From Rhodanobacter sp. PCA2 (lineage in GTDB: Bacteria > Pseudomonadota > Gammaproteobacteria > Xanthomonadales > Rhodanobacteraceae): a stretch of 64,000 nucleotides of DNA. A model generated the notes under the pieces. The model saw nothing but the letters and a program-made list of their open reading frames with translations, ran no database searches and was not told where the DNA came from. A program made the position numbers and the translations under genes. The stretch is from positions 51,060-115,059 of the forward strand of contig NZ_NJIC01000049.1 in assembly GCF_013620825.1 (NCBI RefSeq), in the 5' to 3' direction. Shown here in pieces: positions 1-64,000 of this stretch (within the stretch, counting starts at the first letter, position 1; each line of letters begins with the position of its first letter).

Positions 1-82
<82 letters not shown>

Positions 83-148
83 AGGCCCCACGCTCGCCCT
101 GCTCCCACATCGAGGCGCGCTTCGATGCACATCGCCGCAAGCCCCGAC

Positions 149-203
149 CCCTCACCTCAATCCTCTCCCCGCAGGGGAGAGGAGGCGAACGCAACCAGCG
201 AGG
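149..203. repeat. Dispersed CCTCTCCCC/GGGGAGAGG hairpin repeat, copy 1
   Basis: An inverted repeat CCTCTCCCC (162-170) and GGGGAGAGG (174-182) has a 3-base loop and is followed by AGGCGAACGCAAC. A nearly identical 54-base copy lies at 31886-31941, and a related hairpin at 31790-31812. The copy ends just before the leuD ribosome binding site. Confidence 0.8.
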
Positions 204-213
204 AGCTTCATTA

Positions 214-798
214 ATGCAGCCCGTCACCCGCATCCACTCGCGCACCGCCGTGCTGCCGGACGAGAACATCGATACCGACCGCATCATCCCCGCGCGCTTC
301 CTCACCACCACCACGCGCGCAGGCCTGGGCAAGCTCTGCTTCAACGACAGGCGCTACCTGCCCGACGGCAGCGACAACCCGGCCTTCCCGCTGAACAAGC
401 CGGAGGCGAAGGGCTGCGCCATTGTCGTGGCCGGCCGCAACTTCGGCTGCGGCTCCTCGCGCGAGCACGCGCCGTGGGCGCTGCTGGACTACGGCATCCA
501 CGCGGTGCTGTGCAGCGAGATCGCGGACATCTTCCGCAACAACTCGCTGAAGAACGGCCTGCTGGCGATCGTTATCTCCCCCGCCGAGCATCGCTGGCTG
601 CTGGCGAACCCGGGCGTCGAGCTGACCATCGACGTGCAGGGCCAGTACATCGCGCTGCCCGACGGCGGCCGCATCGGCTTCGAGCTGGAGCCGTTCGCAC
701 GCCACTGCCTGTTGAACGGCGTCGACCAGCTCGGCTACCTGCTGCAGCACGCGGATGCGATTGAAGCGTTCGAATCACGCGTCGGGAAGGCGGCATGA
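214..798 (+). CDS. leuD: 3-isopropylmalate dehydratase small subunit
   Basis: LeuD is the swivel-domain subunit of isopropylmalate isomerase, which converts 2- to 3-isopropylmalate in leucine synthesis together with the Fe-S subunit LeuC. The 194-residue product has the family signatures: an N-terminal DENIDTDRIIPARFL stretch and the FGCGSSREHAPWAL motif near residues 75-90. Length is normal for bacterial LeuD. The ATG at 214 is preceded by AGGAG at 201-205 with 8-base spacing. leuC is not in the window; the contig ends upstream. leuB follows after a repeat-containing gap, so leuCDB expression was probably joint. Confidence 0.96.
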   Translation: MQPVTRIHSRTAVLPDENIDTDRIIPARFLTTTTRAGLGKLCFNDRRYLPDGSDNPAFPLNKPEAKGCAIVVAGRNFGCGSSREHAPWALLDYGIHAVLCSEIADIFRNNSLKNGLLAIVISPAEHRWLLANPGVELTIDVQGQYIALPDGGRIGFELEPFARHCLLNGVDQLGYLLQHADAIEAFESRVGKAA

Positions 799-828
799 AA
801 CGCACGACGCACCCCGCGCTACCGCACC

Positions 829-908
829 GTCACCCCGGCGAAAGCCGGGGTCCAGTGACTTGCGCATCACCTGCAACAGCGCTGGTTTCCGGCCTCCGCC
901 GGCATGAC
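829..908. repeat. GTCAT-type REP pair between leuD and leuB
   Basis: Two facing hairpin units: GTCACCCCGGCGAAAGCCGG and onward to GTCCAGTG (829-857), and CTGGTTTCCGG..CCGGCATGAC (882-908) in the opposite orientation. This is the BIME-like head-to-head arrangement of the family also found at 3721, 29672, 34028 and 50864. Confidence 0.8.
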
Positions 909-940
909 GGCGACACCACCACCCACGAGGACACGCACGC

Positions 941-2038
941 ATGAAGGCACGCATCGTCACCCTGCCCGGCGACGGCGTCGGCACCGAAGTCACCGCCGCG
1001 GCGGTGACCGTGCTGCGGGCGGTAGCCACGCATTACGGGCACGAGTTCACGTTCGACGAACAGCTGATCGGCGGCGCCGCGATCGACGCCAGCGGCGAGC
1101 CGCTGCCCGCCGCGACGCTGGCTGCGTGCCAGGCCGCCGACGCGGTGCTGCTGGGCGCGGTGGGCGGCCCGAAGTGGTCCGACCCGAACGCGAAGGTACG
1201 CCCCGAGCAGGGTCTGCTCGCCCTGCGCGCCGGCCTGGGCGTGTACGCCAACCTGCGCCCGCTCGCCGTGCATCCCGCGCTGGCCGAGCTGTCGCCGCTG
1301 AAGAACGGGAAGCTGAAGGACGTCGACGTGCTGTTCGTGCGCGAACTGACCGGCGGCGCCTACTTCGGCGCGAAGACCAGGGGCGCCGACTACGCCACCG
1401 ACGAATGCAGGTACACCGAGGCCGAGATCGAGCGCGTCGCCCGGCGCGCCTTCGAACTGGCCCGCGCGCGCCGCAGGCACGTCACCTCGGTGGACAAGGC
1501 CAACGTGCTGGAGACCTCGCGGCTGTGGCGCGGCACCGTCACGCGCATCGCCGCCGACTACCCCGACGTCGCGCTGGAGCACCAGCTGGTCGATTCGATG
1601 GCGATGCTGCTGCTGACCCGCCCGGGCAGCTACGACGTGGTGGTCACCGAAAACCTGTTCGGCGACATCCTCACCGACGAAGCCGCCGCGCTGGCCGGCT
1701 CGCTGGGCCTGCTGCCCTCCGCCTCGCTGGGCGATGGCCGCAACGGCCTGTACGAACCGATCCACGGCTCCGCCCCCGACATCGCGGGCAAGGGCGTGGC
1801 GAACCCGGTCGGCACCATCCTTTCCACCGCGCTGCTGCTGCGCCACTCGCTGCAGCTGGAGGCCGAGGCGGCGGCGGTGGAAGCGGCGGTGGACCACGTG
1901 CTGCAGCACGGCCCGCGCAGCCGCGACATCGGCGGCGGCGCGGGCACCGCCGAGGTGCGCGACGCCGTGTTGGCCGCGCTGTCCGAGCACGTCACCGCCC
2001 ACCGCGGCGATGCCGCAGGAGCACGCGCATGCGGCTGA
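941..2038 (+). CDS. leuB: 3-isopropylmalate dehydrogenase
   Basis: LeuB oxidises and decarboxylates 3-isopropylmalate to 2-ketoisocaproate using NAD+, the third step of leucine synthesis. The 365-residue product is full length. It shows the start [10 protein letters not shown], the substrate-binding [14 protein letters not shown] segment near residues 135-150, the catalytic [14 protein letters not shown] block, the metal-binding [20 protein letters not shown] stretch and the cofactor segment [24 protein letters not shown] ribosome site stands just before the ATG. The last 20 residues are an Ala/Gly/Arg-rich tail. leuA is not present here. Confidence 0.97.
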
Positions 2039-2258
2039 ATCCACACCACCGTTTCCACGGCGCGGCCGTCCGCGGCCCCGCCATGCCTGCCCTCCCCTGC
2101 GCGCCGCGCGCGGCGCCCTCGGCGACGAATGCCGACTCCCCGGCCAAGTTCCGTCGCCGCCCCCTGCATGGCGCCGCGACGCGCGCAGGGGAGGCAACCT
2201 GCTTCCGCACCGCCTCACCCAAACACGCACACGTCAACGTCAACGAAGGAGTCACCGC

Positions 2259-3278
2259 ATGAGCAGCAACACCACCAACGACACGCTGGCCAAGGCCCGC
2301 ATCGCCGTTCTTGGCTACGGCAGCCAGGGCCGCGCCCACGCACTCAACCTGCGCGATTCCGGCCTCGACGTCGTGGTCGGCCTGCGCAAGGGCGGCCCCT
2401 CGTGGGAGAAGGCGCGCGCCGAAGGCTTCAACGTCGCCGAGCCCGGCGAGGCGGTGAAGGGCGCCGACCTGGTCGCCGTGCTCACCCCCGACATGGTGCA
2501 GGCCAGGCTGTACAAGGAAGCGATCGAGCCGAACATCAAGCCCGGCGCCGCGCTGCTGTTCGCGCACGGCTTCAACGTGCACTTCAAGCAGATCGATCCG
2601 CGCAAGGACATCGACGTGATCCTGGTGGCGCCGAAGGGCCCCGGCGCGCTGGTGCGCACCGAATACGAGCGCGGCCGCGGCGTGCCCAGCATCTGGGCGG
2701 TGTACCAGGACGTGTCCGGCCAGGCCGAGGCCAAGGCGCACGCCTATGCCGACGGCATCGGCGGCGGCCGCGCGATGCTGATCAAGACCGACTTCAAGGA
2801 AGAGACCGAGACCGACCTGTTCGGCGAGCAGGCCGTGCTGTGCGGCGGCGCCAGCTCGCTGGTGCAGGCCGGCTTCGAGACCCTGGTGGAAGCCGGCTAC
2901 CAGCCGGAGATCGCCTACTACGAAGTGCTGCACGAGCTGAAGCTGATCGTCGACCTGTTCTACGAAGGCGGCATCACCCGCATGCTGGAGTTCGTCTCCG
3001 AGACCGCGCAGTACGGCGACTACGTCAGCGGCCCGCGCGTGATCGACGCCGGCGTGAAGGAGCGCATGCAGGGCGTGCTGAAGGACATCCAGGACGGCAC
3101 CTTCGCGCGCAACTGGATCGCCGAGTACAACGCCGGCCTGCCGAACTACAAGAAGTACAAGCAGGCCGACCTGGACCACCCGGTCGAGCAGGTGGGCAAG
3201 AAGCTGCGCGCCCGCATGCCGTGGCTGCAGCCCGACGCCGCCAAGCCGGGCAGCGCACCGCTGAAGAAGGCGGGTTGA
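2259..3278 (+). CDS. ilvC: Ketol-acid reductoisomerase
   Basis: IlvC isomerises and reduces 2-acetolactate (or 2-aceto-2-hydroxybutyrate) to the dihydroxy acid with NADPH and Mg2+, in the shared isoleucine/valine pathway. The 339-residue length fits the short class I form. Visible features are the Rossmann motif [17 protein letters not shown] near residues 19-35, the [11 protein letters not shown] segment, and the knotted C-terminal domain with [12 protein letters not shown] and [14 protein letters not shown] metal/substrate motifs. The ATG at 2259 follows a clear GAAGGAG (2244-2250). A hairpin terminator follows 9 bases after the stop. Confidence 0.97.
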
Positions 3279-3287
3279 CGCAACACC

Positions 3288-3314
3288 GGGCCGCGCGCGG
3301 TGCGCGGCCCGTTT
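3288..3314 (+). terminator. Hairpin terminator after ilvC
   Basis: A perfect 9-bp stem GGGCCGCGC (3288-3296) / GCGCGGCCC (3302-3310) with loop GCGGT, followed by GTTTTCC. It is a plausible rho-independent terminator or attenuator and implies reduced read-through from ilvC into the VOC and ilvG genes. Confidence 0.7.
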
Positions 3315-3346
3315 TCCACGCACGCACGAACACATCGAGGTATGCC

Positions 3347-3688
3347 ATGAAACGCTTCCACATTGCCCTGGCCGTCGCCGACCTGGACGCCTCCATCGCC
3401 GACTACAGCAAGCGCCTGGGCCAGCCGCCGCAGGCCCTGGTGTACGGCATCTACGCGATGTGGCGCACCGACACCCTCAATTTCTCGATCCGCCAGCAGC
3501 CCGAGAAGGCCGGCCAGATCTGCCAGCTCGGCTTCGAGGACGACGACGCCCAGGGTTTCACCAGCGCCACCGACGTGAACGGCATTGCATGGGAGCGCTT
3601 CTCCACGCTGGAGCAGGACCTGCAGATCATCGCCACGTTCGGCGTGCCGGTGCACCCCGCCGTCGAACGCGACCTGATCCGCAACTGA
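3347..3688 (+). CDS. Small VOC (glyoxalase/bleomycin-resistance fold) protein
   Basis: The 113-residue protein begins MKRFHIALAVADLDASIADY, a typical first beta-alpha unit of the vicinal oxygen chelate superfamily. It ends DLQIIATFGVPVHPAVERDL. Such proteins bind a metal or small ligand; the substrate cannot be read from sequence. It sits between ilvC and ilvG in the same direction, separated from ilvC by a terminator hairpin and from ilvG by a REP-type repeat. Only one VOC half is seen, so it probably dimerises. A link to branched-chain metabolism is suggested by position only. Confidence 0.85.
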   Translation: MKRFHIALAVADLDASIADYSKRLGQPPQALVYGIYAMWRTDTLNFSIRQQPEKAGQICQLGFEDDDAQGFTSATDVNGIAWERFSTLEQDLQIIATFGVPVHPAVERDLIRN

Positions 3689-3720
3689 CGGGCGCGCGGC
3701 CGTCATCCGGCCACACGCCC

Positions 3721-3749
3721 GTCATCCCGGCGCAGGCCGGGATCCAGTG
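3721..3749. repeat. GTCAT-type REP, single unit
   Basis: GTCATCCCGGCG followed by a matching arm and GATCCAGTG. It is one half-unit of the GTCAT..CCAGTG family, 33 bases after the VOC stop and about 100 bases before ilvG. Confidence 0.75.
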
Positions 3750-3852
3750 CCCCGAAACGTCCGGGCGCCAAGCCACCGAATGCCCCCCGGGGCAAGCGAC
3801 GACAAGCATCGCCAGGCAATACCGACACCCCATCCGCCACCAGGAAACCATC

Positions 3853-5721
3853 GTGACCACCACCATGCAGACCGCCCTCGCGGCTCCCGTCCCCGACCGA
3901 CACCCGCTTGCCGGCCGCGCCATGACCGGCGCGGAGGCGATCGTGCAGGTACTGGCGGATGAAGGCGCGGGCGTACTGTTCGGCTATTCCGGCGGCGCCA
4001 TCCTGCCGGTGTACGACGCGGTGTTCCGCTACAACGCCGAGCATGCCGGCACCGACGGCCGCGAGCCGATGCCGTTGATCGTGCCGGCCAACGAGCAGGG
4101 CGCGGGCTTCATGGCGGCCGGCTATGCGCGCGCCTCCGGCAAGGTCGGCGTGGCCATCGTCACCTCCGGCCCCGGTGCCACCAACACGGTGACGCCGGTG
4201 CGCGACGCGATGGCCGATTCCACGCCCATGCTGGTGCTGTGCGGCCAGGTCGCCACGCCCGCGCTGGGCACCGACGCGTTCCAGGAAGCGCCGGTGAGCA
4301 ACATCATGGGCGCCTGCGCCAAGCACGTATTCCTGGTCACCGACCCCGCGACGCTGGAAGCCACGCTGCGCACCGCGTTCGAGATCGCGCGCAGCGGCCG
4401 CCCCGGCCCGGTGGTGGTGGACGTGCCGAAGGACGTGCAGAACGCCGAACTGCAATTCGACGGCGCCAGCCGCCTGCCCATCCCCGGCTACCGCGCGCGC
4501 CTGCGCACCGTGGAAAGCGCGCGGCTGGACGACGCCGCCTGCGCCGCCTTCTTCGACGCGCTGATGCAGGCGAAGCGCCCGCTGGTCTACGCCGGCGGCG
4601 GCGTGATCGCGGCGGATGCGGCGGCTGCGTTGCGCGAGTTCGCCGATGCGTTCGGCATCCCGGTCACCACCACGCTGATGGGCCTCGGCGCGGTCGACAG
4701 CACGGCGCCGCTGGCGCTGCACATGCTGGGCATGCACGGCACCGCCTTCGCGAACTACGCGGTGGAGGACTGCGACTTCGTGTTCGCGCTGGGCGCGCGC
4801 TTCGACGACCGCGTGGCCGGCGTGCCCGCGAAGTTCGCGCCGCGCGCGAAGTTCATCGCGCAGATCGACATCGATCCCGCCGAGATCGGCAAGGTGAAGA
4901 CGGTGCACTGGCACCACATGGGCCAGCTGGTTCCCGCGCTGGAACGCCTCACCGCCTACGGCCGCGCGCACGGCTTCCACCCGCAGCTCGCCGACTGGCA
5001 CGCCCACGTCGCCGCGCTGAAGCGCACGCACGCGATGAACTACGACCGCGACAGCGCGCTGATCCAGCCGTACGCGGTGATCGAGGCGATCAACCGACAC
5101 ACGCAGGGCCGCGCCATCGTCAGCACCGGCGTGGGCCAGCACCAGATGTGGGCCGCGCAGTACTTCGACTTCCGCGAACCGCGCCACTGGCTCACCTCCG
5201 GCTCGATGGGCACGATGGGCTTCGGCCTGCCCGCGGCGATCGGCGCGCAGTTCGCGCGGCCGGACGCGCTGGTGATCGACATCGACGGCGACGCCAGCAT
5301 CCGCATGAACCTGGGCGAGATGGAAACCGTCACCACCTACGACCTGCCGGTGAAGGTGGTGGTGCTGAACAACAGCGGCGACGGCATGGTGCGGCAGTGG
5401 CAGAAGCTGTTCTTCAAGAGCCGCTTCTCCGGCTCCGACAAGAGCCTGCACAAGAAAGACTTCGTGCTCGCCGCACAGGCCGACGGCTTCGAATGGGCGC
5501 GCCGGCTGGACGACAAGGCCGCGCTGGAATCCACCATCGCCGACTTCCTCGCGTTCGACGGCCCCGCCTTCCTCGAAGTCGTGATCGATCCGGACGCGGG
5601 CGTGTACCCGATGGTGGGACCCGGCGCGACCTATGCGCAGATGATCACCGGCGACTTCATCGCGTCGCGCGGCAACGCGCCGACCGAGCCGGGCGAGGTT
5701 CCGTCCACGGCCATGTTCTGA
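3853..5721 (+). CDS. ilvG: Acetolactate synthase large (catalytic) subunit
   Basis: The thiamine-diphosphate enzyme that condenses two pyruvates, or pyruvate with 2-ketobutyrate, at the entry to valine and isoleucine synthesis. The product has about 622 residues. The N-terminal TPP-pyrimidine domain carries FGYSGGAILPVYD and the catalytic Glu in ANEQGAGFMAAGYARASG. A central FAD-type domain follows, and the C-terminal domain has the TPP-binding DIDGDASIRMN..NN signature. The GTG at 3853 is preferred because AGGAA (3842-3846) lies 6 bases upstream; an in-frame ATG at 3865 is the alternative. The regulatory subunit ilvM follows after a 160-base gap holding a repeat. Confidence 0.95.
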   Translation: MTTTMQTALAAPVPDRHPLAGRAMTGAEAIVQVLADEGAGVLFGYSGGAILPVYDAVFRYNAEHAGTDGREPMPLIVPANEQGAGFMAAGYARASGKVGVAIVTSGPGATNTVTPVRDAMADSTPMLVLCGQVATPALGTDAFQEAPVSNIMGACAKHVFLVTDPATLEATLRTAFEIARSGRPGPVVVDVPKDVQNAELQFDGASRLPIPGYRARLRTVESARLDDAACAAFFDALMQAKRPLVYAGGGVIAADAAAALREFADAFGIPVTTTLMGLGAVDSTAPLALHMLGMHGTAFANYAVEDCDFVFALGARFDDRVAGVPAKFAPRAKFIAQIDIDPAEIGKVKTVHWHHMGQLVPALERLTAYGRAHGFHPQLADWHAHVAALKRTHAMNYDRDSALIQPYAVIEAINRHTQGRAIVSTGVGQHQMWAAQYFDFREPRHWLTSGSMGTMGFGLPAAIGAQFARPDALVIDIDGDASIRMNLGEMETVTTYDLPVKVVVLNNSGDGMVRQWQKLFFKSRFSGSDKSLHKKDFVLAAQADGFEWARRLDDKAALESTIADFLAFDGPAFLEVVIDPDAGVYPMVGPGATYAQMITGDFIASRGNAPTEPGEVPSTAMF

Positions 5722-5751
5722 AGCACTACTTGTCGTCTGTAACACCGTTCG

Positions 5752-5850
5752 CGTTGAGCGTAGCCCGCGCAGCGGGCGTAGTCGAAACGCCCCTCGTGCA
5801 TGTCCTTCGACTTCGGCCCTGCGGGCCTGCGCTCAGGACGAACGGTTGGT
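5752..5850. repeat. TCGACTTCGG..CTCAGGACGAACGG-type dispersed repeat
   Basis: The stretch between ilvG and ilvM contains a GCCCGC-GCA-GCGGGC hairpin, then GTAGTCGAAACGCCC. The second half is TTCGACTTCGGCCC with a GGCCCTGCGGGCC hairpin and CTCAGGACGAACGG. This has the look of a common intergenic repeat of xanthomonads and pseudomonads. It differs in sequence from the GTCAT family elsewhere in the window. Confidence 0.65.
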
Positions 5851-5881
5851 TGAACCCATTGAAGGTTTGCGGAGCCATGCC

Positions 5882-6163
5882 ATGAAACACACGCTGTCCA
5901 TCCTGCTGCAGAACGAATCCGGCGCGCTGGTGCGGGTGGCGGGGCTGTTCGCCGCGCGCCACGTCAACATCGACGCGCTCACCGTGGCCGCCACGCACGA
6001 CCCGGCGGTGTCGCAGCTCACCCTGGTGCTGCATGGCGACGAAAGCACGCTGCAGCAGATCCTGCGCCAGGTGCGCAAGCTGGTGGACGTGCTGGACGCC
6101 AGCAGCCTGTCGCTGGTGGGCGGCCGCGACGGCGGCACGTTCGCCGCCGCCACCCTGGCATGA
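5882..6163 (+). CDS. ilvM: Acetolactate synthase small (regulatory) subunit
   Basis: A 93-residue single ACT-domain protein beginning MKHTLSILLQNESGALVRVAGLF. This matches the first ACT domain of IlvH/IlvN regulatory subunits, while its length is that of the short IlvM type. It should bind the ilvG product and give valine feedback control. The ATG at 5882 has GGAG (5871-5874) 7 bases upstream. A longer TTG-initiated reading frame from 5846 lies in repeat DNA and is rejected. Its stop overlaps the ilvA start (ATGA), indicating translational coupling. Confidence 0.93.
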   Translation: MKHTLSILLQNESGALVRVAGLFAARHVNIDALTVAATHDPAVSQLTLVLHGDESTLQQILRQVRKLVDVLDASSLSLVGGRDGGTFAAATLA

Positions 6164-7728
6164 ACGCCAGGCTGGCCGAACGGGACGAAGCGGACGCCGC
6201 GCCGTCCGACCTGGACCTGCTGCGCCGCACGCTGACCGCGCGCGTGTACGAGGTGGCGCGCGAGACGCCGCTGGAACCGGCCGAGCTGCTGTCCGAGCGC
6301 ATCGGCAACCGCGTGCTGCTGAAGCGCGAGGACCTGCAGCCGGTGTTCTCGTTCAAGCTGCGCGGCGCCTACAACCGCATGGCCGCGTTGAGCGCGGCCG
6401 AGCGGGCGAACGGCGTGATCGCCGCCTCGGCGGGCAACCACGCGCAGGGCGTGGCGCTGGCCGCGGCGAAGCTCGGCATCCGCGCGGTGATCGTGATGCC
6501 GGTGACCGCACCGCAGGTGAAGGTGGACGCGGTGCGCCGCTTCGGCGGCGAGTTCGTGGAGGTGTTGCTGGCCGGCGACTCCTACAGCGATGCGCAGGCC
6601 GCCGCCGCGCGCATCGAGGCCGAACGCGGCCTGGTGTTCGTGCATCCCTTCGACGACCCCGACGTGATCGCCGGCCAGGCCACGGTCGGCATGGAACTGC
6701 TGCGCCAGCTGCCGGCTTCGCCCGACGCGGTGTTCGTGCCGGTGGGCGGCGGCGGCCTGATCGCGGGCGTGGCGAGCTACATCAAGACGCTGTCGCCGCG
6801 CACGAAGGTGATCGGCGTGCAGGCGGACGACTCCGACGCGATGGCGCGCTCGCTGGAAGCGGGCGAGCGCGTGGTGCTGCCCGAGGTGGGCCTGTTCGCC
6901 GACGGCACCGCGGTGAAGCAGGTGGGCGCGCTCACCTACGCGCTGTGCCTGCGCCACGTGGACGGCATGCTGCGCGTCGACGGCGACGCGCTGTGCGCGG
7001 CGATCCGCGACATCTACCAGGAAACCCGCAGCGTGCCCGAGCCGTCCGGCGCGCTGGCGCTGGCGGGGCTGAAGCAGTACGTCGCCACGCACAAGCTGCA
7101 GGGCGCGACGCTCGCCGCGATCGTCTCCGGCGCGAACATGAACTTCGAGCGCCTGCGCTTCGTGGCCGAGCGCGCCGAGGCCGGCGAGCAGCGCGAGGCG
7201 CTGTTCGCGGTGACCATTCCCGAGGAGCGCGGCAGCTTCCGCCGCTTCTGCGCCGCGCTGGGCCGGCACAGCATCACCGAGTTCAACTACCGCATCGGCG
7301 ACGCGCGCCAGGCGCACATCTTCGTCGGCGTGCAGACCGCCAGCCGCGACGAGCGCACGGCGCTGGCCGACATGTTCCGCGCGCAGGGCTTCGCCGTGCT
7401 CGACCTGGGCGACGACGAACTGTCCAAGCTGCACCTGCGCCACATGGTGGGCGGCCGCTCGCCGCTGGCCCGCGACGAGCGGCTGTACCGCTTCGACTTC
7501 CCCGAGCGCCCCGGCGCGCTGCCCGACTTCCTCGCCCGCCTGCATCCGGACTGGAACATCAGCCTGTTCCACTACCGCAACCACGGCGCCGACCACGGCC
7601 GCATCCTGGTCGGCATCCAGGCGCCGGCCGAGGAACAGCCCGCGCTGCGCAGCTTCCTCGAGACGCTGGGCTACCCGCATTGCGACGAGAGCGACAACGC
7701 GGCCTACCGCCTGCTGCTGCGCTCCTGA
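6160..7728 (+). CDS. ilvA: Threonine ammonia-lyase, biosynthetic
   Basis: PLP-dependent deamination of threonine to 2-ketobutyrate, the committed step to isoleucine. The 522 residues match the long biosynthetic form. The fold-type II catalytic domain has the PLP lysine K66 in [18 protein letters not shown], and the phosphate-binding [11 protein letters not shown] loop. It is followed by two ACT-like regulatory repeats (about 335-420 and 430-520), each with a [11 protein letters not shown]-like start. The start overlaps the ilvM stop by 4 bases. Isoleucine feedback inhibition is expected from the C-terminal domains. Confidence 0.96.
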
Positions 7729-7768
7729 CAAACCCCACATCCACACCGACACCCGGAGTCCGAACCCC

Positions 7769-9646
7769 ATGCCCGCCTACCGTTCCCGCACCAGCACCCA
7801 CGGCCGCAACATGGCCGGTGCCCGCAGCCTGTGGCGCGCCACCGGCATGAAGGACGGCGACTTCGGCAAGCCCATCATCGCGATCGCGAACAGCTTCACC
7901 CAGTTCGTGCCGGGCCACGTGCACCTGCGCGACCTCGGCAAGCTGGTGGCGGAGGAGATCGAGGCCGCCGGCGGCGTGGCGAAGGAGTTCAACACCATCG
8001 CGGTGGACGACGGCATCGCCATGGGCCACGGCGGCATGCTGTATTCGCTGCCCTCGCGCGAACTGATCGCCGACAGCGTGGAGTACATGGCCAACGCGCA
8101 TTGCGCCGACGCGCTGGTGTGCATCTCCAACTGCGACAAGATCACCCCCGGCATGCTGATGGCCGCGATGCGGCTGAACATCCCCGCCATCTTCGTCTCC
8201 GGCGGCCCGATGGAATCCGGCAAGGCGATGATGAAGGGCGTGCCGCGCAAGTTCGACCTGATCGACGCCATGGTGACGGCCGCCGACGACAGCTACACCG
8301 ACGCCGAGGTGGCCACGGTGGAACGCTCGGCCTGCCCCACCTGCGGCTCCTGCTCGGGCATGTTCACCGCGAACTCGATGAACTGCCTCACCGAGGCGCT
8401 GGGCCTGGCGCTGCCCGGCAACGGTTCGGTGCTCGCCACGCATGCCGACCGCGAGCAGCTGTTCCGCCGCGCCGGCCGCGGCATCGTGGACCTCGCCCGC
8501 CGCTGGTACGAGCGCGAGGACGCCAGCGCGCTGCCGCGCGGCATCGCCAACCGCGCCGCGTTCGAGAACGCGATGAGCCTGGACATCGCCATGGGCGGCT
8601 CCACCAACACCGTGCTGCACCTGCTGGCCGCGGCGCGCGAAGGCGGCGTGGATTTCACCATGGCCGACATCGACCGCCTCTCGCGCCGCGTGCCCTGCCT
8701 GTGCAAGGTGGCGCCCGCGAAGAGCGACGTGCACATGGAAGACGTGCACCGCGCCGGCGGCATCATGGCCATCCTCGGCGAACTGGACCGCGCCGGCCTG
8801 CTCGACGCCTCGCGCCCCACCGTGCACGCGCCCACGCTGGGCGACGCGCTTGCGCGCTGGGACATCCGTCGCAGCAACGACGAGGCGGTGCACACCTTCT
8901 ACCGTGCCGCACCCGGCAACGTGCCTACCCAGGTCGCCTTCAGCCAGTCGGCGCGCTGGGAATCCACCGACACCGACCGCGAGCACGGCGTGATCCGCGC
9001 CGCCAGCACGCCCTTCAGCCACGACGGCGGCCTCGCCGTGCTGTTCGGCAACCTCGCGCCGGAAGGCTGCATCGTGAAGACCGCGGGCGTGGACGATTCC
9101 ATCCTGCGCTTCAACGGCACCGCCAGGGTCTACGAAAGCCAGGAAGCCGCGGTGAGCGGCATCCTCGGCAACAAGGTGAAGGCCGGCGACGTGGTGGTGA
9201 TCCGCTACGAAGGCCCGCGCGGCGGCCCCGGCATGCAGGAAATGCTCTACCCCACCAGCTATCTCAAGTCGAAAGGCCTGGGCAAGGCCTGCGCGCTGAT
9301 CACCGACGGCCGCTTCTCCGGCGGCACCTCGGGCCTGTCCATCGGCCACGTCTCGCCGGAAGCGGCCGAAGGCGGCCTGATCGCCCTGGTCGAGGACGGC
9401 GACCCCATCGTGATCGACATCCCCGAGCGCCGCATCCGGCTCGACCTGTCCGACGACGTGCTCGCCGCCCGCCGCGCCGCCATGCAGGCACGCGGCCGCG
9501 ACGCGTGGAAGCCGCGGGACCGCACGCGCCCGGTTTCCGTCGCGCTGCAGGCCTATGCGGCGCTGACGTCGAACGCGGCGAACGGCGCGGTGCGCGATCT
9601 TGGCCGGCTGCTTGCCGCGCAGCCTGCTGATACGACAAGCCCGTAA
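7769..9646 (+). CDS. ilvD: Dihydroxy-acid dehydratase
   Basis: The Fe-S enzyme that dehydrates 2,3-dihydroxy acids to the keto acids of valine and isoleucine. At 625 residues it is full length. Cluster ligands fit the cysteines in [12 protein letters not shown] and [20 protein letters not shown], and the C-terminal half shows [23 protein letters not shown]. It lies 40 bases after ilvA in the same direction and probably ends the operon, because a 12-bp hairpin follows 40 bases after the stop. Confidence 0.97.
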
Positions 9647-9686
9647 TTGCCCGGCGCCTCCCGTTCCGAGAGAGGCGCATCGCGTA

Positions 9687-9716
9687 GCGGCGCCGGCGCG
9701 AACACGCCGGCGCCGC
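9687..9716. terminator. Long GC hairpin between convergent ilvD and VOC genes
   Basis: A perfect 12-bp inverted repeat, GCGGCGCCGGCG (9687-9698) and CGCCGGCGCCGC (9705-9716), has loop CGAACA. It abuts the stop codon of the convergent VOC gene. No T-run is present on either side, so it could stall transcription or block 3' exonucleases rather than act as a classical terminator. Confidence 0.6.
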
Positions 9717-10085
9717 TCAGCCCTGCAGTTCCTGCCCGAACATGATGCGGTGGCCGTCGATGGTGCGGATGCCGAACTCGCGCATGCCCCAGGGCTTGTC
9801 CGCCAGCGGCTGGATGAACTCGACGCCCGCCGCCCGGTATTCCGCGTAGAGCGCCGTGGCATCCGACACCGTGATGTAGCCGTACCACGAGTGGTCGCCC
9901 AGCTCGGCCGGCGGCGTGGCGTCCGTGCACTCGCCCAGCATCACGCGGAAGCTGCCCCGCGCCAGGAAGGTCCAGCCCGGCGCCGTGAACTCGACGCCCA
10001 GCCCGAGCGCCGACGTGTAGTAGTCCGTGGACCGCGCCAGGTCCAGCACGGCCAGCACGAATCGCGTCCTGGTGAAATCGGGCAT
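9717..10085 (-). CDS. VOC family protein (glyoxalase fold)
   Basis: The 122-residue protein begins MPDFTRTRFVLAVLDLARSTDYY and has the SALGLGVEF strand, then FRVMLGE, HSWYGYITV and DGHRIMFGQ near the end, the usual spacing of VOC metal-ligand strands. The ligand is unknown. The ATG at 10085 has an AGGAG-like site just upstream on the minus strand, so the longer frame to 10205 is not used. It is convergent with ilvD and divergent from the secreted protein at 10290. Confidence 0.85.
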   Translation of the reverse strand: MPDFTRTRFVLAVLDLARSTDYYTSALGLGVEFTAPGWTFLARGSFRVMLGECTDATPPAELGDHSWYGYITVSDATALYAEYRAAGVEFIQPLADKPWGMREFGIRTIDGHRIMFGQELQG

Positions 10086-10289
10086 GCGCACGCTCCTGAG
10101 TGACGGGCAGGACGACGCCGGCCCGGTGACCGGGAAACCGCACGCCCGTGCCGTTCCCCAAGCTTTCCACGCGACTTCCTCGCGGCAGCCCAAGCCTGCC
10201 CTCAAGCCCGGCGCCAGGGCCCGGCGCAGGCTGGATCGGCGGCACGGCCTGCCGCCGATCCATCGCTGCCGAACCCACCGGAGGGAATC

Positions 10290-10874
10290 ATGTCACGTCA
10301 CGCACTCCTCATCGCCGTTTCCACGCTGGCGCTGGCGCTGCCGGCCGCCTGCGCACTGGCGGACGACGCCTCGTCCATGGCCATGCACCAGGGCACGGGA
10401 CCCGGCATCCGTTCGCCGCTGGTGCAGGAAATCCGCCTCGCCACCGCGAAGTACCAGGACATCAACGTGGCCTTGCACAAGGAACCCGGCTGGGTGGTCG
10501 CCACGCCGTGCGTGAGCGGGCCGGACACCGGCGCCATGGGCGTCCACGTGGTGAACCCCTCGCGCATCGCCGACGGCGTGCTCGATCCTGCAGCGCCGGA
10601 AGCGCTGATCTACGAACCGATGGCGGACGGCTCGATGCGCCTGGTCGGCGTGGAGTTCATCGAGGTCGCCGCCGACTGGGCCGCGCGCCATCCGGACGGC
10701 CCGCCGCCCGAGCTGGCCGGCAACCTGATGAACCTGTTGCAGGCGCCGAACCGCTACGGCCTGCCGTCGGCCTACTACCTGCACGTGTGGGCATGGCAGG
10801 ACAACCCCAAAGGCAGCTTCGCCGACTGGAACACGAAAGTGAGCTGCACGATGCAGCCGCTGCCCTCGGCATGA
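10290..10874 (+). CDS. Secreted protein of unknown function
   Basis: A 194-residue protein with a classical signal peptide: MSRH, a Leu/Ala-rich core, then an Ala-X-Ala-like site near residue 24-25 (ACALADD). The mature part has the TAKYQDINVALHKEPGWV and GAMGVHVVNPSRI segments and AYYLHVWAWQDNPKGSFADWNTKVSC near the C-terminus. Two cysteines (CVSG and VSCTMQ) could form a disulfide. It appears to be exported. No enzymatic motif is recognised. GGAGGGA precedes the ATG. It stands alone between divergent and convergent neighbours. Confidence 0.85.
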   Translation: MSRHALLIAVSTLALALPAACALADDASSMAMHQGTGPGIRSPLVQEIRLATAKYQDINVALHKEPGWVVATPCVSGPDTGAMGVHVVNPSRIADGVLDPAAPEALIYEPMADGSMRLVGVEFIEVAADWAARHPDGPPPELAGNLMNLLQAPNRYGLPSAYYLHVWAWQDNPKGSFADWNTKVSCTMQPLPSA

Positions 10875-10886
10875 CGCCCGCCCGCC

Positions 10887-10912
10887 GCCCTCCCCGGCCT
10901 GCAGGGGAGGGC
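10887..10912. terminator. Hairpin between convergent genes
   Basis: Inverted repeat GCCCTCCCC (10887-10895) / GGGGAGGGC (10904-10912) with an 8-base loop. It sits in the 57-base gap between the secreted protein gene and the convergent regulator gene. A bidirectional terminator role is likely, though no U-tract is seen. Confidence 0.55.
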
Positions 10913-10931
10913 GGGATGAAACGCACCGCGA

Positions 10932-12920
10932 TCAGTCGCAATGCGCGCCGCCGGCCACCGGCCTGCACTGCGGCGGCCAGCCGTTCTCGTTCCAGTAGGC
11001 CAGCGTGTTCGTGCGTCGCAGGAAGTCGGTGAACGCAGGACCCTGCCGGATCGCCGCGTACTCGGGCACCCACAGCAGCTTGCCTTCGAACATCCAGGGC
11101 TGCTCGAAGAAGCGCAGCGCCAACGTCTGGTCGGGTTGCGGCACCTGCAGTTGCAGCGCCAGCGGCGTGTCGCTGGCCGCCTGCGCCGCCTGCAGCTTCG
11201 CCAGCGCCTGCGGCCATTGCGCGGGATCGGCCAGCGCCGCGTCGAACGCGAGGTACAGCGGCTTGCGCGCATCGTCGTCGGGCATCTGCGCGGCGATGTC
11301 GCGCGCGGCGGCCAGGTCCCCGCGCCAGACGGCGTTGCGCCAGCGCATCGCGGCGGTCACGGGGTTGGGCTTGCCGTCCAGCGCCGGCAACGCATCCAGA
11401 TAGCGCTGCGCCTCCGCGTGGCGGCCCAGCGTATCGAGCTGGGTGCCGAGGTTGGCGACCGCCCAGTAGCCCAGCGGATCCATCGCGTAGTCGGCCTGGA
11501 ACAGGCGCAGCGCTTCCTCGCCGTAACCGAGCCGGGCGAGGCGCATGCCCACCAGCAGGTTCATCACCGGGTCGGTGGGATTGTGCGCCAGCGTCGTGCG
11601 CAGCTCCCCCATGCAGGCTGTCCACTCGTTGCGCATGCACGCCAGCTCGCCCATCGCGGCATGCGCGTACACGTTGCCGGGATCGAGCTGCAGCGCCCGG
11701 GTCGCCTCGGGCAGCGCCTCGCGTTCGCGCCCCGGCTCGAAGTGCGTGGCGAGGTTCAGCGCGAGCAGCCCGTGCACCGGCGCGAAATCGGGTGCGCGCT
11801 CGGCCAGCGCATCGAGCGCGAGTTCGGCCTTGCCGTAGTCCGCGTCGTCGGGGCGGGCGAGGAAGATGTGGCGCAGCCGCAGGTATTCCCGGAACACCGC
11901 CGGATCGGGCGGCGCCGCCGCGACCCGACCCAGCGGCAGGCGCAGCGCCAGCGCCGACGCCACCGCCTGCGCGATCTCCTGCTGCACGCCGAAGACGTCC
12001 CGCATCTGGCGGTCGTAACTCTGTGCCCACACCGTGCGCCCGGACGGCGTCTCGATCAGTCGCAGGTCGATGCGCAGCGCCGTGCCGGACTCGCGCAGGC
12101 TGCCCTCGATCGCATGGGTGACGTGCAGGCGCTCGGCCAGTTGCGCCGCGTCCAGCCCCAGTGCGCCGGCGCGCGCGGCCGACACGCTGGCGATCAGGCG
12201 CAAGCCGTCCACGCGCGCGAGATCCGTGGTCAGCTCGTCGCTGAGGCCGTCGGCGAACACGGCTTCGCCCTTGTCGTCGCCGATCACCCGCAGCGGCAGC
12301 ACCACCAGGGTGGGCGGCGGCGCCATCGCCGGCGCCGGGGGAGGCGCCCGCCACCAGGACGAGGCGCCCATCACCGCGGCGGCCACCAGCGCCACCGCGG
12401 GCAACCAGAGCGTGGGCGAGGTCCACGAACGACGCGGCTTCGCGGGTGCGGCGGGTGTCGATGCGGCCGCCGACGTGCCCGCGGTGCCGGTGGCGAATGG
12501 CGCCGGCGACTCGCCCCACTGCGGCGCCGACGTGCCCGATGCGATGCCGCCAGGTGCGGCGGCAGTCGCCGGCGGCGCCTCGCGCAGCGCGCTGCGCCGC
12601 ACGTCGCCATCGAAGCGGTAACCCACGCCGTACAAGGTGTGGATGTAGTGCGTGCCGGCCGCGTTCTCGCCCAGCGCCTGGCGGATCAGCGTGACCACGC
12701 GATTGAGCACGCCGGGCGTGACGTGGCGATGGCCCCATACCGCGTCGAGCAGCTCGTCGCGCGAAAACGCCTTGCCCGGCGACTGCGCCAGCAGCGCGAG
12801 CACGTCGAACGCCTTGGGCTCCAGCGCGACATCCCGGCCGCCCACGCTCACGCGCCGGCCGTCGAGGTCGATCTCGACCGCGTCGAAACTGACGTACCGA
12901 AGTCTCTCCCCGCCCTCCAC
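10932..12920 (-). CDS. ToxR/CadC-like membrane-anchored winged-helix regulator with TPRs
   Basis: The 662-residue product starts with an OmpR/PhoB-type winged-helix DNA-binding domain (about residues 8-107; LEPKAFDVLALLAQSPGKAF, HYIHTLYGVGYRF). A Pro/Ala-rich linker follows, then one membrane segment around 171-190 (LWLPAVALVAAAVMGASSW). The periplasmic part begins with a TolB-N-like domain (TLVVLPLRVI, FADGLSDELTTDLARV) and continues with TPR-like helices. This is a one-component sensor that binds DNA at the membrane. The GTG start at 12920 is chosen because AAGGAG lies 5 bases upstream; the open frame continues to 13346 without family sequence. Its signal and targets are unknown. Confidence 0.88.
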   Translation of the reverse strand: MEGGERLRYVSFDAVEIDLDGRRVSVGGRDVALEPKAFDVLALLAQSPGKAFSRDELLDAVWGHRHVTPGVLNRVVTLIRQALGENAAGTHYIHTLYGVGYRFDGDVRRSALREAPPATAAAPGGIASGTSAPQWGESPAPFATGTAGTSAAASTPAAPAKPRRSWTSPTLWLPAVALVAAAVMGASSWWRAPPPAPAMAPPPTLVVLPLRVIGDDKGEAVFADGLSDELTTDLARVDGLRLIASVSAARAGALGLDAAQLAERLHVTHAIEGSLRESGTALRIDLRLIETPSGRTVWAQSYDRQMRDVFGVQQEIAQAVASALALRLPLGRVAAAPPDPAVFREYLRLRHIFLARPDDADYGKAELALDALAERAPDFAPVHGLLALNLATHFEPGREREALPEATRALQLDPGNVYAHAAMGELACMRNEWTACMGELRTTLAHNPTDPVMNLLVGMRLARLGYGEEALRLFQADYAMDPLGYWAVANLGTQLDTLGRHAEAQRYLDALPALDGKPNPVTAAMRWRNAVWRGDLAAARDIAAQMPDDDARKPLYLAFDAALADPAQWPQALAKLQAAQAASDTPLALQLQVPQPDQTLALRFFEQPWMFEGKLLWVPEYAAIRQGPAFTDFLRRTNTLAYWNENGWPPQCRPVAGGAHCD

Positions 12921-13129
12921 ATCGGCTCCTTCCGGAACGATGAAGCAGATGACGCCGCGACGAACGGCGCCATGGTATGGCAAGCGGCTGGGGGGTTGCC
13001 AATGGCGGGGCGGTTGGATCGTGCGCTTGCCTGTGGCATCGCCATGCAGGCATGTGATCGCACCACAACCAGTAGCCACCCGCTTTTGTTTGCAACGTAT
13101 TGATCGGCGCGGATGGCCGGATTGAGCCC

Positions 13130-13522
13130 TCACTCGTCTTGAACGGTATCCTTGCGTCTCTGCGCTACATGCCAGAGAACGCCGCATGGATCGAACACGT
13201 AGGCAACCCGCAGACCCCATGGCTGCATCGTGGGTGGCTTGGGCGGTTGCACCCCGAATCTTGCCGCAAGATCGAGGGTATCGATATGCGCCCACCACGC
13301 GTCGAGATCGTCCACCATGAGCTGCAGCATGGAATTCTCGGCCCAATCCTTCTGGTAATAGTTCTGGAGGATGAAGCCACCCGAAGCGGCGTTGAAGATC
13401 GCCACTTCTCCATCCAGCACTTTCTCGAAACCGATGGCTTCATAGAAACGCTTGGAGAGATCGAAATCCCTCGCAGGTACAAACGGGCGGATGAGTTCCG
13501 TTCCAGCCGGGATCGTGCTCAT
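13130..13522 (-). CDS. VOC family protein (glyoxalase/bleomycin resistance-like)
   Basis: A 130-residue protein starting MSTIPAGTELIRPFVPARDF, then LSKRFYEAIGFEKV, FILQNYYQKDWAENSM and VAYVFDPCGVLWHV, the typical VOC strand-helix order. The C-terminal motif DPCGVLWHVAQR carries the expected ligand region. The ATG at 13522 has a strong AAGGAGG upstream. Base composition is clearly lower in GC than the surroundings and codon use is more relaxed, suggesting recent acquisition. Function is probably binding or detoxifying a small molecule; no substrate is evident. Confidence 0.85.
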   Translation of the reverse strand: MSTIPAGTELIRPFVPARDFDLSKRFYEAIGFEKVLDGEVAIFNAASGGFILQNYYQKDWAENSMLQLMVDDLDAWWAHIDTLDLAARFGVQPPKPPTMQPWGLRVAYVFDPCGVLWHVAQRRKDTVQDE

Positions 13523-13565
13523 TCTCGCCTCCTTGTCCTGTCGAATACTCGAATCGTATCGAGAG

Positions 13566-13589
13566 TTGCGGCATCCACCGATGCCGCAA
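13566..13589. repeat. Perfect 10-bp hairpin between two low-GC genes
   Basis: TTGCGGCATC (13566-13575) / GATGCCGCAA (13580-13589) with loop CACC. On the minus strand it lies between the end of the small membrane protein gene and the start of the VOC gene, so it may be a terminator or leader structure. There is no T-run. Confidence 0.5.
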
Positions 13590-13628
13590 GACTGCAAGCG
13601 AGCCATGTACGCTGAATGCCTTCAATAG

Positions 13629-13928
13629 TCAGTGAAGAATCCGCACGTTTCCAAGAAGCAAGCCCGCAATGACCACGCATGCGACTAGCCCAAGCAAAAG
13701 ATCGAGCGCAAAGGTGAAGTATCCAAACAGCTTGCGAATCAATCCAGATGAACGCCTTGTCCCTTTGAATATCAGAACGGCGGCAGGGATCAGGATCAGA
13801 GAGACGATCTCGCAGGCCAGAAGCGTTTCGATGCCACTGAAACTACGAATGACACCATGAGCAATGGCGACGACGGCGGCGATCGTCGCAATCGTGAGTG
13901 CATACCCGAGCGCTAGGTATCGATGCAT
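13629..13928 (-). CDS. Small membrane protein of unknown function
   Basis: About 99 residues with three predicted membrane segments: LALGYALTIATIAAVVAIA, LLACEIVSLILIPAAVLIF and FALDLLLGLVACVVIAGLLL. Basic residues (KGTRRSSGLIRK) lie between the second and third. No family is recognised. The ATG at 13928 gives a clean membrane protein; an in-frame GTG at 14000 would add 24 residues, and neither start has a convincing ribosome site. Like the VOC gene next to it, it is lower in GC than its surroundings. Confidence 0.6.
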   Translation of the reverse strand: MHRYLALGYALTIATIAAVVAIAHGVIRSFSGIETLLACEIVSLILIPAAVLIFKGTRRSSGLIRKLFGYFTFALDLLLGLVACVVIAGLLLGNVRILH

Positions 13929-14012
13929 GCCGGCCAACTTATCGCATGTGAGAGAACGCAGGGACGCTATCCCTAGACTGCCGTCTTCAATGCAGCCCAC
14001 TTGACCAGCAAC

Positions 14013-15065
14013 CTACTCATCCTCATCCCCCGCCGTCAGATACCACTCCTTCCCGAATTCGGCCGGCGCCTGACCTTCACCCAGCCACTTGCCCACCACC
14101 GGCTGGCTGTCGCGGAGGACGAAGCCGGCGCGTCGCCAGCCGGCGAGGCGTTCGGGAGAGGTGGCGTGTTCCAGCGAGATCGAGGTGTGGCCGTCGCGGC
14201 TGGCGGCGCGGACCAGGGCCAGCACCAGCACGGCGTCGATGCCGGCGGCGCCCTGCTCGCACCAGTAGTCGCACACGCGCAGCACGCCGCCCACGGCCTG
14301 GCAGGCGAACCAGGCGCGCAGCGGGCCGTTCGCGCCGTCGGCGAGCAGCAGGTAGCGCGCGCCGGTGAACGGCGCCTCGTCGAAACGCCAGCGCAACATG
14401 GTGGCGTCGCGCACGCCCAGCAGCCCCTGTCCGTGCGGCGCGGTCTGCCACAGCGTTTCCATGCGCGAGTCGACCTGGGCGCACCAGGTGGCGACCATGC
14501 GCGGGGCGGCCAGCAGGCGCAGGCGGTCGCGCAGCGCGAACCCCGCGTCGATCGCGGCGCCCGCCGGCTGCGCCAGCCAGCGCGGCAGCTTGCGCTGCAG
14601 GTAGCCGGCGTGGCGCAGCACGCGGGAATGGCGCGACATCTCGCCCAGCACGGCATAGCCCAGGCGCTTCACCACCGGCAGCGACTTGCGGTTGGGGAAG
14701 CCGTAGACGAAGTCGAAGCGGCCCGCCGCGGCCGCCAGCAGCGACTCCTGCAGCATCATCGCCGGGCCCAGGGTGCGATGGCGCGCATCCACCGCCATGT
14801 CGGCGAGCAGGCCGGCGCGGAGTTCGCCGCCGTGCCACAGCATGCGCCGCGGCGCCACGCTGCAGCTGCCGACCACGGCGCCTTCGTGGCGCAGCAGCTG
14901 CAGCAGGGGCTTGCCGAACGGACCGCGCAGGTAGAACCAGTCGAGCTTGCCGGCGTGCCGGGCGGGATCGCCCAGGTTGTCGCGCCACAGCGCCAGCACC
15001 GCGTCGCGATCGCGCGGCAGTTCCGCGGTTTCCGTGCGATAGCCGGGCGCGGGGTCGCCGTTCAC
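14013..15065 (-). CDS. GNAT-like acyltransferase, last gene of the amidotransferase/ACP operon
   Basis: The 350-residue protein has a GNAT-like core: an early ALWRDNLG-type segment, LLRHEGAVVGSCSVAPRRM, then the cofactor-loop region LADMAVDARHRTLGPAMML near residues 85-105, and FVYGFPNRKSLPVVKRLGY. A C-terminal half may be a second, degenerate GNAT lobe. The substrate is unknown; an acyl-ACP or acyl-CoA donor and an amine acceptor are the family expectation. The GTG start at 15065 overlaps the TGA of the upstream nadE-like gene (GTGA), so translation is coupled. It belongs to the six-gene minus-strand operon that begins at 20701. Confidence 0.8.
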   Translation of the reverse strand: MNGDPAPGYRTETAELPRDRDAVLALWRDNLGDPARHAGKLDWFYLRGPFGKPLLQLLRHEGAVVGSCSVAPRRMLWHGGELRAGLLADMAVDARHRTLGPAMMLQESLLAAAAGRFDFVYGFPNRKSLPVVKRLGYAVLGEMSRHSRVLRHAGYLQRKLPRWLAQPAGAAIDAGFALRDRLRLLAAPRMVATWCAQVDSRMETLWQTAPHGQGLLGVRDATMLRWRFDEAPFTGARYLLLADGANGPLRAWFACQAVGGVLRVCDYWCEQGAAGIDAVLVLALVRAASRDGHTSISLEHATSPERLAGWRRAGFVLRDSQPVVGKWLGEGQAPAEFGKEWYLTAGDEDE

Positions 15066-16004
15066 GGCGGCGGCTCCGCGGCGACCTCCGCATCCAGCAG
15101 CAGCGGCGCCAGGTGCAGGTAGCGCGTGCTGCGCCGCTTGTTGCGGATGTCGGCATAGACCGCTTCGGCGGCTGCCTTCCAGCGCCCACAGCGCCAGGTC
15201 CATCTTCGCCCAGGGCAGCGCGAAGTAGAACTCGTCCTGGCCCTGGGCGAGGCTGTAGGTGTCGGTGGTGGGCGCGGCGGTAGCCACGCAGTCGGGCAGG
15301 CCCAGGTGTTTCGCCATGCCGTAGACCTGGGTCTTGTACAGGTGCGCGATGGGCTTGACGTCGGCGGAGCCGTCGCCGTTCTTCACGAAGAAGCCCTGGT
15401 CGTACTCCAGCCGGTTGGGCGTGCCCACCACGGCGTAGTTGAGGCGGTCGGCGTGGTAGTACTCCAGCGTCTTGCGCACACGCTGCTTGAAGTTGGTGGC
15501 GGCGACGATCTGCAGGTATTCGGGTAGCGGCAGGGTGCATTCGTGGCGCGTGCCGTCCGGCGATTCGGCGATCAGCCGGAAGTGGTTGATCGCGCCTTCG
15601 CTGCCGCCAGCGATCGCGATCTTCATGCGCCAGTCGTCGCGGTACTCGGGCAGCACGCGGCGCACCGCCTCGTCGCGCGCGGCGTAGCAGCCGATGGCGG
15701 CGAGCGTGGGCGCGATGTCCACGGTTTCCGCCCGCACGCCGAGGTGCTCGGCGAGGACCAGCGCGTTGCGCGCACTGGCGGAGGCCGAATCGCGCTCGGG
15801 CAGGATCAGCGCGAACACCCGCTGCGCGCCCACGGCCTGCACCGCGAGCGCGATGCACACCGAGCTGTCCACGCCGCCGGAAATCGCCACCACCAGGCCG
15901 CGCTTGTGCAGCTCGCGGGCGGTGGCCTCGCGCAGGCGCGCGGCGATGCGCGCGACCTCGGCGGCGTAGTCGAGGGCAAACACGTCCGGGGTCAGTGCGC
16001 TCAT
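15062..16004 (-). pseudogene. NadE-like ATP-dependent synthetase with internal deletion/frameshift
   Basis: The first 276 residues are a good ammonia-dependent NAD synthetase-type protein: PP-loop SGGVDSS at 42-48, LPERDSASASARNALVLAEHLG, YAVVGTPNRLEYDQGFFVKNGDG, DVKPIAHLYKTQVYGMAKHLG and FYFALPWAKMDLALWALE. At about 15176 the frame is lost. The expected C-terminus (AEAVYADIRNKRRSTRYLHL, then APLLLD) resumes in another frame and ends at 15062, overlapping the next gene. A segment usual between the two blocks is missing, so this is a deletion rather than a one-base slip, or an assembly collapse. AAGGAG precedes the ATG at 16004. In this operon the enzyme may activate a carboxylate other than deamido-NAD. 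Confidence 0.82.
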
Positions 16005-16020
16005 GTCCGTGGCTCCTTGC

Positions 16021-16908
16021 TCAGGCGCGGCGGGCGAGGATCGCCCGCAGGTCGCCGCGTTCGTCGACCAGCGCCCGCACCTCATCGTAGTGCGGATCGC
16101 GCAGCAGGCGCCGCTGCATCGCCGGGCCCTGGCCCAGCCCCACCTCGACGCCCAGCCAGCCGCCCGCGCGCAGCAGGCGCGGCGATTCTTCCAGCAGGCG
16201 CAGCAGGATGCTGACGCCCAGCGGGCCGCCGTCGAACGCGAGCCGCGGCTCGTGGTTGGAGATCTCCGCCGCCATCTGCGGCACCTTCGCGCTGAGGATG
16301 TACGGCGGCGAGCAGACCACCAGATCGACGGTGCCGTCGAACTCCGCGGCGAACGGCGCCAGCAGGTCGCCGCAGCGCAGCTGCACCTGCGCCAGGCCCA
16401 GGTGCCCGCGGTTGCGCGCGGCCAGCGCGAGCGCCTCGGCGCTGAGGTCGGCGCCATGCACTTCGGCGTCCGGCACGCGGTCGGCGATCGCGAACGCGAG
16501 GTTGCCGGAGCCGGTGCAGACGTCGACGACCCGTGCGGGGTGGCGCGCCTCCGCCGACTGCAGCAGCTCCACGCAGGCATGCGCCAGCAACTCGGTTTCC
16601 ACGCGGGGGATCAGGGCTTCGGGACCGGCGAGCAGTTCCAGGCCCATGAAGCAGCCGCGGCCGGTGAGATGGGCCAGCGGTTCGCCGGCAAGGCGGCGCT
16701 CCACCAGCTGCACGAGCGCGCGCCGCGCCGTCTCGTCGGCCAGCGGCGGCAGCGCACCCGCATTCGCGGCGACCGCCGAGCGCGGCTGGCCCACCGCGGC
16801 GAACCACAGCGCGCGCAAGGTGTTGTCGGCGTTCTCCCGGGGTTTGTCGGGCAGTATCCGCAACGTGGCGGCGAGGCGTTCGAGCAGGCTGTCGTACAAG
16901 GTATCCAT
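16021..16908 (-). CDS. PrmC/HemK-like class I methyltransferase with SPPY in place of NPPY
   Basis: The 295-residue protein has the PrmC architecture. An N-terminal helical domain ends in the family block RRLAGEPLAHLTGRGCFMGLEL and IPRVETELLAHA. A Rossmann SAM-binding domain follows (VVDVCTGSGNLAFAIADR). The catalytic tetrapeptide, NPPY in amide methyltransferases, is S200-P-P-Y in CSPPYIL. PrmC methylates the glutamine amide of release factors, with the Asn contacting the amide, so a different acceptor is likely. It starts 9 bases after the ligase stop and ends 16 bases before the nadE-like ATG. Housekeeping PrmC is expected elsewhere, normally beside prfA. Confidence 0.85.
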   Translation of the reverse strand: MDTLYDSLLERLAATLRILPDKPRENADNTLRALWFAAVGQPRSAVAANAGALPPLADETARRALVQLVERRLAGEPLAHLTGRGCFMGLELLAGPEALIPRVETELLAHACVELLQSAEARHPARVVDVCTGSGNLAFAIADRVPDAEVHGADLSAEALALAARNRGHLGLAQVQLRCGDLLAPFAAEFDGTVDLVVCSPPYILSAKVPQMAAEISNHEPRLAFDGGPLGVSILLRLLEESPRLLRAGGWLGVEVGLGQGPAMQRRLLRDPHYDEVRALVDERGDLRAILARRA

Positions 16909-16917
16909 CGCATTCCT

Positions 16918-18483
16918 TCAGGCCGGGGGATGTTCGAGCAGCGCCTTGCGGCTGACCTTGCCGGTGGCGGTGCGGGGCAGGTCCGCGCACGGCACGATCT
17001 GCTGCGGCACCATGAAGCTTTCCAGCCGCCGCATGCACTGCGCGCGGATCTGGCCGACGTCGAGCGCGGCACCCGGCTCCAGCACCACATAGGCGCGGAT
17101 CGCCTCGCCCAGCAGCTCGTCCGGCACGCCCACCACCACCGCCTCGCGGATGCCGTCGATGGCGTGCAGCACGTTCTCCACTTCCACCGGGCTCACCTTC
17201 TCGCCACGGGTCTTGATGATGTCGTCGCTGCGGCCCACGAAGTAGAGGAAGCCTTCCGCGTCCATGCGGAACCAGTCGTGCGTGCACAGCACGCGCTCGC
17301 CGGGCAGCGGTCCGGGCCGGAGCATCTGCGCGGAAAGATCGGGACGGTTCCAGTAACCGAGCATCACGTGCGGCCCGCGCACGTGCAGGATGCCGGATTC
17401 GCCCGGCGCCACCGGCTCGCCCGCGGGCGAGCGCAGGTAGACCTCGGTGCCGGGGATCGCCTTGCCCACCGAACCGGGTTTGGCTTCCAGCAGCTCGGGT
17501 TCCAGGTAGCACACGCGCTTGCATTCGGTGAGGCCGTACATCTTGTAGATGAGCGCGTTCGGGAAGATCTCGCGCAGCTTCAGCGCCTGCTCGTCGGGCA
17601 GCGCGGCGGCGGTGTTGGTGACGCGCGTGATGCCCGGGAAGCACAGCGGCTCGCGCCGGTGCGCGGACAGCAGCATCGCGAAGATGGTGGGCACGCCGGG
17701 GAACACGGTGACGTCGAACGCCTGCATGCGTGCGAACACCTGGGCGGGGAAGGCGAAGGAGCGCTCCAGCACCAGGGTGGCGCCGAGCTGCACCGTCATC
17801 AGCCACTGGTAAAGGCCGTAGTCGAAGGCCAGCGGCAGCGCGCACAGGATGCGTTCGTCCGGGCCGAGCCGCAGGTATTCGATCAGGCTGCCGGCCGCGA
17901 ACAGCATGGACTGGTGGGTCTGCATCACGCCCTTGGGCTGACCGGTGCTGCCCGAGGTGTAGATCAGCGCAGCGAGGTCGGTCGCGATCGCCGGAACGCG
18001 TTCGCGCAGCGGTTCGCCGGCGGCGAGCACGGCGTCGAACGCCTCGACGGCCAAGCCTGCGGGCAAGACGCCGGAAGCGATCACGCGCAGTGCGGGGCGG
18101 TCCGGCAGCAACGGCGCGAACTCCTGCGCGATGTGGCCGTCGCTGAGCAGCACGCGCGCGCCGCTGTCGTCGAGGATGAAGCCGAGCTTGTCCGACTTGG
18201 TCAGGGGATTGACGAGCAGGAACGCACCGCCTGCCAGCAGCACGGCGAAGATCGACACCACGCATGGCCAGGTGTTGTCCATGTAGATCGCCACGCGGTC
18301 GCCGCGTACCACGCCGCGCTGCCGCAACGCGCAGGCGAGGCGGCTCGCGGCGTCGAGCAGTTCGCCGTAGCTGTGCGGCCGGCCTTCCGCCACCACCGCG
18401 ATGCGCTGCGCCTGCACCAGGTCGGCGCCGTGTTCCAGCAGCGCGTCGTGCAGCAGGCGGCGTGGCGCGCAGCCGGTTTTCAC
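16918..18483 (-). CDS. AMP-forming acyl/aminoacyl ligase (adenylation enzyme)
   Basis: The 521-residue ANL-superfamily enzyme activates a carboxylate as acyl-AMP and can load it onto the carrier protein encoded just upstream. Motifs are complete: YTSGSTGQPKG (P-loop, about 190-200), MYGLTE, the DWFRMDAEGFLYFVGRSDDIIKTRGEKVSP hinge region (read in parts), and the C-terminal lysine in TATGKVSRKAL. The closest style by memory is the acyl-CoA ligase of exosortase-A/PEP-CTERM-associated clusters. The GTG start at 18483 overlaps the ACP stop (GTGA), so one-to-one coupling is likely. Confidence 0.9.
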   Translation of the reverse strand: MKTGCAPRRLLHDALLEHGADLVQAQRIAVVAEGRPHSYGELLDAASRLACALRQRGVVRGDRVAIYMDNTWPCVVSIFAVLLAGGAFLLVNPLTKSDKLGFILDDSGARVLLSDGHIAQEFAPLLPDRPALRVIASGVLPAGLAVEAFDAVLAAGEPLRERVPAIATDLAALIYTSGSTGQPKGVMQTHQSMLFAAGSLIEYLRLGPDERILCALPLAFDYGLYQWLMTVQLGATLVLERSFAFPAQVFARMQAFDVTVFPGVPTIFAMLLSAHRREPLCFPGITRVTNTAAALPDEQALKLREIFPNALIYKMYGLTECKRVCYLEPELLEAKPGSVGKAIPGTEVYLRSPAGEPVAPGESGILHVRGPHVMLGYWNRPDLSAQMLRPGPLPGERVLCTHDWFRMDAEGFLYFVGRSDDIIKTRGEKVSPVEVENVLHAIDGIREAVVVGVPDELLGEAIRAYVVLEPGAALDVGQIRAQCMRRLESFMVPQQIVPCADLPRTATGKVSRKALLEHPPA

Positions 18484-18746
18484 GCCGGGCTCCGCGCGCG
18501 CTCGACGAAGGCGGTGATCGCGTTCACCGAGTCGAAGTTCTGCGGCAGCATCTCGCTGGCCTTGACCTGCAGCCCGAAGTTCTCCTCCAGGAACAGCACC
18601 AGTTCCAGCACGCCGGTGGAGTCGATGATGCCGCGATCCAGCAGCGAGGCGTCGTCGGGCAAGTCGTTCGGGTCGCTGCTGAACAGCAGGTTCTCGAGGA
18701 TGTAGCTGCGGACGCTGCTGCGCACGCCGGTGGCGTCGTTGGACAT
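18480..18746 (-). CDS. Acyl carrier protein (phosphopantetheine carrier)
   Basis: An 88-residue carrier with the helix-II motif LLDRGIIDSTGVLELVLFLEENFG. S43 in the DS pair is the expected phosphopantetheine attachment site. It differs from the housekeeping AcpP DSLD motif, as in pathway-specific carriers. The ATG at 18746 has GGAG 7 bases upstream. An in-frame ATG at 18770 would overlap the asnB stop (ATGA) and add 8 residues. It lies between the amidotransferase and the AMP ligase, suggesting that the ligase loads it and the downstream enzymes act on the tethered group. Confidence 0.9.
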   Translation of the reverse strand: MSNDATGVRSSVRSYILENLLFSSDPNDLPDDASLLDRGIIDSTGVLELVLFLEENFGLQVKASEMLPQNFDSVNAITAFVERARSPA

Positions 18747-18766
18747 CGATGGCTCCGTTGCGGTTG

Positions 18767-20701
18767 TCATGCGGCGGCCTGCCGCACGAAGTGTTCGTGG
18801 ACCAGCATGGTGGAAAGGATGCCGACGAAGGCCTGGTTGTCGGCGAAGCCGATCGCGCGTCCGCGCCGGCATTTCTCGAACAGCCGGCCCACCGCGGGCG
18901 CGTCGAACCAGCCGGCGGCGCGAATGCGCGCCTCGCCCATCAGCTCGGCCACGTAGTCCAGCGGTTCGCCGTCGACGAAGAAGCTGGACTGGTCGGGCGC
19001 GCGGTAGGGCTGCTTGGTGCGCGTGCGGATGGCCTCGGGCAACAGCCCGTGCAGCGCGCGGCGCAGCAGGTACTTCTCGGTCATGCCGCGGATCTTCCAG
19101 TGCTCGGGCAGCGCGTTCGCGAACTCGATCACGCGGTGGTCCAGGAACGGGAAGCGTCCCTCCACCGAATGCGCCATCGCCGGGCGGTCGCCCTGCGCCG
19201 GCAGCAGGTAGGCCGCCAGCAGGCTCTTGGCCTCGACGTACTGGTCGCGCGCCAGCGGGCCCCAGCGGCGGGTCGCCGGCGGCAGGCGTTCCTCGTACCA
19301 GTCCAGCGCGTTCCAGTCGGCGAGGCCGGCGCGCAGCTCGGGCGCGAGGAAGCGCAGCGCGTGCTGCGAACTGGTCCAGCGCGGCACGTGCGCGAACACC
19401 GGCCGCGCCAGGTGCTCCATGCCGCGGCCGAAGAAGGATTGCGCCAGCGCCGCGTGCTGCACCGGCGAGTTCTCCAGATAGCCGTACAGGCGCCCGAGCA
19501 GGGCGGGCCGGAAGCGCGAACCGGGCTGGCGCGCCCAGAAGCGGCGCACCTTGGCCTCCTTGAACAAGTCGTAGCCGCCGAACACCTCGTCGGCGCCCTC
19601 GCCGGTGAGCACCACCTTGTAGCCCGCCTCCCGCACCTGCCGCGCCAGCAGCATCAGCGGCGCGCCGGCGGTGCGCAGCACCGGCGTCTCGACCTGGCGC
19701 ACGAAGGCGGGGAACGCCTCGCCGATCGCGCGGCGGCTGCAACGCAGCACGGTGTGGTCGGTGCCCAGGTGGCGCACCATCGCGGCCTGCTCCGCGCTCT
19801 CGTCGAACTCGGCCTCGTCGAACGCGATGGAGAAGGTGCGCACGTTGCGCTGGCCCAGCGCGCACATCAGCGCCACCGTGGCCGAGGAATCCAGCCCGCC
19901 GCTGAGGTAGGCGCCCAGCGGCACGTCGGCCTGCAGGCGCAGGCGCACCGCATCGGACAGCAGTTCGCGCAGCTCCTCCGCGGCCTGCTCCACCGAGGTC
20001 CGGCGCGGCGCGCCGGGCTCGGGAAAGCTCCAGTCCCAGTAGCAGGCCAGCGACTCGCAGCCGTCGTCCTCCACCGCCAGCAGGTGCCCCGGCGGCAGGC
20101 TTTCGATGCCCGCGAACACGCTGCCGGGTTCGACCGGGCCCCAGTAGGTCAGCGTCTGCGCGAGGCTGGCGGGGTCGAGCTGCGCGTGCCCGGGCAAGGC
20201 CGCCAGCAGCGCCTTGATCTCCGAGCCGAACCACAGCCGCCCCGCGACGCGCGCGAGGAACAGCGGCCGCACGCCGCAGCGGTCGCGCGCCAGCAGCAGG
20301 CGACGCCGCGCGGCGTCCCACAGCGCGATCGCGAAATCGCCGTTGAGGTGTTCCACGAAGCGGTCGCCGTGCTCCTCGTACAGGTGCACGATGACTTCGG
20401 TGTCCGACTGCGTGGCGAAGCGGTGGCCGCGCCGCTCCAGCTCCGTGCGCAGCGTGCGGTAGTTGAAGATCTCGCCGTTGAACACCGTCCACACGTCGCC
20501 GCGCTCGTTGGCGATCGGCTGCGCGCCGGTGGCGAGGTCGATCACCGCCAGCCGCGCATGCGCGAGCCCGGCGCCGCCGTCGACGTGGAAGCCGTAGCCG
20601 TCGGGGCCGCGGTGGTGCAGGGTGCGGATCATCCGCTCCAGCGTGCGGCGCGCCGTGTCGGGCGCGTCCGGGGTACCGAAGAAGCCGGCAATCCCGCACA
20701 T
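18767..20701 (-). CDS. asnB: Asparagine-synthase-like glutamine amidotransferase
   Basis: The 644-residue protein has an N-terminal class II glutaminase domain starting at MCGIAGFFG, so Cys2 is the nucleophile, with HRGPDGYGFHVD and FNGEIFNYR. The C-terminal synthetase domain has the PP-loop SGGLDSSATVAL near residue 265 and the GEGADEVFGGYD motif. It transfers ammonia from glutamine to an AMP-activated carboxylate. In an operon with a carrier protein and AMP ligase it is more likely a pathway-specific amide former than housekeeping asparagine synthetase, as in exosortase-associated amidotransferases. The start is fixed by the catalytic Cys; the ribosome site is weak. First gene of the operon. 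Confidence 0.92.
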   Translation of the reverse strand: MCGIAGFFGTPDAPDTARRTLERMIRTLHHRGPDGYGFHVDGGAGLAHARLAVIDLATGAQPIANERGDVWTVFNGEIFNYRTLRTELERRGHRFATQSDTEVIVHLYEEHGDRFVEHLNGDFAIALWDAARRRLLLARDRCGVRPLFLARVAGRLWFGSEIKALLAALPGHAQLDPASLAQTLTYWGPVEPGSVFAGIESLPPGHLLAVEDDGCESLACYWDWSFPEPGAPRRTSVEQAAEELRELLSDAVRLRLQADVPLGAYLSGGLDSSATVALMCALGQRNVRTFSIAFDEAEFDESAEQAAMVRHLGTDHTVLRCSRRAIGEAFPAFVRQVETPVLRTAGAPLMLLARQVREAGYKVVLTGEGADEVFGGYDLFKEAKVRRFWARQPGSRFRPALLGRLYGYLENSPVQHAALAQSFFGRGMEHLARPVFAHVPRWTSSQHALRFLAPELRAGLADWNALDWYEERLPPATRRWGPLARDQYVEAKSLLAAYLLPAQGDRPAMAHSVEGRFPFLDHRVIEFANALPEHWKIRGMTEKYLLRRALHGLLPEAIRTRTKQPYRAPDQSSFFVDGEPLDYVAELMGEARIRAAGWFDAPAVGRLFEKCRRGRAIGFADNQAFVGILSTMLVHEHFVRQAAA

Positions 20702-21102
20702 CGCCGCGGCCGGGTCAGCAGCGCAGGCCGGGCAAGGCGCCGGCATGCGTGGGCGGTGGATACGGCGGCCCCGTGCGCCTGGCCCGGGGGCCGCGCAGCA
20801 CGGCGCCGGGCCGCTGGTCCCGATCCGTGCGCCGGTCTATGCAGTCCGTCTCGCGGTCCACCGCATCCTCCCCCATATCCCCAGGCCAGCTCCTCTGGCG
20901 CGGCGGCCTTGCGCAGTATATAAGGACCGCATGATGTTGTGACTCAGTTCGCACTTCGGCATCAAGCATGACCTTCGGCACAGGCGTGATCGCATACGGA
21001 CCGCGGTCGCGCAAGCCCAGGGGATGGGGAGCGTCAGCAGCGCCCACCGGAGGCCACCGCCACCCGGATGGCCCGCCGCTGCGCCGCGGAGGGTACGGGG
21101 GG
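20702..21102. other. Divergent intergenic region between amidotransferase operon and deacetylase
   Basis: About 400 bases without a supported gene separate the asnB-like start from the deacetylase leader. Most is GC-rich and featureless by eye. One AT-rich island (20915-20923) stands out and is listed as a promoter candidate. Open frames crossing it are shadows without family sequence. Confidence 0.6.
20911..20926. promoter_or_regulatory. AT-rich promoter-like island
   Basis: The sequence AGTATATAAGG stands in otherwise very GC-rich DNA. Read on the plus strand it gives TATATA, on the minus strand TATACT; both resemble a -10 box. The matching -35 regions are weak. It lies roughly 200 bases from the asnB-like start and 260 from the deacetylase, so either or both divergent units may start here. 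Confidence 0.35.
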
Positions 21103-21189
21103 ATGAACGGCACCGACATTTTCAGGGATGCGCCCAGGGGTGGCCCGCGGCGCGTGCCGACGCGTGGGCGGAGTTCGTCCCCGTGGTGA
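21103..21189 (+). CDS. Possible 28-residue leader peptide coupled to the deacetylase
   Basis: GGGGGG immediately precedes an ATG that opens a short frame, MNGTDIFRDAPRGGPRRVPT and 8 more residues. Its TGA (21187-21189) overlaps the GTG proposed as the deacetylase start at 21186 in a GTGA arrangement. The overlap and ribosome site are suggestive, but the peptide has no recognised relatives and the frame may be chance. Confidence 0.25.
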   Translation: MNGTDIFRDAPRGGPRRVPTRGRSSSPW

Positions 21190-22262
21190 GCCGGTCGGAA
21201 TGGAATGAACTCCACCCCGGCATGCGCGTGCGCCTGGGCGGCCTGTGCCAGCGCAGCGGACTGCTGCGCCTGCTGCACCGCACGCGCGGCTGGGTGCGCC
21301 GCGACCTGCGCGTGCTGGCCTACCACCGCGTGCTGAGCGTGGCCGACCCGGACCGCTTCGATTTCGACCTGGACCTGGTCAGCACATCGGTGGACGGATT
21401 CCGCCGCCAGATGCAGTTGCTCGGGCGCCGCTTCCACCCCATGTCGCTGGGCCAGGTGGTGGCGGCGCTGGAGGCGGGCCAGCAGCTGCCGGCCCAGGCC
21501 GTGGTGGTGACCTTCGACGACGGCTACGACGACAACCACCGGTTCGCCTTCCCCATCCTGCGCGAGCTGGGCATACCGGCCACGTTCTTCGTGTCCACCG
21601 GCCACATCGACAGCGGCCTGCCCTATGCCTACGACTGGCTGGTGCACATGATCCTGTGCACGCAGGCGCGCGAACTGGCGATCCCCGCGCTGGGCCTGGC
21701 GGAACCGCTGCCGATCGAGCGCCGGGCGCGTCGCCTGCTGGCGCAACGGGTGCTGGATCGCCTGAAGGCGCTGGACGTCGCGGCCCAGGAAGCCTGCATC
21801 GCGCGGCTGGAAGCCGCCTGGGGGATGCCACGCGTCGCCGGCCATCCGGATTGCCGGCCGATGGGCTGGGCGCAGTTGCGCGAGATGCACGCGGCCGGCT
21901 TCGAGATCGGCTCGCACGGCGTGCACCACCGCATGCTGGCGAAGCTGCCGCGCGAGGAACTGGAGGCGGAGCTGCGCGAATCCAGGACCGCGCTGGAACG
22001 CGAGCTGGGCACGCCGGCCACGACGATCTCCTACCCGGTGGGCGGCGTGGGCGCGTTCGACGACGAGGTGGTGCGCGCGACGCGCGATGCCGGCTACCAG
22101 GCGGCGTGCAGCTACATCTGCGGCACCAACCCGCTGCGCGCGATCAACCGCTACGCGCTGTACCGGCTGCCGGTCGAACGCCACATGGACGCGAACTGGT
22201 TCACCGCCATGCTGACCCTGCCGGAACTGGTGGGCTACCCGTCCTCGAACCGGGAAGGCTGA
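21186..22262 (+). CDS. Polysaccharide deacetylase (NodB-type, CE4)
   Basis: A metal-dependent deacetylase of N-acetylated sugars, about 358 residues. It has LRVLAYHRVL, the Asp-Asp of VVVTFDDGYDDNH, the histidine pair in GSHGVHHRML, the catalytic-arm segment ISYPVGGVGAF and a C-terminal YALYRLPVERH. No clear signal peptide is visible; the upstream in-frame extension to 21024 is Pro/Arg-rich and unconvincing. GTG at 21186 has a GGAG about 14 bases upstream; ATG at 21222 is an alternative. It is divergent from the amidotransferase/ACP operon, and deacetylases of this kind often accompany exopolysaccharide or PEP-CTERM-linked clusters. Confidence 0.85.
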   Translation: MSRSEWNELHPGMRVRLGGLCQRSGLLRLLHRTRGWVRRDLRVLAYHRVLSVADPDRFDFDLDLVSTSVDGFRRQMQLLGRRFHPMSLGQVVAALEAGQQLPAQAVVVTFDDGYDDNHRFAFPILRELGIPATFFVSTGHIDSGLPYAYDWLVHMILCTQARELAIPALGLAEPLPIERRARRLLAQRVLDRLKALDVAAQEACIARLEAAWGMPRVAGHPDCRPMGWAQLREMHAAGFEIGSHGVHHRMLAKLPREELEAELRESRTALERELGTPATTISYPVGGVGAFDDEVVRATRDAGYQAACSYICGTNPLRAINRYALYRLPVERHMDANWFTAMLTLPELVGYPSSNREG

Positions 22263-22340
22263 CCGCGCCGCCCGCGGGCGACGGGCAAATTCCGCACTGG
22301 ATCGCACGAGCCCGGCACCGGCCCACGCTAGACTGCGCCG

Positions 22341-23354
22341 ATGGCTCCTCCACCCCGCAAGCGCCAGCGACGCAAACCCGCCGCCCCTGCACCGACCCGC
22401 GCCAAAAAGGCGCCGGCGCCCGTCGTGCAACCGGCCGACAGCTCCGCGCGCGCCAGCAGCGTGCTGGACTGGCTGCTGGCGCGGCTGCCGCCCCGCTACC
22501 GCGAGAAGACGCGCGACTACCTCGTGCTCACCCGCATGGACCGCCCGATCGGCGCCCTGCTGCTGCTGTGGCCGACATGGTGGGCGCTGTGGCTGGCCGC
22601 GGGCGACTGGCCGCCGCTGAAGCCGCTGGCGATCTTCACGCTCGGCGTGTTCGCGATGCGCGCGGCGGGTTGCGCGATCAACGACTACGCCGACCGCAAG
22701 CTGGACCCGCAGGTGGCGCGCACGGCCGGGCGGCCTATCGCCAGCGGGCGGGTGACGCCGCGCGAAGCCCTGGTGGTGTTCGGCGTGCTGCTGGCGTTCG
22801 CCTTCGTGCTGGTGCTGTTCACCAACCGGCTCACCATCGAACTCTCCTTCGCCGGCGCCGCGCTGGCGGCGATCTACCCGTTCACCAAGCGCTGGACCTA
22901 CCTGCCGCAGGTGGTGCTGGGCGCGGCGTTCGGCTGGTCCATCCCGATGGCGTTCGCCGCGGTGGCGGGCACGGTGCCGCCGCTGGGCTGGCTGCTGTTC
23001 ATCGCGAACATCCTGTGGTCGCTGGTCTACGACACCGAGTACGCGATGGTGGACCGCGACGACGACCTCAAGGTGGGCGCGAAGTCCACCGCGATCCTGT
23101 TCGGCGACGCCGACCTGCCCATCATCGGCATCCTGATGGCCACGCTGCTGCTGGCGATGGTGTTCGTGGGCCAGCGCGCGCATCTGGGCTGGCCGTACTG
23201 GCTGGCGCTGCTCGCCTGCGCCGGTCTGTTCGCATACCAGCTCTGGATGATCCGCACGCGCGAGCGCGGCCCCTGCCTCGCCGCCTTCCGCCACAACAAC
23301 TGGTGGGGACTGGTGCTGTGGATGGGCATCGCGCTGGCGCTGGCGGTGAAGTGA
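22341..23354 (+). CDS. ubiA: 4-hydroxybenzoate polyprenyltransferase
   Basis: UbiA attaches the polyprenyl tail to 4-hydroxybenzoate in ubiquinone synthesis, in the inner membrane. The 337 residues include an unusual basic, Pro/Ala-rich N-terminal tail of about 45 residues before the core. Both Asp-rich Mg-prenyl-diphosphate motifs are present: [11 protein letters not shown] near residue 114-124 and [12 protein letters not shown] near 230-241. The sequence [11 protein letters not shown] and about eight hydrophobic helices fit the family. ubiC is not adjacent. The extended basic tail is worth checking; the core begins at [14 protein letters not shown]. Confidence 0.95.
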
Positions 23355-23667
23355 GCGCAGGCCGTCCCCGCGCCATGCCGTAGGCGCGGCATCCGGCGGC
23401 TTCGCCGGACGCGCGGGGCGCGGCGTCGCACGCCGCGTTCTTCCGTGACTGCGGTCACGCGCGCACGCGATGTCGGACATTCGTCATCCACGGTGCGCTG
23501 CAGTGTCATGGCGCACGCCTAACTTTCCCGAGGTCGGAGCCTGTGCCCGGGTCAGGGAGCTGCCACACCGGCGCCGGGTGCGATTCCGCCGGAATCCGTG
23601 CGGTGTCGGGTGCATTGCCGATGGTCGCGCACATGGCTTCGTCGATCCCTACTCCGGAGTCACGACG
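23355..23667. other. Intergenic region upstream of TonB receptor, with structured segment
   Basis: A 313-base gap between ubiA and the receptor start. Bases 23355-23430 are GC-rich. The part from 23500 on contains a nested inverted repeat, listed separately, and no supported gene. The reading frame extending the receptor upstream to 23470 has no signal-peptide character and is rejected. Confidence 0.6.
23565..23606 (+). promoter_or_regulatory. Nested hairpin in the TonB receptor leader
   Basis: An outer stem ACACCG (23565-23570) / CGGTGT (23601-23606) encloses an inner stem GATTCC (23582-23587) / GGAATC (23591-23596) with a 3-base loop. It lies about 60 bases before the receptor ATG. TonB receptor mRNAs often carry riboswitches, but the conserved cobalamin box is not found, so this is only a structured-leader candidate. 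Confidence 0.3.
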
Positions 23668-26199
23668 ATGCGCACCACCCCGATAAGCCAGGCCCTGCTG
23701 GGCATCCTGCTTTGCACAGCCGCGCCACACCTGCTTGCCCAGGACACCAGCGGCACCGCCGCTTCCCGCGACCAGAACGACCAGGCAGCGCCCGAGCGCG
23801 CCAGGAACCTCGACACGGTGGTGGTCACCGGCCGCTCCGGCGTGGAGACGCGCACCAAGGCCGAAGCCAGCTACTCCATCACCACCATCGACGAGGACCG
23901 CCTGCGCATGCAGGCGCCGACCTCGGTGACCGATGCGCTGAAATCGGTGCCGGGCTTCTGGGTGGAATCCTCCGGCGGCGTGGCCAGCGGCAACATCCGC
24001 GCGCGCGGCATCCCGGTGGACGGCTTCGGCTCGGTCAACCTGCTGGAAGACGGCCTGCCGGTGCAGCACGATCCCGCGCTCGGTTACCTCAACGCCGACC
24101 AGGCGTTCCGGCTGGACGAGACGATCGACCGCATCGAAGTGGTGCGCGGCGGTCCGTCGTCGGTGTTCTATTCCAACGCGCCGGCCGGCGCGATCAACTT
24201 CATCCCGCGCCAGGTCGGCGACATGGCCGAAGGCATCGCCAAGTTCGAGGTGGGCGACTACGGCCTGACCCGCGGCGACTTCTGGTACGGCACGCCGTTG
24301 TCCAATGGCTGGAAGCTCAGCGCCGGCGGCTTCTACCGCACCGACAGCGGCATCCGCCAGCCGGGCTTCAACGCGGACGACGGCGGCCAGATCCGCCTCT
24401 CGCTGTCGAAGGATTTCGACAAGGGCCGCTTCAGCGTCGACTACAAGCACATGGACGACAAGGCGATGCTGTTCCTCGGCATCCCGATGACCCGCTACTC
24501 CGGCGGCAAGCTGCGCGCGGTGCCGGGCTTCGACGGCAACTACGGCACGCTGGCCGGCCCGGATACCGAGCACGTGCTGATGAAGCGGGCCGACGGCAGC
24601 ACCTACGATTTCGACAACACCCAGGGCACGCACGTGAAGCGCGACCAGCTCACGGTGAAGTTCGACTACGAATTCGCCGGCGGCTGGAAGTTCTCCGACG
24701 GCATGCGCTTCAGCAAGACCGACACGCAACGCAACGGCCTGTTCCCGAACTCGGTTTCCGGCGCCGGCACCTTCCTTTCCAACTTCATGAAACAGAACGC
24801 GAAGTGGCTGCCGGCCGGCACGGCCGGATTGCAGCTGCGCTACGTCGACAATCCCTCGCAGGTGTTCGACAACCAGGGCCAGAACGGCAACGGCCTGGTG
24901 GTGAACGCCGGCCTGCGCGGCGTGACGATGCCGCTGAGCGAGTTCATCAACGATGCGCGGCTGATGCAGAAGTTCGACTTCGGCGGCCAGACGCACGACG
25001 TCACCCTTGGCTACTACTTCGCGCACTTCAACCAGGGCTTCAGCCGCTACTCGTCCAGCGCGCTCATCGACGTGCAGGACAATGCCAGGCTGCTCAACCT
25101 GGTGGCGGTGAACGCGGCTGGCCAGCCGATCGGGAACATCACCGAGAACGGCATCTACAACTACGGCTACGAATGGGCCGATTCGCGCGGCGGCTCCACC
25201 ACCAACGCGGTCTACCTCTCCGACGAATGGCAGGCGACCGACCAGCTGCGCATCGACGGCGGCCTGCGCTGGGAAAACGTGCACCTGGGCGGCAGCACGC
25301 AGCTGCCGACCAAGGTGAACCAGGGCGCGTTCACCACCTCGCAGATGCTCACCGGCAGCGGCACCTACGTGCCCTACGACGTCAGCTACGACAAGCTCGG
25401 CTGGACGCTGGGCGCGAACTGGCAGTTCGACCAGCGGCAAGGCCTCTTCGCGCGCTGGACGTCCACCTTCCGCCTGCCCAACCTCGGCACCTACATCGGC
25501 GCCTCCAGCGCGCCGATCAACCCGCCCATCGTCCAGACCATGGACCTGGGCGAGGTGGGCTACAAGTATTCCTCGCGCCAGCTGGAGTTCTACGCCACCG
25601 GCTTCTACACCAAGTACGACAACGTCGGCTTCAGCAACTACGTCTACAACGCGATCACCGGCGCCTCCACCAACCAGCAGGGTTATGCCGGCACCAGGAC
25701 ATACGGCCTGGAGCTGGACAGCACCTGGTACCCCGTCGACTGGTTCGACGTGCAGGCCACCGCCACGCTGGAAAACCCCAAGTACCAGAACCTGCGCTAC
25801 ACCCAGCTGGTGGCCGGCCAGCCGGTGCTGATCGACTACGTCGGCAACCAGCTGATCCGCGTGCCCAAGGTGAGCTACCGCATCGTGCCGGGGCTGAACC
25901 TGTTCGACCACCGCCTGCGCCTGCAGCTTGCCTACGAGTACGAAGGGAAGCGCTATGTCGACACGGCCAACTCGGTGGTGCTGCCGTCCTACAAGATGCT
26001 GAGCGCCAGCGCGCGTTGGCAGGTGTCGCCGATGACCTCGCTGTTCTTCTACGCCGACAACATCACCAACTCGCAGGGCCTGACCGAAGGCAACCCGCGT
26101 GCCGGCGAACTGAACAGCGCGGACGTGGGCGCATCCACCTTCATCGCGCGGCCGATACTCGGCCGCACCTATCGTGCGGCCATCATGTACCGCTTCTGA
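23668..26199 (+). CDS. TonB-dependent outer-membrane receptor
   Basis: The 843-residue precursor has a signal peptide (MRTTPISQALLGILLCTAAP, cut near AQD), a TonB-box-like LDTVVVTG and a plug domain (about 60-165) with ALKSVPGFWVESSG, NIRARGIP and ETIDRIEVVRGGPSSVFYSN. A 22-strand barrel ends in IMYRF, the C-terminal aromatic signature. It imports a scarce ligand across the outer membrane using TonB. GGAG precedes the ATG. It is followed after 13 bases by a secreted PHP-type metallohydrolase, so the pair probably acts on the same, possibly phosphorylated or ester-linked, substrate. Substrate identity is not readable. Confidence 0.92.
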   Translation: MRTTPISQALLGILLCTAAPHLLAQDTSGTAASRDQNDQAAPERARNLDTVVVTGRSGVETRTKAEASYSITTIDEDRLRMQAPTSVTDALKSVPGFWVESSGGVASGNIRARGIPVDGFGSVNLLEDGLPVQHDPALGYLNADQAFRLDETIDRIEVVRGGPSSVFYSNAPAGAINFIPRQVGDMAEGIAKFEVGDYGLTRGDFWYGTPLSNGWKLSAGGFYRTDSGIRQPGFNADDGGQIRLSLSKDFDKGRFSVDYKHMDDKAMLFLGIPMTRYSGGKLRAVPGFDGNYGTLAGPDTEHVLMKRADGSTYDFDNTQGTHVKRDQLTVKFDYEFAGGWKFSDGMRFSKTDTQRNGLFPNSVSGAGTFLSNFMKQNAKWLPAGTAGLQLRYVDNPSQVFDNQGQNGNGLVVNAGLRGVTMPLSEFINDARLMQKFDFGGQTHDVTLGYYFAHFNQGFSRYSSSALIDVQDNARLLNLVAVNAAGQPIGNITENGIYNYGYEWADSRGGSTTNAVYLSDEWQATDQLRIDGGLRWENVHLGGSTQLPTKVNQGAFTTSQMLTGSGTYVPYDVSYDKLGWTLGANWQFDQRQGLFARWTSTFRLPNLGTYIGASSAPINPPIVQTMDLGEVGYKYSSRQLEFYATGFYTKYDNVGFSNYVYNAITGASTNQQGYAGTRTYGLELDSTWYPVDWFDVQATATLENPKYQNLRYTQLVAGQPVLIDYVGNQLIRVPKVSYRIVPGLNLFDHRLRLQLAYEYEGKRYVDTANSVVLPSYKMLSASARWQVSPMTSLFFYADNITNSQGLTEGNPRAGELNSADVGASTFIARPILGRTYRAAIMYRF

Positions 26200-26212
26200 C
26201 GAGGCCGATCCG

Positions 26213-27748
26213 ATGACTCTTGCACGGATGCGCATTGCCGCCCTGCTGCTCCTTGCCCTGCTCGCCCTGCCCGCGTTCGCGCGGGCAGGCGACGCGGGCA
26301 GGGAAGCGCCGAACCTGGTGCTGCAGGGCGACCTCGACGGCAAGGACAACCAGACCTTCCGCATGCTGCCGTTCGACGTGCCGGCCGGCACCGCACGCAT
26401 CACCGTGCAGTTCGACTACAGCGGCCACGACAGCGATCACACCACCATCGACCTCGGCATGCTCGGGCCGGACGGCTTCCACGGCCAGGACGGCTTCCGC
26501 GGCTGGAGCGGCGGCGCGCGCAAGCTGTTCACCATCGCCACCACCGACGCCTCGCCCGGTTACCTGCCGGGAACGATCCGTCCGGGGCGCTGGCAACTCA
26601 TGCTGGGCATACCGAACATCCGCGCCGGCAGCCATTCGCACTACGTCGCGAAGATCTGGTTCAGCGGCGCCGACGCACCGGCGTGGGAACCGGCCGTGCT
26701 GAACCCGCCGCTGCGCAGCGTAGCCGGCTGGTACCGCGGCGACCTGCACATGCATACCGCCCACAGCGACGCCAGCTGCCCCAGCCAGTCCGGCAAGCGC
26801 GTGCCCTGCCCGCTGTTCCTCACCGTGGAAGCGGCGGTGCGGCGCGGCCTGGACTTCATCGCGATCACCGACCACAACACCGTGTCGCACGCCGAGGCGA
26901 TGCGCGAGCTGCAACCCTACTTCGACCGCCTGCTGCTGATCCCCGGCCGCGAAGTCACCACCTTCAGCGGCCACGCCAACCTCTGGGGCAGCACCGCGCC
27001 GGTGGATTTCCGCATCGACGGCACGCAGGTGAAGGACTGGAATGCGCTGCTCGACGCCGTCGCGCCGCTGCACGCGCTGATCTCGATCAACCACCCGCGC
27101 CTGCCCGACGGGGAGATCTGCATGGGCTGCGGCTGGATCGCCAAGCCGCCGGTGGACATGGCGCGCGTGCAGGCGGTCGAGGTGGTCAACGGCGAGGACA
27201 CCGGCACGCCGGTGACCGGCCTGCCGTTCTGGACCGCGGCGCTGGCCGAGGGATTCCGGCCCACCGCGGTGGGCGGCAGCGACAACCACGACGCCACGCT
27301 CACGGCCTCGAAATTCGGCGCCAGCATGGTCGGGCGGCCCACCACCGTGGTGCACGCCGATGCGCTGTCGATGCCGGCGATCCTCGACGGCATCCGCGCC
27401 GGCCACGTGTTCGTGGACGTGGCCGGCAGCGGCGACCGCTTGCTGGAATGCAACGCGCAGAGCGGCGGCCGGCACGCGGCGATGGGCGATACACTGCAGG
27501 CAAGCGCCGGCCAGCGCGTGGACATCCACGTGCACGCCGCCCACGTGGCCGGCATGCACCTGCTCGCCCTGCTCGACGAAAAGCCCTTGCCGCAGGGCGC
27601 CGACCGCGTGCTCGCCGGCGACGACGCGCGGGAGGACTACACGTGGACCGGCGACGGCCAGCGCCACTGGCTGCGCTTCGAGGTGCGCGATGCGCAAGGC
27701 GGCCTGCTGCTGATCGGCAACCCGATCTACATCAACCCGCGTCGCTAG
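26213..27748 (+). CDS. Secreted PHP-domain metallohydrolase (CehA/McbA-like)
   Basis: A 511-residue exported protein: the signal peptide lies in the first 25-30 residues (RIAALLLLALLALPAFARAG), followed by an N-terminal beta-sandwich up to about residue 170. The PHP domain then has all metal-ligand motifs: GDLHMHTAHSD, AITDHNT, GREVTT, INHPRLP and GSDNHD. A C-terminal domain follows. CehA/McbA-type proteins hydrolyse phosphoester, carbamate or similar bonds. The ATG follows the receptor stop by 13 bases with GAGG upstream. Its stop overlaps that of convergent comF in a CTAG tetranucleotide. Confidence 0.85.
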   Translation: MTLARMRIAALLLLALLALPAFARAGDAGREAPNLVLQGDLDGKDNQTFRMLPFDVPAGTARITVQFDYSGHDSDHTTIDLGMLGPDGFHGQDGFRGWSGGARKLFTIATTDASPGYLPGTIRPGRWQLMLGIPNIRAGSHSHYVAKIWFSGADAPAWEPAVLNPPLRSVAGWYRGDLHMHTAHSDASCPSQSGKRVPCPLFLTVEAAVRRGLDFIAITDHNTVSHAEAMRELQPYFDRLLLIPGREVTTFSGHANLWGSTAPVDFRIDGTQVKDWNALLDAVAPLHALISINHPRLPDGEICMGCGWIAKPPVDMARVQAVEVVNGEDTGTPVTGLPFWTAALAEGFRPTAVGGSDNHDATLTASKFGASMVGRPTTVVHADALSMPAILDGIRAGHVFVDVAGSGDRLLECNAQSGGRHAAMGDTLQASAGQRVDIHVHAAHVAGMHLLALLDEKPLPQGADRVLAGDDAREDYTWTGDGQRHWLRFEVRDAQGGLLLIGNPIYINPRR

Positions 27749-28473
27749 CCGCGCGGCGAGGGCGCCCGCGCCAGCGCCCACACGTCCACGCGCTGCGCTC
27801 CCGCGCGGCGCAGCAGGCGCGCGCATTCGGCCAGGGTGGCGCCGGTGGTGAACACGTCGTCCAGCACGGCCACGTGCGGCGGGCAGGCGAAGCCTTGCCG
27901 GACGGCGAAGGCGCCGCGCACGTTGCGGCGGCGCGTGGGCGCATCCAGTTCGGTCTGCGCGGCGGTCGCGCGTGTCCGATGCAGGACGCTGCGGTCCAGC
28001 TTCACGCCCCATGCCTTCGCCAATGACCACGCCAGTTCAAGCGCCTGGTTGTAGCCACGGCTGCGCAGGCGCCCCACGTGCAGCGGCACCGGCAGCAGCA
28101 GGTCGGGCATGGGCAGCGGCATCGCCTCGCGTTGCCACAGCGTGGCCAAGGCGCGGCCGGCGGCGAGATCGCGGCCGAACTTGAAGCGCGACTCCAGCCG
28201 GTCCAGCGGCCAGCCGTAGCGGAACGGCGCCCACGCCGCCTCCCACGGCGGCGCGCGGCGCAGGCATTCGCCGCACATCGCAGCAGGCACGGCCAAGGGC
28301 AGGGCACAGCGTGCGCAGCAACTGCGGTTGCGCGGCAGCTCGGCGGCGCAGGCCGCGCACAGGTCGACGCCGTTCTCACCGGGCGCGCCGCACAGCAGGC
28401 AGCGCAGCGGCAGCAGCACGTCATGCAGTCCCTGCCAAACTTGGTGCAGCACCGCCCTGCCGATCATCGCCAT
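27745..28473 (-). CDS. comF: ComF-family phosphoribosyltransferase-like protein
   Basis: The 242-residue protein has an N-terminal zinc-ribbon-like set of cysteine pairs (CLLCGAP, DLCAACAAEL, SCCARCALPL, MCGECLRR) and a C-terminal phosphoribosyltransferase fold with LLLPVPLHVGRLRSRGYNQA and the PRPP loop VAVLDDVFTTGATL. ComF (GntX in E. coli) supports DNA uptake in competent bacteria. Three in-frame ATGs lie at 28479, 28473 and 28467; the middle one has AAGGG with 6-base spacing. It is divergent from bioB, sharing the region with the candidate biotin operator, an arrangement common in gammaproteobacteria. Confidence 0.9.
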   Translation of the reverse strand: MAMIGRAVLHQVWQGLHDVLLPLRCLLCGAPGENGVDLCAACAAELPRNRSCCARCALPLAVPAAMCGECLRRAPPWEAAWAPFRYGWPLDRLESRFKFGRDLAAGRALATLWQREAMPLPMPDLLLPVPLHVGRLRSRGYNQALELAWSLAKAWGVKLDRSVLHRTRATAAQTELDAPTRRRNVRGAFAVRQGFACPPHVAVLDDVFTTGATLAECARLLRRAGAQRVDVWALARAPSPRG

Positions 28474-28522
28474 GCACATCCCTTGCTGGTCGGGTCGATG
28501 GTAGCGGCAGCCCGACAGGCGC

Positions 28523-28559
28523 GCCGTCAACCTAGATACCCGTGCGCACAGTTGACGGC
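28523..28559. promoter_or_regulatory. Candidate biotin operator between comF and bioB
   Basis: Perfect 9-bp inverted repeat GCCGTCAAC (28523-28531) and GTTGACGGC (28551-28559), 19 bases apart. The inner GTCAACC-like half-sites resemble the BirA box (TTGTAAACC..GGTTTACAA), with somewhat wider spacing. It lies 47 bases before bioB and 50 before comF. Biotinyl-AMP-bound BirA repression of bioB is the likely role. Confidence 0.55.
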
Positions 28560-28606
28560 TGCGGCCGCGCTGCCCACACTCGCCGCCTCTGCCAGCGAGC
28601 CGCCCC

Positions 28607-29650
28607 ATGCCCGAAGCCCTCATCCGCCACGACTGGACCCGCGACGAAGTCGCCGCGCTGTTCGCGCTGCCGTTCAACGAACTGCTGCACCGCGCGCACG
28701 GCATCCATCGCGAACACCACGACCCGAACGCGGTGCAGGTGTCCACCCTGCTCTCGATCAAGACCGGCGGCTGCCCCGAGGATTGCGCCTATTGCCCGCA
28801 GGCCGCGCGCTACGACACCGGCGTGCAGGCGCAGAAGCTGATGGAAGTCGACGCCGTGCTGGCGCGCGCGAAAGCCGCCAAGGCCGCCGGCGCCAGCCGT
28901 TTCTGCATGGGCGCGGCGTGGCGCGGGCCGAAGGACCGCGATATCCCCAAGGTCGCCGAGATCGTGCGCGCGGTGAAGGACCTCGGCCTGGAAACCTGCG
29001 CCACCCTGGGCCTGCTCGGCGACGGCCACGCGCAGCAGCTCAAGGACGCCGGCCTCGACTACTACAACCACAACATCGACACCGCGCCGGAGTTCTACGG
29101 CGAGATCATCCACACCCGCGAATACCAGGACCGCCTGCGCACGCTGGAACAGGTGCGCGACGCCGGCCTCAAGACCTGCTGCGGCGGCATCGTCGGCATG
29201 GGCGAGACGCGCGCGCAGCGCGCGGGCCTGCTGCAGGCGCTGGCCAACCTGCCCGAGCACCCGCACTCGGTGCCGATCAACCAGCTCGTGCCGGTGCCGG
29301 GCACGCCGCTGGGCAACGCGGAAACGCTGGACCCGTTCGAGTTCGTGCGCGCCATCGCGGTGGCGCGCATCCTGATGCCGCTGTCCATCGTGCGCCTGTC
29401 CGCCGGCCGCCAGCAGATGGACGATGCGGTGCAGGCGCTGTGCTTCCACGCCGGCGCTGGCTCGATCTTCTACGGCGAGAAACTGCTCACCACCGGCAAC
29501 CCCGACACCGAGCACGACCGCGCCCTGTTCCGCCGCCTCGACCTGCACGCGATGGAGGTGGTGGAGGAAGCGGGCACGGTGCATGCGGACATCATGGAAG
29601 CCGCGCCGGCAAGTTGCGGGCACGGATGCGGGTGTGGCGTGGCGGCATGA
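28607..29650 (+). CDS. bioB: Biotin synthase
   Basis: Radical-SAM enzyme that inserts sulfur into dethiobiotin, the last step of biotin synthesis. The 347-residue product has the SAM cluster motif C56-PED-C60-AY-C63 and the auxiliary 2Fe-2S cluster ligands in the barrel ([25 protein letters not shown]). Other family segments are [16 protein letters not shown] and [11 protein letters not shown]. The C-terminus is a Cys/Gly-rich CGHGCGCG tail. It is preceded by the candidate biotin operator and opens the bio cluster. Confidence 0.97.
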
Positions 29651-29671
29651 GCTTTTCCTTGCCCCGACCTC

Positions 29672-29812
29672 GTCATCCCAGCAAAAGCCGGACAAGCGCT
29701 TCGCGTGCAGAACGCCCGAAGGGCGGCCCCAAAGGGGCGAGCGAAGCGAGTCATCCAGTGTCGTATTCGCTGCCTGATAGAGGCACTGGATTCCGGCTTT
29801 CGCCGGAATGAC
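29672..29812. repeat. GTCAT-type REP pair with an insertion in the left unit
   Basis: Starts GTCATCCCAGCAAAAGCCGG and ends CCGGCTTTCGCCGGAATGAC. The left arm is interrupted by about 60 bases flanked by GCTTCGC / GCGAAGC before TCATCCAGTG resumes. The copy at 50864 has a shorter insertion at the same point. It fills the bioB-bioF gap. Confidence 0.75.
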
Positions 29813-29833
29813 ATCCGAGAGCACGCCAACTCC

Positions 29834-31027
29834 ATGCCCCGCACCGACCTGCTCGAACGCCTGACCATCCAGACGTCCGAACGCGAACACGTGAAACTGC
29901 TGCGGCGCCTGCGCGTGATCGACCACGCGGAAGGCCCGTGGCTGGAAAGCGACGGCCGCCGCCTGCTCGGCTTCTGCAGCAACGACTACCTCGGGCTCGC
30001 GCAACACCCGCAGCTGATCGCCGCCCTCAAGCGCGCCGCCGACGACGAAGGCGTGGGCAGCGGCTCGGCGCACCTGATCTGCGGCCATCGCCGCGAGCAT
30101 GCGCAACTCGAAGAGGCGCTGGCCGAGTGGACCGGGCGCGAACGCGCGCTGCTGTTTTCCACCGGCTACATGGCCAACCTCGGCGCGATGCAGGCCCTGC
30201 TCGCGCGCGGCGACCTCTGCGTGCAGGACAAGCTCAACCACGCCTGCCTGCTGGACGGCGCGCAACTGGCCGGCGCCGAGCTGAAGCGTTATCCGCATGC
30301 CGATGTCGAAGCCGCCGCGCGCCAGTTGGCGACACGACCGGATGCCGCCGCGCTGCTCGCCACCGACGGCGTCTTCAGCATGGACGGCGACGTGGCGCCG
30401 CTCGCCGATCTGGCCGCACTGTGCACACGCGAGCACGCCACGCTGATGGTGGACGACGCGCACGGGCTTGGCGTGCTGGGCGCCGACGGCGCCGGCAGCG
30501 TGGCGGCGGCGGGCCTGGGCCAGCGCGAAGTGCCGGTGCTGATGGCCACGCTGGGCAAGGCGCTGGGTTGCAGCGGCGCCTTCGTGGCCGGCCCGGCTGC
30601 GCTGGTCGAGGGCCTGCTGCAGTTCGCGCGGCCCTACGTCTACACCACCGCGATGCCGCCCGCGCTGGCCGCCGCGGCCTGCACCGCCGTGGAGATCGCA
30701 CGCCGCGAGGGCTGGCGTCGCGAAAGACTGCATGCGCTGATCGCCCGCTTCCGCAGCGGCGCAGTGCAGCTCGGCCTGCCGCTGATGGATACGCCCAGCG
30801 CGATCCAGCCCCTGCTGCTGGGCGATGCGCAGGCCGCGCTCGATGCCGCGCAACGGCTGGAACAACGCGGCCTGCTGGTCGGCGCGATCCGCCCGCCCAC
30901 GGTGCCGCAAGGCCAGGCGCGGCTGCGCATCACGCTCTCGGCGGCGCACGAGGACGAGCACGTGGACCGCCTGCTGGACGCGCTGGCCGGTCTGCCGCAT
31001 GGGTCGCCTCCGGGGCGCCACGTATAA
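29834..31027 (+). CDS. bioF: 8-amino-7-oxononanoate synthase
   Basis: PLP-dependent alpha-oxoamine synthase that joins pimeloyl-ACP/CoA and alanine in biotin synthesis. The 397-residue product shows [61 protein letters not shown] and the PLP lysine K242 in [12 protein letters not shown]. The N-terminus ([10 protein letters not shown]) is normal. It follows bioB after a repeat-filled gap. A TATAAT promoter element for the next gene overlaps its last codons. Confidence 0.96.
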
Positions 31028-31028
31028 T
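31000..31028 (+). promoter_or_regulatory. Sigma-70-like promoter for trhO-bioH-bioC
   Basis: A consensus -10 TATAAT (31023-31028), rare in this GC-rich window, overlaps the bioF stop. With 17-base spacing the -35 would be TGGGTC, which is weak. It lies 28 bases before the trhO ATG and could drive trhO-bioH-bioC independently of bioB. Confidence 0.45.
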
Positions 31029-31055
31029 GCCCCGCTGCTCCTCGCCTTTCCCTCC

Positions 31056-31964
31056 ATGAACATCGTCAACCTGGCCGCCTACCGCTTCGTCTCGCTGGAC
31101 GACTTGCCCTCGCTGCGCGAGCGCGTGCTCGAACGCGCCGAAGCGCTGGCGCTGAAGGGCACCGTGCTGCTGGCGCCGGAAGGCATCAACCTGTTCCTCG
31201 CCGGTCCGCGCGAGGCGGTGGATGCGTTCATGGCGTGGCTGCGCGCGGATGCGCGTTTCGCCGGACTGGAAGCGAAGGAGTCGATCTCCGGCGACGTGCC
31301 CTTCGGCCGCCTGCGGGTGCGGCTGAAGAAGGAAATCATCACCATGCACATGCCGGCGATCCGCCCCGAAGGCGGCCGCGCACCGGCGGTGGATGCGCCC
31401 ACGCTGAAGCGCTGGCTCGACCAGGGCCACGACGACGAAGGCCGCGACGTGGTGATGCTGGACACGCGCAACGACTACGAGACCGACGTCGGCAGGTTCG
31501 CGCACGCGGTCGACTACCGCCTCGCCAGCTTCACCGCCTTCCCCGCCGCGGTGGCCGCCGACCGCGCGCGCTTCGCGGACAAGACCGTGGTGTCGTACTG
31601 CACCGGCGGCATCCGCTGCGAGAAGGCCGCACTGCACATGCAGGAACTCGGCATCGAGTGCGTGCGCCAGCTCGAAGGCGGCATCCTGAAATATCTGGAA
31701 CTCACCGACGGCGCGCACTGGCAAGGCGACTGCTTCGTGTTCGACGGGCGCGGCGCCGTGGGCTCCAACTTGCTCCCTGCAAGCGAACTCCCTCTCCCCT
31801 CCGGGGAGAGGGCCGGGGCGAGGGGACATGCTTGCGATGAACCTTCATCAAAACCAGCGCTGGGCGACACCTGCGCGAGCACCCGCCCCTCACCTCAATC
31901 CTCTCCCCGGAGGGGAGAGGAGGCGAACGCAACAAGCGCTTCATTTGATTGGAGCGGGGCGTGA
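31056..31964 (+). CDS. trhO: tRNA uridine 5-hydroxylase TrhO/rhodanese-domain protein with repeat-derived C-terminus
   Basis: TrhO hydroxylates wobble U34 of some tRNAs. The product has the N-terminal acylphosphatase-like domain ([27 protein letters not shown]) and a rhodanese domain with catalytic C182 in [16 protein letters not shown] and [11 protein letters not shown]. The core ends near [15 protein letters not shown]. The last 60 or so of 302 residues are translated from two dispersed repeat hairpins and end SFDWSGA. The stop overlaps the bioH GTG (GTGA). Its place inside a biotin cluster looks fortuitous unless the co-transcription matters. Confidence 0.85.
31786..31941. repeat. Two CTCTCCCC/GGGGAGAG hairpin repeats inside the 3' end of trhO
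   Basis: First hairpin CCCTCTCCCC (31790-31799) / GGGGAGAGGG (31803-31812). The second, CCTCTCCCC (31900-31908) / GGGGAGAGG (31912-31920), is followed by AGGCGAACGCAAC. The second copy and its flanks match 149-203 almost base for base. Confidence 0.85.
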
Positions 31965-32734
31965 AGCTCTTCATCGAACAAGCCGGCCACGGTCTCGTTC
32001 CGTTGGTGCTGCTGCACGGCTGGGCCATGCACGGCGGCGTGCTCGCGCCGCTGGTGGAAGCCCTGGCCGACCGTTGCACGATGCACGTGGTGGATCTTCC
32101 GGGCCATGGCGGATCGCGCGACTGCGGCCTGCCGCTGGAGCCCTCCGCCTGCGCTGCGGCGATCGCCGCCGCCACGCCGCCGGCGATCTGGCTGGGCTGG
32201 TCGCTGGGCGGGCTGATCGCGCTCACCGCCGCGCTGGAACATCCGCAGCAGGTGCGCGGCCTCGCGATGCTGTGCGCCACGCCGAAGTTCGCGCGCGACG
32301 AAAGCTGGCCCTGGGGCAGCGATGCCACCCTGGTGCACCAGCTCGCGCTGGACCTGGAAGTCGATTACCACGCCACCATCGAGCGCTTCCTCGCGCTGGA
32401 GGCGATGGGCAGCCCCGATCCGCGCGCCGAATTGCGCCGCCTGCGCGAACTTGCTTTCGCGCGCGGCGAACCGGATCTGCGCGTGCTGCAGGAGGGCATC
32501 CGCATCCTCGAAACCCGCGACCTGCGCGCGCGACTGCCCGGACTGCGCCAGCAGAACGCGTGGATCGCCGGACGCCGCGACCGGCTGGTGCCGCCGCAGG
32601 CGATGGAATGGTCGGCGCAGCAGGCGCATGGCCGCTTCGTGCAGATCGAGCGCGCCGGCCACGCGCCGTTCTTCACACACGCCGACGACGTGGCGCAGGC
32701 GCTGCAGCCTCTGCTGGACAGCTTCCATGAGTGA
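31961..32734 (+). CDS. bioH: Pimeloyl-ACP methyl ester carboxylesterase
   Basis: Alpha/beta hydrolase that removes the methyl group from pimeloyl-ACP methyl ester, releasing the finished pimeloyl moiety for BioF. The 257-residue product has [11 protein letters not shown] (oxyanion), the nucleophile S81 in GWSLGG, an acid region GRRDRLVPP and the histidine in [10 protein letters not shown]. The GTG at 31961 has GGAG 6 bases upstream and overlaps the trhO stop. The stop overlaps bioC by 8 bases (ATGAGTGA). Confidence 0.92.
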
Positions 32735-33608
32735 GTTCCACCTCGACCGCGACCGCGTGCGTCGCAACTTCGGCCGCGCCGCGCGCAGCTACGAACGGCA
32801 CGACGCCTTGCAGCGCGAAGTGCAGCAATCGCTGCTGGACCGGCTGGGCTTCTACCTGGAAACGCCCGCGCGCGTGCTCGACGTGGGCGCCGGCACCGGC
32901 CGCGGCACCGCGCTGCTGAAGCAGCGCTACGCCAAGTCCGAGGTGATCGCGGTCGACCTCGCGCTGCCGATGCTGCGCGAGGCGAAGGCGCACAGCGGCT
33001 GGCTCAAGCCGTTCCGCCGCGTCTGCGCCGAAGCCACCGCGCTGCCGTTTCCCGACCACAGCGTGGACGTGCTGCACTCCAACCTGTGCTTCCAGTGGGT
33101 CGACGACCTCGTCGCGCTGTTCGGCGAATGCTGCCGCGTGCTGAAACCCGGCGGCCTGCTCGCGTTCTCCACCTTCGGCCCCGACACGCTGAAGGAACTG
33201 CGCGCCGCCTGGGCCGCGGTGGACGGCCACTCCCACGTCAGCCGCTTCCTCGACATGCACGACATCGGCGACGCGATGATCAACGCCGGCCTGCGCGACC
33301 CGGTGCTGGACGTGGAACGCTACACGCTCACCTACAGCGAACCACGCAAGCTGCTCGAAGAACTGCGCGGCCTCGGCGCCACCCACGCCGACGCCGCCCG
33401 CGAACGCCACCTCACCGGCAAATCCCACTACCGCGCCATGCTCGCCGCCTACGAGGCGATGCGCGTGGACGGCCGCATCCCCGCCACCTGGGAAGTGGTG
33501 ACCGCACACGCGTGGGGGCCTCCGCCGGGACAGTCGCGGCGCCTGCCGGGCGGCGGCGAGGTGGCAAGTTTTTCGCTCAGCAGTTTGCGGGGGTCGCGGC
33601 GGCGTTGA
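32727..33608 (+). CDS. bioC: Malonyl-ACP O-methyltransferase
   Basis: SAM-dependent enzyme that methylates malonyl-ACP so that it can enter fatty-acid synthesis as a pimelate precursor. The 293-residue product begins with RNFGRAARSYERHDALQREV, a BioC hallmark, then motif I VLDVGAGTGRGTALL, SNLCFQWVDDL and RVLKPGGLLAFSTFGPDTLKEL. Translation is coupled to bioH by an 8-base overlap. With bioB, bioF and bioH this gives most of the pathway; bioA and bioD are not in the window. Confidence 0.95.
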   Translation: MSEFHLDRDRVRRNFGRAARSYERHDALQREVQQSLLDRLGFYLETPARVLDVGAGTGRGTALLKQRYAKSEVIAVDLALPMLREAKAHSGWLKPFRRVCAEATALPFPDHSVDVLHSNLCFQWVDDLVALFGECCRVLKPGGLLAFSTFGPDTLKELRAAWAAVDGHSHVSRFLDMHDIGDAMINAGLRDPVLDVERYTLTYSEPRKLLEELRGLGATHADAARERHLTGKSHYRAMLAAYEAMRVDGRIPATWEVVTAHAWGPPPGQSRRLPGGGEVASFSLSSLRGSRRR

Positions 33609-33711
33609 GAGGTTGCTTCGCTGTGTGATTTGGTTTGTCGCTGGGTATATCGAGTTGTCGTGATCGACTTGGAATGGATGTGAGCGACAAAGCGGTTTCG
33701 TGCGCCTGTCG

Positions 33712-33775
33712 GCGCCCGAGTTACTTCTCCTTTGCTTGTCCAAAGGAGAAGTAACCAAGAGGAAACGACACCCCG
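33712..33775 (+). repeat. GTTACTT..AAGTAAC hairpin element, copy A
   Basis: GGCGCCCGA is followed by a perfect 15-bp inverted repeat, GTTACTTCTCCTTTG (33720-33734) and CAAAGGAGAAGTAAC (33741-33755) with loop CTTGTC, then CAAGAGGAAACGACACCCC. Copy B at 34363-34433 is the same element in the opposite orientation. Confidence 0.85.
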
Positions 33776-34027
33776 ATGGCGCGCCCTCCAGGCATCCTGC
33801 CTTCCGGGTGCGCGGGCGGGTTACGGGGTTTTCCGACGGCACCTCCGTGTGCCGGCGGAAAACTGGCTCGCATCCATGCGAGCCATCCTGCGGACTTTCC
33901 TTCACCCACCCGCCGCGCCATAGGGGCCCCGATAGAGCAGCGCGCTCCCGGCGCGCAGAAGCGACAGCAGGGCACAGCCAGAGCACAGCCAGAGCCAAGG
34001 ACGGTCTGATTAATCGACTACCTGCTC

Positions 34028-34109
34028 GTCATTCCTGCGAAAGCAGGAATCCAGTGCCTTGGTGTTCCGTGGATTAGAGGCACTGGATCCCAGCCTTCGC
34101 TGGGATGAC
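34028..34109. repeat. GTCAT-type REP pair
   Basis: GTCATTCCTGCGAAAGCAGG..CCAGTGCC and GGCACTGGATCCCAG..CTGGGATGAC face each other across a linker containing TTGGTGTTCCGTGG. The same linker appears as its reverse complement in the copy at 50864, so the two elements are inserted in opposite orientation. Confidence 0.85.
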
Positions 34110-34362
34110 GAGCAAAATCAAAAGCGAAGCGCCGCACGCTCGCGGTGCTTCGCTTTGGCCATTGCCGTTGCTTTTGCCTCTGGCGCGCACGATGCGCGCC
34201 TGCTTTTCCGGGGCCCCTGGGCGGCGGTGAGGTGGGGACGACAAGGCCGCGCAGCGGGCGTTGCCAAGGATGGCAACGCCTTTTCGCGCGGGCAGGAGCC
34301 CGCTCGAAAAGCCCGGCCACACCTCACGCACTTTCCGTCCATGGATGGACGGAAAGCGACAA

Positions 34363-34433
34363 CCGGGGTGGCCTTTCTCTTTGGTTACTTTCTCTTTGGC
34401 CACGCAAAGAGAAAGTAACTCGGGCGCCCACAG
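34363..34433 (-). repeat. GTTACTT..AAGTAAC hairpin element, copy B (inverted)
   Basis: A perfect 15-bp inverted repeat, GTTACTTTCTCTTTG (34384-34398) and CAAAGAGAAAGTAAC (34405-34419), with a 6-base loop and flanking TCGGGCGCCC. Read on the minus strand it aligns with copy A from GGCGCCCGA through the CACCCC end. Confidence 0.85.
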
Positions 34434-34499
34434 GGCGCTCGAAACCGCTCCAAATCTACAAAACCGCGCCAGCAACAATCAGCGCCAGCACACAAACAC

Positions 34500-35453
34500 T
34501 CAGTTGACCAACGGCTCCACCACCGGCCGCCGCACACTCACCGCCGTCCCCGCCGCCGCCACGATGATCGCCACGATCGCCAACCACTGCAGCAGGCTGA
34601 GATGCTCCCCCAGCAACGCCACGCCAACCAAAGCCGCAATGGCCGGCTCCAGGCTCAGCAACGTGCCGAAGCTGCGCGTGGGCAGGCGCGTCAGCGCGAT
34701 CATCTCCAGCGAATACGGCAGCGCGGAACTGAGCACGGCCACGCCCAGCGCGAACGGCAGCAAGGCCGGATTGAACAGCGCGCTGCCTGCATGCGCCACG
34801 CCGACCGGTATCGCCACCAGCGCCGCGATCGAGGTGCCCCAGGTCACCGCGTCGCCGCCATGCTCGGCTCCGGCGCGCTGGCCGAGCACGATGTAGCAGG
34901 CCCAGCCCACGCCGGCGGCCAGCGCGTACATCACGCCGACCGGATCGAGCGCATGCGCCTGCCCGCGCAAGGGCAACAGCAGGAGCAGACCCGCGACCAC
35001 CAGCGCGATCCAGACGAAATCCTGCAGGCGGCGCGAGCCGAACAGGGCCAGCGCGAGCGGCCCGGTGAATTCCAGCGCCACCGCGATGCCCAGCGGGACC
35101 GTGCGCAGCGACATGTAGAACACCAGGTTCATCGCGCCGATCGCCAGGCCGTAGCCCCACAGTGCGCGCAGGTCGCGGCCGCGCTGCCACCTGCGCCACG
35201 GCCGCCGCACCAGCAGCAGGATCAGGGCGCCGAGGCCCAGCCGGCAGGCGGTGGCGCCTTGCGCGCCGACGGCGGGAAACAGCTGCTTGGCCAGCGCGGC
35301 GCCGAGCTGGTACGAACTCATGGCGATCAGCAGCGTGGCTACCGCGAACAGCACGGAGGCACGGGAGGTGGACGCAGGCACGGGAAGCAACCACACGGGG
35401 GCGGTTCGCCATGATGCCTGCGCGTGCGCGCAAAACCCATCCCGCGCGTGCAT
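34500..35453 (-). CDS. rhtA: RhtA-like EamA-family amino acid exporter
   Basis: A ten-helix drug/metabolite transporter of the EamA superfamily. The stretch VWLLPVP, LIAMSSYQLGAALAKQLFPAVG and ACRLGLGALILLLVRRPWRRW closely follows E. coli RhtA, the threonine/homoserine exporter. Later segments such as GIAVALEFTGPLALAL and LSSALPYSLEMIALTRLPTRSFG also fit. The 317-residue frame starts at 35453; the start at 35396 (GTG, VWLLPV) aligns better with RhtA, but neither has a strong ribosome site. Its substrate is inferred from similarity remembered, not tested. Confidence 0.85.
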   Translation of the reverse strand: MHARDGFCAHAQASWRTAPVWLLPVPASTSRASVLFAVATLLIAMSSYQLGAALAKQLFPAVGAQGATACRLGLGALILLLVRRPWRRWQRGRDLRALWGYGLAIGAMNLVFYMSLRTVPLGIAVALEFTGPLALALFGSRRLQDFVWIALVVAGLLLLLPLRGQAHALDPVGVMYALAAGVGWACYIVLGQRAGAEHGGDAVTWGTSIAALVAIPVGVAHAGSALFNPALLPFALGVAVLSSALPYSLEMIALTRLPTRSFGTLLSLEPAIAALVGVALLGEHLSLLQWLAIVAIIVAAAGTAVSVRRPVVEPLVN

Positions 35454-35486
35454 TGCTGCCGACAGTGGCCGGCAGCAGCGACGCGC

Positions 35487-37103
35487 TCAGCGCATGCGCG
35501 CGAACAGGCTGCCGTTGGCCGGCAACTGCAGGCGCCCGTACTCCAGCGTGCCCGTCACGAGTCCGTGGCCTTGCAGCGCTTGCCATTCCCCCGGCAACGG
35601 CAATGCAAGCTCCACTGCCGCGGCGGAGAGGTTGAACACGACCAGCACGCTTTCATCGCCCAGCTCGCGCACGAAGGCCAGCACCGGCTCGGCCGTGTCG
35701 AGGAAGCGGATGCTGCCGTGGCGCAGCGCGGATTGCCCGCGACGCCAGTCGAGGAAGCGACGGTAGCCGCTGAGCGCGGAGGCGGGATCGCGCTGCTGGC
35801 GCGCCGCGTTCAGCGCGCGATGCTCGGGCGGCACCGGCAGCCACGGCGTGGCGCTGCTGAAGCCGGCATGCTCGCCGTCGTCCCACGGCATCGGCGTGCG
35901 GCAGCCGTCGCGGCCCTTGAACTCCGGCCAGAACGCGATGCCGTAGGGATCGCGCAGTGCCTCGTAAGGCAGTTCGACCTCGGTAAGGCCCAGTTCCTCG
36001 CCCTGGTACACGCAGACCGAACCGCGCAGCGAACACACCAGCGCGGTGAGCTGGTTCGCCATCGCGGCCGAGCCATGGCCGTTGCCCCAGCGGCTGAGCA
36101 CGCGCTCCACGTCGTGGTTGGAGATCGCCCAGCACGGCCAGCCTTCGGTCATCTTCGCTTCCTGCGCGCGCACGGTGTCGCGGATGTAGGCGGCGCTGAA
36201 ATCGTCGGTGAGCAGCTCGAAGCTGTAGCCCATGTGCAGGCGGTGGCCGCTGGTGTATTCGGCCATCGTGGCCAGCGAATCCTCCGAGGAGATCTCGCCC
36301 AGCGCGGTGCTGCCGGGGTAGCGGTCCATCAACGCGCGCAGGTCCTGCAGGAACGCGAGGTTCTCCGGGCGCGTGTTGTTGTACCAGTGGTACTGGAACG
36401 CGTAGGGGTTGTCCGCGCTGAAACCGCGGCCGGTGCGCGCGGCCTTGGGCTTGGGCGGGTTGTCGCGCAGCAGCGCGTCGTGGAAGCAGAAGTTGATCGA
36501 ATCCAGCCGGAAGCCGTCCACGCCGCGATCCAGCCAGAAGCGCAGGTCGTCCAGCACCGCCGCGCGTACTTCGGGGCGGTGGAAATCGAGGTCGGGCTGC
36601 GCGGCGAGGAAGTTGTGCAGGTAGTACTGGCCGCGCCGCGGCTCCCATTGCCAGGCGCTGCCGCCGAACAGCGACAGCCAGTTGTTCGGCGGGCCGCCGT
36701 CTTCGCGCGCATCGGCCCACACGTACCAGTCGGCCTTCGGGTTGTCGCGGCTCTGCCGGCTTTCCTTGAACCACTCGTGCTCGGTCGAGGTGTGGCTCAG
36801 CACCTGGTCGATCATCACCTTCAGGCCGAGCCGGTGCGCCTTCGCAAGCAGCGCGTCGAAGTCGGCGAGCGTGCCGAACAGCGGGTCGACGTCGCGCGGA
36901 TCGGCGATGTCGTAGCCGAAGTCCGCCATCGGCGAACGGAAGAACGGCGCGACCCAGATCGCGTCCACGCCCAGCCCGGCCACGTAGTCGAGCCGCTCGA
37001 TGATGCCGGGAAGATCGCCCACGCCGTCGCCGTCCGTGTCGAGGAAGCTGCGCGGGTAGATCTGGTAGATGACGGCGCCGCGCCACCACGGTGTATCGGT
37101 CAT
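35487..37103 (-). CDS. GH13 alpha-glucosidase / oligo-1,6-glucosidase
   Basis: The 538-residue enzyme hydrolyses maltose and short alpha-glucosides, probably in the cytoplasm or periplasm since no signal peptide is seen. The GH13 regions are all present: DQVLSHTSTEH, the nucleophile in GFRLDSINF, the acid/base Glu in ALGEISSED and the Asp in AISNHDVER. The QPDLDFHRPEV and WWRGAVIYQIYPRSF segments fit the GH13_23 type. ATG at 37103. It is divergent from the TonB receptor at 37560 across a region with two candidate LacI operators, so it should be co-regulated with the locus. Confidence 0.93.
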   Translation of the reverse strand: MTDTPWWRGAVIYQIYPRSFLDTDGDGVGDLPGIIERLDYVAGLGVDAIWVAPFFRSPMADFGYDIADPRDVDPLFGTLADFDALLAKAHRLGLKVMIDQVLSHTSTEHEWFKESRQSRDNPKADWYVWADAREDGGPPNNWLSLFGGSAWQWEPRRGQYYLHNFLAAQPDLDFHRPEVRAAVLDDLRFWLDRGVDGFRLDSINFCFHDALLRDNPPKPKAARTGRGFSADNPYAFQYHWYNNTRPENLAFLQDLRALMDRYPGSTALGEISSEDSLATMAEYTSGHRLHMGYSFELLTDDFSAAYIRDTVRAQEAKMTEGWPCWAISNHDVERVLSRWGNGHGSAAMANQLTALVCSLRGSVCVYQGEELGLTEVELPYEALRDPYGIAFWPEFKGRDGCRTPMPWDDGEHAGFSSATPWLPVPPEHRALNAARQQRDPASALSGYRRFLDWRRGQSALRHGSIRFLDTAEPVLAFVRELGDESVLVVFNLSAAAVELALPLPGEWQALQGHGLVTGTLEYGRLQLPANGSLFARMR

Positions 37104-37201
37104 TGCTGGGCCCCATGACGTGGAGCAAGCGGCTTTCCGGACCGCCTGTCTTCGGAACGGCGGACAGCTTAGTGGCAGCACGGGCCGATCCCGCACTGTG
37201 C

Positions 37202-37218
37202 TGCATACGTATTCATGG
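37202..37218 (+). promoter_or_regulatory. Candidate LacI-family operator 1
   Basis: TGCATACGTATTCATGG with palindromic core ATACGTAT and outer TG/CA symmetry (TGcATACGTATtCA). The exact reverse complement recurs at 37392-37408. LacI-family repressors bind palindromes with a central CG, and a LacI-type gene closes this locus at 51001-52026. It lies about 100 bases upstream of the GH13 alpha-glucosidase start. Confidence 0.65.
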
Positions 37219-37391
37219 ATGCTGCGGTCGCGTCATGCGCCTGCAACAAATGGACGTCCAAACGGAATGCGCGCCGAGGTCACCGTCGCGCGCCGATGCG
37301 GACGCATCGCGGCTTCGCGCCCCACGTGGCGGCTCGCGCCAGTGGACCCGTCGAGGTTGTGTTGCACCGCAACGAAGGCATCTCCACCGCG

Positions 37392-37408
37392 CCATGAATA
37401 CGTATGCA
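37392..37408 (-). promoter_or_regulatory. Candidate LacI-family operator 2
   Basis: CCATGAATACGTATGCA, the exact reverse complement of operator 1, with the ATACGTAT core at 37398-37405. It lies about 150 bases upstream of the TonB receptor ATG. Two identical sites in one divergent region suggest either one operator per promoter or repression by looping. Confidence 0.65.
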
Positions 37409-37559
37409 CGGATCGTTCACGCCGAAAACACCGCCCTACCATGCGGTCACGCGACGGGAGCATGGGCGCAAGCCGGCTGCCGACGACTGCCGCCGACGGC
37501 AGCGCCGGAAGACACACGTCGCGACAACGACACCGACCAATTTCGTGGGGAGACGAGAC

Positions 37560-40466
37560 ATGTTGATGAAACACAAGCTGCTGGCCATGGCGATCGCGTC
37601 GGCCTGCCTCGGCACCTGCGCCGTGGCCAGCGCCGCCACCGCGCCTGCGCCTGCCGCGCAGCAGCAGGACGGCCCGCAGAGCGGCAGCGACCAGACCGCC
37701 AGCTCGAATCCCCTGTCCCCGCGCGACAAGAAGGACAAGGCGAAGCAGATGCAGGCCGTGCAGGTGAACGGCTTCGTCAGCAGCATCGAGAACTCCACCG
37801 CGCTGAAGAGGAACGCCGACTCCATCGTCGAGGCGGTCTCCGCGGAACAGGTCGGCAAGCTGCCCGGCACCTCCATCGCCGACACGCTGGGCCGCCTGCC
37901 CGGCCTCGCGGTGCAGACCTTGAACGGCCGCCCGCAGGTGCTGACCATCCACGGCCTGGGCCCCGACTTCTCCACCGCGCTGATCAACGGCGGCCAGCAG
38001 GTGTCCACCTCGAACAACCGCGACGTGGAGTTCGACCAGTACCCGTCGAGCTGGTTCGACAACGTGGTCGTGCACCTTTCCCCGCAGGCCAACCTGATCG
38101 GCCAGGGCTTGTCCGGCACGGTGGACATGCACACGATACGCCCGCTGGACAAGAGCGGCCCCGAGGCGGCGGTGAACGCCAAGTACACCTGGAACAGCAT
38201 GTCCGAGCTGGCGCCCGGCAAGGGCGTCAGCAACAAGGGCCACAACGTCAACGGCGTGTGGGTGCACCAGTTCGCCGACCACACCCTGGGCGTGACGCTG
38301 GGCGTGGACCTGGAGGACAGCCCCACGCAGATCCAGCACCAGGCGCCATGGGGCTATCCCAATGACGCCCAGGGCAACTACGTGATCGGCGGCTCGAAGA
38401 ACTACGGCATCACCGACTCGATGAAGCGCAACGGCGTGCTGGCCACGGTGCAGTGGCAGCCGAACGAGCACTACACCGGCACCATCGACCTCACCTACGA
38501 CAACTTCAAGGAAGTGCAGCAGGCCAAGGGCATGGAGTTCCCGCTGTTCTGGAGCGGAGCGCAGCTGCAGCCCGGCGGCGTCGTGCAGGACGGCTTCGTG
38601 CGCAGCGGCAGCTACGCCGACGTCAAGCCGGTGATCCGCAACGACTACAACAGCAAGAGCGCGCGGGTCTACAACTTCAACTGGGAAAACAAGTTCACGA
38701 TCAACGAGAACTGGGTGATCAACGCCAACGCGAACTACTCGCGCGCCACCCGCCACGACGTCAACCTCGAAAGCTATTCCGGCACCGGCTACACCGCCGC
38801 GAACGGCGCGCTGGACACCGTGGGCTTCAACGAGCTGGGCAACGGCATGCTCTCGCTCAGCCCGTCGCTGAACTACGGCCAGGGCGTGGTGCTGACCGAC
38901 CCGCAGGGCTGGGGCGCCGGCAGCGGCGTGGTGCAGGCCGGCTTCATCAATGCGCCGCGCACGGTCGACTACCTCGCCAACGTGCGGCTGTCGGTGGAAC
39001 GCAGCTTCAGCAGCGGCCCGTTCTCCAGCCTGGAGTTCGGCATCAGCAACAGCAACCGCAACAAGACCTACCACATCGACCAGGCGTTCCTGACCCTGGG
39101 CGGCGGCACGCTCAGCGGCGGCAGCGCGGTCACGACCGCGGCGATCCAGGGCGGCACCAGCTGCGATCCGCTGTCGTGGATGGGCATCGGCCGGCAGCTC
39201 TGCTACAACCCGTTCGCCCTGATCGGCAACGGCAGCCTGGTGAACGTGCCCACGTTCGGCTCCAACACCGGCACGCCGCCGGACTGGAAGACGCACGAGA
39301 ACGTGTTCACCCCGTACTTCCAGTTCAACATCGACACCAGCCTCGGTGGCGTCAGCCTGCGCGGCAACTTCGGCATGCAGGTGCAGCGCACCTCGCAGCG
39401 CGCGACCGGCGAGCGCGTGGCGCCCGGCAGCGCCACCACCGGCGACCTGATCACGCTGATCCCGGTGACCGGCAGCAACAGCTACACCCGCTACCTGCCC
39501 AGCGCGAACCTGATCTTCGGCTTCACCGACAACGACGACCTGCGCGTCAGCGCGGCCCGCACCCTGGCTCGCCCGCGCATGGACCAGATGAACGCCAGCG
39601 TCGGGGTGACCGGCAACTTCACGCACCTGCAGAACACCGATCCGAACCAGTCGTTCTTCAGCGCCTCGGGCGGCAACCCCAAGCTCACGCCCATCATGGC
39701 CGACAACTTCAACGTCAGCTACGAACACTACTTCTCGGGACCGGCGGCGGGCTACCAGTGCAACTCCGCCGACCAGAAGAACTCGGACCTGTGCCGCGGC
39801 GGCGGCGGCGGCTACTTCTCGGTGTCGGGCTACTTCATCGGCCTGCACGACTACATCAACCCGAACGCGGCGTTCCTGTACGACTTCAGCTCCTTCCTGC
39901 CGTTCACCCTGAGCCCGGCGCAGCTCAGCCTGCTGGGCACCCCGTACGGCATCGTGAGCGGCCCGATCAACAACGGCCGCGGCTACGTGAAGGGCCTCCA
40001 GGGCACCTTGAACCTGCCGTTCAACCTGCTCACCCCGGCGCTCGACGGCTTCGGCATGAACCTCTCCGGCAACCTCACCAAGAGCTCGCTGGTGTACCCC
40101 GGCAATGCCGCGCCGATCACCGTTCCCGGCCTGTCCAAGAAGGTGGTCAACGCCACCGTCTACTACCAGCACAACGGCTTCGAGGCACGCATCAGCGACA
40201 GCTACCGCTCCGACTTCCTGGGCGAGGTGTCGGGCATCAGCGCCACGCGCATCGAGCAGACGCTGAAGGGCGGCAACCAGTACGACGCGCAGGTCAGCTA
40301 CACGTTCGACAGCGGCAGGTTCAAGGGCCTGACCCTGATCGCGCAGGGCTCCAACCTGTCGAACAAGATCTTCTCCACGTACCAGAACAACGACCCGCGC
40401 CAGGTGCTGATGTGGGAACGCTACGGCCGCACCTATTCGCTGGGCGTGTCGTACAAGTTCCAGTAA
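37560..40466 (+). CDS. TonB-dependent receptor of the alpha-glucan (maltooligosaccharide) locus
   Basis: The 968-residue precursor has a signal peptide (KHKLLAMAIASACLGTCAVASA), a TonB-box-like QAVQVNGFV and a plug with AVSAEQVGKLPGTSIADTLG, GRLPGLAVQT, LIGQGLSGTVDMHTIRPL. The long barrel ends YGRTYSLGVSYKFQ, close to the usual aromatic end. The SIADTLGRLPGL plug style is that of sugar-uptake receptors of xanthomonads and Caulobacter. It should import maltooligosaccharides released by the neighbouring enzymes. GGGGAG precedes the ATG at 37560; ATG at 37566 is an alternative. A strong terminator follows. Confidence 0.92.
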   Translation: MLMKHKLLAMAIASACLGTCAVASAATAPAPAAQQQDGPQSGSDQTASSNPLSPRDKKDKAKQMQAVQVNGFVSSIENSTALKRNADSIVEAVSAEQVGKLPGTSIADTLGRLPGLAVQTLNGRPQVLTIHGLGPDFSTALINGGQQVSTSNNRDVEFDQYPSSWFDNVVVHLSPQANLIGQGLSGTVDMHTIRPLDKSGPEAAVNAKYTWNSMSELAPGKGVSNKGHNVNGVWVHQFADHTLGVTLGVDLEDSPTQIQHQAPWGYPNDAQGNYVIGGSKNYGITDSMKRNGVLATVQWQPNEHYTGTIDLTYDNFKEVQQAKGMEFPLFWSGAQLQPGGVVQDGFVRSGSYADVKPVIRNDYNSKSARVYNFNWENKFTINENWVINANANYSRATRHDVNLESYSGTGYTAANGALDTVGFNELGNGMLSLSPSLNYGQGVVLTDPQGWGAGSGVVQAGFINAPRTVDYLANVRLSVERSFSSGPFSSLEFGISNSNRNKTYHIDQAFLTLGGGTLSGGSAVTTAAIQGGTSCDPLSWMGIGRQLCYNPFALIGNGSLVNVPTFGSNTGTPPDWKTHENVFTPYFQFNIDTSLGGVSLRGNFGMQVQRTSQRATGERVAPGSATTGDLITLIPVTGSNSYTRYLPSANLIFGFTDNDDLRVSAARTLARPRMDQMNASVGVTGNFTHLQNTDPNQSFFSASGGNPKLTPIMADNFNVSYEHYFSGPAAGYQCNSADQKNSDLCRGGGGGYFSVSGYFIGLHDYINPNAAFLYDFSSFLPFTLSPAQLSLLGTPYGIVSGPINNGRGYVKGLQGTLNLPFNLLTPALDGFGMNLSGNLTKSSLVYPGNAAPITVPGLSKKVVNATVYYQHNGFEARISDSYRSDFLGEVSGISATRIEQTLKGGNQYDAQVSYTFDSGRFKGLTLIAQGSNLSNKIFSTYQNNDPRQVLMWERYGRTYSLGVSYKFQ

Positions 40467-40496
40467 GCGGCGACACGCCGCGCGCAACGCTCCGTG

Positions 40497-40529
40497 CCCC
40501 GCCGCGTGCAAACCGGCGGGGACTTTTTT
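40497..40529 (+). terminator. Rho-independent terminator after the TonB receptor
   Basis: Stem CCCCGCCG (40497-40504) / CGGCGGGG (40514-40521) with a 9-base loop, then AC and six T. It is the clearest intrinsic terminator within the locus and sits before the halogenase-like gene, so downstream genes depend on read-through or their own promoter. Confidence 0.8.
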
Positions 40530-40557
40530 CCACGCGACGACACGCGCAGGAGGTTCC

Positions 40558-42108
40558 ATGGACGACGGTGGAATCGGCCAGGGCGACGGCATGGGCGACG
40601 CCCGCATCCGGCGCCTGGTGATCGTGGGCGGCGGCACCGCCGGCTGGCTCACCGCGGCCCTGCTCGCCCGCGCGCTGGGCCCGCAGTTGCGGATCGCGCT
40701 GGTGGAGTCGGCCGAGATCGGCACCGTGGGCGTGGGCGAGGCGACGATCCCGCAGATCCTGCACGTGAACCGCTTCCTCGGCCTGGATGAGGACGACATG
40801 CTGCGTGCCGTGCATGGCACGTTCAAGCTGGGCGTGCAGCTCAACGACTTCACCCGCGTGGGCGAGTCCTATCTCCACGCGTTCGGCGACCTCGGCCTGC
40901 CGCTGGGGCTGACGCCGTTCCATCACTACTGGCTGCGCAGCCGCGGCCGGCCCGGCGCGGCAGGCCTGTGGGCGCATTCGCTGAACGCGGCCGCCGCCGC
41001 GGCGAACCGCTTCGCGCGGATGGACACGGTGCCGAACAGCCCGCTGGACGGCATCCGCTACGCCTACCACTTCGATGCCCTGCGCTACGGCCAGTACCTG
41101 CGCCGGCACATCGCGCCCGGCGTGGTGGAACGCATCGAGGGCAAGGTGGTCGACGTGCGCCTGCGCGCCGGGGACGGCTACATCGAGTCGCTGCTGCTGG
41201 AAGGCGGCGCCACGGTCGCGGGCGACTTCTTCATCGACTGCTCCGGCTTCCGCGGCCTGCTGATCGAGGGCGCGCTGAAGGCCGGCTACGAGAACTGGCA
41301 GCACTGGCTGCCCTGCGACCGCGCGCTGGCGGTGGCCAGCGCGCCGGGCGGCGCCATGCGGCCCTACACCCAGGCCAGCGCGCGCAGCGCCGGCTGGCAA
41401 TGGCGCATCCCGCTGCAGACCCGCACCGGCAACGGCCACGTCTACTGCAGCCGCTTCGTCAGCGACGACGAAGCCGCCGCGCAGCTGCTGGCGAACCTGG
41501 AAACCGAGGCGCTGGGCGATCCGCGCCCGCTGCGCTTCGTCACCGGCATGCGCAAGCAGGCCTGGAGCCGCAACTGCCTCGCGCTGGGCCTGGCCGCGGG
41601 CTTCATGGAGCCGCTGGAGTCGACCAGCATCCACCTGGTGCAGTCCGGCGTGAACCGCCTGCTGGCGATGTTCCCCGACCGCCATTGCGACCCTATGCTC
41701 GTCGACGAGTACAACCGCCAGACCCGTTTCGAGTATGAGCGTGTGCGCGACTTCCTGATCCTGCACTACAAGGCCACCGAGCGCAGCGACACGCCGTTCT
41801 GGCGACAGTGCGGCGCGATGGAGATCCCGCCCGGACTGGCACGGCGCATCGAGCTGTTCCGGCGCACCGGCATGATCTTCCGCGAGGGCGACGAGCTGTT
41901 CGCCGAGACCGGCTGGCTGCAGGTGCTGCTGGGCCAGCGCATCGAACCGGCACGCCACCACCCGCTGGCCGACGCACTGAGCGACCAGCAACTCGACCAT
42001 TTCCTCGCCAACGTGCGCACCCTGGTCGGCCGCGCGGCGGCCACGCTGCCGCCGCACCACGAGTTCGTGGCGCGCCACTGCGGCATGCCCGCGCCCGCCG
42101 AGGCCTGA
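40558..42108 (+). CDS. Tryptophan-halogenase-like flavoprotein of a sugar-uptake locus
   Basis: The 516-residue protein has the FAD dinucleotide motif VIVGGGTAGWLTAALLAR near residues 21-38, the VGVGEATIP segment, the FKLGVQLNDF block with the lysine expected in flavin-dependent halogenases, and the diagnostic GWQWRIP at 279-285. The SCGF-like motif appears as DCSGFRGLLIEG, and MEPLESTSIHLVQ is also typical. Members of this family sit next to TonB receptors in carbohydrate loci of xanthomonads and sphingomonads, where no halogenated product is known. It follows the receptor terminator and starts a polycistronic run through 50826. Confidence 0.9.
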   Translation: MDDGGIGQGDGMGDARIRRLVIVGGGTAGWLTAALLARALGPQLRIALVESAEIGTVGVGEATIPQILHVNRFLGLDEDDMLRAVHGTFKLGVQLNDFTRVGESYLHAFGDLGLPLGLTPFHHYWLRSRGRPGAAGLWAHSLNAAAAAANRFARMDTVPNSPLDGIRYAYHFDALRYGQYLRRHIAPGVVERIEGKVVDVRLRAGDGYIESLLLEGGATVAGDFFIDCSGFRGLLIEGALKAGYENWQHWLPCDRALAVASAPGGAMRPYTQASARSAGWQWRIPLQTRTGNGHVYCSRFVSDDEAAAQLLANLETEALGDPRPLRFVTGMRKQAWSRNCLALGLAAGFMEPLESTSIHLVQSGVNRLLAMFPDRHCDPMLVDEYNRQTRFEYERVRDFLILHYKATERSDTPFWRQCGAMEIPPGLARRIELFRRTGMIFREGDELFAETGWLQVLLGQRIEPARHHPLADALSDQQLDHFLANVRTLVGRAAATLPPHHEFVARHCGMPAPAEA

Positions 42109-42140
42109 CCCATGCCCACGACCTTTCCCACGGAAACGCC

Positions 42141-43706
42141 ATGAGAACACCCCTGCGCCTCGCCCTGCTGCTGTCCGCCGCGCTGCTGCTGCCGGCCGAA
42201 CCCGCACCGGCCGCCACGCCGGCAGCTCCGACGGCGGCGCCGTCCGACACCTACTACGAGATCTTCGTGCGCAGCTGGTACGACACCGACGGCGACGGCA
42301 TCGGCGACCTCAACGGCGTCACCGCCAGGCTCGATTACCTCAAGTCGCTGGGCGTGGACGGCATCTGGCTGATGCCGATCAACCCCTCGCCGAGCTACCA
42401 CGGCTACGACATCACCGACTACGAGGCGATCAACCCGCAGTACGGCACCATGGCCGACTTCGAGCGCCTGCTGCGCGAGGCGCACAAGCGCGGCATCAAG
42501 GTGGTGATGGACCTGGTGATCAACCACAGCAGCGACGAGTCGCCGTGGTTCAAGGCCGCGCAGGACCCGCACAGCCCGTACCGCCAGTGGTACGAATGGG
42601 CCACGCCCGCCACCGACCTCAAGCAGATCGGCGCCACCGGCGATCCGGTCTGGCACGCGCTGCCGGGCAACAGCCCGGACCCGGCGCAGCACTACCTCGG
42701 CGTGTTCGTGGCGCAGATGCCCGACCTCAATTACGACAACCCCGCCGTGCGCGCCGAGATGATCAAAATCGGCCGGTTCTGGCTGGACAAGGGCGTGGAC
42801 GGCTTCCGCCTCGATGCCGCCCAGCACATCTACGACGACCTGGAGACCGACGCGGACAACCCCGTCGCGCTGAAGAAGAACCTCGCGTGGTGGCGCGAGT
42901 TCCACCAGGGCATCGACGTGTCGAACCCGCATGCGTGGCTGGTGGGCGAAGTGGCGCGGCACCACCCGGACGAACTGGTGCCGTGGATGGCCTCGCTGGA
43001 TGCGGTGTTCAACTTCCCGCTCGCCACCCGCCTGATCGACAGCGCGAAGCAGGAGCGCGACCGCGACATCGGCGCCACGCTGGAGCGCATGGATGCCGCC
43101 TACCGCGCCGCGGCGCACGGCCGCTTCGACGACGCGCCCTTCCTGTCCAACCACGACCAGGAACGCGTGATGAGCCAGCTCGACGGCAACGCCGAACACA
43201 TGCGCACCGCCGCCGCGATGCTGCTCACCCTGCCTGGCCATCCCTTCGTCTACTACGGCGAGGAACTGGGCATGCGCGGCACCAAGCCCGACCCGCAGCT
43301 GCGCGAACCCATGCGCTGGTACCGCGCCGGCAAGGGCCGGGGCGAAACCAGCTGGGAAGGCTGGAGCGCGGGCGACGGCAGTGCGGTATCGGTGGAAGCC
43401 CAGCAGGCCGATCCGCATTCCTTGCTCAACTGGTACCGCATGCTGATCCAGTGGCGCCGCGACATCCCCGCGCTGCGCGACGGCGTACTGCACAACTGGC
43501 GCGAGGCCGGCGCGCAGGTGGCGGCCTGGGAACTGGACGATGCGCGCGGCGACGTGCTGGTGCTGCACAATCTGTCCGGCCGGCCGCAGACCGTGACGCT
43601 GCCCGCGCAACGCTTCCGCGGCCTGCTCGAACACAGCCTGCCCGGCACCACCGTGGCCGACGGCCGCCTGCAACTGCCCGCCTACGGCAGCGCGATCCTG
43701 CATTGA
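42141..43706 (+). CDS. Secreted GH13 alpha-amylase / maltodextrin hydrolase
   Basis: The 521-residue precursor has a signal peptide (MRTPLRLALLLSAALLLPAE) and a mature N-terminus starting DTYYEIFVRSWYDTDGDG. GH13 motifs are DLVINHSSDESPWF, the nucleophile in GFRLDAAQH, the acid/base Glu in WLVGEVARHH and the Asp in FLSNHDQERV. The PGHPFVYYGEELGMRG stretch and a beta C-domain ending in PAYGSAILH follow. It should cut starch or maltodextrins outside the cytoplasm. It lies 32 bases after the halogenase-like gene and 19 before the GH31 gene. Confidence 0.93.
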   Translation: MRTPLRLALLLSAALLLPAEPAPAATPAAPTAAPSDTYYEIFVRSWYDTDGDGIGDLNGVTARLDYLKSLGVDGIWLMPINPSPSYHGYDITDYEAINPQYGTMADFERLLREAHKRGIKVVMDLVINHSSDESPWFKAAQDPHSPYRQWYEWATPATDLKQIGATGDPVWHALPGNSPDPAQHYLGVFVAQMPDLNYDNPAVRAEMIKIGRFWLDKGVDGFRLDAAQHIYDDLETDADNPVALKKNLAWWREFHQGIDVSNPHAWLVGEVARHHPDELVPWMASLDAVFNFPLATRLIDSAKQERDRDIGATLERMDAAYRAAAHGRFDDAPFLSNHDQERVMSQLDGNAEHMRTAAAMLLTLPGHPFVYYGEELGMRGTKPDPQLREPMRWYRAGKGRGETSWEGWSAGDGSAVSVEAQQADPHSLLNWYRMLIQWRRDIPALRDGVLHNWREAGAQVAAWELDDARGDVLVLHNLSGRPQTVTLPAQRFRGLLEHSLPGTTVADGRLQLPAYGSAILH

Positions 43707-43725
43707 TTTCCGAAGGAGCCGCACG

Positions 43726-46086
43726 ATGACGACCCCGAAACTGCACGCGCTCGCCCTCACCGTGCTGATCGGCCTGGGCCTTGTCCCGCTGGCGCAGGCC
43801 GCGCCGGACGCCGCCGTGGCGTCGGTGCGCGTCGTCGGCGCCGACGACGTCCGGCTCGCGCTGGGCGACGGCAGCGTGTCGCTGCGGCTGGTCGCGCCCG
43901 GCGTGCTGCGTGTGCATTACCTGCCGCAAGGCGGCGCCAGCGCGCCCGGCCTGGTGATGGCGCCACATCCGGTCGCCGCGTCGTTCCGGCCGCAGCTGCA
44001 GCAGGACGGCGACACGGTCACGCTGCGCTCGGACCGCCTCGTCGCCACCTGGCATCGCGCCAGCGGCAAGCTCGAGGTGAGCGACGCGCAAGGCCGTCCC
44101 CTGCTGCAGCAGACCGACCTCGCCGCGCTGGCGCAGGGCCGCATCGTGCTGGACCACGCCCCCGCCGACGCGCTGTACGGCATCGGCGGCTACGACGCGT
44201 TCGAGAAGGACACCCGCGCCGGCATCCTGCGCCAGGGCGCGCAGGTGGCGAAGGCCGGCGAACAGGGACACGCCGGCGCCCCGTTCGTGTGGAGCACCGC
44301 CGGCTACGGCGTGCTGGTCGATTGCGACGGTGCGGACTTCGACCTCGCCGCCGGCCGCATCGCCATCGGCAAGTACGCGCGCCCCGACGCCGACTACTAC
44401 ATCCTCGCCGGCACGCCCGCCGAACTGTTCGGCGAACTCGCCGACCTCAGCGGCCACGCGCCGATGTTCCCGAAATGGGCGAACGGCTTCATCAACAGCC
44501 AGTGGGGCATCGACGAAAAGGAATTCCGCGACATCATCGCCACCTACCGCGCCAGGCACATCCCGCTCGACGGCTTCACCTTCGACTTCGACTGGAAGGA
44601 CTGGGGCAAGGACTGGGGCGAATTCCGCTGGAACGCACGGAAATTCCCCGACGGCCCCGGCGGCAGGCTGAAGGCCGACATGGATGCGCTCGGCGTGCAC
44701 ATGACCGGCATCATGAAGCCGCGCGTGCACGTGGATACGGTGGAAGGCCGCTATGCCACCGCGCACGACCTGTGGCTGCCGGGCGAAAAGGCCAGTCCCG
44801 ATTATTTCTCGCACCTGCCGGTGAAGGACATCGACTTCGACAAGCCGGCCGCACGCGCGTGGTGGTTCAACCCGCAGCTTGCGCAGAGCTTCGACACCGG
44901 CATCGTGGGCTGGTGGAACGACGAGGCCGACACCACGCCGAGCAACACCCAGTTCCTCAACATGCAGCGCGCCACCTGGGACGGCCAGCGCGCGCACTCG
45001 AAGCTGCGCGTGTGGTCGATCAACCGCAATTTCTGGCTGGGCGCGCAACGTTATGCCTACGGCCTGTGGTCGGGCGACATTCCCTCCAGCTGGGCCAGCA
45101 TGGCCGGCCAGCGCGAGCGCATGCTCAGCGCCATCAATGTGGGCGAGATGCAGTGGGGCATGGACGGCGGCGGCTTCCACGGCCATCCGTCCGACGAGAA
45201 CTACGCGCGCTGGATCGAGTTCGGCGCGTTCACGCCGATCTTCCGCGTGCACGGCGAACTCGACGAGAAGCGCCAGCCGTGGCGCTACGGCCCGGTGGCC
45301 GAGGCCGCCGCGACCAAGGCCATGCGGCTGCGCTACACCCTGCTGCCCTACATCTACGCCTACCAGCACCGCGCCAGCGCGCGCGGCCTGGGCCTGGTGC
45401 AACCGCTCAACTTCGTGTGGCCGCAGGACGCGAAGCTGCGCAACGACACGGAGGCGTGGCTGTTCGGCGACTGGCTGCTGGTGGCGCCGGTGGTGCAGCA
45501 AGGCCAGACCAGCAAGCAGGTCTACCTGCCCGCCGGCAGCTGGACCGAGTGGTTCAGCGGCAAGCAGTACCAAGGCGGCCAGACCATCACCGTCGCCACG
45601 GATGCGAAGAAGTGGGACGACATCCCGCTGTTCATCCGCGCCGGCGCCATCATCCCCACCCAGCCGGCGATGGACTGGACCACCGAGCATCCGCTGACCA
45701 CCGTCACCGTGGACGTGTTCCCCGCCGCCACAACCAGCCACTTCGACTATTACGACGACGACGGCGAAACCTACGCCTATGCGGACGGCGCGTACTTCCG
45801 GCAGCGCCTCGCCACGCAGCGCAGCGGCGACACGGTGGAGTTCAGCACCGCGGCGCCCGAAGGCAGCTACCGCCCCGCGCTGCGCCACTGGCTGGTGCGC
45901 GTGCACGGCATGGCCGCCGCCGTGGTGGATGCCGGCGGCCACGCGCTGGCGCACGCCGCGACGCCGGCCGCGCTCGAAGCCGCCGGGGGCGAGGGCTGGA
46001 GCACCGGCAGCGACCGCTATGGCCCGGTCACCGTGCTCTTGCTCGACGCCGCCACGGCGCGCACGCTGCAGCTGCGCATGCACTGA
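43726..46086 (+). CDS. Secreted GH31 alpha-glucosidase
   Basis: The 786-residue precursor has a signal peptide (KLHALALTVLIGLGLVPLAQA) and the GH31 N-terminal beta-sandwich (LYGIGGYDAFEKD), then the barrel start FTFDFDWKDWGKDWGEF. The nucleophile region is GIVGWWNDEAD (D399 by position), and the acid/base region is LWSGDIPSSWASM with D451. FRVHGELDEKRQPWRYG and the C-terminal domains with YDDDGETYAYADG follow. It releases glucose from the non-reducing end of maltooligosaccharides or isomaltose-type glucans in the periplasm; linkage preference cannot be read. Confidence 0.92.
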   Translation: MTTPKLHALALTVLIGLGLVPLAQAAPDAAVASVRVVGADDVRLALGDGSVSLRLVAPGVLRVHYLPQGGASAPGLVMAPHPVAASFRPQLQQDGDTVTLRSDRLVATWHRASGKLEVSDAQGRPLLQQTDLAALAQGRIVLDHAPADALYGIGGYDAFEKDTRAGILRQGAQVAKAGEQGHAGAPFVWSTAGYGVLVDCDGADFDLAAGRIAIGKYARPDADYYILAGTPAELFGELADLSGHAPMFPKWANGFINSQWGIDEKEFRDIIATYRARHIPLDGFTFDFDWKDWGKDWGEFRWNARKFPDGPGGRLKADMDALGVHMTGIMKPRVHVDTVEGRYATAHDLWLPGEKASPDYFSHLPVKDIDFDKPAARAWWFNPQLAQSFDTGIVGWWNDEADTTPSNTQFLNMQRATWDGQRAHSKLRVWSINRNFWLGAQRYAYGLWSGDIPSSWASMAGQRERMLSAINVGEMQWGMDGGGFHGHPSDENYARWIEFGAFTPIFRVHGELDEKRQPWRYGPVAEAAATKAMRLRYTLLPYIYAYQHRASARGLGLVQPLNFVWPQDAKLRNDTEAWLFGDWLLVAPVVQQGQTSKQVYLPAGSWTEWFSGKQYQGGQTITVATDAKKWDDIPLFIRAGAIIPTQPAMDWTTEHPLTTVTVDVFPAATTSHFDYYDDDGETYAYADGAYFRQRLATQRSGDTVEFSTAAPEGSYRPALRHWLVRVHGMAAAVVDAGGHALAHAATPAALEAAGGEGWSTGSDRYGPVTVLLLDAATARTLQLRMH

Positions 46087-46205
46087 ACCATGACGCCGTT
46101 TTGGGGGAACATGGGGCACCTGCAGCGACGGCGGCGCCACTTGCCGGTGCACCGTCCACTGCCGCATGCGGGCAAGGGGCACGCCTTCCGGATCGAGGTG
46201 ACATC

Positions 46206-48395
46206 GTGATCAGCATTTTCAGCAGCCTGATGATGGCATTGACCGCCGGCGCGCACGGGCCGCTCTGGCACGACAGCCTGCAATGGCGCGGCCAGACCGC
46301 CAGCATGACGATGCAGCCCGGCGGCGGCTTCCTGCTGCAGGCCACGCACGCCAGGCGGGCGATCCCCGTGCAGCCTTTCGCCGTGCGGACCGCGAGCCCC
46401 CTGTTCGACGGCCTGTACGCGATGGCGCAGGACGACCTCCGCCTGGATTCCGTCGCCGCGATCCGCGACGGCGCCTACGACCACGACCAGCCCATCCCCT
46501 GCCACTGCTTCGCCACCGGCGAAAAATGGCCCTTCGTGTGGACGCGCGACCTCGCCTACTCGGTGGATCTCGGCCTGTGGCGCTTCGACGCCGCGCGCTC
46601 GCGCAACGGCCTGCTGTTCAAGCTCTCCGACAGCCGCGTGGCGGGCGTGCCCAAGGGCCCGTACATCATGCAGGACACCGGCTCGGGCGGCAGCTGGCCG
46701 GTGAGCACCGACCGCGTGGTGTGGTTCCTCGGCGCGCGCCACCTGCTGGACGACGCCGCGTTCGCCGACGACGCCTGGCAGGCGCTCGTCAACACGCTGG
46801 CGCAGGATCGCCAGTACGCGTTCGACGCCGGCACGGGCCTGTACCGCGGCGAGACTTCCTTCCTCGACTGGCGCAAGCAGACCTACCACGCGAACACGGC
46901 GGAGGACGTGGTGCCGATCGCGCAGTCCTACGCGCTGTCCACCAACGTGCTGCACTACCAGGCGCTGGAGCTGGCCGCGCGCATGGCCGGCGAGCGCCAC
47001 GATGCGGGCGCCGCGGAATACCGGGCGCAGGCGGATGCGCTGAAGGCCGCGATCAACGCGCGCTTCTGGCGCGCCGACCGCGGCATGTACATGAGCTACC
47101 TCGGCGGCGACGGCACGCCCATCGACACCTACGACCTGCTCGGCATCGCCCTGGCCATCGACAGCGGCGTGGCCGACGCCGACCGCGCGCGGCAGGCCCT
47201 GTCGAACTACCCGGTGTGGCCCGCCGGCAGCCCGGTGATCTGGCCCGAGCGCAGCGACCAGGCGATCTACCACAACCGCGCGATCTGGCCGTTCGTGAGC
47301 GCCTACGCGCTGCGCGCCGCGCGCAAGCTCGACGACCCCGCGCACATCGCGTTCGAGATCGCCTCGCTGATGCGCGGCGCCGCGCTGGCCGGCTCCAACA
47401 TGGAGAACTACGAGCTCACCACCCAGGCCACCCACGTGGACGACGGCAAGCTCAGCGGGCCCGTGGTGGACTCGCCGCGCCAGCTGTGGTCGGTGGCGGC
47501 CTATCTCGCGATGGTGGGCGAAGGCGTGTTCGGCCTCGGCAACGACGGCCGCATCGAACCCAAGCTGCCCGTCTCGCTGGTGCCCATGCTGTTCGGCAAC
47601 AAAGAGACGATCAGCCTGCAACTGCCCGGCCAGCGCATCACCCTGCGGCGTCCGGACCGGCTGGACGGCAACCTGCTGGTGGCCGACCGCGTCGAACAGC
47701 ACGGCGACGAGAGCGTGGTGCAGCTGAAGGCGGTCAAGGTGCCGGAGCTGCCGTTGCGCAGCAAGGTGCCGCCGTTCGCGCCGGTCGCCCCGGCCGCGCC
47801 GGAGGTGACGCGCGACGGCGCGAACTGGCAGGTGCGCAGCAGCGCACCCGGCACGCTCTATCTCAACGGCCAGCGCGTGGGCGCCATCGACGGCACGCTC
47901 GCCGTGCCCGCGGTCGACGCACTGCAGTGCTTCAGCCTCACGCAGGTGGGTGCCGACCATCTCGAATCGCTGCCCAGCCTGCCGCAATGCGAAGGCCCGT
48001 TCGCCAACATCGACGGCGCGTGGCCGCGCGCATGGGTCGCGCCCGCCGCCGGCCGCTACCAGGTGGCGCTGCGCTATCGCAACGACCACGGCCCGATCAT
48101 CACCGGCGTCACCGCCGCAGTGAAGCAGTTGGAGATCCGCTGCGAGGGCAGCCCGGTGCAGACCGTGCCGATGGTGATGCCGCACAGCACGGGCGAGCAG
48201 CTTTCCACCACGGCGGAGTTCAGCGCGAATGCGGGCGCGCACTGCAGCTTCGCGCTGCAGCAGGGCTTCAACATGAGCTACCTCGCGCACAACGCACACT
48301 ACACCGGCGGCGTGGGCGGCAGCGACGGTCCGCTGAACGACGCCGACGTCGGCGCGCTGCGCATCGTTCCCCTGACCACGAAGACCGCTCCATGA
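46206..48395 (+). CDS. Six-hairpin (alpha/alpha6) glycosidase-like secreted protein
   Basis: The 729-residue protein has a short signal-like start (ISIFSSLMMALTAGAHG) and an (alpha/alpha)6 domain from about 80 to 480. Its segments are HCFATGEKWPFVWTRDLAYSVDLGLWRF, GSGGSWPVSTDRVVWFLGARHLL, GLYRGETSFLDWRKQTY and WPERSDQAIYHNRAIWPFVSAYALRAAR, read in parts. A C-terminal beta-domain follows (APEVTRDGANWQVRSSAPG). It resembles debranching-type or GH15-like glycosidases but no GH number is certain. The GTG at 46206 has GAGGTG upstream; ATG at 46230 or 46233 are alternatives. Its stop overlaps the MFS gene (ATGA). Confidence 0.75.
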   Translation: MISIFSSLMMALTAGAHGPLWHDSLQWRGQTASMTMQPGGGFLLQATHARRAIPVQPFAVRTASPLFDGLYAMAQDDLRLDSVAAIRDGAYDHDQPIPCHCFATGEKWPFVWTRDLAYSVDLGLWRFDAARSRNGLLFKLSDSRVAGVPKGPYIMQDTGSGGSWPVSTDRVVWFLGARHLLDDAAFADDAWQALVNTLAQDRQYAFDAGTGLYRGETSFLDWRKQTYHANTAEDVVPIAQSYALSTNVLHYQALELAARMAGERHDAGAAEYRAQADALKAAINARFWRADRGMYMSYLGGDGTPIDTYDLLGIALAIDSGVADADRARQALSNYPVWPAGSPVIWPERSDQAIYHNRAIWPFVSAYALRAARKLDDPAHIAFEIASLMRGAALAGSNMENYELTTQATHVDDGKLSGPVVDSPRQLWSVAAYLAMVGEGVFGLGNDGRIEPKLPVSLVPMLFGNKETISLQLPGQRITLRRPDRLDGNLLVADRVEQHGDESVVQLKAVKVPELPLRSKVPPFAPVAPAAPEVTRDGANWQVRSSAPGTLYLNGQRVGAIDGTLAVPAVDALQCFSLTQVGADHLESLPSLPQCEGPFANIDGAWPRAWVAPAAGRYQVALRYRNDHGPIITGVTAAVKQLEIRCEGSPVQTVPMVMPHSTGEQLSTTAEFSANAGAHCSFALQQGFNMSYLAHNAHYTGGVGGSDGPLNDADVGALRIVPLTTKTAP

Positions 48396-49867
48396 CGCGC
48401 AAGCCCGAGCTGTCGTTCTGGCAGATCTGGAACATGTGCTTCGGCTTCCTGGGCATCCAGTTCGGCTTCGCGCTGCAGAACGCCAACGTCAGCCGCATCT
48501 TCCAGACGCTGGGCGCGAACGTGGACCAGATCCCGGTGCTGTGGATCGCCGCGCCGTTCACCGGCCTGATCGTGCAGCCGCTGATCGGCTATTTCTCCGA
48601 CCGCACCTGGAACCGCTTCGGCCGCCGCCGTCCCTATTTCTTCGCGGGCGCGGTGCTGGCCACCCTGGCCCTGCTGGCGATGCCGAACTCGCCCACGCTG
48701 TGGGTGGCGGCGGGACTGCTGTGGATCATGGATGCCTCGTTCAACGTGTCGATGGAGCCGTTCCGCGCCTTCGTGGGCGACCAGCTGCCGCCGCGCCAGC
48801 GCCCGCTGGGCTACGCGATGCAGAGCGTCTTCATCGGCGTGGGCGCCGTGGTGGCCTCGCTCCTGCCCTGGCTGCTCACCCGCTTCGGCGTGGCCAACAC
48901 CGCGCCGCCCGGCATGGTGCCGCACTCGGTGATGTACGCCTTCTACGCGGGCGCGGCGGTGCTGCTGGGCGCGATGCTGTGGACGATCTGCACCACGCGC
49001 GAATACCCGCCGGAACAACTGGAAGCCTTCGCCGACAACCACGTGGCGGAAGCACCGGCAAACGTGACTGGCGCGTGGAAGCTCGGCACCTTGTTCCTGC
49101 TGCTCGGCCTCGCGCTGCTGGCGCTGATCCGTCACTACGCGCTGCGCGATGAGCTCTATCTCCTTGCTGGCGGCCTGGCCGGCGCCGGCGCGCTGTTCGT
49201 GTGGCTGGCCCGCACGCGCCGCCAGGGCGTGCTGCGCCAGATCATGGGCGACCTCTACGGCATGCCGCGCGCGATGCGCCGGCTGAACTGGGTGCAGTTC
49301 TTTTCCTGGTTCGCGATGTTCGCGATGTGGATCAACACCACGCCCGCCGTCGCCGGCCACTTCTACGGCAGCGCCGACCCCACCTCCGCCGCCTACAACA
49401 CGGGCGCGAACTGGGCTGGCGTGCTGATGGGAACCTACAACGGCGTGGGCGTGCTGGCGGCCATCGCGATCCCGCTGCTGGTGCGCGCCTGCGGCCTGCG
49501 CTGGAGCCACCTGATCAACCTGTGGCTGGGCGGCCTGGGACTGCTCTCGTTCCTCGTCGTCCGCGACCCGCGCTGGCTGGTCGCCTCGATGGTCGGCGTG
49601 GGCTTCGCGTGGGCGTCGATCCTGTCGCTGCCCTACGCGATGCTGTCGGACAACCTGCCCGCGGCGAAGATGGGCATCTACATGGGCATCTTCAATTTCT
49701 TCATCGTGATCCCGCAGCTGCTCGCCGCCAGCGTGCTGGGCGTACTGCTGAAATGGTTCTTCCACGACCAGCCGATCTGGGCGCTGGCGCTGGGCGGCGC
49801 GAGCCTGCTGGTGGCGGGACTGTGCACGCTGCGCGTGGAGGAGCCGGGCACGGGCGAAGCGGCATGA
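48392..49867 (+). CDS. MFS sugar transporter (GPH/SLC45-like)
   Basis: A 491-residue inner-membrane transporter of about 12 helices. Motifs are WQIWNMCFGFLGIQFGFALQN, PLIGYFSDRTWNRFGRRRPYFF, MDASFNVSMEPFRAFVGDQLP and ILSLPYAMLSDNLPAAKMGIYMGIFNFFIVIPQ. This is the MFS type found in xanthomonad maltose and sucrose loci. It should carry maltose or glucose from periplasm to cytoplasm after the TonB receptor and glucosidases. It overlaps the preceding glycosidase stop and the next gene's start (ATGA on both sides), so the three are coupled. Confidence 0.93.
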   Translation: MTRKPELSFWQIWNMCFGFLGIQFGFALQNANVSRIFQTLGANVDQIPVLWIAAPFTGLIVQPLIGYFSDRTWNRFGRRRPYFFAGAVLATLALLAMPNSPTLWVAAGLLWIMDASFNVSMEPFRAFVGDQLPPRQRPLGYAMQSVFIGVGAVVASLLPWLLTRFGVANTAPPGMVPHSVMYAFYAGAAVLLGAMLWTICTTREYPPEQLEAFADNHVAEAPANVTGAWKLGTLFLLLGLALLALIRHYALRDELYLLAGGLAGAGALFVWLARTRRQGVLRQIMGDLYGMPRAMRRLNWVQFFSWFAMFAMWINTTPAVAGHFYGSADPTSAAYNTGANWAGVLMGTYNGVGVLAAIAIPLLVRACGLRWSHLINLWLGGLGLLSFLVVRDPRWLVASMVGVGFAWASILSLPYAMLSDNLPAAKMGIYMGIFNFFIVIPQLLAASVLGVLLKWFFHDQPIWALALGGASLLVAGLCTLRVEEPGTGEAA

Positions 49868-50826
49868 GGCACGGCGGCCTGCTTGCGCTGCTGTTCGCCT
49901 GCTGGCCGCTGCATACCTTCGCCGCCGATGCCTGCACGCCCGTGCAGCGCACGCTGCAGCTGGACGCTGCGGCCTTCGCGCCGGAACGCATCACGGTGGA
50001 CGTCTACCTGCCCGGCGACTACGCCGGCACGCAGCATCGCTACCGCGTGGTGTACGCGGACGACGGACAGGACATGCCCGCGGTCGGGCTGCTGCCCACG
50101 CTCACCGCGCTGTGCCGCGCGCATGCGATCCGCCCGCCCATCGTGGTGGCGGTGCACATGCTGCGCGACCGCATGGGCATCTACGGCCTGTCCGACCGCG
50201 CGCATCGGCGCAGCCTGCCGGCCGATACCAAGTACGGCCCGGTGGGTCGCCGCGCCCACGACTATTCGCAATGGCTCGCCACGCAACTGGTGCCGTACAT
50301 CGACGCGCATTACCGCACGCGCCGCGATGCCGCCTCGCGCAGCATGCTGGGCTGGTCGCTGGGCGGACTCAACGCGTTCAACCTCGGCTGGCAGTACCCG
50401 GAGGTGTTCGGACGCGTCGGCGCATTCTCGCCCTCGTTCTGGCTTGCCGCCGACCGCAGCAGCGACGACGCGGTGGAACGCACGCGGCTGGCCCAGCGCA
50501 TGGTCGACCGCGGGCCGAAACGCCCGCAGCTGCGCTTCTGGTTCGCCGCCGGCACCGCCGAGGAAACCAGCGACCGCGACCATGACGGCGTGATCGACGT
50601 GATCGGCGACATCCGCGATCTCGTCGATGGCTACCGCGCGGCGGACGGCTTCCGCCTGCGCGGCCTGCGCCAGCTCGGCTGCAGCGTGAACCCCGACTAC
50701 GCCGCGCATCCGGGGCAACGCGCCGATGTCGCCGTCTACCTGCTGCCCGGCGGCAGGCACGAGCAGGCCTCGTGGGCGAAGATGCTGCCGCTGTTCCTGC
50801 GCTGGGACGACGGCGTCGGCCGCTGA
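49864..50826 (+). CDS. Secreted esterase of the enterochelin-esterase-like (alpha/beta hydrolase) family
   Basis: The 320-residue precursor has a signal peptide (RHGGLLALLFACWPLHTFAADA) and ITVDVYLPGDY, RYRVVYADDGQDM, the nucleophile in [16 protein letters not shown] and the histidine in LPGGRHEQASW. This is the Fes/esterase-D type arrangement. In sugar loci such enzymes remove acyl groups from oligosaccharides or act as auxiliary esterases; the substrate here is unknown. It overlaps the MFS gene by 4 bases and is the last gene of the run from 40558. Confidence 0.85.
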   Translation: MRHGGLLALLFACWPLHTFAADACTPVQRTLQLDAAAFAPERITVDVYLPGDYAGTQHRYRVVYADDGQDMPAVGLLPTLTALCRAHAIRPPIVVAVHMLRDRMGIYGLSDRAHRRSLPADTKYGPVGRRAHDYSQWLATQLVPYIDAHYRTRRDAASRSMLGWSLGGLNAFNLGWQYPEVFGRVGAFSPSFWLAADRSSDDAVERTRLAQRMVDRGPKRPQLRFWFAAGTAEETSDRDHDGVIDVIGDIRDLVDGYRAADGFRLRGLRQLGCSVNPDYAAHPGQRADVAVYLLPGGRHEQASWAKMLPLFLRWDDGVGR

Positions 50827-50863
50827 AGCCTCGCGACGCGTCGTGGATGGCCTGATTTTGCTC

Positions 50864-50971
50864 GTCATCCCAGCGAAGGCTGAAGGCGCTTCACAACAGC
50901 GAAGCTGGTCATCCAGTGCCTGCAAGCCACGGAACACCAAGGCACTGGATTCCTGCTTCCGCAGGAATGAC
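50864..50971. repeat. GTCAT-type REP pair with insertion, inverted relative to 34028
   Basis: GTCATCCCAGCGAAGGCTGA is interrupted by about 25 bases (AGGCGCTTC..GAAGCTGG) before TCATCCAGTGCC. The linker CCACGGAACACCAA follows, then GGCACTGGATTCC..AGGAATGAC. The linker is the reverse complement of that at 34028. It lies between the esterase and the convergent LacI gene. Confidence 0.85.
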
Positions 50972-51000
50972 GTGCCGGCAGCCGGTTGATCGGACCTTCC

Positions 51001-52026
51001 CTAGCCGTGCAGGCTGGAGCGCCGCACCTTCAGCTCCACCGGCAGCATTGCGCTCTCGGCGCCCTCGCCGCGGATCAGCCGCAGCAGTTGATCGACCAGC
51101 ACCTCGCCGGCCCTGCCGGTGTCCTGCCGCACGGTGGTGAGCGCGGGATTGACGAAGCTGGCCATCGGGATGTCGTCGAAGCCGGCCACCGCCACGTCGC
51201 CGGGCACCGCGAGTCCGCGCTCGGCCAGCGCGCGCAACGCCCCGATGGCGATCAGGTCGCTGGCGGCGAAGATGCCGTCGAACGGAACGCCGCGTTCCAG
51301 CAGCAGTTCGGCCGCCTCGTAGCCGGCGCGCTCGGTGGTCTCGGCGTCGGCCTGCAGCGCCTCGTCCACCGCCAGGCCGGCTTCGCCCAACGCCGCCGCG
51401 TAGCCGTGGTAGCGCTCGTGGAACTCCGGGTAGTGCGGCGTGGCGTCGCCCAGGAAGGCGATGCGCCGGCAGCCCCGGGCCAGCAGGTGCGCGGTCGCGA
51501 GCTGGCCGCCCGCATGGTTGTCGCAGCCGATCGACACGCCGGGCTGCCCCGGCAGCACCGCGCCCCAGCGCACGAAGCGCGTGCCCTGCGCAACGAGCTT
51601 CTCCAGCTTGTCGCGGTGCGACTGGTAGTCGCCGTAGCCGAGCAGGATCAGGCCGTCGGCCTTCTGGCTGCCGGCGAAGTCCGCATGCCAGTCGCGCGAG
51701 AACTGCTGGAACGAGATCAGCAGGTCGTAGCCCCGCTGCGCGCTGGCGCGGGTGATCGAGCCCAGCATCGACAGGAAGAACGGATTGATGTGCGAGTCGT
51801 CGGCGGTGGGGTCCTCGAACAGCAGCAGCGCCAACGTGCCCGTGTGCTTGCGGCGCAGGTTGGACGCGTTCTTGTCCACCTTGTAGTTCAGCGTGTCGGC
51901 CGCCGACTGGATGCGCCGCCGCGTCTCCTCGCTGACCAGCGGACTGCCGCGCAGCGCCCGCGACACCGTGGACTGGGAGACCCCGGCGAGATGGGCGATA
52001 TCGAACGATGTGGCCTTACCCTTCAT
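51001..52026 (-). CDS. LacI-family transcriptional repressor of the alpha-glucan locus
   Basis: The 341-residue protein starts [20 protein letters not shown], the LacI helix-turn-helix with hinge helix ([20 protein letters not shown]). A periplasmic-binding-type sensor domain follows, with [39 protein letters not shown] (read in parts), the usual LacI end. It is convergent with the glycosidase operon and near to it, a typical place for a local maltose-type regulator. The two ATACGTAT sites at 37202 and 37392 are the best target candidates. The start at 52026 fits the helix-turn-helix; no strong ribosome site is seen. Confidence 0.9.
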
Positions 52027-52140
52027 CCGCGACCCGCTGCGTGGCACGGGCGGCGACCGCCGCCATGGCCGCATCCTACCGTGTCGGGGGATACGAGTGC
52101 CTTGCTAGACTCGAACCCGCGCCATCCGGAGGAAATCCCC

Positions 52141-53814
52141 ATGCATCCCCGCATCCTCTTCGCCCTGCTCGCCGCGCTCGCCACCACACCCGCATGGGCC
52201 GACGGCCCGGCCACGGCCAGCTCCAGCGCGGGCCTGTTCTCGCCGGCGATCACGCCGCAGCGCTTCGCCGGCTACGAAAAGGCGATCTCCGCGGACGCGA
52301 TGGAAGGGCGCAAGCCCGGCACGCCGGGCGGGGAGCGCGCCACGGCCTACATCGTGGAGCAGTTCAGGAAGCTGGGCCTTGAGCCCGGCAACCACGGCTC
52401 CTGGTTCCAGGACGTGCCCTACGTGTCCACCTTGCTGGACAACAAGGGCGTGACGCTGGACGTGGCCGAGGGCGGCGGCACGCAGCACTTCGCGAACCGC
52501 AGCGAGATGCTGGCCGGTACGCTGCAGGCGAAGCCGCAGGTGACGCTGAAGGATTCGGACATCGTGTTCGTGGGCTACGGCGTGGACGCGCCGGCCTGGC
52601 AGTGGAACGACTACGCGGGTCTCGACGTGAAGGGCAAGACAGTGATCGTGCTGGTCAACGATCCTGGCTACGCCAGCAACGACCCCAAGCTGTTCAAGGG
52701 CCGCGCCATGACCTACTACGGCCGCTGGACCTACAAGTACGAGGAAGCCGCGCGCAAGGGCGCCGCCGCCTGCTTCATCGTGCACGACACCGGCGCGGCG
52801 GGCTATCCGTGGACGGTGCTGGTGAACAGCGGCGAAGGCCCGCAGCTCAGCCTGCCGGCCAGCGAGGACCCCGCGCCACGACTGCCGGTGGCGGGCTGGC
52901 TGACCACCGACGCCGCGCGCCGGCTGTTCGCCAAATCAGGGCTCGACTTCGACCAGTTGAAGGCCGCGGCCTCGCAGCGCGGCTTCAAGCCGGTGGCGCT
53001 GCCGGCCAAGGCCTCGATCACCCTGGACAGCACGATCGCCCATGGCGTCACCCGCAACGTGCTGGGCCTGCTCAAGGGCAGCACGCGACCGGACGAGGCG
53101 ATCGTCTACAGCGCGCACTGGGACCACTTCGGCCGCGACCCCAGGCTCAAGGGCCACCAGATCTACAACGGCGCGATCGACAACGGCACCGGCATCGCCG
53201 GCCTGCTCACCATCGCCGGCGCGTTCGCGCAGCAACAGCCCAAGCCGCGGCGCTCGCTGCTGTTCGCCGCGGTGACGCTGGAGGAAGCCGGCCTGCTGGG
53301 CTCGCGGTACTACGCGATGCATCCGGTCTTTCCGCTGGACAAGACCGTGGCCGACATCAACATGGACGCGCTGTCCATCATCGGCCCCACCCGGAACATG
53401 ATCGTGGTGGGCTACGGCCAGTCGCAACTGGAGGACATCCTCAAGGGCGTGCTGGCGAAGCAGGGCCGCGTGGCCACGCCGGAGACCACGCCCGAGAACG
53501 GCTTCTACTTCCGCTCCGACCACTTCAGCTTCGCCAAGGCCGGCGTGCCGGCGATGGACACGCTCACCGGCAACGACCTGGTGCACGGCGGCACCGCGGC
53601 AGGCAACGCGGCGCTGGCCGACTACACCGCGCACCGCTACCACACCACGAAGGACGTGTACGACCCGCACTGGGATTTCCGCGGCGTGGCCGAGGACATG
53701 CAGGCGCTGTACGGCGTGGGTCGCCAGCTCGTCGATGGCGACGCGTGGCCGCAATGGTCGAAGGACAGCGAATTCCGCGCGCGACGCGAACAGATGATGG
53801 GCGGCAAGCCGTAA
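52141..53814 (+). CDS. Secreted M28-family zinc aminopeptidase with PA-type insert
   Basis: The 557-residue precursor has a signal peptide (MHPRILFALLAALATTPAWA). Residues around 130-230 look like a protease-associated insert (VFVGYGVDAPAWQWNDYAGLDVKGK, split). The M28 catalytic domain has all metal ligands: SAHWDHFG, NGAIDNGTGIAGLL, FAAVTLEEAGLLGSRYYA, DINMDALS and the last His in RSDHFSFAKAGVPAM. It should release N-terminal amino acids from peptides in the periplasm or medium. GGAGGAAA precedes the ATG. It is divergent from the LacI gene by 114 bases and ends before a bidirectional hairpin. Confidence 0.94.
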   Translation: MHPRILFALLAALATTPAWADGPATASSSAGLFSPAITPQRFAGYEKAISADAMEGRKPGTPGGERATAYIVEQFRKLGLEPGNHGSWFQDVPYVSTLLDNKGVTLDVAEGGGTQHFANRSEMLAGTLQAKPQVTLKDSDIVFVGYGVDAPAWQWNDYAGLDVKGKTVIVLVNDPGYASNDPKLFKGRAMTYYGRWTYKYEEAARKGAAACFIVHDTGAAGYPWTVLVNSGEGPQLSLPASEDPAPRLPVAGWLTTDAARRLFAKSGLDFDQLKAAASQRGFKPVALPAKASITLDSTIAHGVTRNVLGLLKGSTRPDEAIVYSAHWDHFGRDPRLKGHQIYNGAIDNGTGIAGLLTIAGAFAQQQPKPRRSLLFAAVTLEEAGLLGSRYYAMHPVFPLDKTVADINMDALSIIGPTRNMIVVGYGQSQLEDILKGVLAKQGRVATPETTPENGFYFRSDHFSFAKAGVPAMDTLTGNDLVHGGTAAGNAALADYTAHRYHTTKDVYDPHWDFRGVAEDMQALYGVGRQLVDGDAWPQWSKDSEFRARREQMMGGKP

Positions 53815-53822
53815 CTCGGCAA

Positions 53823-53857
53823 AAGGGAAGCGACCCGACACACCGGTCGCTTCCCTT
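53823..53857. terminator. 13-bp bidirectional terminator
   Basis: AAGGGAAGCGACC (53823-53835) / GGTCGCTTCCCTT (53845-53857) with a 9-base loop. On the minus strand it is followed by TTTT, so it best ends the minus-strand gene at 53894; on the plus strand it follows the M28 peptidase stop. Confidence 0.75.
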
Positions 53858-53893
53858 GCATGCATGGCGCCGCACGCGGCGCCACACCACCGC

Positions 53894-54739
53894 TCAGAAC
53901 GTGTACTTGACCGTGACGCCCGCACCGTAGTCCGGGCTGCCGTTGGCGAAGCCGCCCATCACGTAGGTCTGCAAGCGCCAGCCGTTGCCGAGCTTGTGGT
54001 TCCAGTAGCCGGTCAGTTCGCTCTGCGGCGCGCCGCCTGCGGCGATGCGCTCGCGGTAGTAGTAGTACGCGCCGAAGCTGTCGTTGCCGTTGAGCTTGTA
54101 CTGCGCGCCCACGGTGGCATTGAAGCCGTTCCTGAGCTGGATGTACTGCGAGCTGCCGTACTTCATCCAACCCACGCCGCCGAAGGCCGTCCAGTTGCCG
54201 GAGGTCTTGTAGGTGTCCAGCGAGAGGCCGTAGTCGTTCTTGCCGGTGCCCAGTCCCTTGTCCGCGTCGGCGGTGCCGAACTTGATCTTGCCGGTGAGGT
54301 CGACGCCGAAACTCTGGTCGCTGCTGGCGAACAGCTGGTAGCCGGCCGAGGCCACCACGTCGCCCAGGCCCGAGGCCGAACCGGTGCCGACCGTGCCGGT
54401 GCCCGGGGTCGTGGTGCCGCCCGCGACACCCTTGCCGTGGCCGCGCGACTTCGGGTTCTTGTTGTGCACCTGGCCCACGCCCGGGATCACGTCGCCCGGA
54501 CCGCTGACGTCGATGTACGGCAGCACCAGCTTGAAGGTCCAGTTGTTGGTCGCGTACTCGGCGGTGAACGGCACCGACCAGATGTCGGTGTTCGAGGTGC
54601 TGCCGTACTTGCCGCTGCTGTAGTCGGCGCCGGCCGAGACGCTGAACTGGCCGTTGTCGGCGCCGTCGGCGGCGTGCGCCGCCGGTGCGCCGACCAGCAG
54701 CAGGCCGCCGGCGAGCATCCAGTAGGGTTTGTTGCTCAT
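53894..54739 (-). CDS. Outer-membrane beta-barrel protein (putative transporter)
   Basis: The 281-residue precursor has a signal peptide (MSNKPYWMLAGGLLLVGAPAA) and many alternating amphipathic strands (GQFSVSAGADYSSGKYG, WSVPFTAEYATNNWTFKLVL, FGAYYYYRERIAAGG). The C-terminus VTVKYTF ends in Phe, the signal for outer-membrane assembly. A Thr/Gly-rich loop GGTTTPGTGTVGTGSASG lies mid-protein. It fits the small transporter barrels of the MetA-pathway/phenol-degradation type, but the ligand is unknown. It follows the secreted protein gene at 54817 after 77 bases in the same direction. Confidence 0.8.
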   Translation of the reverse strand: MSNKPYWMLAGGLLLVGAPAAHAADGADNGQFSVSAGADYSSGKYGSTSNTDIWSVPFTAEYATNNWTFKLVLPYIDVSGPGDVIPGVGQVHNKNPKSRGHGKGVAGGTTTPGTGTVGTGSASGLGDVVASAGYQLFASSDQSFGVDLTGKIKFGTADADKGLGTGKNDYGLSLDTYKTSGNWTAFGGVGWMKYGSSQYIQLRNGFNATVGAQYKLNGNDSFGAYYYYRERIAAGGAPQSELTGYWNHKLGNGWRLQTYVMGGFANGSPDYGAGVTVKYTF

Positions 54740-54816
54740 GGATGGAAAGTCCTGGTGATGGAAAACGGAACGGCGGACCCGGCTGCTGCCGGGTCCGCGC
54801 AGCGAGGCGAGGCGGC

Positions 54817-55563
54817 TCAGCCGCCGGGGCGGCCGGCGTGGTCCGGGTGATCCGGCCGGTCCGGGCGTTCGGGACGTTCGGGGCGATCCGGCCGTTGCGG
54901 ACGGTCGACCTTGCCCACGTGCTCGGGACGAGCAGCGTGGCTGGCCGCGTCGTGATCGTGGCCATGCGCCAGCTCGACGCGCGCCACCTTGTCGTGGGCG
55001 TGGTGGCCGTGCTCCGCGACTTCGCCGGCATGCTTCGGCGAGCGCACGACATCGCCCAGCTTCAGCCCCATGTCCGCGGCGATACGGCCCCAGCCGGCGC
55101 CGTCCGCACGCGCGGCGAGCACGCCCTTGAGGTCGACCGCGCTGCCATCGGCCATCACCAGCCTGCCGCCGTTGAGTGCGGCCTCCAGTTCGGTCGCGGT
55201 GGGCGCGGTGATGCCGGCCTTGGCGAGGCTGGCCTCGGCCAGCGACAGCGCGATCTTCACGTCGCCGTAGCCCATCTTGCCGGTGTCGGGCGGAAACGTG
55301 GCGGTGCCGGTGGCGCCGGGCGCCGTGTCCGCGAGACTGATCGTGCTGCCGTCGCGCAGGGCCGCCACCAGCGCCTGGGCGTTGGCCGGTGAACCGGCGA
55401 GCGCGGTGAACTCGCGGGCCAGCCGGTCCGCCTCGTGCGAGGTGGCGGCAGCGGGCGCGGCGGCGGTGGCGCCACCGCCGGTCTGCGCCAGTGTCGGCGC
55501 AGCGGCGAGTGCCATGGCGAGACCCGCGGCGAGCAGCGCAGGCGAAAAACGACGCGATGTCAT
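54817..55563 (-). CDS. Secreted protein with Arg/Pro/Asp/His-rich tail, unknown function
   Basis: The 248-residue precursor has a signal peptide (RFSPALLAAGLAMALAAAPTLA). The middle part has ALVAALRDGSTISLADT, KMGYGDVKIALSLAEASLAKAG and GWGRIAADMGLKLGDVVRSP. From about residue 180 it turns His-rich (EHGHHAHDKV, HGHDHDAASHAA) and then into RP-D/E repeats (RPQRPDRPERPERPDRPDHP). The His-rich segment could bind metal. No family is recognised. GGAG lies upstream of the ATG at 55563. It is in one direction with the barrel gene and probably co-transcribed. Confidence 0.75.
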   Translation of the reverse strand: MTSRRFSPALLAAGLAMALAAAPTLAQTGGGATAAAPAAATSHEADRLAREFTALAGSPANAQALVAALRDGSTISLADTAPGATGTATFPPDTGKMGYGDVKIALSLAEASLAKAGITAPTATELEAALNGGRLVMADGSAVDLKGVLAARADGAGWGRIAADMGLKLGDVVRSPKHAGEVAEHGHHAHDKVARVELAHGHDHDAASHAARPEHVGKVDRPQRPDRPERPERPDRPDHPDHAGRPGG

Positions 55564-55648
55564 GTTGATCTCCGGAAAGTGACGACTGCCCCTGGTGGCA
55601 CGCGCGCCGCAAGCGTCCCGCCTTGTCGACTTGCCGGCACGGCGTCGC

Positions 55649-55667
55649 GTTTCCGGTCAACGGAAAC
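55649..55667. promoter_or_regulatory. GTTTCCG-N5-CGGAAAC palindrome upstream of the secreted/barrel genes
   Basis: A perfect 7-bp inverted repeat, GTTTCCG (55649-55655) / CGGAAAC (55661-55667), lies 86 bases before the start of the secreted-protein gene. It has operator-like geometry, but no regulator is linked to it. The 270-base gap to tag otherwise shows no supported gene. Confidence 0.35.
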
Positions 55668-55834
55668 AGGCGATCGCCGTTTGCGCGCCGGCAAGGTTTC
55701 CGCGCGGCGGCTCGCCGCGCAAGCATCGTCGCGCAGGGGATTCAGCAGGCATTCCCGGAAAAATGTGCGCTGCGTCCGGGATGAAGAAACTTGCGTGCGT
55801 CAGCGCACGTTTCGCGCATTCCTTCGTCGCGCAT

Positions 55835-56395
55835 TCACGACCGGCGATGCCGGAAACAGCCGACCAGATGGTCGTCGACCATGCCGGTGGCCTGCATCAG
55901 CGCGTAGCAGATCGTGGTGCCGACGAAGCGGAAGCCGCGCTTCTTCAGCTCCTTGCTCATGCGGTCGGACAACGGCGTGCTGGCGGGCACCTGGCTCTTG
56001 TCCTTCCAGCGATTGCGCAGCGGCTTGCCGTCCACGAACGACCACAGGTACGCGTCGAGGCTGCCGCATTCGGCGATCACCTTCTGCGCGGCGATCGCGT
56101 TGTCGCGCGCCGCCGTCACCTTCAGCCGGTTGCGGATGATGCCGGGGTCCAGCAGCAGCTTCTCCAGCTCGCGGTCCTTCATTGCCGCCACGCGGGCGAT
56201 GTCGAAACCGTGGAAGGCCTTGCGGTAGTTGTCGCGCTTCGCCAGCACGGTGCGCCAGGACAGGCCGGCCTGCGCGCCTTCCAGGCACAGGAACTCGAAC
56301 AGCGCGTCGTCCCCGTGCAGCGGCACGCCCCATTCGGTGTCGTGGTAGGCGCACATCAGCGCGTCGTCGGCGCTGGCCCAGGGGCAACGTTGCAT
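55835..56395 (-). CDS. tag: DNA-3-methyladenine glycosylase I
   Basis: Base-excision repair enzyme that removes 3-methyladenine. The 186-residue length and sequence follow E. coli Tag: MQRCPW with the zinc Cys4, AYHDTEWGVPLH with His18, CLEGAQAGLSWRTVL, and C-terminal FVGTTICYALMQATGMVDDHLVGC containing the second His-Cys zinc pair. The ATG at 56395 puts Cys4 in the right place. It is divergent from the EamA transporter by 99 bases. Confidence 0.96.
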   Translation of the reverse strand: MQRCPWASADDALMCAYHDTEWGVPLHGDDALFEFLCLEGAQAGLSWRTVLAKRDNYRKAFHGFDIARVAAMKDRELEKLLLDPGIIRNRLKVTAARDNAIAAQKVIAECGSLDAYLWSFVDGKPLRNRWKDKSQVPASTPLSDRMSKELKKRGFRFVGTTICYALMQATGMVDDHLVGCFRHRRS

Positions 56396-56494
56396 GGGGA
56401 TGTTCCGGCGTGGCGCGCTGGGCGCGGGTCTACAGTGAACGCCTGCAGGGTTGCCGAGGCAATACACTCGCGGCTTTCCCACTGCGAGTCGCCC

Positions 56495-57376
56495 ATGCCT
56501 GCATCGTCCCCTTCGTCGCGCGGCGCCGTGCTGGCGCTGCTGGCCACGATAGGCCTGTGGGCCTACAGCTGGGTGGTGATGAAGCAGGTGCTGGCGTACG
56601 CGGGGCCGTTCGATTTCGCCGCGCTGCGCTACCTGCTGGGCGCGGCGGTGCTGCTGGCCGCGTTGCTGCTGACGCGGCAGTCGCTGAAGCCGCCGCCGCT
56701 GCTGCCCACGATACTGATCGGCCTGTGCCAGACCGCGGCGTTCCAGGGGCTGGAGCAATGGGCGCTGGTGGACGGCGGCGCGGGCCACGTGGCGCTGCTG
56801 GCCTACACCATGCCGTTCTGGGCGGTGCTGCTGGCGTGGCTGATCCTGCACGAACGGCCGCTGCCCCGGCACTGGGCCGGGCTGGCGCTGGCGGGGGTGG
56901 GCCTGGTCTGCATCATCGAGCCGTGGCGGGGACTGGGGAGTGCGCGGAGCACGGTGCTGGCGATCGCCGGCGGCGTGACCTGGGCGGCCGGCACGGTGCT
57001 GAGCAAGCGGCTGTTCCGGCGCCATGCGGTGTCCGCGCTGAGCCTCACCGCATGGCAGATGCTGGCCGGCGGCGTGGCGCTGGGCATCGTGGCGCTGGCG
57101 GTGCCGCAGCGGAACATCGAGTGGAGCCCCGCGTTCCTGACCGGCCTCGCCTACAGCGTGCTGATGGCGTCCAGCCTGGCGTGGTGGCTGTGGTCCATCG
57201 TGCTGCACCGCCTGCCCACCGCGGTCGCCAGCGTGAGCAGCCTGGGCGTGCCCATCGTGGGCGTGCTGCTGGCCTGGGCGATCCTGCAGGAACGGCCGCG
57301 GCCGATGGAATGGGTGGGCATGGGCTTCGTGCTGCTGGGCCTGTGCGCGGTGAGCGGCCTGCGCCTGCGGCGCTGA
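56495..57376 (+). CDS. EamA-family (DMT) permease
   Basis: A 293-residue inner-membrane protein with ten hydrophobic helices in two EamA halves. The first starts AVLALLATIGLWAYSWVVMKQ, the second AIAGGVTWAAGTVLSKRLF. Typical motifs are ALRYLLGAAVLL and VASVSSLGVPIVGVLLAWAILQERP. It exports a small metabolite, identity unknown. It is the second EamA gene of the window, but not close to the RhtA-like one in sequence. No operon partner is evident; the next gene begins 76 bases later. Confidence 0.9.
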   Translation: MPASSPSSRGAVLALLATIGLWAYSWVVMKQVLAYAGPFDFAALRYLLGAAVLLAALLLTRQSLKPPPLLPTILIGLCQTAAFQGLEQWALVDGGAGHVALLAYTMPFWAVLLAWLILHERPLPRHWAGLALAGVGLVCIIEPWRGLGSARSTVLAIAGGVTWAAGTVLSKRLFRRHAVSALSLTAWQMLAGGVALGIVALAVPQRNIEWSPAFLTGLAYSVLMASSLAWWLWSIVLHRLPTAVASVSSLGVPIVGVLLAWAILQERPRPMEWVGMGFVLLGLCAVSGLRLRR

Positions 57377-57452
57377 ACGCGCGCGACCGCGTTCAGCGCG
57401 GCGGCGCGACCGCAGCGATATCATGCGCGGGTCGTTCCCCACTCGTACGCCA

Positions 57453-58577
57453 ATGCTTTCCCTGCCCCAACTGTGGTCCCACCTCGTCGACTGGCTGAGC
57501 AGCCATGCCGTGGCGCCCGCGCTGGACCTGCTGCACCTGGGCCAGCTTTCCGGCGATCCGCGCGACATCGCCGCCTCGCTGCTGATCGCGGCGCTGCAGA
57601 TCGGCATCATCGGCTTCATCTTCCGCCCGCTGGAAACCTTCTTCCCCGCGGAAAAGTGGGGCGACCGCAAGCTCACCCTGGTGGACCGCAACTACACGGT
57701 GATGATGCTGATGGGCATCTTCCCGCTGTTCACCTACCTGATCCTGATGCCGTTCAGCCACCTGTTCGGCGGCGCCGACGCGGCCACGTCGAGCACCGGC
57801 TCGCCGCTGGCGATCACGCACTGGGCGCCGTGGTTCAACGACCACCCCTACGTGCTGTTCGGCGTGTACTACGTGATCTACGACTTCACGTACTACTGGA
57901 TGCACCGCACCCAGCACGCGCTGCCGTGGTGGTGGGCGCTGCACAGCATGCACCACAGCACGCGGCAGATGAGCTGCTGGACGAACGACCGCGGCAACCT
58001 GATCGACGGCTTCATCCAGTCGATGATCCTCGCCGTGGTGGGGCTGGCGATGGGCGTGGACCCCGACCAGTTCGCGTGGCTGATGCTGCTGGGCGAACTG
58101 GTGCAGAACCTGTCGCACACCAACACGCGGCTGGGCTTCGGCCGGCTGTTCGAGCGGCTGTTCGTGGACCCGAAGTTCCACCGCCTGCACCACATGCTGG
58201 TGGACCCCGAGCGCCCCAGCCTGCACAACTGCAATTTCGGCCAGGTGCTGTCGATCTGGGACGTGATCTTCGGCACCGCGCTGTACGGCGAGCCGCCGCG
58301 CCCCACCGGCGTGGGCGATCCGGTGGTGGATGCGGACAACAACTACGGCCTGCTCGGCCTGCACTGGGCCTCGACCAAGCGTTTCCTGTGCACGGTGCGC
58401 CGGCTGGATGGCTGGAAGCCGGGCGAGGTGGCGTTCGATCCGGTCACGCTGCGCCCGGTGCCGGTGGACAAGCTCGACCTGCACGCGCTGGCGCAGCATC
58501 TGCCGGGCAATGGCGGCGCACCCGCGGAAAGTGCGGCAACGCGCGTGGACGGCATCGAGGAATCCGCGACCGCCTGA
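57453..58577 (+). CDS. Fatty-acid hydroxylase / sterol desaturase-type membrane di-iron protein
   Basis: The 374-residue protein has the three histidine boxes of the membrane di-iron hydroxylase superfamily: WMHRTQHALPW, LHSMHHSTRQM and FHRLHHMLV. Several membrane segments surround them. Members hydroxylate or desaturate lipids or sterol-like molecules; the substrate is not readable. A start at 57423 would add 10 residues; the ATATCAT at 57418-57424 looks like a -10 element, which favours 57453. It is convergent with the dehydratase gene; only one base separates the two stop codons. Confidence 0.87.
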   Translation: MLSLPQLWSHLVDWLSSHAVAPALDLLHLGQLSGDPRDIAASLLIAALQIGIIGFIFRPLETFFPAEKWGDRKLTLVDRNYTVMMLMGIFPLFTYLILMPFSHLFGGADAATSSTGSPLAITHWAPWFNDHPYVLFGVYYVIYDFTYYWMHRTQHALPWWWALHSMHHSTRQMSCWTNDRGNLIDGFIQSMILAVVGLAMGVDPDQFAWLMLLGELVQNLSHTNTRLGFGRLFERLFVDPKFHRLHHMLVDPERPSLHNCNFGQVLSIWDVIFGTALYGEPPRPTGVGDPVVDADNNYGLLGLHWASTKRFLCTVRRLDGWKPGEVAFDPVTLRPVPVDKLDLHALAQHLPGNGGAPAESAATRVDGIEESATA

Positions 58578-58586
58578 GTCAGGCGG
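58570..58586. terminator. Short palindrome containing both stops of convergent genes
   Basis: CCGCCTGA (58570-58577) and TCAGGCGG (58579-58586) are perfect mirror arms about a single G, and both TGA stop codons lie inside. A small hairpin would form on either transcript; no U-tract is present. Confidence 0.4.
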
Positions 58587-59532
58587 ACCAGGGCAGCGCG
58601 GCCAGATCGACGTTGCCGCCGGTCAGCACCAGGCCCACGCGGCGTCCGGCAAAACGTTCCCGCGCCTTCAGCACGGCGGCGAACACGGTGGCGCTGGACA
58701 CCTCCACCACCTGCTTCAGCTCGGACCACAGCAGGCGCATCGCGGCAATGGTTTCCGCGTCGCTCACCGTGACCACTTCCACGCGGTGCGCGCGCAAGGC
58801 TTCGAGATTCGGTTCGCCCACCAGGGCGCGCAGGCCGTCGCAGACCGTATCCGGCAGCACGCTGGTGATGCGTCGATCCGCAGCCAGCGAGCGCGCCGCA
58901 TCGTCGGCGCCGGCCGGCTCGGCGCCGAACAGCGCCAGCGCGGGACGCAGTCCGTGCGCGGCGATCGCCACGCCGCTGGCGAGGCCGCCGCCGCCCACTG
59001 GGGTGATCAGCGCATCCAGCTCCGGTGCCTGCCGCAGCAGTTCCAGCGCGATCGTGCCCTGCCCCGCCATCACCCGCGCATCGGCATAGGGATGCACCAA
59101 CGCGGCGCCGGTCTGCGCCTGCACCTCGGCGCACTTCGCCTCGCGCGCCGCCTGCGTGGACGCGCAGCGATGCAACGTGCCGCCCGCGCGCACGATGGCG
59201 TCGAGCTTGGCCTGCACCGCACCCTCGGGCACCACCACGTGCGCCGCGATGCCGCGGGTGGCGGCGGCCAGCGCCAGCGCGTTGCCGTGGTTGCCGGACG
59301 AGTGCGTGACCACGCCGCGCGCGGCTTCCTCATCGGATAGCGACCACACCGCGTTGCAGGCGCCGCGGAACTTGAATGCGCCGCCGCGCTGCAGGTTCTC
59401 GCACTTGAAATGCAGTTCGGCGCCGGCCAATGCATCCAGCGCCGCGCTGCGCAGCACCGGCGTCACCGTGGCGTGCGGCGCGATGCGCGCCGCGGCGTCG
59501 CGCACCGCGGCCAGGTCGGGCAACGCGCTCAT
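58579..59532 (-). CDS. Threonine/serine dehydratase-like PLP enzyme
   Basis: A 317-residue fold-type II PLP enzyme, short form without ACT domain. It has the PLP lysine in GAFKFRGACNAVW, SSGNHGNALALAA, and the phosphate loop TPVGGGGLASGVAIA. This fits catabolic threonine or serine dehydratase and serine racemase. It differs from the biosynthetic IlvA of this window, which carries a regulatory half. The ATG at 59532 overlaps the aldose epimerase stop (ATGA), so translation is coupled to that gene. Confidence 0.88.
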   Translation of the reverse strand: MSALPDLAAVRDAAARIAPHATVTPVLRSAALDALAGAELHFKCENLQRGGAFKFRGACNAVWSLSDEEAARGVVTHSSGNHGNALALAAATRGIAAHVVVPEGAVQAKLDAIVRAGGTLHRCASTQAAREAKCAEVQAQTGAALVHPYADARVMAGQGTIALELLRQAPELDALITPVGGGGLASGVAIAAHGLRPALALFGAEPAGADDAARSLAADRRITSVLPDTVCDGLRALVGEPNLEALRAHRVEVVTVSDAETIAAMRLLWSELKQVVEVSSATVFAAVLKARERFAGRRVGLVLTGGNVDLAALPWSA

Positions 59533-60527
59533 GCCGCGACGATCTGCACGCCACAGCGGTAGCGCCGCTCCGCGCCCGGCTCCAGCCGGATCGCCTCCGC
59601 GCATTCGGGCCGGTTGAACGCGTTCGCCATGCATTCCATCGGTTCCAGCGCGATCGCGCGGCGCACGTCGCGGCTGATCGTGTCGGAGGTGAAGGCGTGC
59701 ATCAGGCCGTGTTCCTGCCACACCACCAGGGCGCGGCCGCTGGCCGGATCGCGCAGGTGCGTGCGGATGCGGCCATCCGCATCGGCCTGCAGGTCGGTGT
59801 AGCCCTGGTCGATGATGCGGTCGCCGATCACGCGCGGCTCGCGGAAATCCAGCGCCGGCGCGTCGTCCAGCGCCACGTAGGCGGCGGCGCCCGGCAACGC
59901 GATCAGGTCGGCGCCGGTGCGCACCAGCGTCTCGGCGGGAATCGCCAGCTCCCAGCCGTCCACGGTGGCGTCGGCCAGCCGGAAATAGGGATGCCAGCCG
60001 AAGAAGCACGGTGCCGCGCGGTCGCCCACGTTGCGCATCGCCACGTCCAGCGTGAGGCCGGCGGCATCCAGCGTGAACGTCACCGTCAGGTCGATGGAGC
60101 ATGGGTAACCCGGCTGCGGGCGGATGGCCTGCGTGGCCAGCGCCACCTGCGCCTGCCGCTCGTCCGCGGCGAGCGCGGCCAGTTCGAACGTGGTGCCGCG
60201 CACGAAGCCGTGGCGGCTGGCCCGCGCCTCGCCGGCCACGCCGGGCTGCAGGTCCTGCGGCTGGCCGTCCCAGCTGTAGCGCGCATCGGCGATACGGCCG
60301 GCGAACGGCACCATGATCGCGAAGCGCGAGCCGGAGTGTGCAGCGACTTCGGCGGCATCGCGGTAGCCGTCGGCGTAGTCGTGCCAGGCGTCGCCCTCCT
60401 TCGCCTCCAGGTTCAGCAGCGCGGCGCCGCAGCGGGCGATGCGCACCCGGCGCCCGGCCACGGCATCCTCCAGATCCACCACGGGCTGGGTGCCCAGCAT
60501 GGCTTCGGCGGCATGGAAACGCGTCAT
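59529..60527 (-). CDS. Aldose 1-epimerase
   Basis: Galactose-mutarotase-like enzyme of 332 residues that interconverts the anomers of free aldoses. Motifs are FAGRIADARYSWDGQ, SRHGFVRGTTFEL with the expected His, GWHPYFRL with the second His, and the C-terminal ALEPMECMANAFN with the catalytic Glu. GGAG lies 7 bases before the ATG at 60527. It overlaps the dehydratase start and is divergent from pepN. The role in this pair is not evident. Confidence 0.9.
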   Translation of the reverse strand: MTRFHAAEAMLGTQPVVDLEDAVAGRRVRIARCGAALLNLEAKEGDAWHDYADGYRDAAEVAAHSGSRFAIMVPFAGRIADARYSWDGQPQDLQPGVAGEARASRHGFVRGTTFELAALAADERQAQVALATQAIRPQPGYPCSIDLTVTFTLDAAGLTLDVAMRNVGDRAAPCFFGWHPYFRLADATVDGWELAIPAETLVRTGADLIALPGAAAYVALDDAPALDFREPRVIGDRIIDQGYTDLQADADGRIRTHLRDPASGRALVVWQEHGLMHAFTSDTISRDVRRAIALEPMECMANAFNRPECAEAIRLEPGAERRYRCGVQIVAA

Positions 60528-60605
60528 CGGCAGGCTCCGGTTGAAGGCGGGGAAGGGACCCCGCATGTTAGCCTGATCCATTCCCGCACCCGATGTCCCG
60601 CCCAC

Positions 60606-63251
60606 ATGAACGCACGCCCAGAAGCCGCCAGCCAGCCGATCCGCCTCGCCGACTACCGGGCGCCCGCCTGGCGGGTGGAACGCGTGGAGCTGGACTTCGA
60701 CCTGGGCATCGACGCGACCGAAGTGAGCGCGAAACTGCTGCTGCGCCGCGACCCCGCGCAGGACGAACCGCTGCGCCTCGACGGCGAGGAACTGGAACTG
60801 CTGTCCATCGCGCTGGACGGCCAGCCGTTGCCGGCCTCGGCGTATCGCCACATCCCCGGCGGCCTCGAAGTGGACGGCGCCCGCGACGGCAGCGTGCTGG
60901 AGACGCGGGTGCGCCTGCATCCCGCCGCGAACACCGCGCTGGAGGGCCTGTACCTTTCCGGCCCGCGCGAAAGCGGCTTCCTGCTCACGCAGTGCGAGGC
61001 GCAGGGCTTCCGCCATATCACCTGGTTCCCGGACCGCCCCGACGTGCAGTCCATCTACACCGTGACCCTGCGCGCCGACCGCGCGCGCTTCCCGGTGCTG
61101 CTGGCCGGCGGCAATCCGGACGGCGCCGGCGAGCTCGACGGCGGCCGCCACTGGGCGCGCTTCGCCGACCCGCACCCCAGGCCCAGCTACCTGTTCGCCC
61201 TGGTCGCGGGCCGGCTGGAGAAGATCGAGCGCGATTACCGCACCGCCGACGGCCGCGACGTGCAGCTGAAGATCTGGGCCGAGGCCGACGCCATCGGCCG
61301 CTGCGACTACGCCATGGACGCGCTGCAGCGCTCGATGCGCTGGGACGAGCAGGCCTACGGCCGCAACTACGACCTCGACGTGTTCCACGTGGTCGCCACC
61401 CACGACTTCAACATGGGCGCGATGGAGAACAAGGGGCTCAACATCTTCAACGCGAAGTGCCTGCTCGCCGATCCCGACTCCAGCACCGACGACGAATACC
61501 GTCGCGTGGAATCGGTGATCGCGCACGAGTACTTCCACAACTGGAGCGGCAACCGCGTCACCTGCCGCGACTGGTTCCAGCTGAGCCTCAAGGAAGGCTT
61601 CACCGTGTTCCGCGACCAGAGCTTCTCGGCCGACATGAACTCGGCCCCGCTGAAGCGCATCGAGGACGTCTCCCTGCTGCGCCGCGCGCAGTTCCCCGAA
61701 GACGCCGGCCCGCTGGCGCACCCGGTGCGCCCGGCGGAATACAGCGAGATCAACAATTTCTACACCGCGACCGTGTACGAGAAAGGCGCCGAGCTGGTGC
61801 GCATGCTGGCGGGGCGACTGGGCGCGGCAGGCTTCCGCCGCGGCACCGACCTGTACTTCTCGCGCAACGACGGCCGTGCCGCCACCCTCGAGGATTTCCT
61901 CGCCGCGCTGGGCGAGGCCAACGGCATCGACCTCACGCCCTACCTCGCCTGGTACGGCCAGGCGGGAACGCCGCGGCTCAAGGCGCGCGGCGCCTACGAC
62001 GCCGCGCGCCGCGAATACGTGCTCACGCTGTCGCAGCACACGCCGGCGAGCCACGACCAGTCCCGCAAGCAGCCGCTGCCGATCCCGGTGAAGCTGGCGC
62101 TGTTCGGCGCCGATGGCCGCATGCTGCCGCTGCACCTGGACGGCCAGGCCGTCGGCACCGAAGCCGTGGTCGTGCTCGACGAGACCGAGCAGGACTTCGT
62201 GTTCCGCGACGTGGCCGAACACCCGGTGCCCTCGCTGCTGCGCGGCTTCTCTGCGCCGGTCGCCCTGGAATGCGACTACACGCCTGCCGAGCTTGCCCTG
62301 CTGCTGACCCACGATCCCGACGGCTTCAACCGCTGGGAAGCCGGCCAGCAGCTCGCCCTGCGCGCATACGACGCGCTGCGCGACGGCGCCGGCCCGCGGG
62401 CCGTCGACACCTGGTGCGACGCGCTGGCCGGCTTGTTCGACGACGCGCGCCTCGATGCCGCCCTGCTCGCCGACCTGCTCACGCCGCCCGGCGAGATCGA
62501 ACTGGCCGAACGCGAGTCGACGGTGGACCCTGCGCGCATCCACGCGCTGCGCCAGCAATTGCAGCAGCAGCTGGCCACGCGCATCGGCGGCGCCCGGCTG
62601 GAGGCCCGCTACCGGGCGCTTGCGGCGCAGGCCACCGCCGCGCTGGACGCGGCCAGCCAGGCGAGCCGGCGCCTGAAACAACGCGTGCTGCAGCTGCTGG
62701 CGCTGGTCGATCCGGCCGGCGCCAGCGAGCACGCCGCCGTCCAGTACCGCGACGCCCCCGGCATGACCGACCGCCTGGGCGCGCTGGCCGTGCTCGCGCT
62801 GCACGACGCGACGCGCAGCGCCGGGCCGCTGGCGCATTACCGCAGCCGCTACGCGAACGATCCGCTGGCGCTGGACAAGTGGTTCGCGCTGCAGGCGCAG
62901 TTGCCTGGCGAGGGCGCACTGGCCCGCGTGCAGGCGCTGGAAGCCGACCCTGCCTTCACCCTGAAGAATCCGAACCGTGCCCGCGCCGTGCTCGGCACGT
63001 TCGCCAGCGGCAACCCCACCGGCTTCCACCGCACCGACGGCGCCAGCTACCGCATGTATGCCGAGCGCCTGCTGGCGCTGGACGCGCTGAACCCGCAGAT
63101 CGCCGCCCGCCTGGCGACCGTGTTCAACGGCTGGCAGCGGCTGGAACCGCAGCGCCGCGAGGCGGCCCGCGCCGCGCTGGCCGGGCTGGCCGGCCGCGAC
63201 GGCTTGTCGCGCAACCTCACCGAGATCCTGGGCAACATGCTCAAGGCCTGA
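60606..63251 (+). CDS. pepN: Aminopeptidase N (M1 family)
   Basis: The 881-residue zinc aminopeptidase matches the E. coli PepN type in length and order. It has the GAMENKG substrate motif near 271, zinc site H307-EYF-H311 with E330 in SLKEG, and the VIAHEYFHNWSGNRVTCRDW block. Long C-terminal helical repeats form the last 300 residues. It degrades cytoplasmic peptides from the N-terminus. The ATG at 60606 is preceded only by weak ribosome signals. A GC palindrome (63253-63270) follows the stop. Frames opening further upstream overlap the epimerase gene and are not used. Confidence 0.97.
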   Translation: MNARPEAASQPIRLADYRAPAWRVERVELDFDLGIDATEVSAKLLLRRDPAQDEPLRLDGEELELLSIALDGQPLPASAYRHIPGGLEVDGARDGSVLETRVRLHPAANTALEGLYLSGPRESGFLLTQCEAQGFRHITWFPDRPDVQSIYTVTLRADRARFPVLLAGGNPDGAGELDGGRHWARFADPHPRPSYLFALVAGRLEKIERDYRTADGRDVQLKIWAEADAIGRCDYAMDALQRSMRWDEQAYGRNYDLDVFHVVATHDFNMGAMENKGLNIFNAKCLLADPDSSTDDEYRRVESVIAHEYFHNWSGNRVTCRDWFQLSLKEGFTVFRDQSFSADMNSAPLKRIEDVSLLRRAQFPEDAGPLAHPVRPAEYSEINNFYTATVYEKGAELVRMLAGRLGAAGFRRGTDLYFSRNDGRAATLEDFLAALGEANGIDLTPYLAWYGQAGTPRLKARGAYDAARREYVLTLSQHTPASHDQSRKQPLPIPVKLALFGADGRMLPLHLDGQAVGTEAVVVLDETEQDFVFRDVAEHPVPSLLRGFSAPVALECDYTPAELALLLTHDPDGFNRWEAGQQLALRAYDALRDGAGPRAVDTWCDALAGLFDDARLDAALLADLLTPPGEIELAERESTVDPARIHALRQQLQQQLATRIGGARLEARYRALAAQATAALDAASQASRRLKQRVLQLLALVDPAGASEHAAVQYRDAPGMTDRLGALAVLALHDATRSAGPLAHYRSRYANDPLALDKWFALQAQLPGEGALARVQALEADPAFTLKNPNRARAVLGTFASGNPTGFHRTDGASYRMYAERLLALDALNPQIAARLATVFNGWQRLEPQRREAARAALAGLAGRDGLSRNLTEILGNMLKA

Positions 63252-63410
63252 GCGCCGGCCCGGGCCGGCGGCGCATCAGCCGGGCCGCGAAGCGATCCGT
63301 GCTTGGGGCGCCGGGTAGCCGGCGCCGTTGCCACCGGTTCGGTGCACCGCTCCCCGGCGGCGCGCCGAACCCATCCCGCCGCGGAAGGAGGCATCCTTCC
63401 CGGACGGGCT

Positions 63411-63596
63411 TCAGACCGGCAGGCTGTTCAGCGCGGTGCGCAGCCGCACCATGCGCGACTCCAGCCGCGGCTGCAGCATGGTGCGCTCGTTCTCGTCGCG
63501 CTCCTGCAGGGTGTCGATCGCCATCTCGATCCGGCCGATCTCGATCAGCAGGTCGTGGTGCGGGAAGAATTTCTCGAAATCGATGTTGATGCCCAT
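63411..63596 (-). CDS. Small protein of unknown function
   Basis: A 61-residue protein, MGINIDFEKFFPHHDLLIEI then EMAIDTLQERDENERTMLQP and an RMVRLRTALNSL helix. It looks like a charged, helical or coiled-coil cytoplasmic polypeptide. No family is recognised. GGAGG lies 8 bases before the ATG at 63596. The longer open frame up to 63785 lacks such a site and is not used. It is convergent with pepN, with the gap 63252-63410 holding only the palindrome at 63253-63270. Confidence 0.7.
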   Translation of the reverse strand: MGINIDFEKFFPHHDLLIEIGRIEMAIDTLQERDENERTMLQPRLESRMVRLRTALNSLPV

Positions 63597-63828
63597 GACG
63601 CCACCTCCAGGGTTTTCCGTTTGCAGGAGGGAATGCATGGGCCATGCCAGAGTGTGATATACATCACACGTCCATTCCGGCGGCTCGCCGAAACTGACAC
63701 GGTGCGTCAGCTGCTGCCATGGATCGGCAGAAAGTTCCGTTTCAGTCACCGCATGTTCACACACAGGCGGCGAATATCGCCCCACGGTCTGGTCGGAAAA
63801 CGGTCAGGCTCGCCAGATTTCACGGTTT

Positions 63829-63889
63829 CTGGCGCCCGGCAACACGGTCATCCTGGATTCCCCCTGTTCCTGAGACCGCCGGGCGCCAG
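63829..63889. ncRNA. Possible small structured RNA: 11-bp closing stem
   Basis: CTGGCGCCCGG (63829-63839) and CCGGGCGCCAG (63879-63889) close a 39-base interior; 11 bases later comes a terminator-like hairpin. A closed 60-mer followed by a terminator is the layout of a small RNA, but no known family (6S, SRP, tmRNA) matches by eye. Confidence 0.3.
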
Positions 63890-63900
63890 ATCTAAACAAG

Positions 63901-63924
63901 AGACCCCGCACGTGTGCGGGGTCT
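63901..63924. terminator. Strong hairpin terminator
   Basis: AGACCCCGCA (63901-63910) / TGCGGGGTCT (63915-63924) with a 4-base loop, followed by CTTCGTTTCC on the plus strand and CTTGTTTA on the minus strand. It could work both ways. Confidence 0.65.
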
Positions 63925-63958
63925 CTTCGTTTCCGGCGCCCGCCAACCCGGCGCGCGC

Positions 63959-63989
63959 AAAAAATGACGGCGCCCCGAAGGGCGCCGTC
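63959..63989 (-). terminator. Intrinsic terminator of a minus-strand gene beyond the window
   Basis: GACGGCGCCC (63966-63975) / GGGCGCCGTC (63980-63989) with loop CGAA. On the minus strand the hairpin is followed by ATTTTTTG, a textbook U-tract. The gene it ends must lie to the right of 64000. Confidence 0.8.
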
Positions 63990-64000
63990 CTGCTTCCTTC

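Follow-up and report, generated by a model that had tools for sequence, protein, structure and literature searches.

A conserved gene cassette of Rhodanobacter sp. PCA2 that may build a carrier-bound acyl or aminoacyl group

In the window analyzed here, which is the whole stretch of 64,000 nucleotides, profile searches found six adjacent genes on the minus strand. They encode an AsnB-type amidotransferase, an acyl carrier protein (ACP), an AMP-forming ligase (ANL), a PrmC-like methyltransferase, a NadE-like ATP-pyrophosphatase and a GNAT. The question raised by this locus is what these genes make together. A preliminary description had read them as one tightly spaced operon of these families, diverging from a CE4 deacetylase gene, and the profile matches and the coordinates shown in Table 1 bear this out. 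The AsnB and ACP genes overlap by 4 nt (18767-18770), as do the ACP and ligase genes (18480-18483), and the gaps on either side of the PrmC-like gene are 9 nt (to the ligase gene) and 16 nt (to the NadE-like gene). The same query panel had no further match in the remaining approximately 55 kb of the window (E up to 1e-4), and thus the grouping is more than would be expected by chance. An Rfam scan of the whole window gave zero matches, and the PHROGs matches were only to NAD-synthetase, glutamine-amidotransferase and unnamed families.

Table 1. Features of the operon and the adjacent divergent gene (positions in the window)
Feature	Position	Strand	Basis
AsnB-type glutamine amidotransferase/synthetase (asparagine-synthase family)	18767..20701	-	TIGR01536, motifs
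ACP (acyl/aminoacyl carrier protein), Ser in IIDSTG	18480..18770	-	PP-binding/ACP models, below cut-offs
AMP-forming ligase (ANL), VinN-like pocket D221, Y222, T291, K322, R323	16918..18483	-	PF00501, 294.7 bits
PrmC/HemK-like SAM methyltransferase paralog, SPPY for NPPY	16021..16908	-	TIGR03534, 194.8 bits
NadE-like N-type ATP-pyrophosphatase (NF002048/PRK00876), intact part	15174..16004	-	NF002048, 412 bits
NadE-like C-terminus, out-of-frame remnant	15062..15178	-	47-nt deletion, alignment to relatives
GNAT-type acyltransferase, GTG start	14013..15065	-	Acetyltransf_9 in relatives, AlphaFold model
CE4 polysaccharide deacetylase, divergent	21024..22262	+	PF01522, 92.6 bits
Candidate CRP/Clp-like palindrome TGTGACTCAGTTCGCA	20938..20953		1 mismatch to TGTGA-N6-TCACA

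Conservation was analyzed in 95 distinct loci of the NadE-like family NF002048, each flanked on either side by 7 kb or more, and genes within 9.5 kb were counted. The loci were found with NadE-like members of the cassette as bait, and those from contigs are the best 80 of 573. Before counting, seven contig loci already represented among the family loci (L057, L058, L059, L061, L065, L067 and L072) were removed, as was L056, a near copy of L054. L179 (a copy of L079) and L180 (a copy of L090) were dropped later and are still contained in the counts of 42 loci, 96 loci and 134 ligases given below and in the wider tree set. L055 was excluded from ORF clustering only, and G1022, whose match is partial and contains a stop, lies outside the sample.

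Among the 95 loci listed, the ACP gene was present in 95, AsnB in 90 (missing near 5), ANL in 89 (missing near 6), and all three in 85. Thus the joint conservation that the preliminary description had set as a test was found. A GNAT- or FemAB-type acyltransferase occurred near 61 of these loci, CE4 near 34 and PrmC near 29. Since CE4 lies near only 34 loci, and 34 have no nearby acyltransferase of the types searched, the acceptor and the transferase are not universal. When only loci of evenly drawn genomes were counted (n=42, 2 of which repeat contig loci), ACP, AsnB and ANL lay within 8 kb in 42, 39 and 39. Of 398 genomes sampled across the phylum, 15 carried the NadE-like gene. On the second of two rhizobial plasmids that carry a cassette, one gene about 11 kb away is named lipopolysaccharide biosynthesis. 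A description of the cassette gene set was not found in the open-access literature searched.

AsnB matched TIGR01536 with 488 bits (cut-off 267). Its reading frame is open from 20746, but the start is most likely at 20701, where MCGIAGF places a Cys directly after Met. Of 82 aligned AsnBs, 77 have this Cys (gap in 5) and 79 have SGGLDS (gap in 3). The serine of ACP was kept in all 94 aligned ACPs, and DltC was a weak match of the operon ACP.

In the PDB, the top stand-alone enzyme for the ligase was VinN (3wvn, 243.7 bits). Gramicidin synthase LgrA outranked it only when several matching stretches were added up, and for the pocket half VinN was the top match. The pocket residues of VinN were taken from the accessible part of PMC11253843, and the chain numbering in our alignment differs from these residues by a single constant offset of 16. 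As the alignment shows, the ligase has the features of a VinN-type enzyme, namely D221, a bulky Y222, a polar T291 (aligned with S299 of VinN), K322-R323 and a short beta13-beta14 loop; two residues separate TE from R, the same as in VinN. Among the 134 ligases of the loci listed (two of them copies), 54 possess D221 and all 54 also T291, the 80 without D221 all possess A291, and R323 occurs in all 134. In the accessible parts of the reports, VinN loads 3-methylaspartate as a beta-amino acid (PMC11253843) and the substrate of FlvN is Asp (PMC11284099). Judged from these residues, the VinN-like pocket would suit aspartate without proving it. Because of the alignment to 3wvn, the VinN-like reading was preferred, and an alpha-amino-acid ligase, deduced from the Asp235 rule alone, was dropped.

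Among the loci listed, 40 of 53 with a D-type (D221) ligase had a PrmC-like gene within the fetched stretch, compared to 0 of 78 other loci. The first count (24 of 24 D-type, 0 of 56 others) had pointed to a strict coupling, which is ruled out by the 13 D-type loci of the 53 without the gene in the fetched stretch; the link with the D-type ligase is therefore one-way. Of 12 D-type genomes checked that lack the gene at the locus, 3 have it elsewhere and in 9 it is absent. A change of the two traits in opposite directions does not occur on the tree, but no more than 4 independent pairs have supported branches. All 4 pairs agreed in the first set (p 0.125), and a mean of 2.5 of 4 agreed in the wider set, the others showing no difference (median p 0.5); neither result is significant. 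When pairs of the wider set were chosen to differ in D, 3.2 of 4 agreed (p 0.25).

Acetyltransf_9 was found in 20 of 25 aligned GNAT members at E<=0.1. The secondary structure of the AlphaFold model (pLDDT 93.2) was read as two GNAT-like units, and a search of the PDB with the GNAT profile found no relative. Since the same-genus relatives of CE4 align only from residue 52 or 66, its start probably lies near 21180-21220; no signal peptide was evident by eye. A divergent CE4 homologue is present at three of the four other same-genus carriers of the cassette (L031, L033 and L035, not L034). The divergent promoter region of AsnB and CE4 contains a -35/-10-like pair (20943-20915, minus strand) as well as the CRP/Clp-like palindrome, and the same intergenic region has a site with identical letters in L033, one with 1 mismatch to the consensus in L031 and one with 2 in L035. 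The pattern occurs 2 times in the 64-kb window against 0.77 expected, and 16 of 100 shuffles had as many, so that the palindrome is a weak candidate for a CRP/Clp site.

We give about even chances to the reading that the operon is a copy of a conserved cassette by which an acyl or aminoacyl group is built on a dedicated carrier and then passed to an amine. We infer the substrate, the order of the steps and the acceptor as follows. The ligase would adenylate an aspartate-like amino-dicarboxylate in the manner of VinN, probably at the side-chain carboxylate as the pocket residues suggest, and load it on ACP, leaving a carboxylate and the amine free. AsnB, to judge from its family and intact motifs, may then amidate the free carboxylate with ammonia from glutamine. 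The PrmC-like enzyme may methylate the product at the amide nitrogen or at the carboxylate, a role suggested because in the sample it was found solely with Asp-type ligases. The NadE-like protein would be the second adenylating, amide-forming enzyme of the pathway, not an NAD synthase, and it might act either on the same acid on the carrier or on a uronic acid linked to a nucleotide. Finally, GNAT would move the group to an amine. This amine most likely belongs to a sugar precursor in the cytoplasm from which CE4 has removed an acetyl group, and the result would be a decorated surface glycan.

The conserved serine of ACP, the Cys and P-loop of AsnB, the VinN-like ligase pocket and the gene conservation support the carrier-bound, amidated and possibly methylated molecule of the preliminary description. 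The PrmC-like enzyme might methylate an amide, but this is not its only possible role. The role in polysaccharides is plausible in view of the CE4 genes and of the cassettes at EPS or XrtA loci, but the link to a glycan goes no further than plausible.

Could the grouping instead be one of chance or housekeeping, in which NadE makes NAD+, PrmC methylates release factors and AsnB makes asparagine? Public plasmid annotation does name the NadE-like gene nadE, NAD(+) synthase, and the AsnB gene asnB, and the NadE-like protein is above the cut-offs of NF002048 (313 bits) and TIGR00552. However, the genome has a separate glutamine-dependent housekeeping NadE (747.6 bits) and a separate housekeeping PrmC (305 bits) elsewhere; thus the NadE-like gene is not its sole NAD synthase gene, the operon copies of both are paralogs, and a housekeeping identity was rejected for them. 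The PrmC-like protein narrowly misses the TIGR03534 cut-off (199.1 bits), and just 8 of 18 aligned PrmC-like proteins retain the N at the start of NPPY. Compared to housekeeping NadE, the NadE-like protein keeps SGGxDS (SGGVDS in the window) and has an insert of about 50 residues and a rewritten GNKSE/GDMCGAY region; its substrate-site regions are unlike those of the housekeeping enzyme. Together with an ACP gene within 9.5 kb of every NadE-like gene listed, these findings make the housekeeping explanation highly improbable, and the NadE-like gene is probably not an NAD synthase in spite of its label. In viral contigs scanned with the NadE-like protein, 15 pattern matches were obtained and 0 were confirmed as relatives. 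The operon might also be decaying in this strain, so that it makes no product and our finding is a relic, which we consider possible but doubtful. After about codon 277 of the NadE-like gene, the window lacks 47 nt that are present in six aligned relatives, and the NadE-like gene of the preliminary description is thus not intact. A family-wide DNA search found the 47 extra bases at the same point in, for example, G147, G188, G058, G045, G004, G082 and G087, and the identity to G147 is 98% before the gap and 83% after it. The deletion puts the last two helices out of frame; the former C-terminus AEAVYADIRNKRRSTRYLHLAPLLLDAEVAAEPPP ends at a stop at 15062 that overlaps the GNAT GTG at 15065. Against decay, the five other reading frames are open, and the NadE-like frame itself meets no stop past the gap and reads into the GNAT gene (16004 to 14013, 663 aa), which is now also in frame with it. 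The gap may be a real deletion or an error of the draft assembly (62 contigs). Step 4 of the pathway, the NadE-like reaction, is probably impaired in this strain.

Another explanation is that the operon belongs to an XrtA (exosortase A)/PEP-CTERM accessory set whose sortase was lost in this strain. TIGR03006 (414.5 bits) adjoins the L090 cassette and TIGR03019 (402.3 bits) the L093 cassette, both above cut-off, and tblastn found homologues of these markers near 15 of 96 loci listed. The other 81 bear neither marker. The remark that no sortase is here is true of the entire genome as well (TIGR02602, 0 matches). An exosortase was found in 0 of 24 family members that carry the cassette and in 1 of 24 that lack it. 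AsnB (439 against 817 bits, TIGR03108) and the ligase (413 against 592 bits, TIGR03098) are below the exosortase-family cut-offs, as are the XrtA-located relatives checked (three AsnB, two ANL). Identity with the exosortase set, which had been named as a test, was thus not found; a strict accessory set was rejected, and a set with a lost sortase is quite unlikely. Somewhat less unlikely as a product is a soluble secondary metabolite or an amino-lipid head group, in which case the deacetylase and sugar genes would be neighbours by coincidence. According to the accessible part of PMC11284099, VinN, FlvN and similar ligase/ACP pairs come from antibiotic pathways. A sugar-related gene of the types searched lies near 46 of 96 loci listed and is absent from about half, and the two rhizobial plasmid cassettes adjoin minCDE and genes for sugar transport, no polysaccharide cluster being visible in the stretches viewed. 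However, a Pfam search of 20 neighbour-family representatives found no PKS/NRPS module and one KAS-III-like protein, and three kinds of deacetylase as well as EPS or XrtA genes are found repeatedly beside cassettes. One Azospirillum cassette is part of a set of EPS genes that includes CE4 and GNAT.

For the family as a whole, we tentatively extend the carrier-based cassette reading. NF002048 would not be an NAD synthase family but the hallmark of a widespread, undescribed ACP pathway that amidates carrier-bound dicarboxylic acids for surface glycans. There might be two chemotypes: an aspartate type, which has an Asp221 ligase and often the methyltransferase, and a non-amino type, which has a Ser/Ala/Gly ligase. 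At XrtA loci the product may be the amine-bearing group that exosortases join to proteins. If this is true, a protein family at present labelled NAD(+) synthase would receive a corrected annotation, and a repurposed NadE would join the known amide-making enzymes. An amidated, sometimes methylated aspartate-like acid would be predicted on the polysaccharides of many Pseudomonadota, as well as a candidate exosortase acceptor in relatives whose cassette sits in an XrtA locus.

The cassette resembles several known systems in part. It shares AsnB, ANL, deacetylase and acyltransferase functions with the XrtA/PEP-CTERM accessory genes, and some cassettes lie inside such loci, but it adds the NadE-like and PrmC-like enzymes, and this genome has no exosortase. 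With the NAD(+) synthase NadE it shares the ATP-pyrophosphatase motif and the family profile, and it differs in the insert, the changed substrate region and the nearby ACP gene. DltA and DltC, a ligase and a carrier, serve to decorate a cell-surface polymer by D-alanyl transfer; the operon likewise has an adenylating ligase and a small carrier, and has extra amidating enzymes. The Wbp/Vim linking-sugar pathway of Porphyromonas gingivalis also uses a CE4 deacetylase (VimE), an acetyltransferase-like N-acyltransferase (VimA), which adds an amino acid to the sugar amine, and an AsnB amidotransferase (WbpS), resulting in an aminoacylated uronamide sugar; the accessible part of that report does not name ACP, an adenylating ligase or NadE-like and PrmC-like enzymes (PMC7468200). 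A malyl-amino-glucuronamide occurs in a marine O-antigen, according to the part available of PMC3210612, and the OlsH/OlsI paper, as far as its available part goes, deals with other enzymes (PMC12493201). The VinN/VinL and FlvN macrolactam pathways, of which (methyl)aspartate is the substrate, share with the operon a stand-alone ligase with an ACP and the corresponding pocket residues. There, the PLP decarboxylase VinO removes the second carboxylate, whereas the operon has, instead of a decarboxylase gene, those of the AsnB and NadE-like enzymes.

The preliminary description had proposed a six-gene operon that starts divergently from a CE4 deacetylase gene. We found the genes in the order AsnB, ACP, ANL ligase, PrmC-like methyltransferase, NadE-like ATP-pyrophosphatase and GNAT. 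They are separated by less than 20 nt or overlap by 4 nt, and the CE4 start is divergent from them. The arrangement was as described, but the NadE-like gene is damaged in the assembly. The flanks look ordinary; they include a glyoxalase-like gene, and their translations read as ilvD on one flank and as ubiA and a TonB receptor gene on the opposite one. Outside these genes, the same query panel gave no further match across the other ~55 kb of the window. A CRP/Clp-like palindrome, a weak candidate for a CRP/Clp-type site, is situated between AsnB and CE4; comparable sites occur in the same-genus carriers L031 and L033, and a poorer one in L035. Clp is a controller of EPS genes in related bacteria. 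Another CRP/Clp-type palindrome is listed below.

Coordinates of the operon and of other features
Feature	Location	Strand	Remark
AsnB to GNAT operon	window 20746 to 14013	minus	
47-nt deletion region, NadE-like C-terminus	window 15062-15178		deletion not seen in relatives compared
Perfect CRP/Clp-type palindrome	window 63653-63668		TGTGATATACATCACA; close to window end
Housekeeping glutamine-dependent NadE of own genome	L137 1447-3189 (C1)		

The preliminary description made its proposal depend on the same genes being conserved together in relatives, and this is what we observed. Loci of the cassette (the six genes and their counterparts) were collected with NadE-like cassette members as bait, and contig loci were the best 80 of 573, so that distant members may differ. 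There were 138 distinct loci once copies were removed, and 95 of them had at least 7 kb on each side. Within 9.5 kb of the NadE-like gene in these 95 loci, ACP was present in 95, AsnB in 90 and ANL in 89, and all three in 85; a GNAT/FemAB-type gene was present in 61, CE4 in 34 and PrmC in 29. The evenly sampled loci alone (n = 42) gave 42 for ACP and 39 each for AsnB and ANL. A full-length NadE-like gene was found in 25 of 197 family genomes, our own counted, and GNAT adjoins it in all 25. In even samples drawn more widely (E<=1e-60), 15 of 398 phylum genomes, 24 of 347 genomes from a second order and 18 of 369 from the class had the gene, one of these 18 as a partial copy. It was also found in 116 plasmid records, 76 of them from Sinorhizobium. 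The closest named proteins among the matches listed were from Frateuria (87% identity), Rhodanobacter (85%) and Dyella (75%). These results indicate that the cassette is conserved and is built from known enzyme families in one combination, a description of which did not turn up in our searches of the open-access literature.

Several loci show variations. At L062, L066, L071 and similar Pseudoxanthomonas/Luteimonas loci, an opposite-strand PF07995 glucose/sorbosone dehydrogenase-type gene separates AsnB from ACP. The Luteimonas cassettes L080, L083 and L084 have AsnB, ACP, PrmC-like, NadE-like and GNAT genes, and no ligase was found nearby. A ketoacyl-ACP-synthase-III-like gene lies near the cassette at nine loci (L085, L086, L095, L100, L104, L111, L116, L125 and L132), which may point to extension of the unit on the carrier, and six of the nine also have another GNAT. 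On plasmids of Rhizobium sp. (L055) and Sinorhizobium medicae (L056), a minCDE operon lies less than 2 kb from the cassette.

After about codon 277 of the NadE-like gene, 47 nt present in six relatives are missing in the window. A family-wide DNA search found the same 47 extra bases, e.g. in G147, G188, G058, G045, G004, G082 and G087. The deletion aligns the NadE-like frame with the GNAT gene, giving an open frame of 663 aa, and throws out of frame the two C-terminal helices of the NadE-like fold as predicted for a relative (model of L057, pLDDT 85.6). Because the assembly is a draft of 62 contigs, the 47 nt may truly be deleted or may have been lost in assembly.

Elsewhere in the genome there are separate genes for a glutamine-dependent NadE (747.6 bits) and for PrmC (305 bits), both above their cut-offs; the operon PrmC-like protein scored 194.8 bits, below the cut-off of 199.1. 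In 8 of 18 aligned PrmC-like proteins the xPPY motif begins with N; the others have S, A, L or I at this position. The NadE-like family retains SGGxDS, diverges from housekeeping NadE throughout the GNKSE/GDMCGAY region, and has about 50 additional residues, an insert modelled with three strands. To judge from these sequences, the operon NadE-like and PrmC-like proteins are paralogs rather than housekeeping enzymes. As a separate observation, the housekeeping NadE of four of six family members (L137, L026, L027 and L028) contains an in-frame GIRDWGFGIR...IPNPQSPIP-type stretch, which looks like a dispersed DNA repeat translated as protein; it makes them ~20 aa longer than L030, which is without it, and L029 gave no pattern match.

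VinN was the top-scoring stand-alone PDB relative of the window ligase, and it ranked first for the pocket half. As described in excerpts of two reports (PMC11253843; PMC11284099), VinN loads (2S,3S)-3-methylaspartate as a beta-amino acid onto a stand-alone ACP, with D230, F231, S299, K330, R331 and a shortened loop as key elements. In the alignment, with VinN numbering matched by a constant chain offset of 16, D221, Y222, T291, K322 and R323 of the window ligase lie opposite these residues. Among 134 cassette ligases, D221 was present in 54, all with T291, and S, A, G, T or N stood at 221 in 80, all with A291. We read these as two putative substrate classes, one an amino-dicarboxylate, the other a dicarboxylate or a comparable acid that lacks the amine. 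Because R323 is invariant in the 134 ligases, the pocket suggests that the substrate may keep a free second carboxylate, which would be the natural target of AsnB. Aspartate is our best single guess for the D-type (Asp at 221) ligase. One locus, L183, has two cassette-type ligases, one Asp-type and one Ser-type.

The PrmC-like gene was within the fetched stretch at 40 of 53 D-type loci, whereas it was at none of 78 others. When matches of at least 239 bits were counted genome-wide (housekeeping copies reached at most 191 bits), it was elsewhere in 3 of 12 D-type genomes without a nearby copy and in 0 of 14 non-D genomes. On the NadE tree the two traits never shift in opposite directions; the association there was not significant, with only 4 pairs on supported branches.

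The preliminary description had also likened the operon to part of exosortase accessory clusters. At 15 of 96 loci, a homologue of either XrtA-type marker, the deacetylase or FemAB, lies nearby; among the scanned loci, scores above the cut-off were obtained at L090 (deacetylase, TIGR03006) and L093 (FemAB, TIGR03019). The cassette AsnB of L090, L093 and L184 was below the TIGR03108 cut-off, and the cassette ANL of L090 and L093 was below that of TIGR03098. In the window's family an exosortase was found in 0 of 24 cassette genomes versus 1 of 24 others. Glycan genes are neighbours elsewhere. One Azospirillum cassette sits among sugar transferase, O-antigen ligase, glycosyltransferase, CE4 and GNAT genes, and one Shinella cassette adjoins exopolysaccharide transport and glycosyltransferase genes. 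The model of the operon GNAT (pLDDT 93.2) resembles two GNAT units, an arrangement that may be FemX- or VimA-like.

Overall, the product class with the best support is a carrier-bound amidated acid, to which we give about an even chance. A marine O-antigen sugar, according to part of one report (PMC3210612), is malyl-acylated and a uronamide at once; this shows that such chemistry is natural, not that the cassette makes such a sugar. By analogy, the Vim pathway would be the best functional counterpart of the cassette. In that pathway (PMC7468200), an AsnB produces a uronamide, and the proposed roles of the CE4 enzyme and of VimA are, respectively, release of an amine and addition of Ser or Gly.
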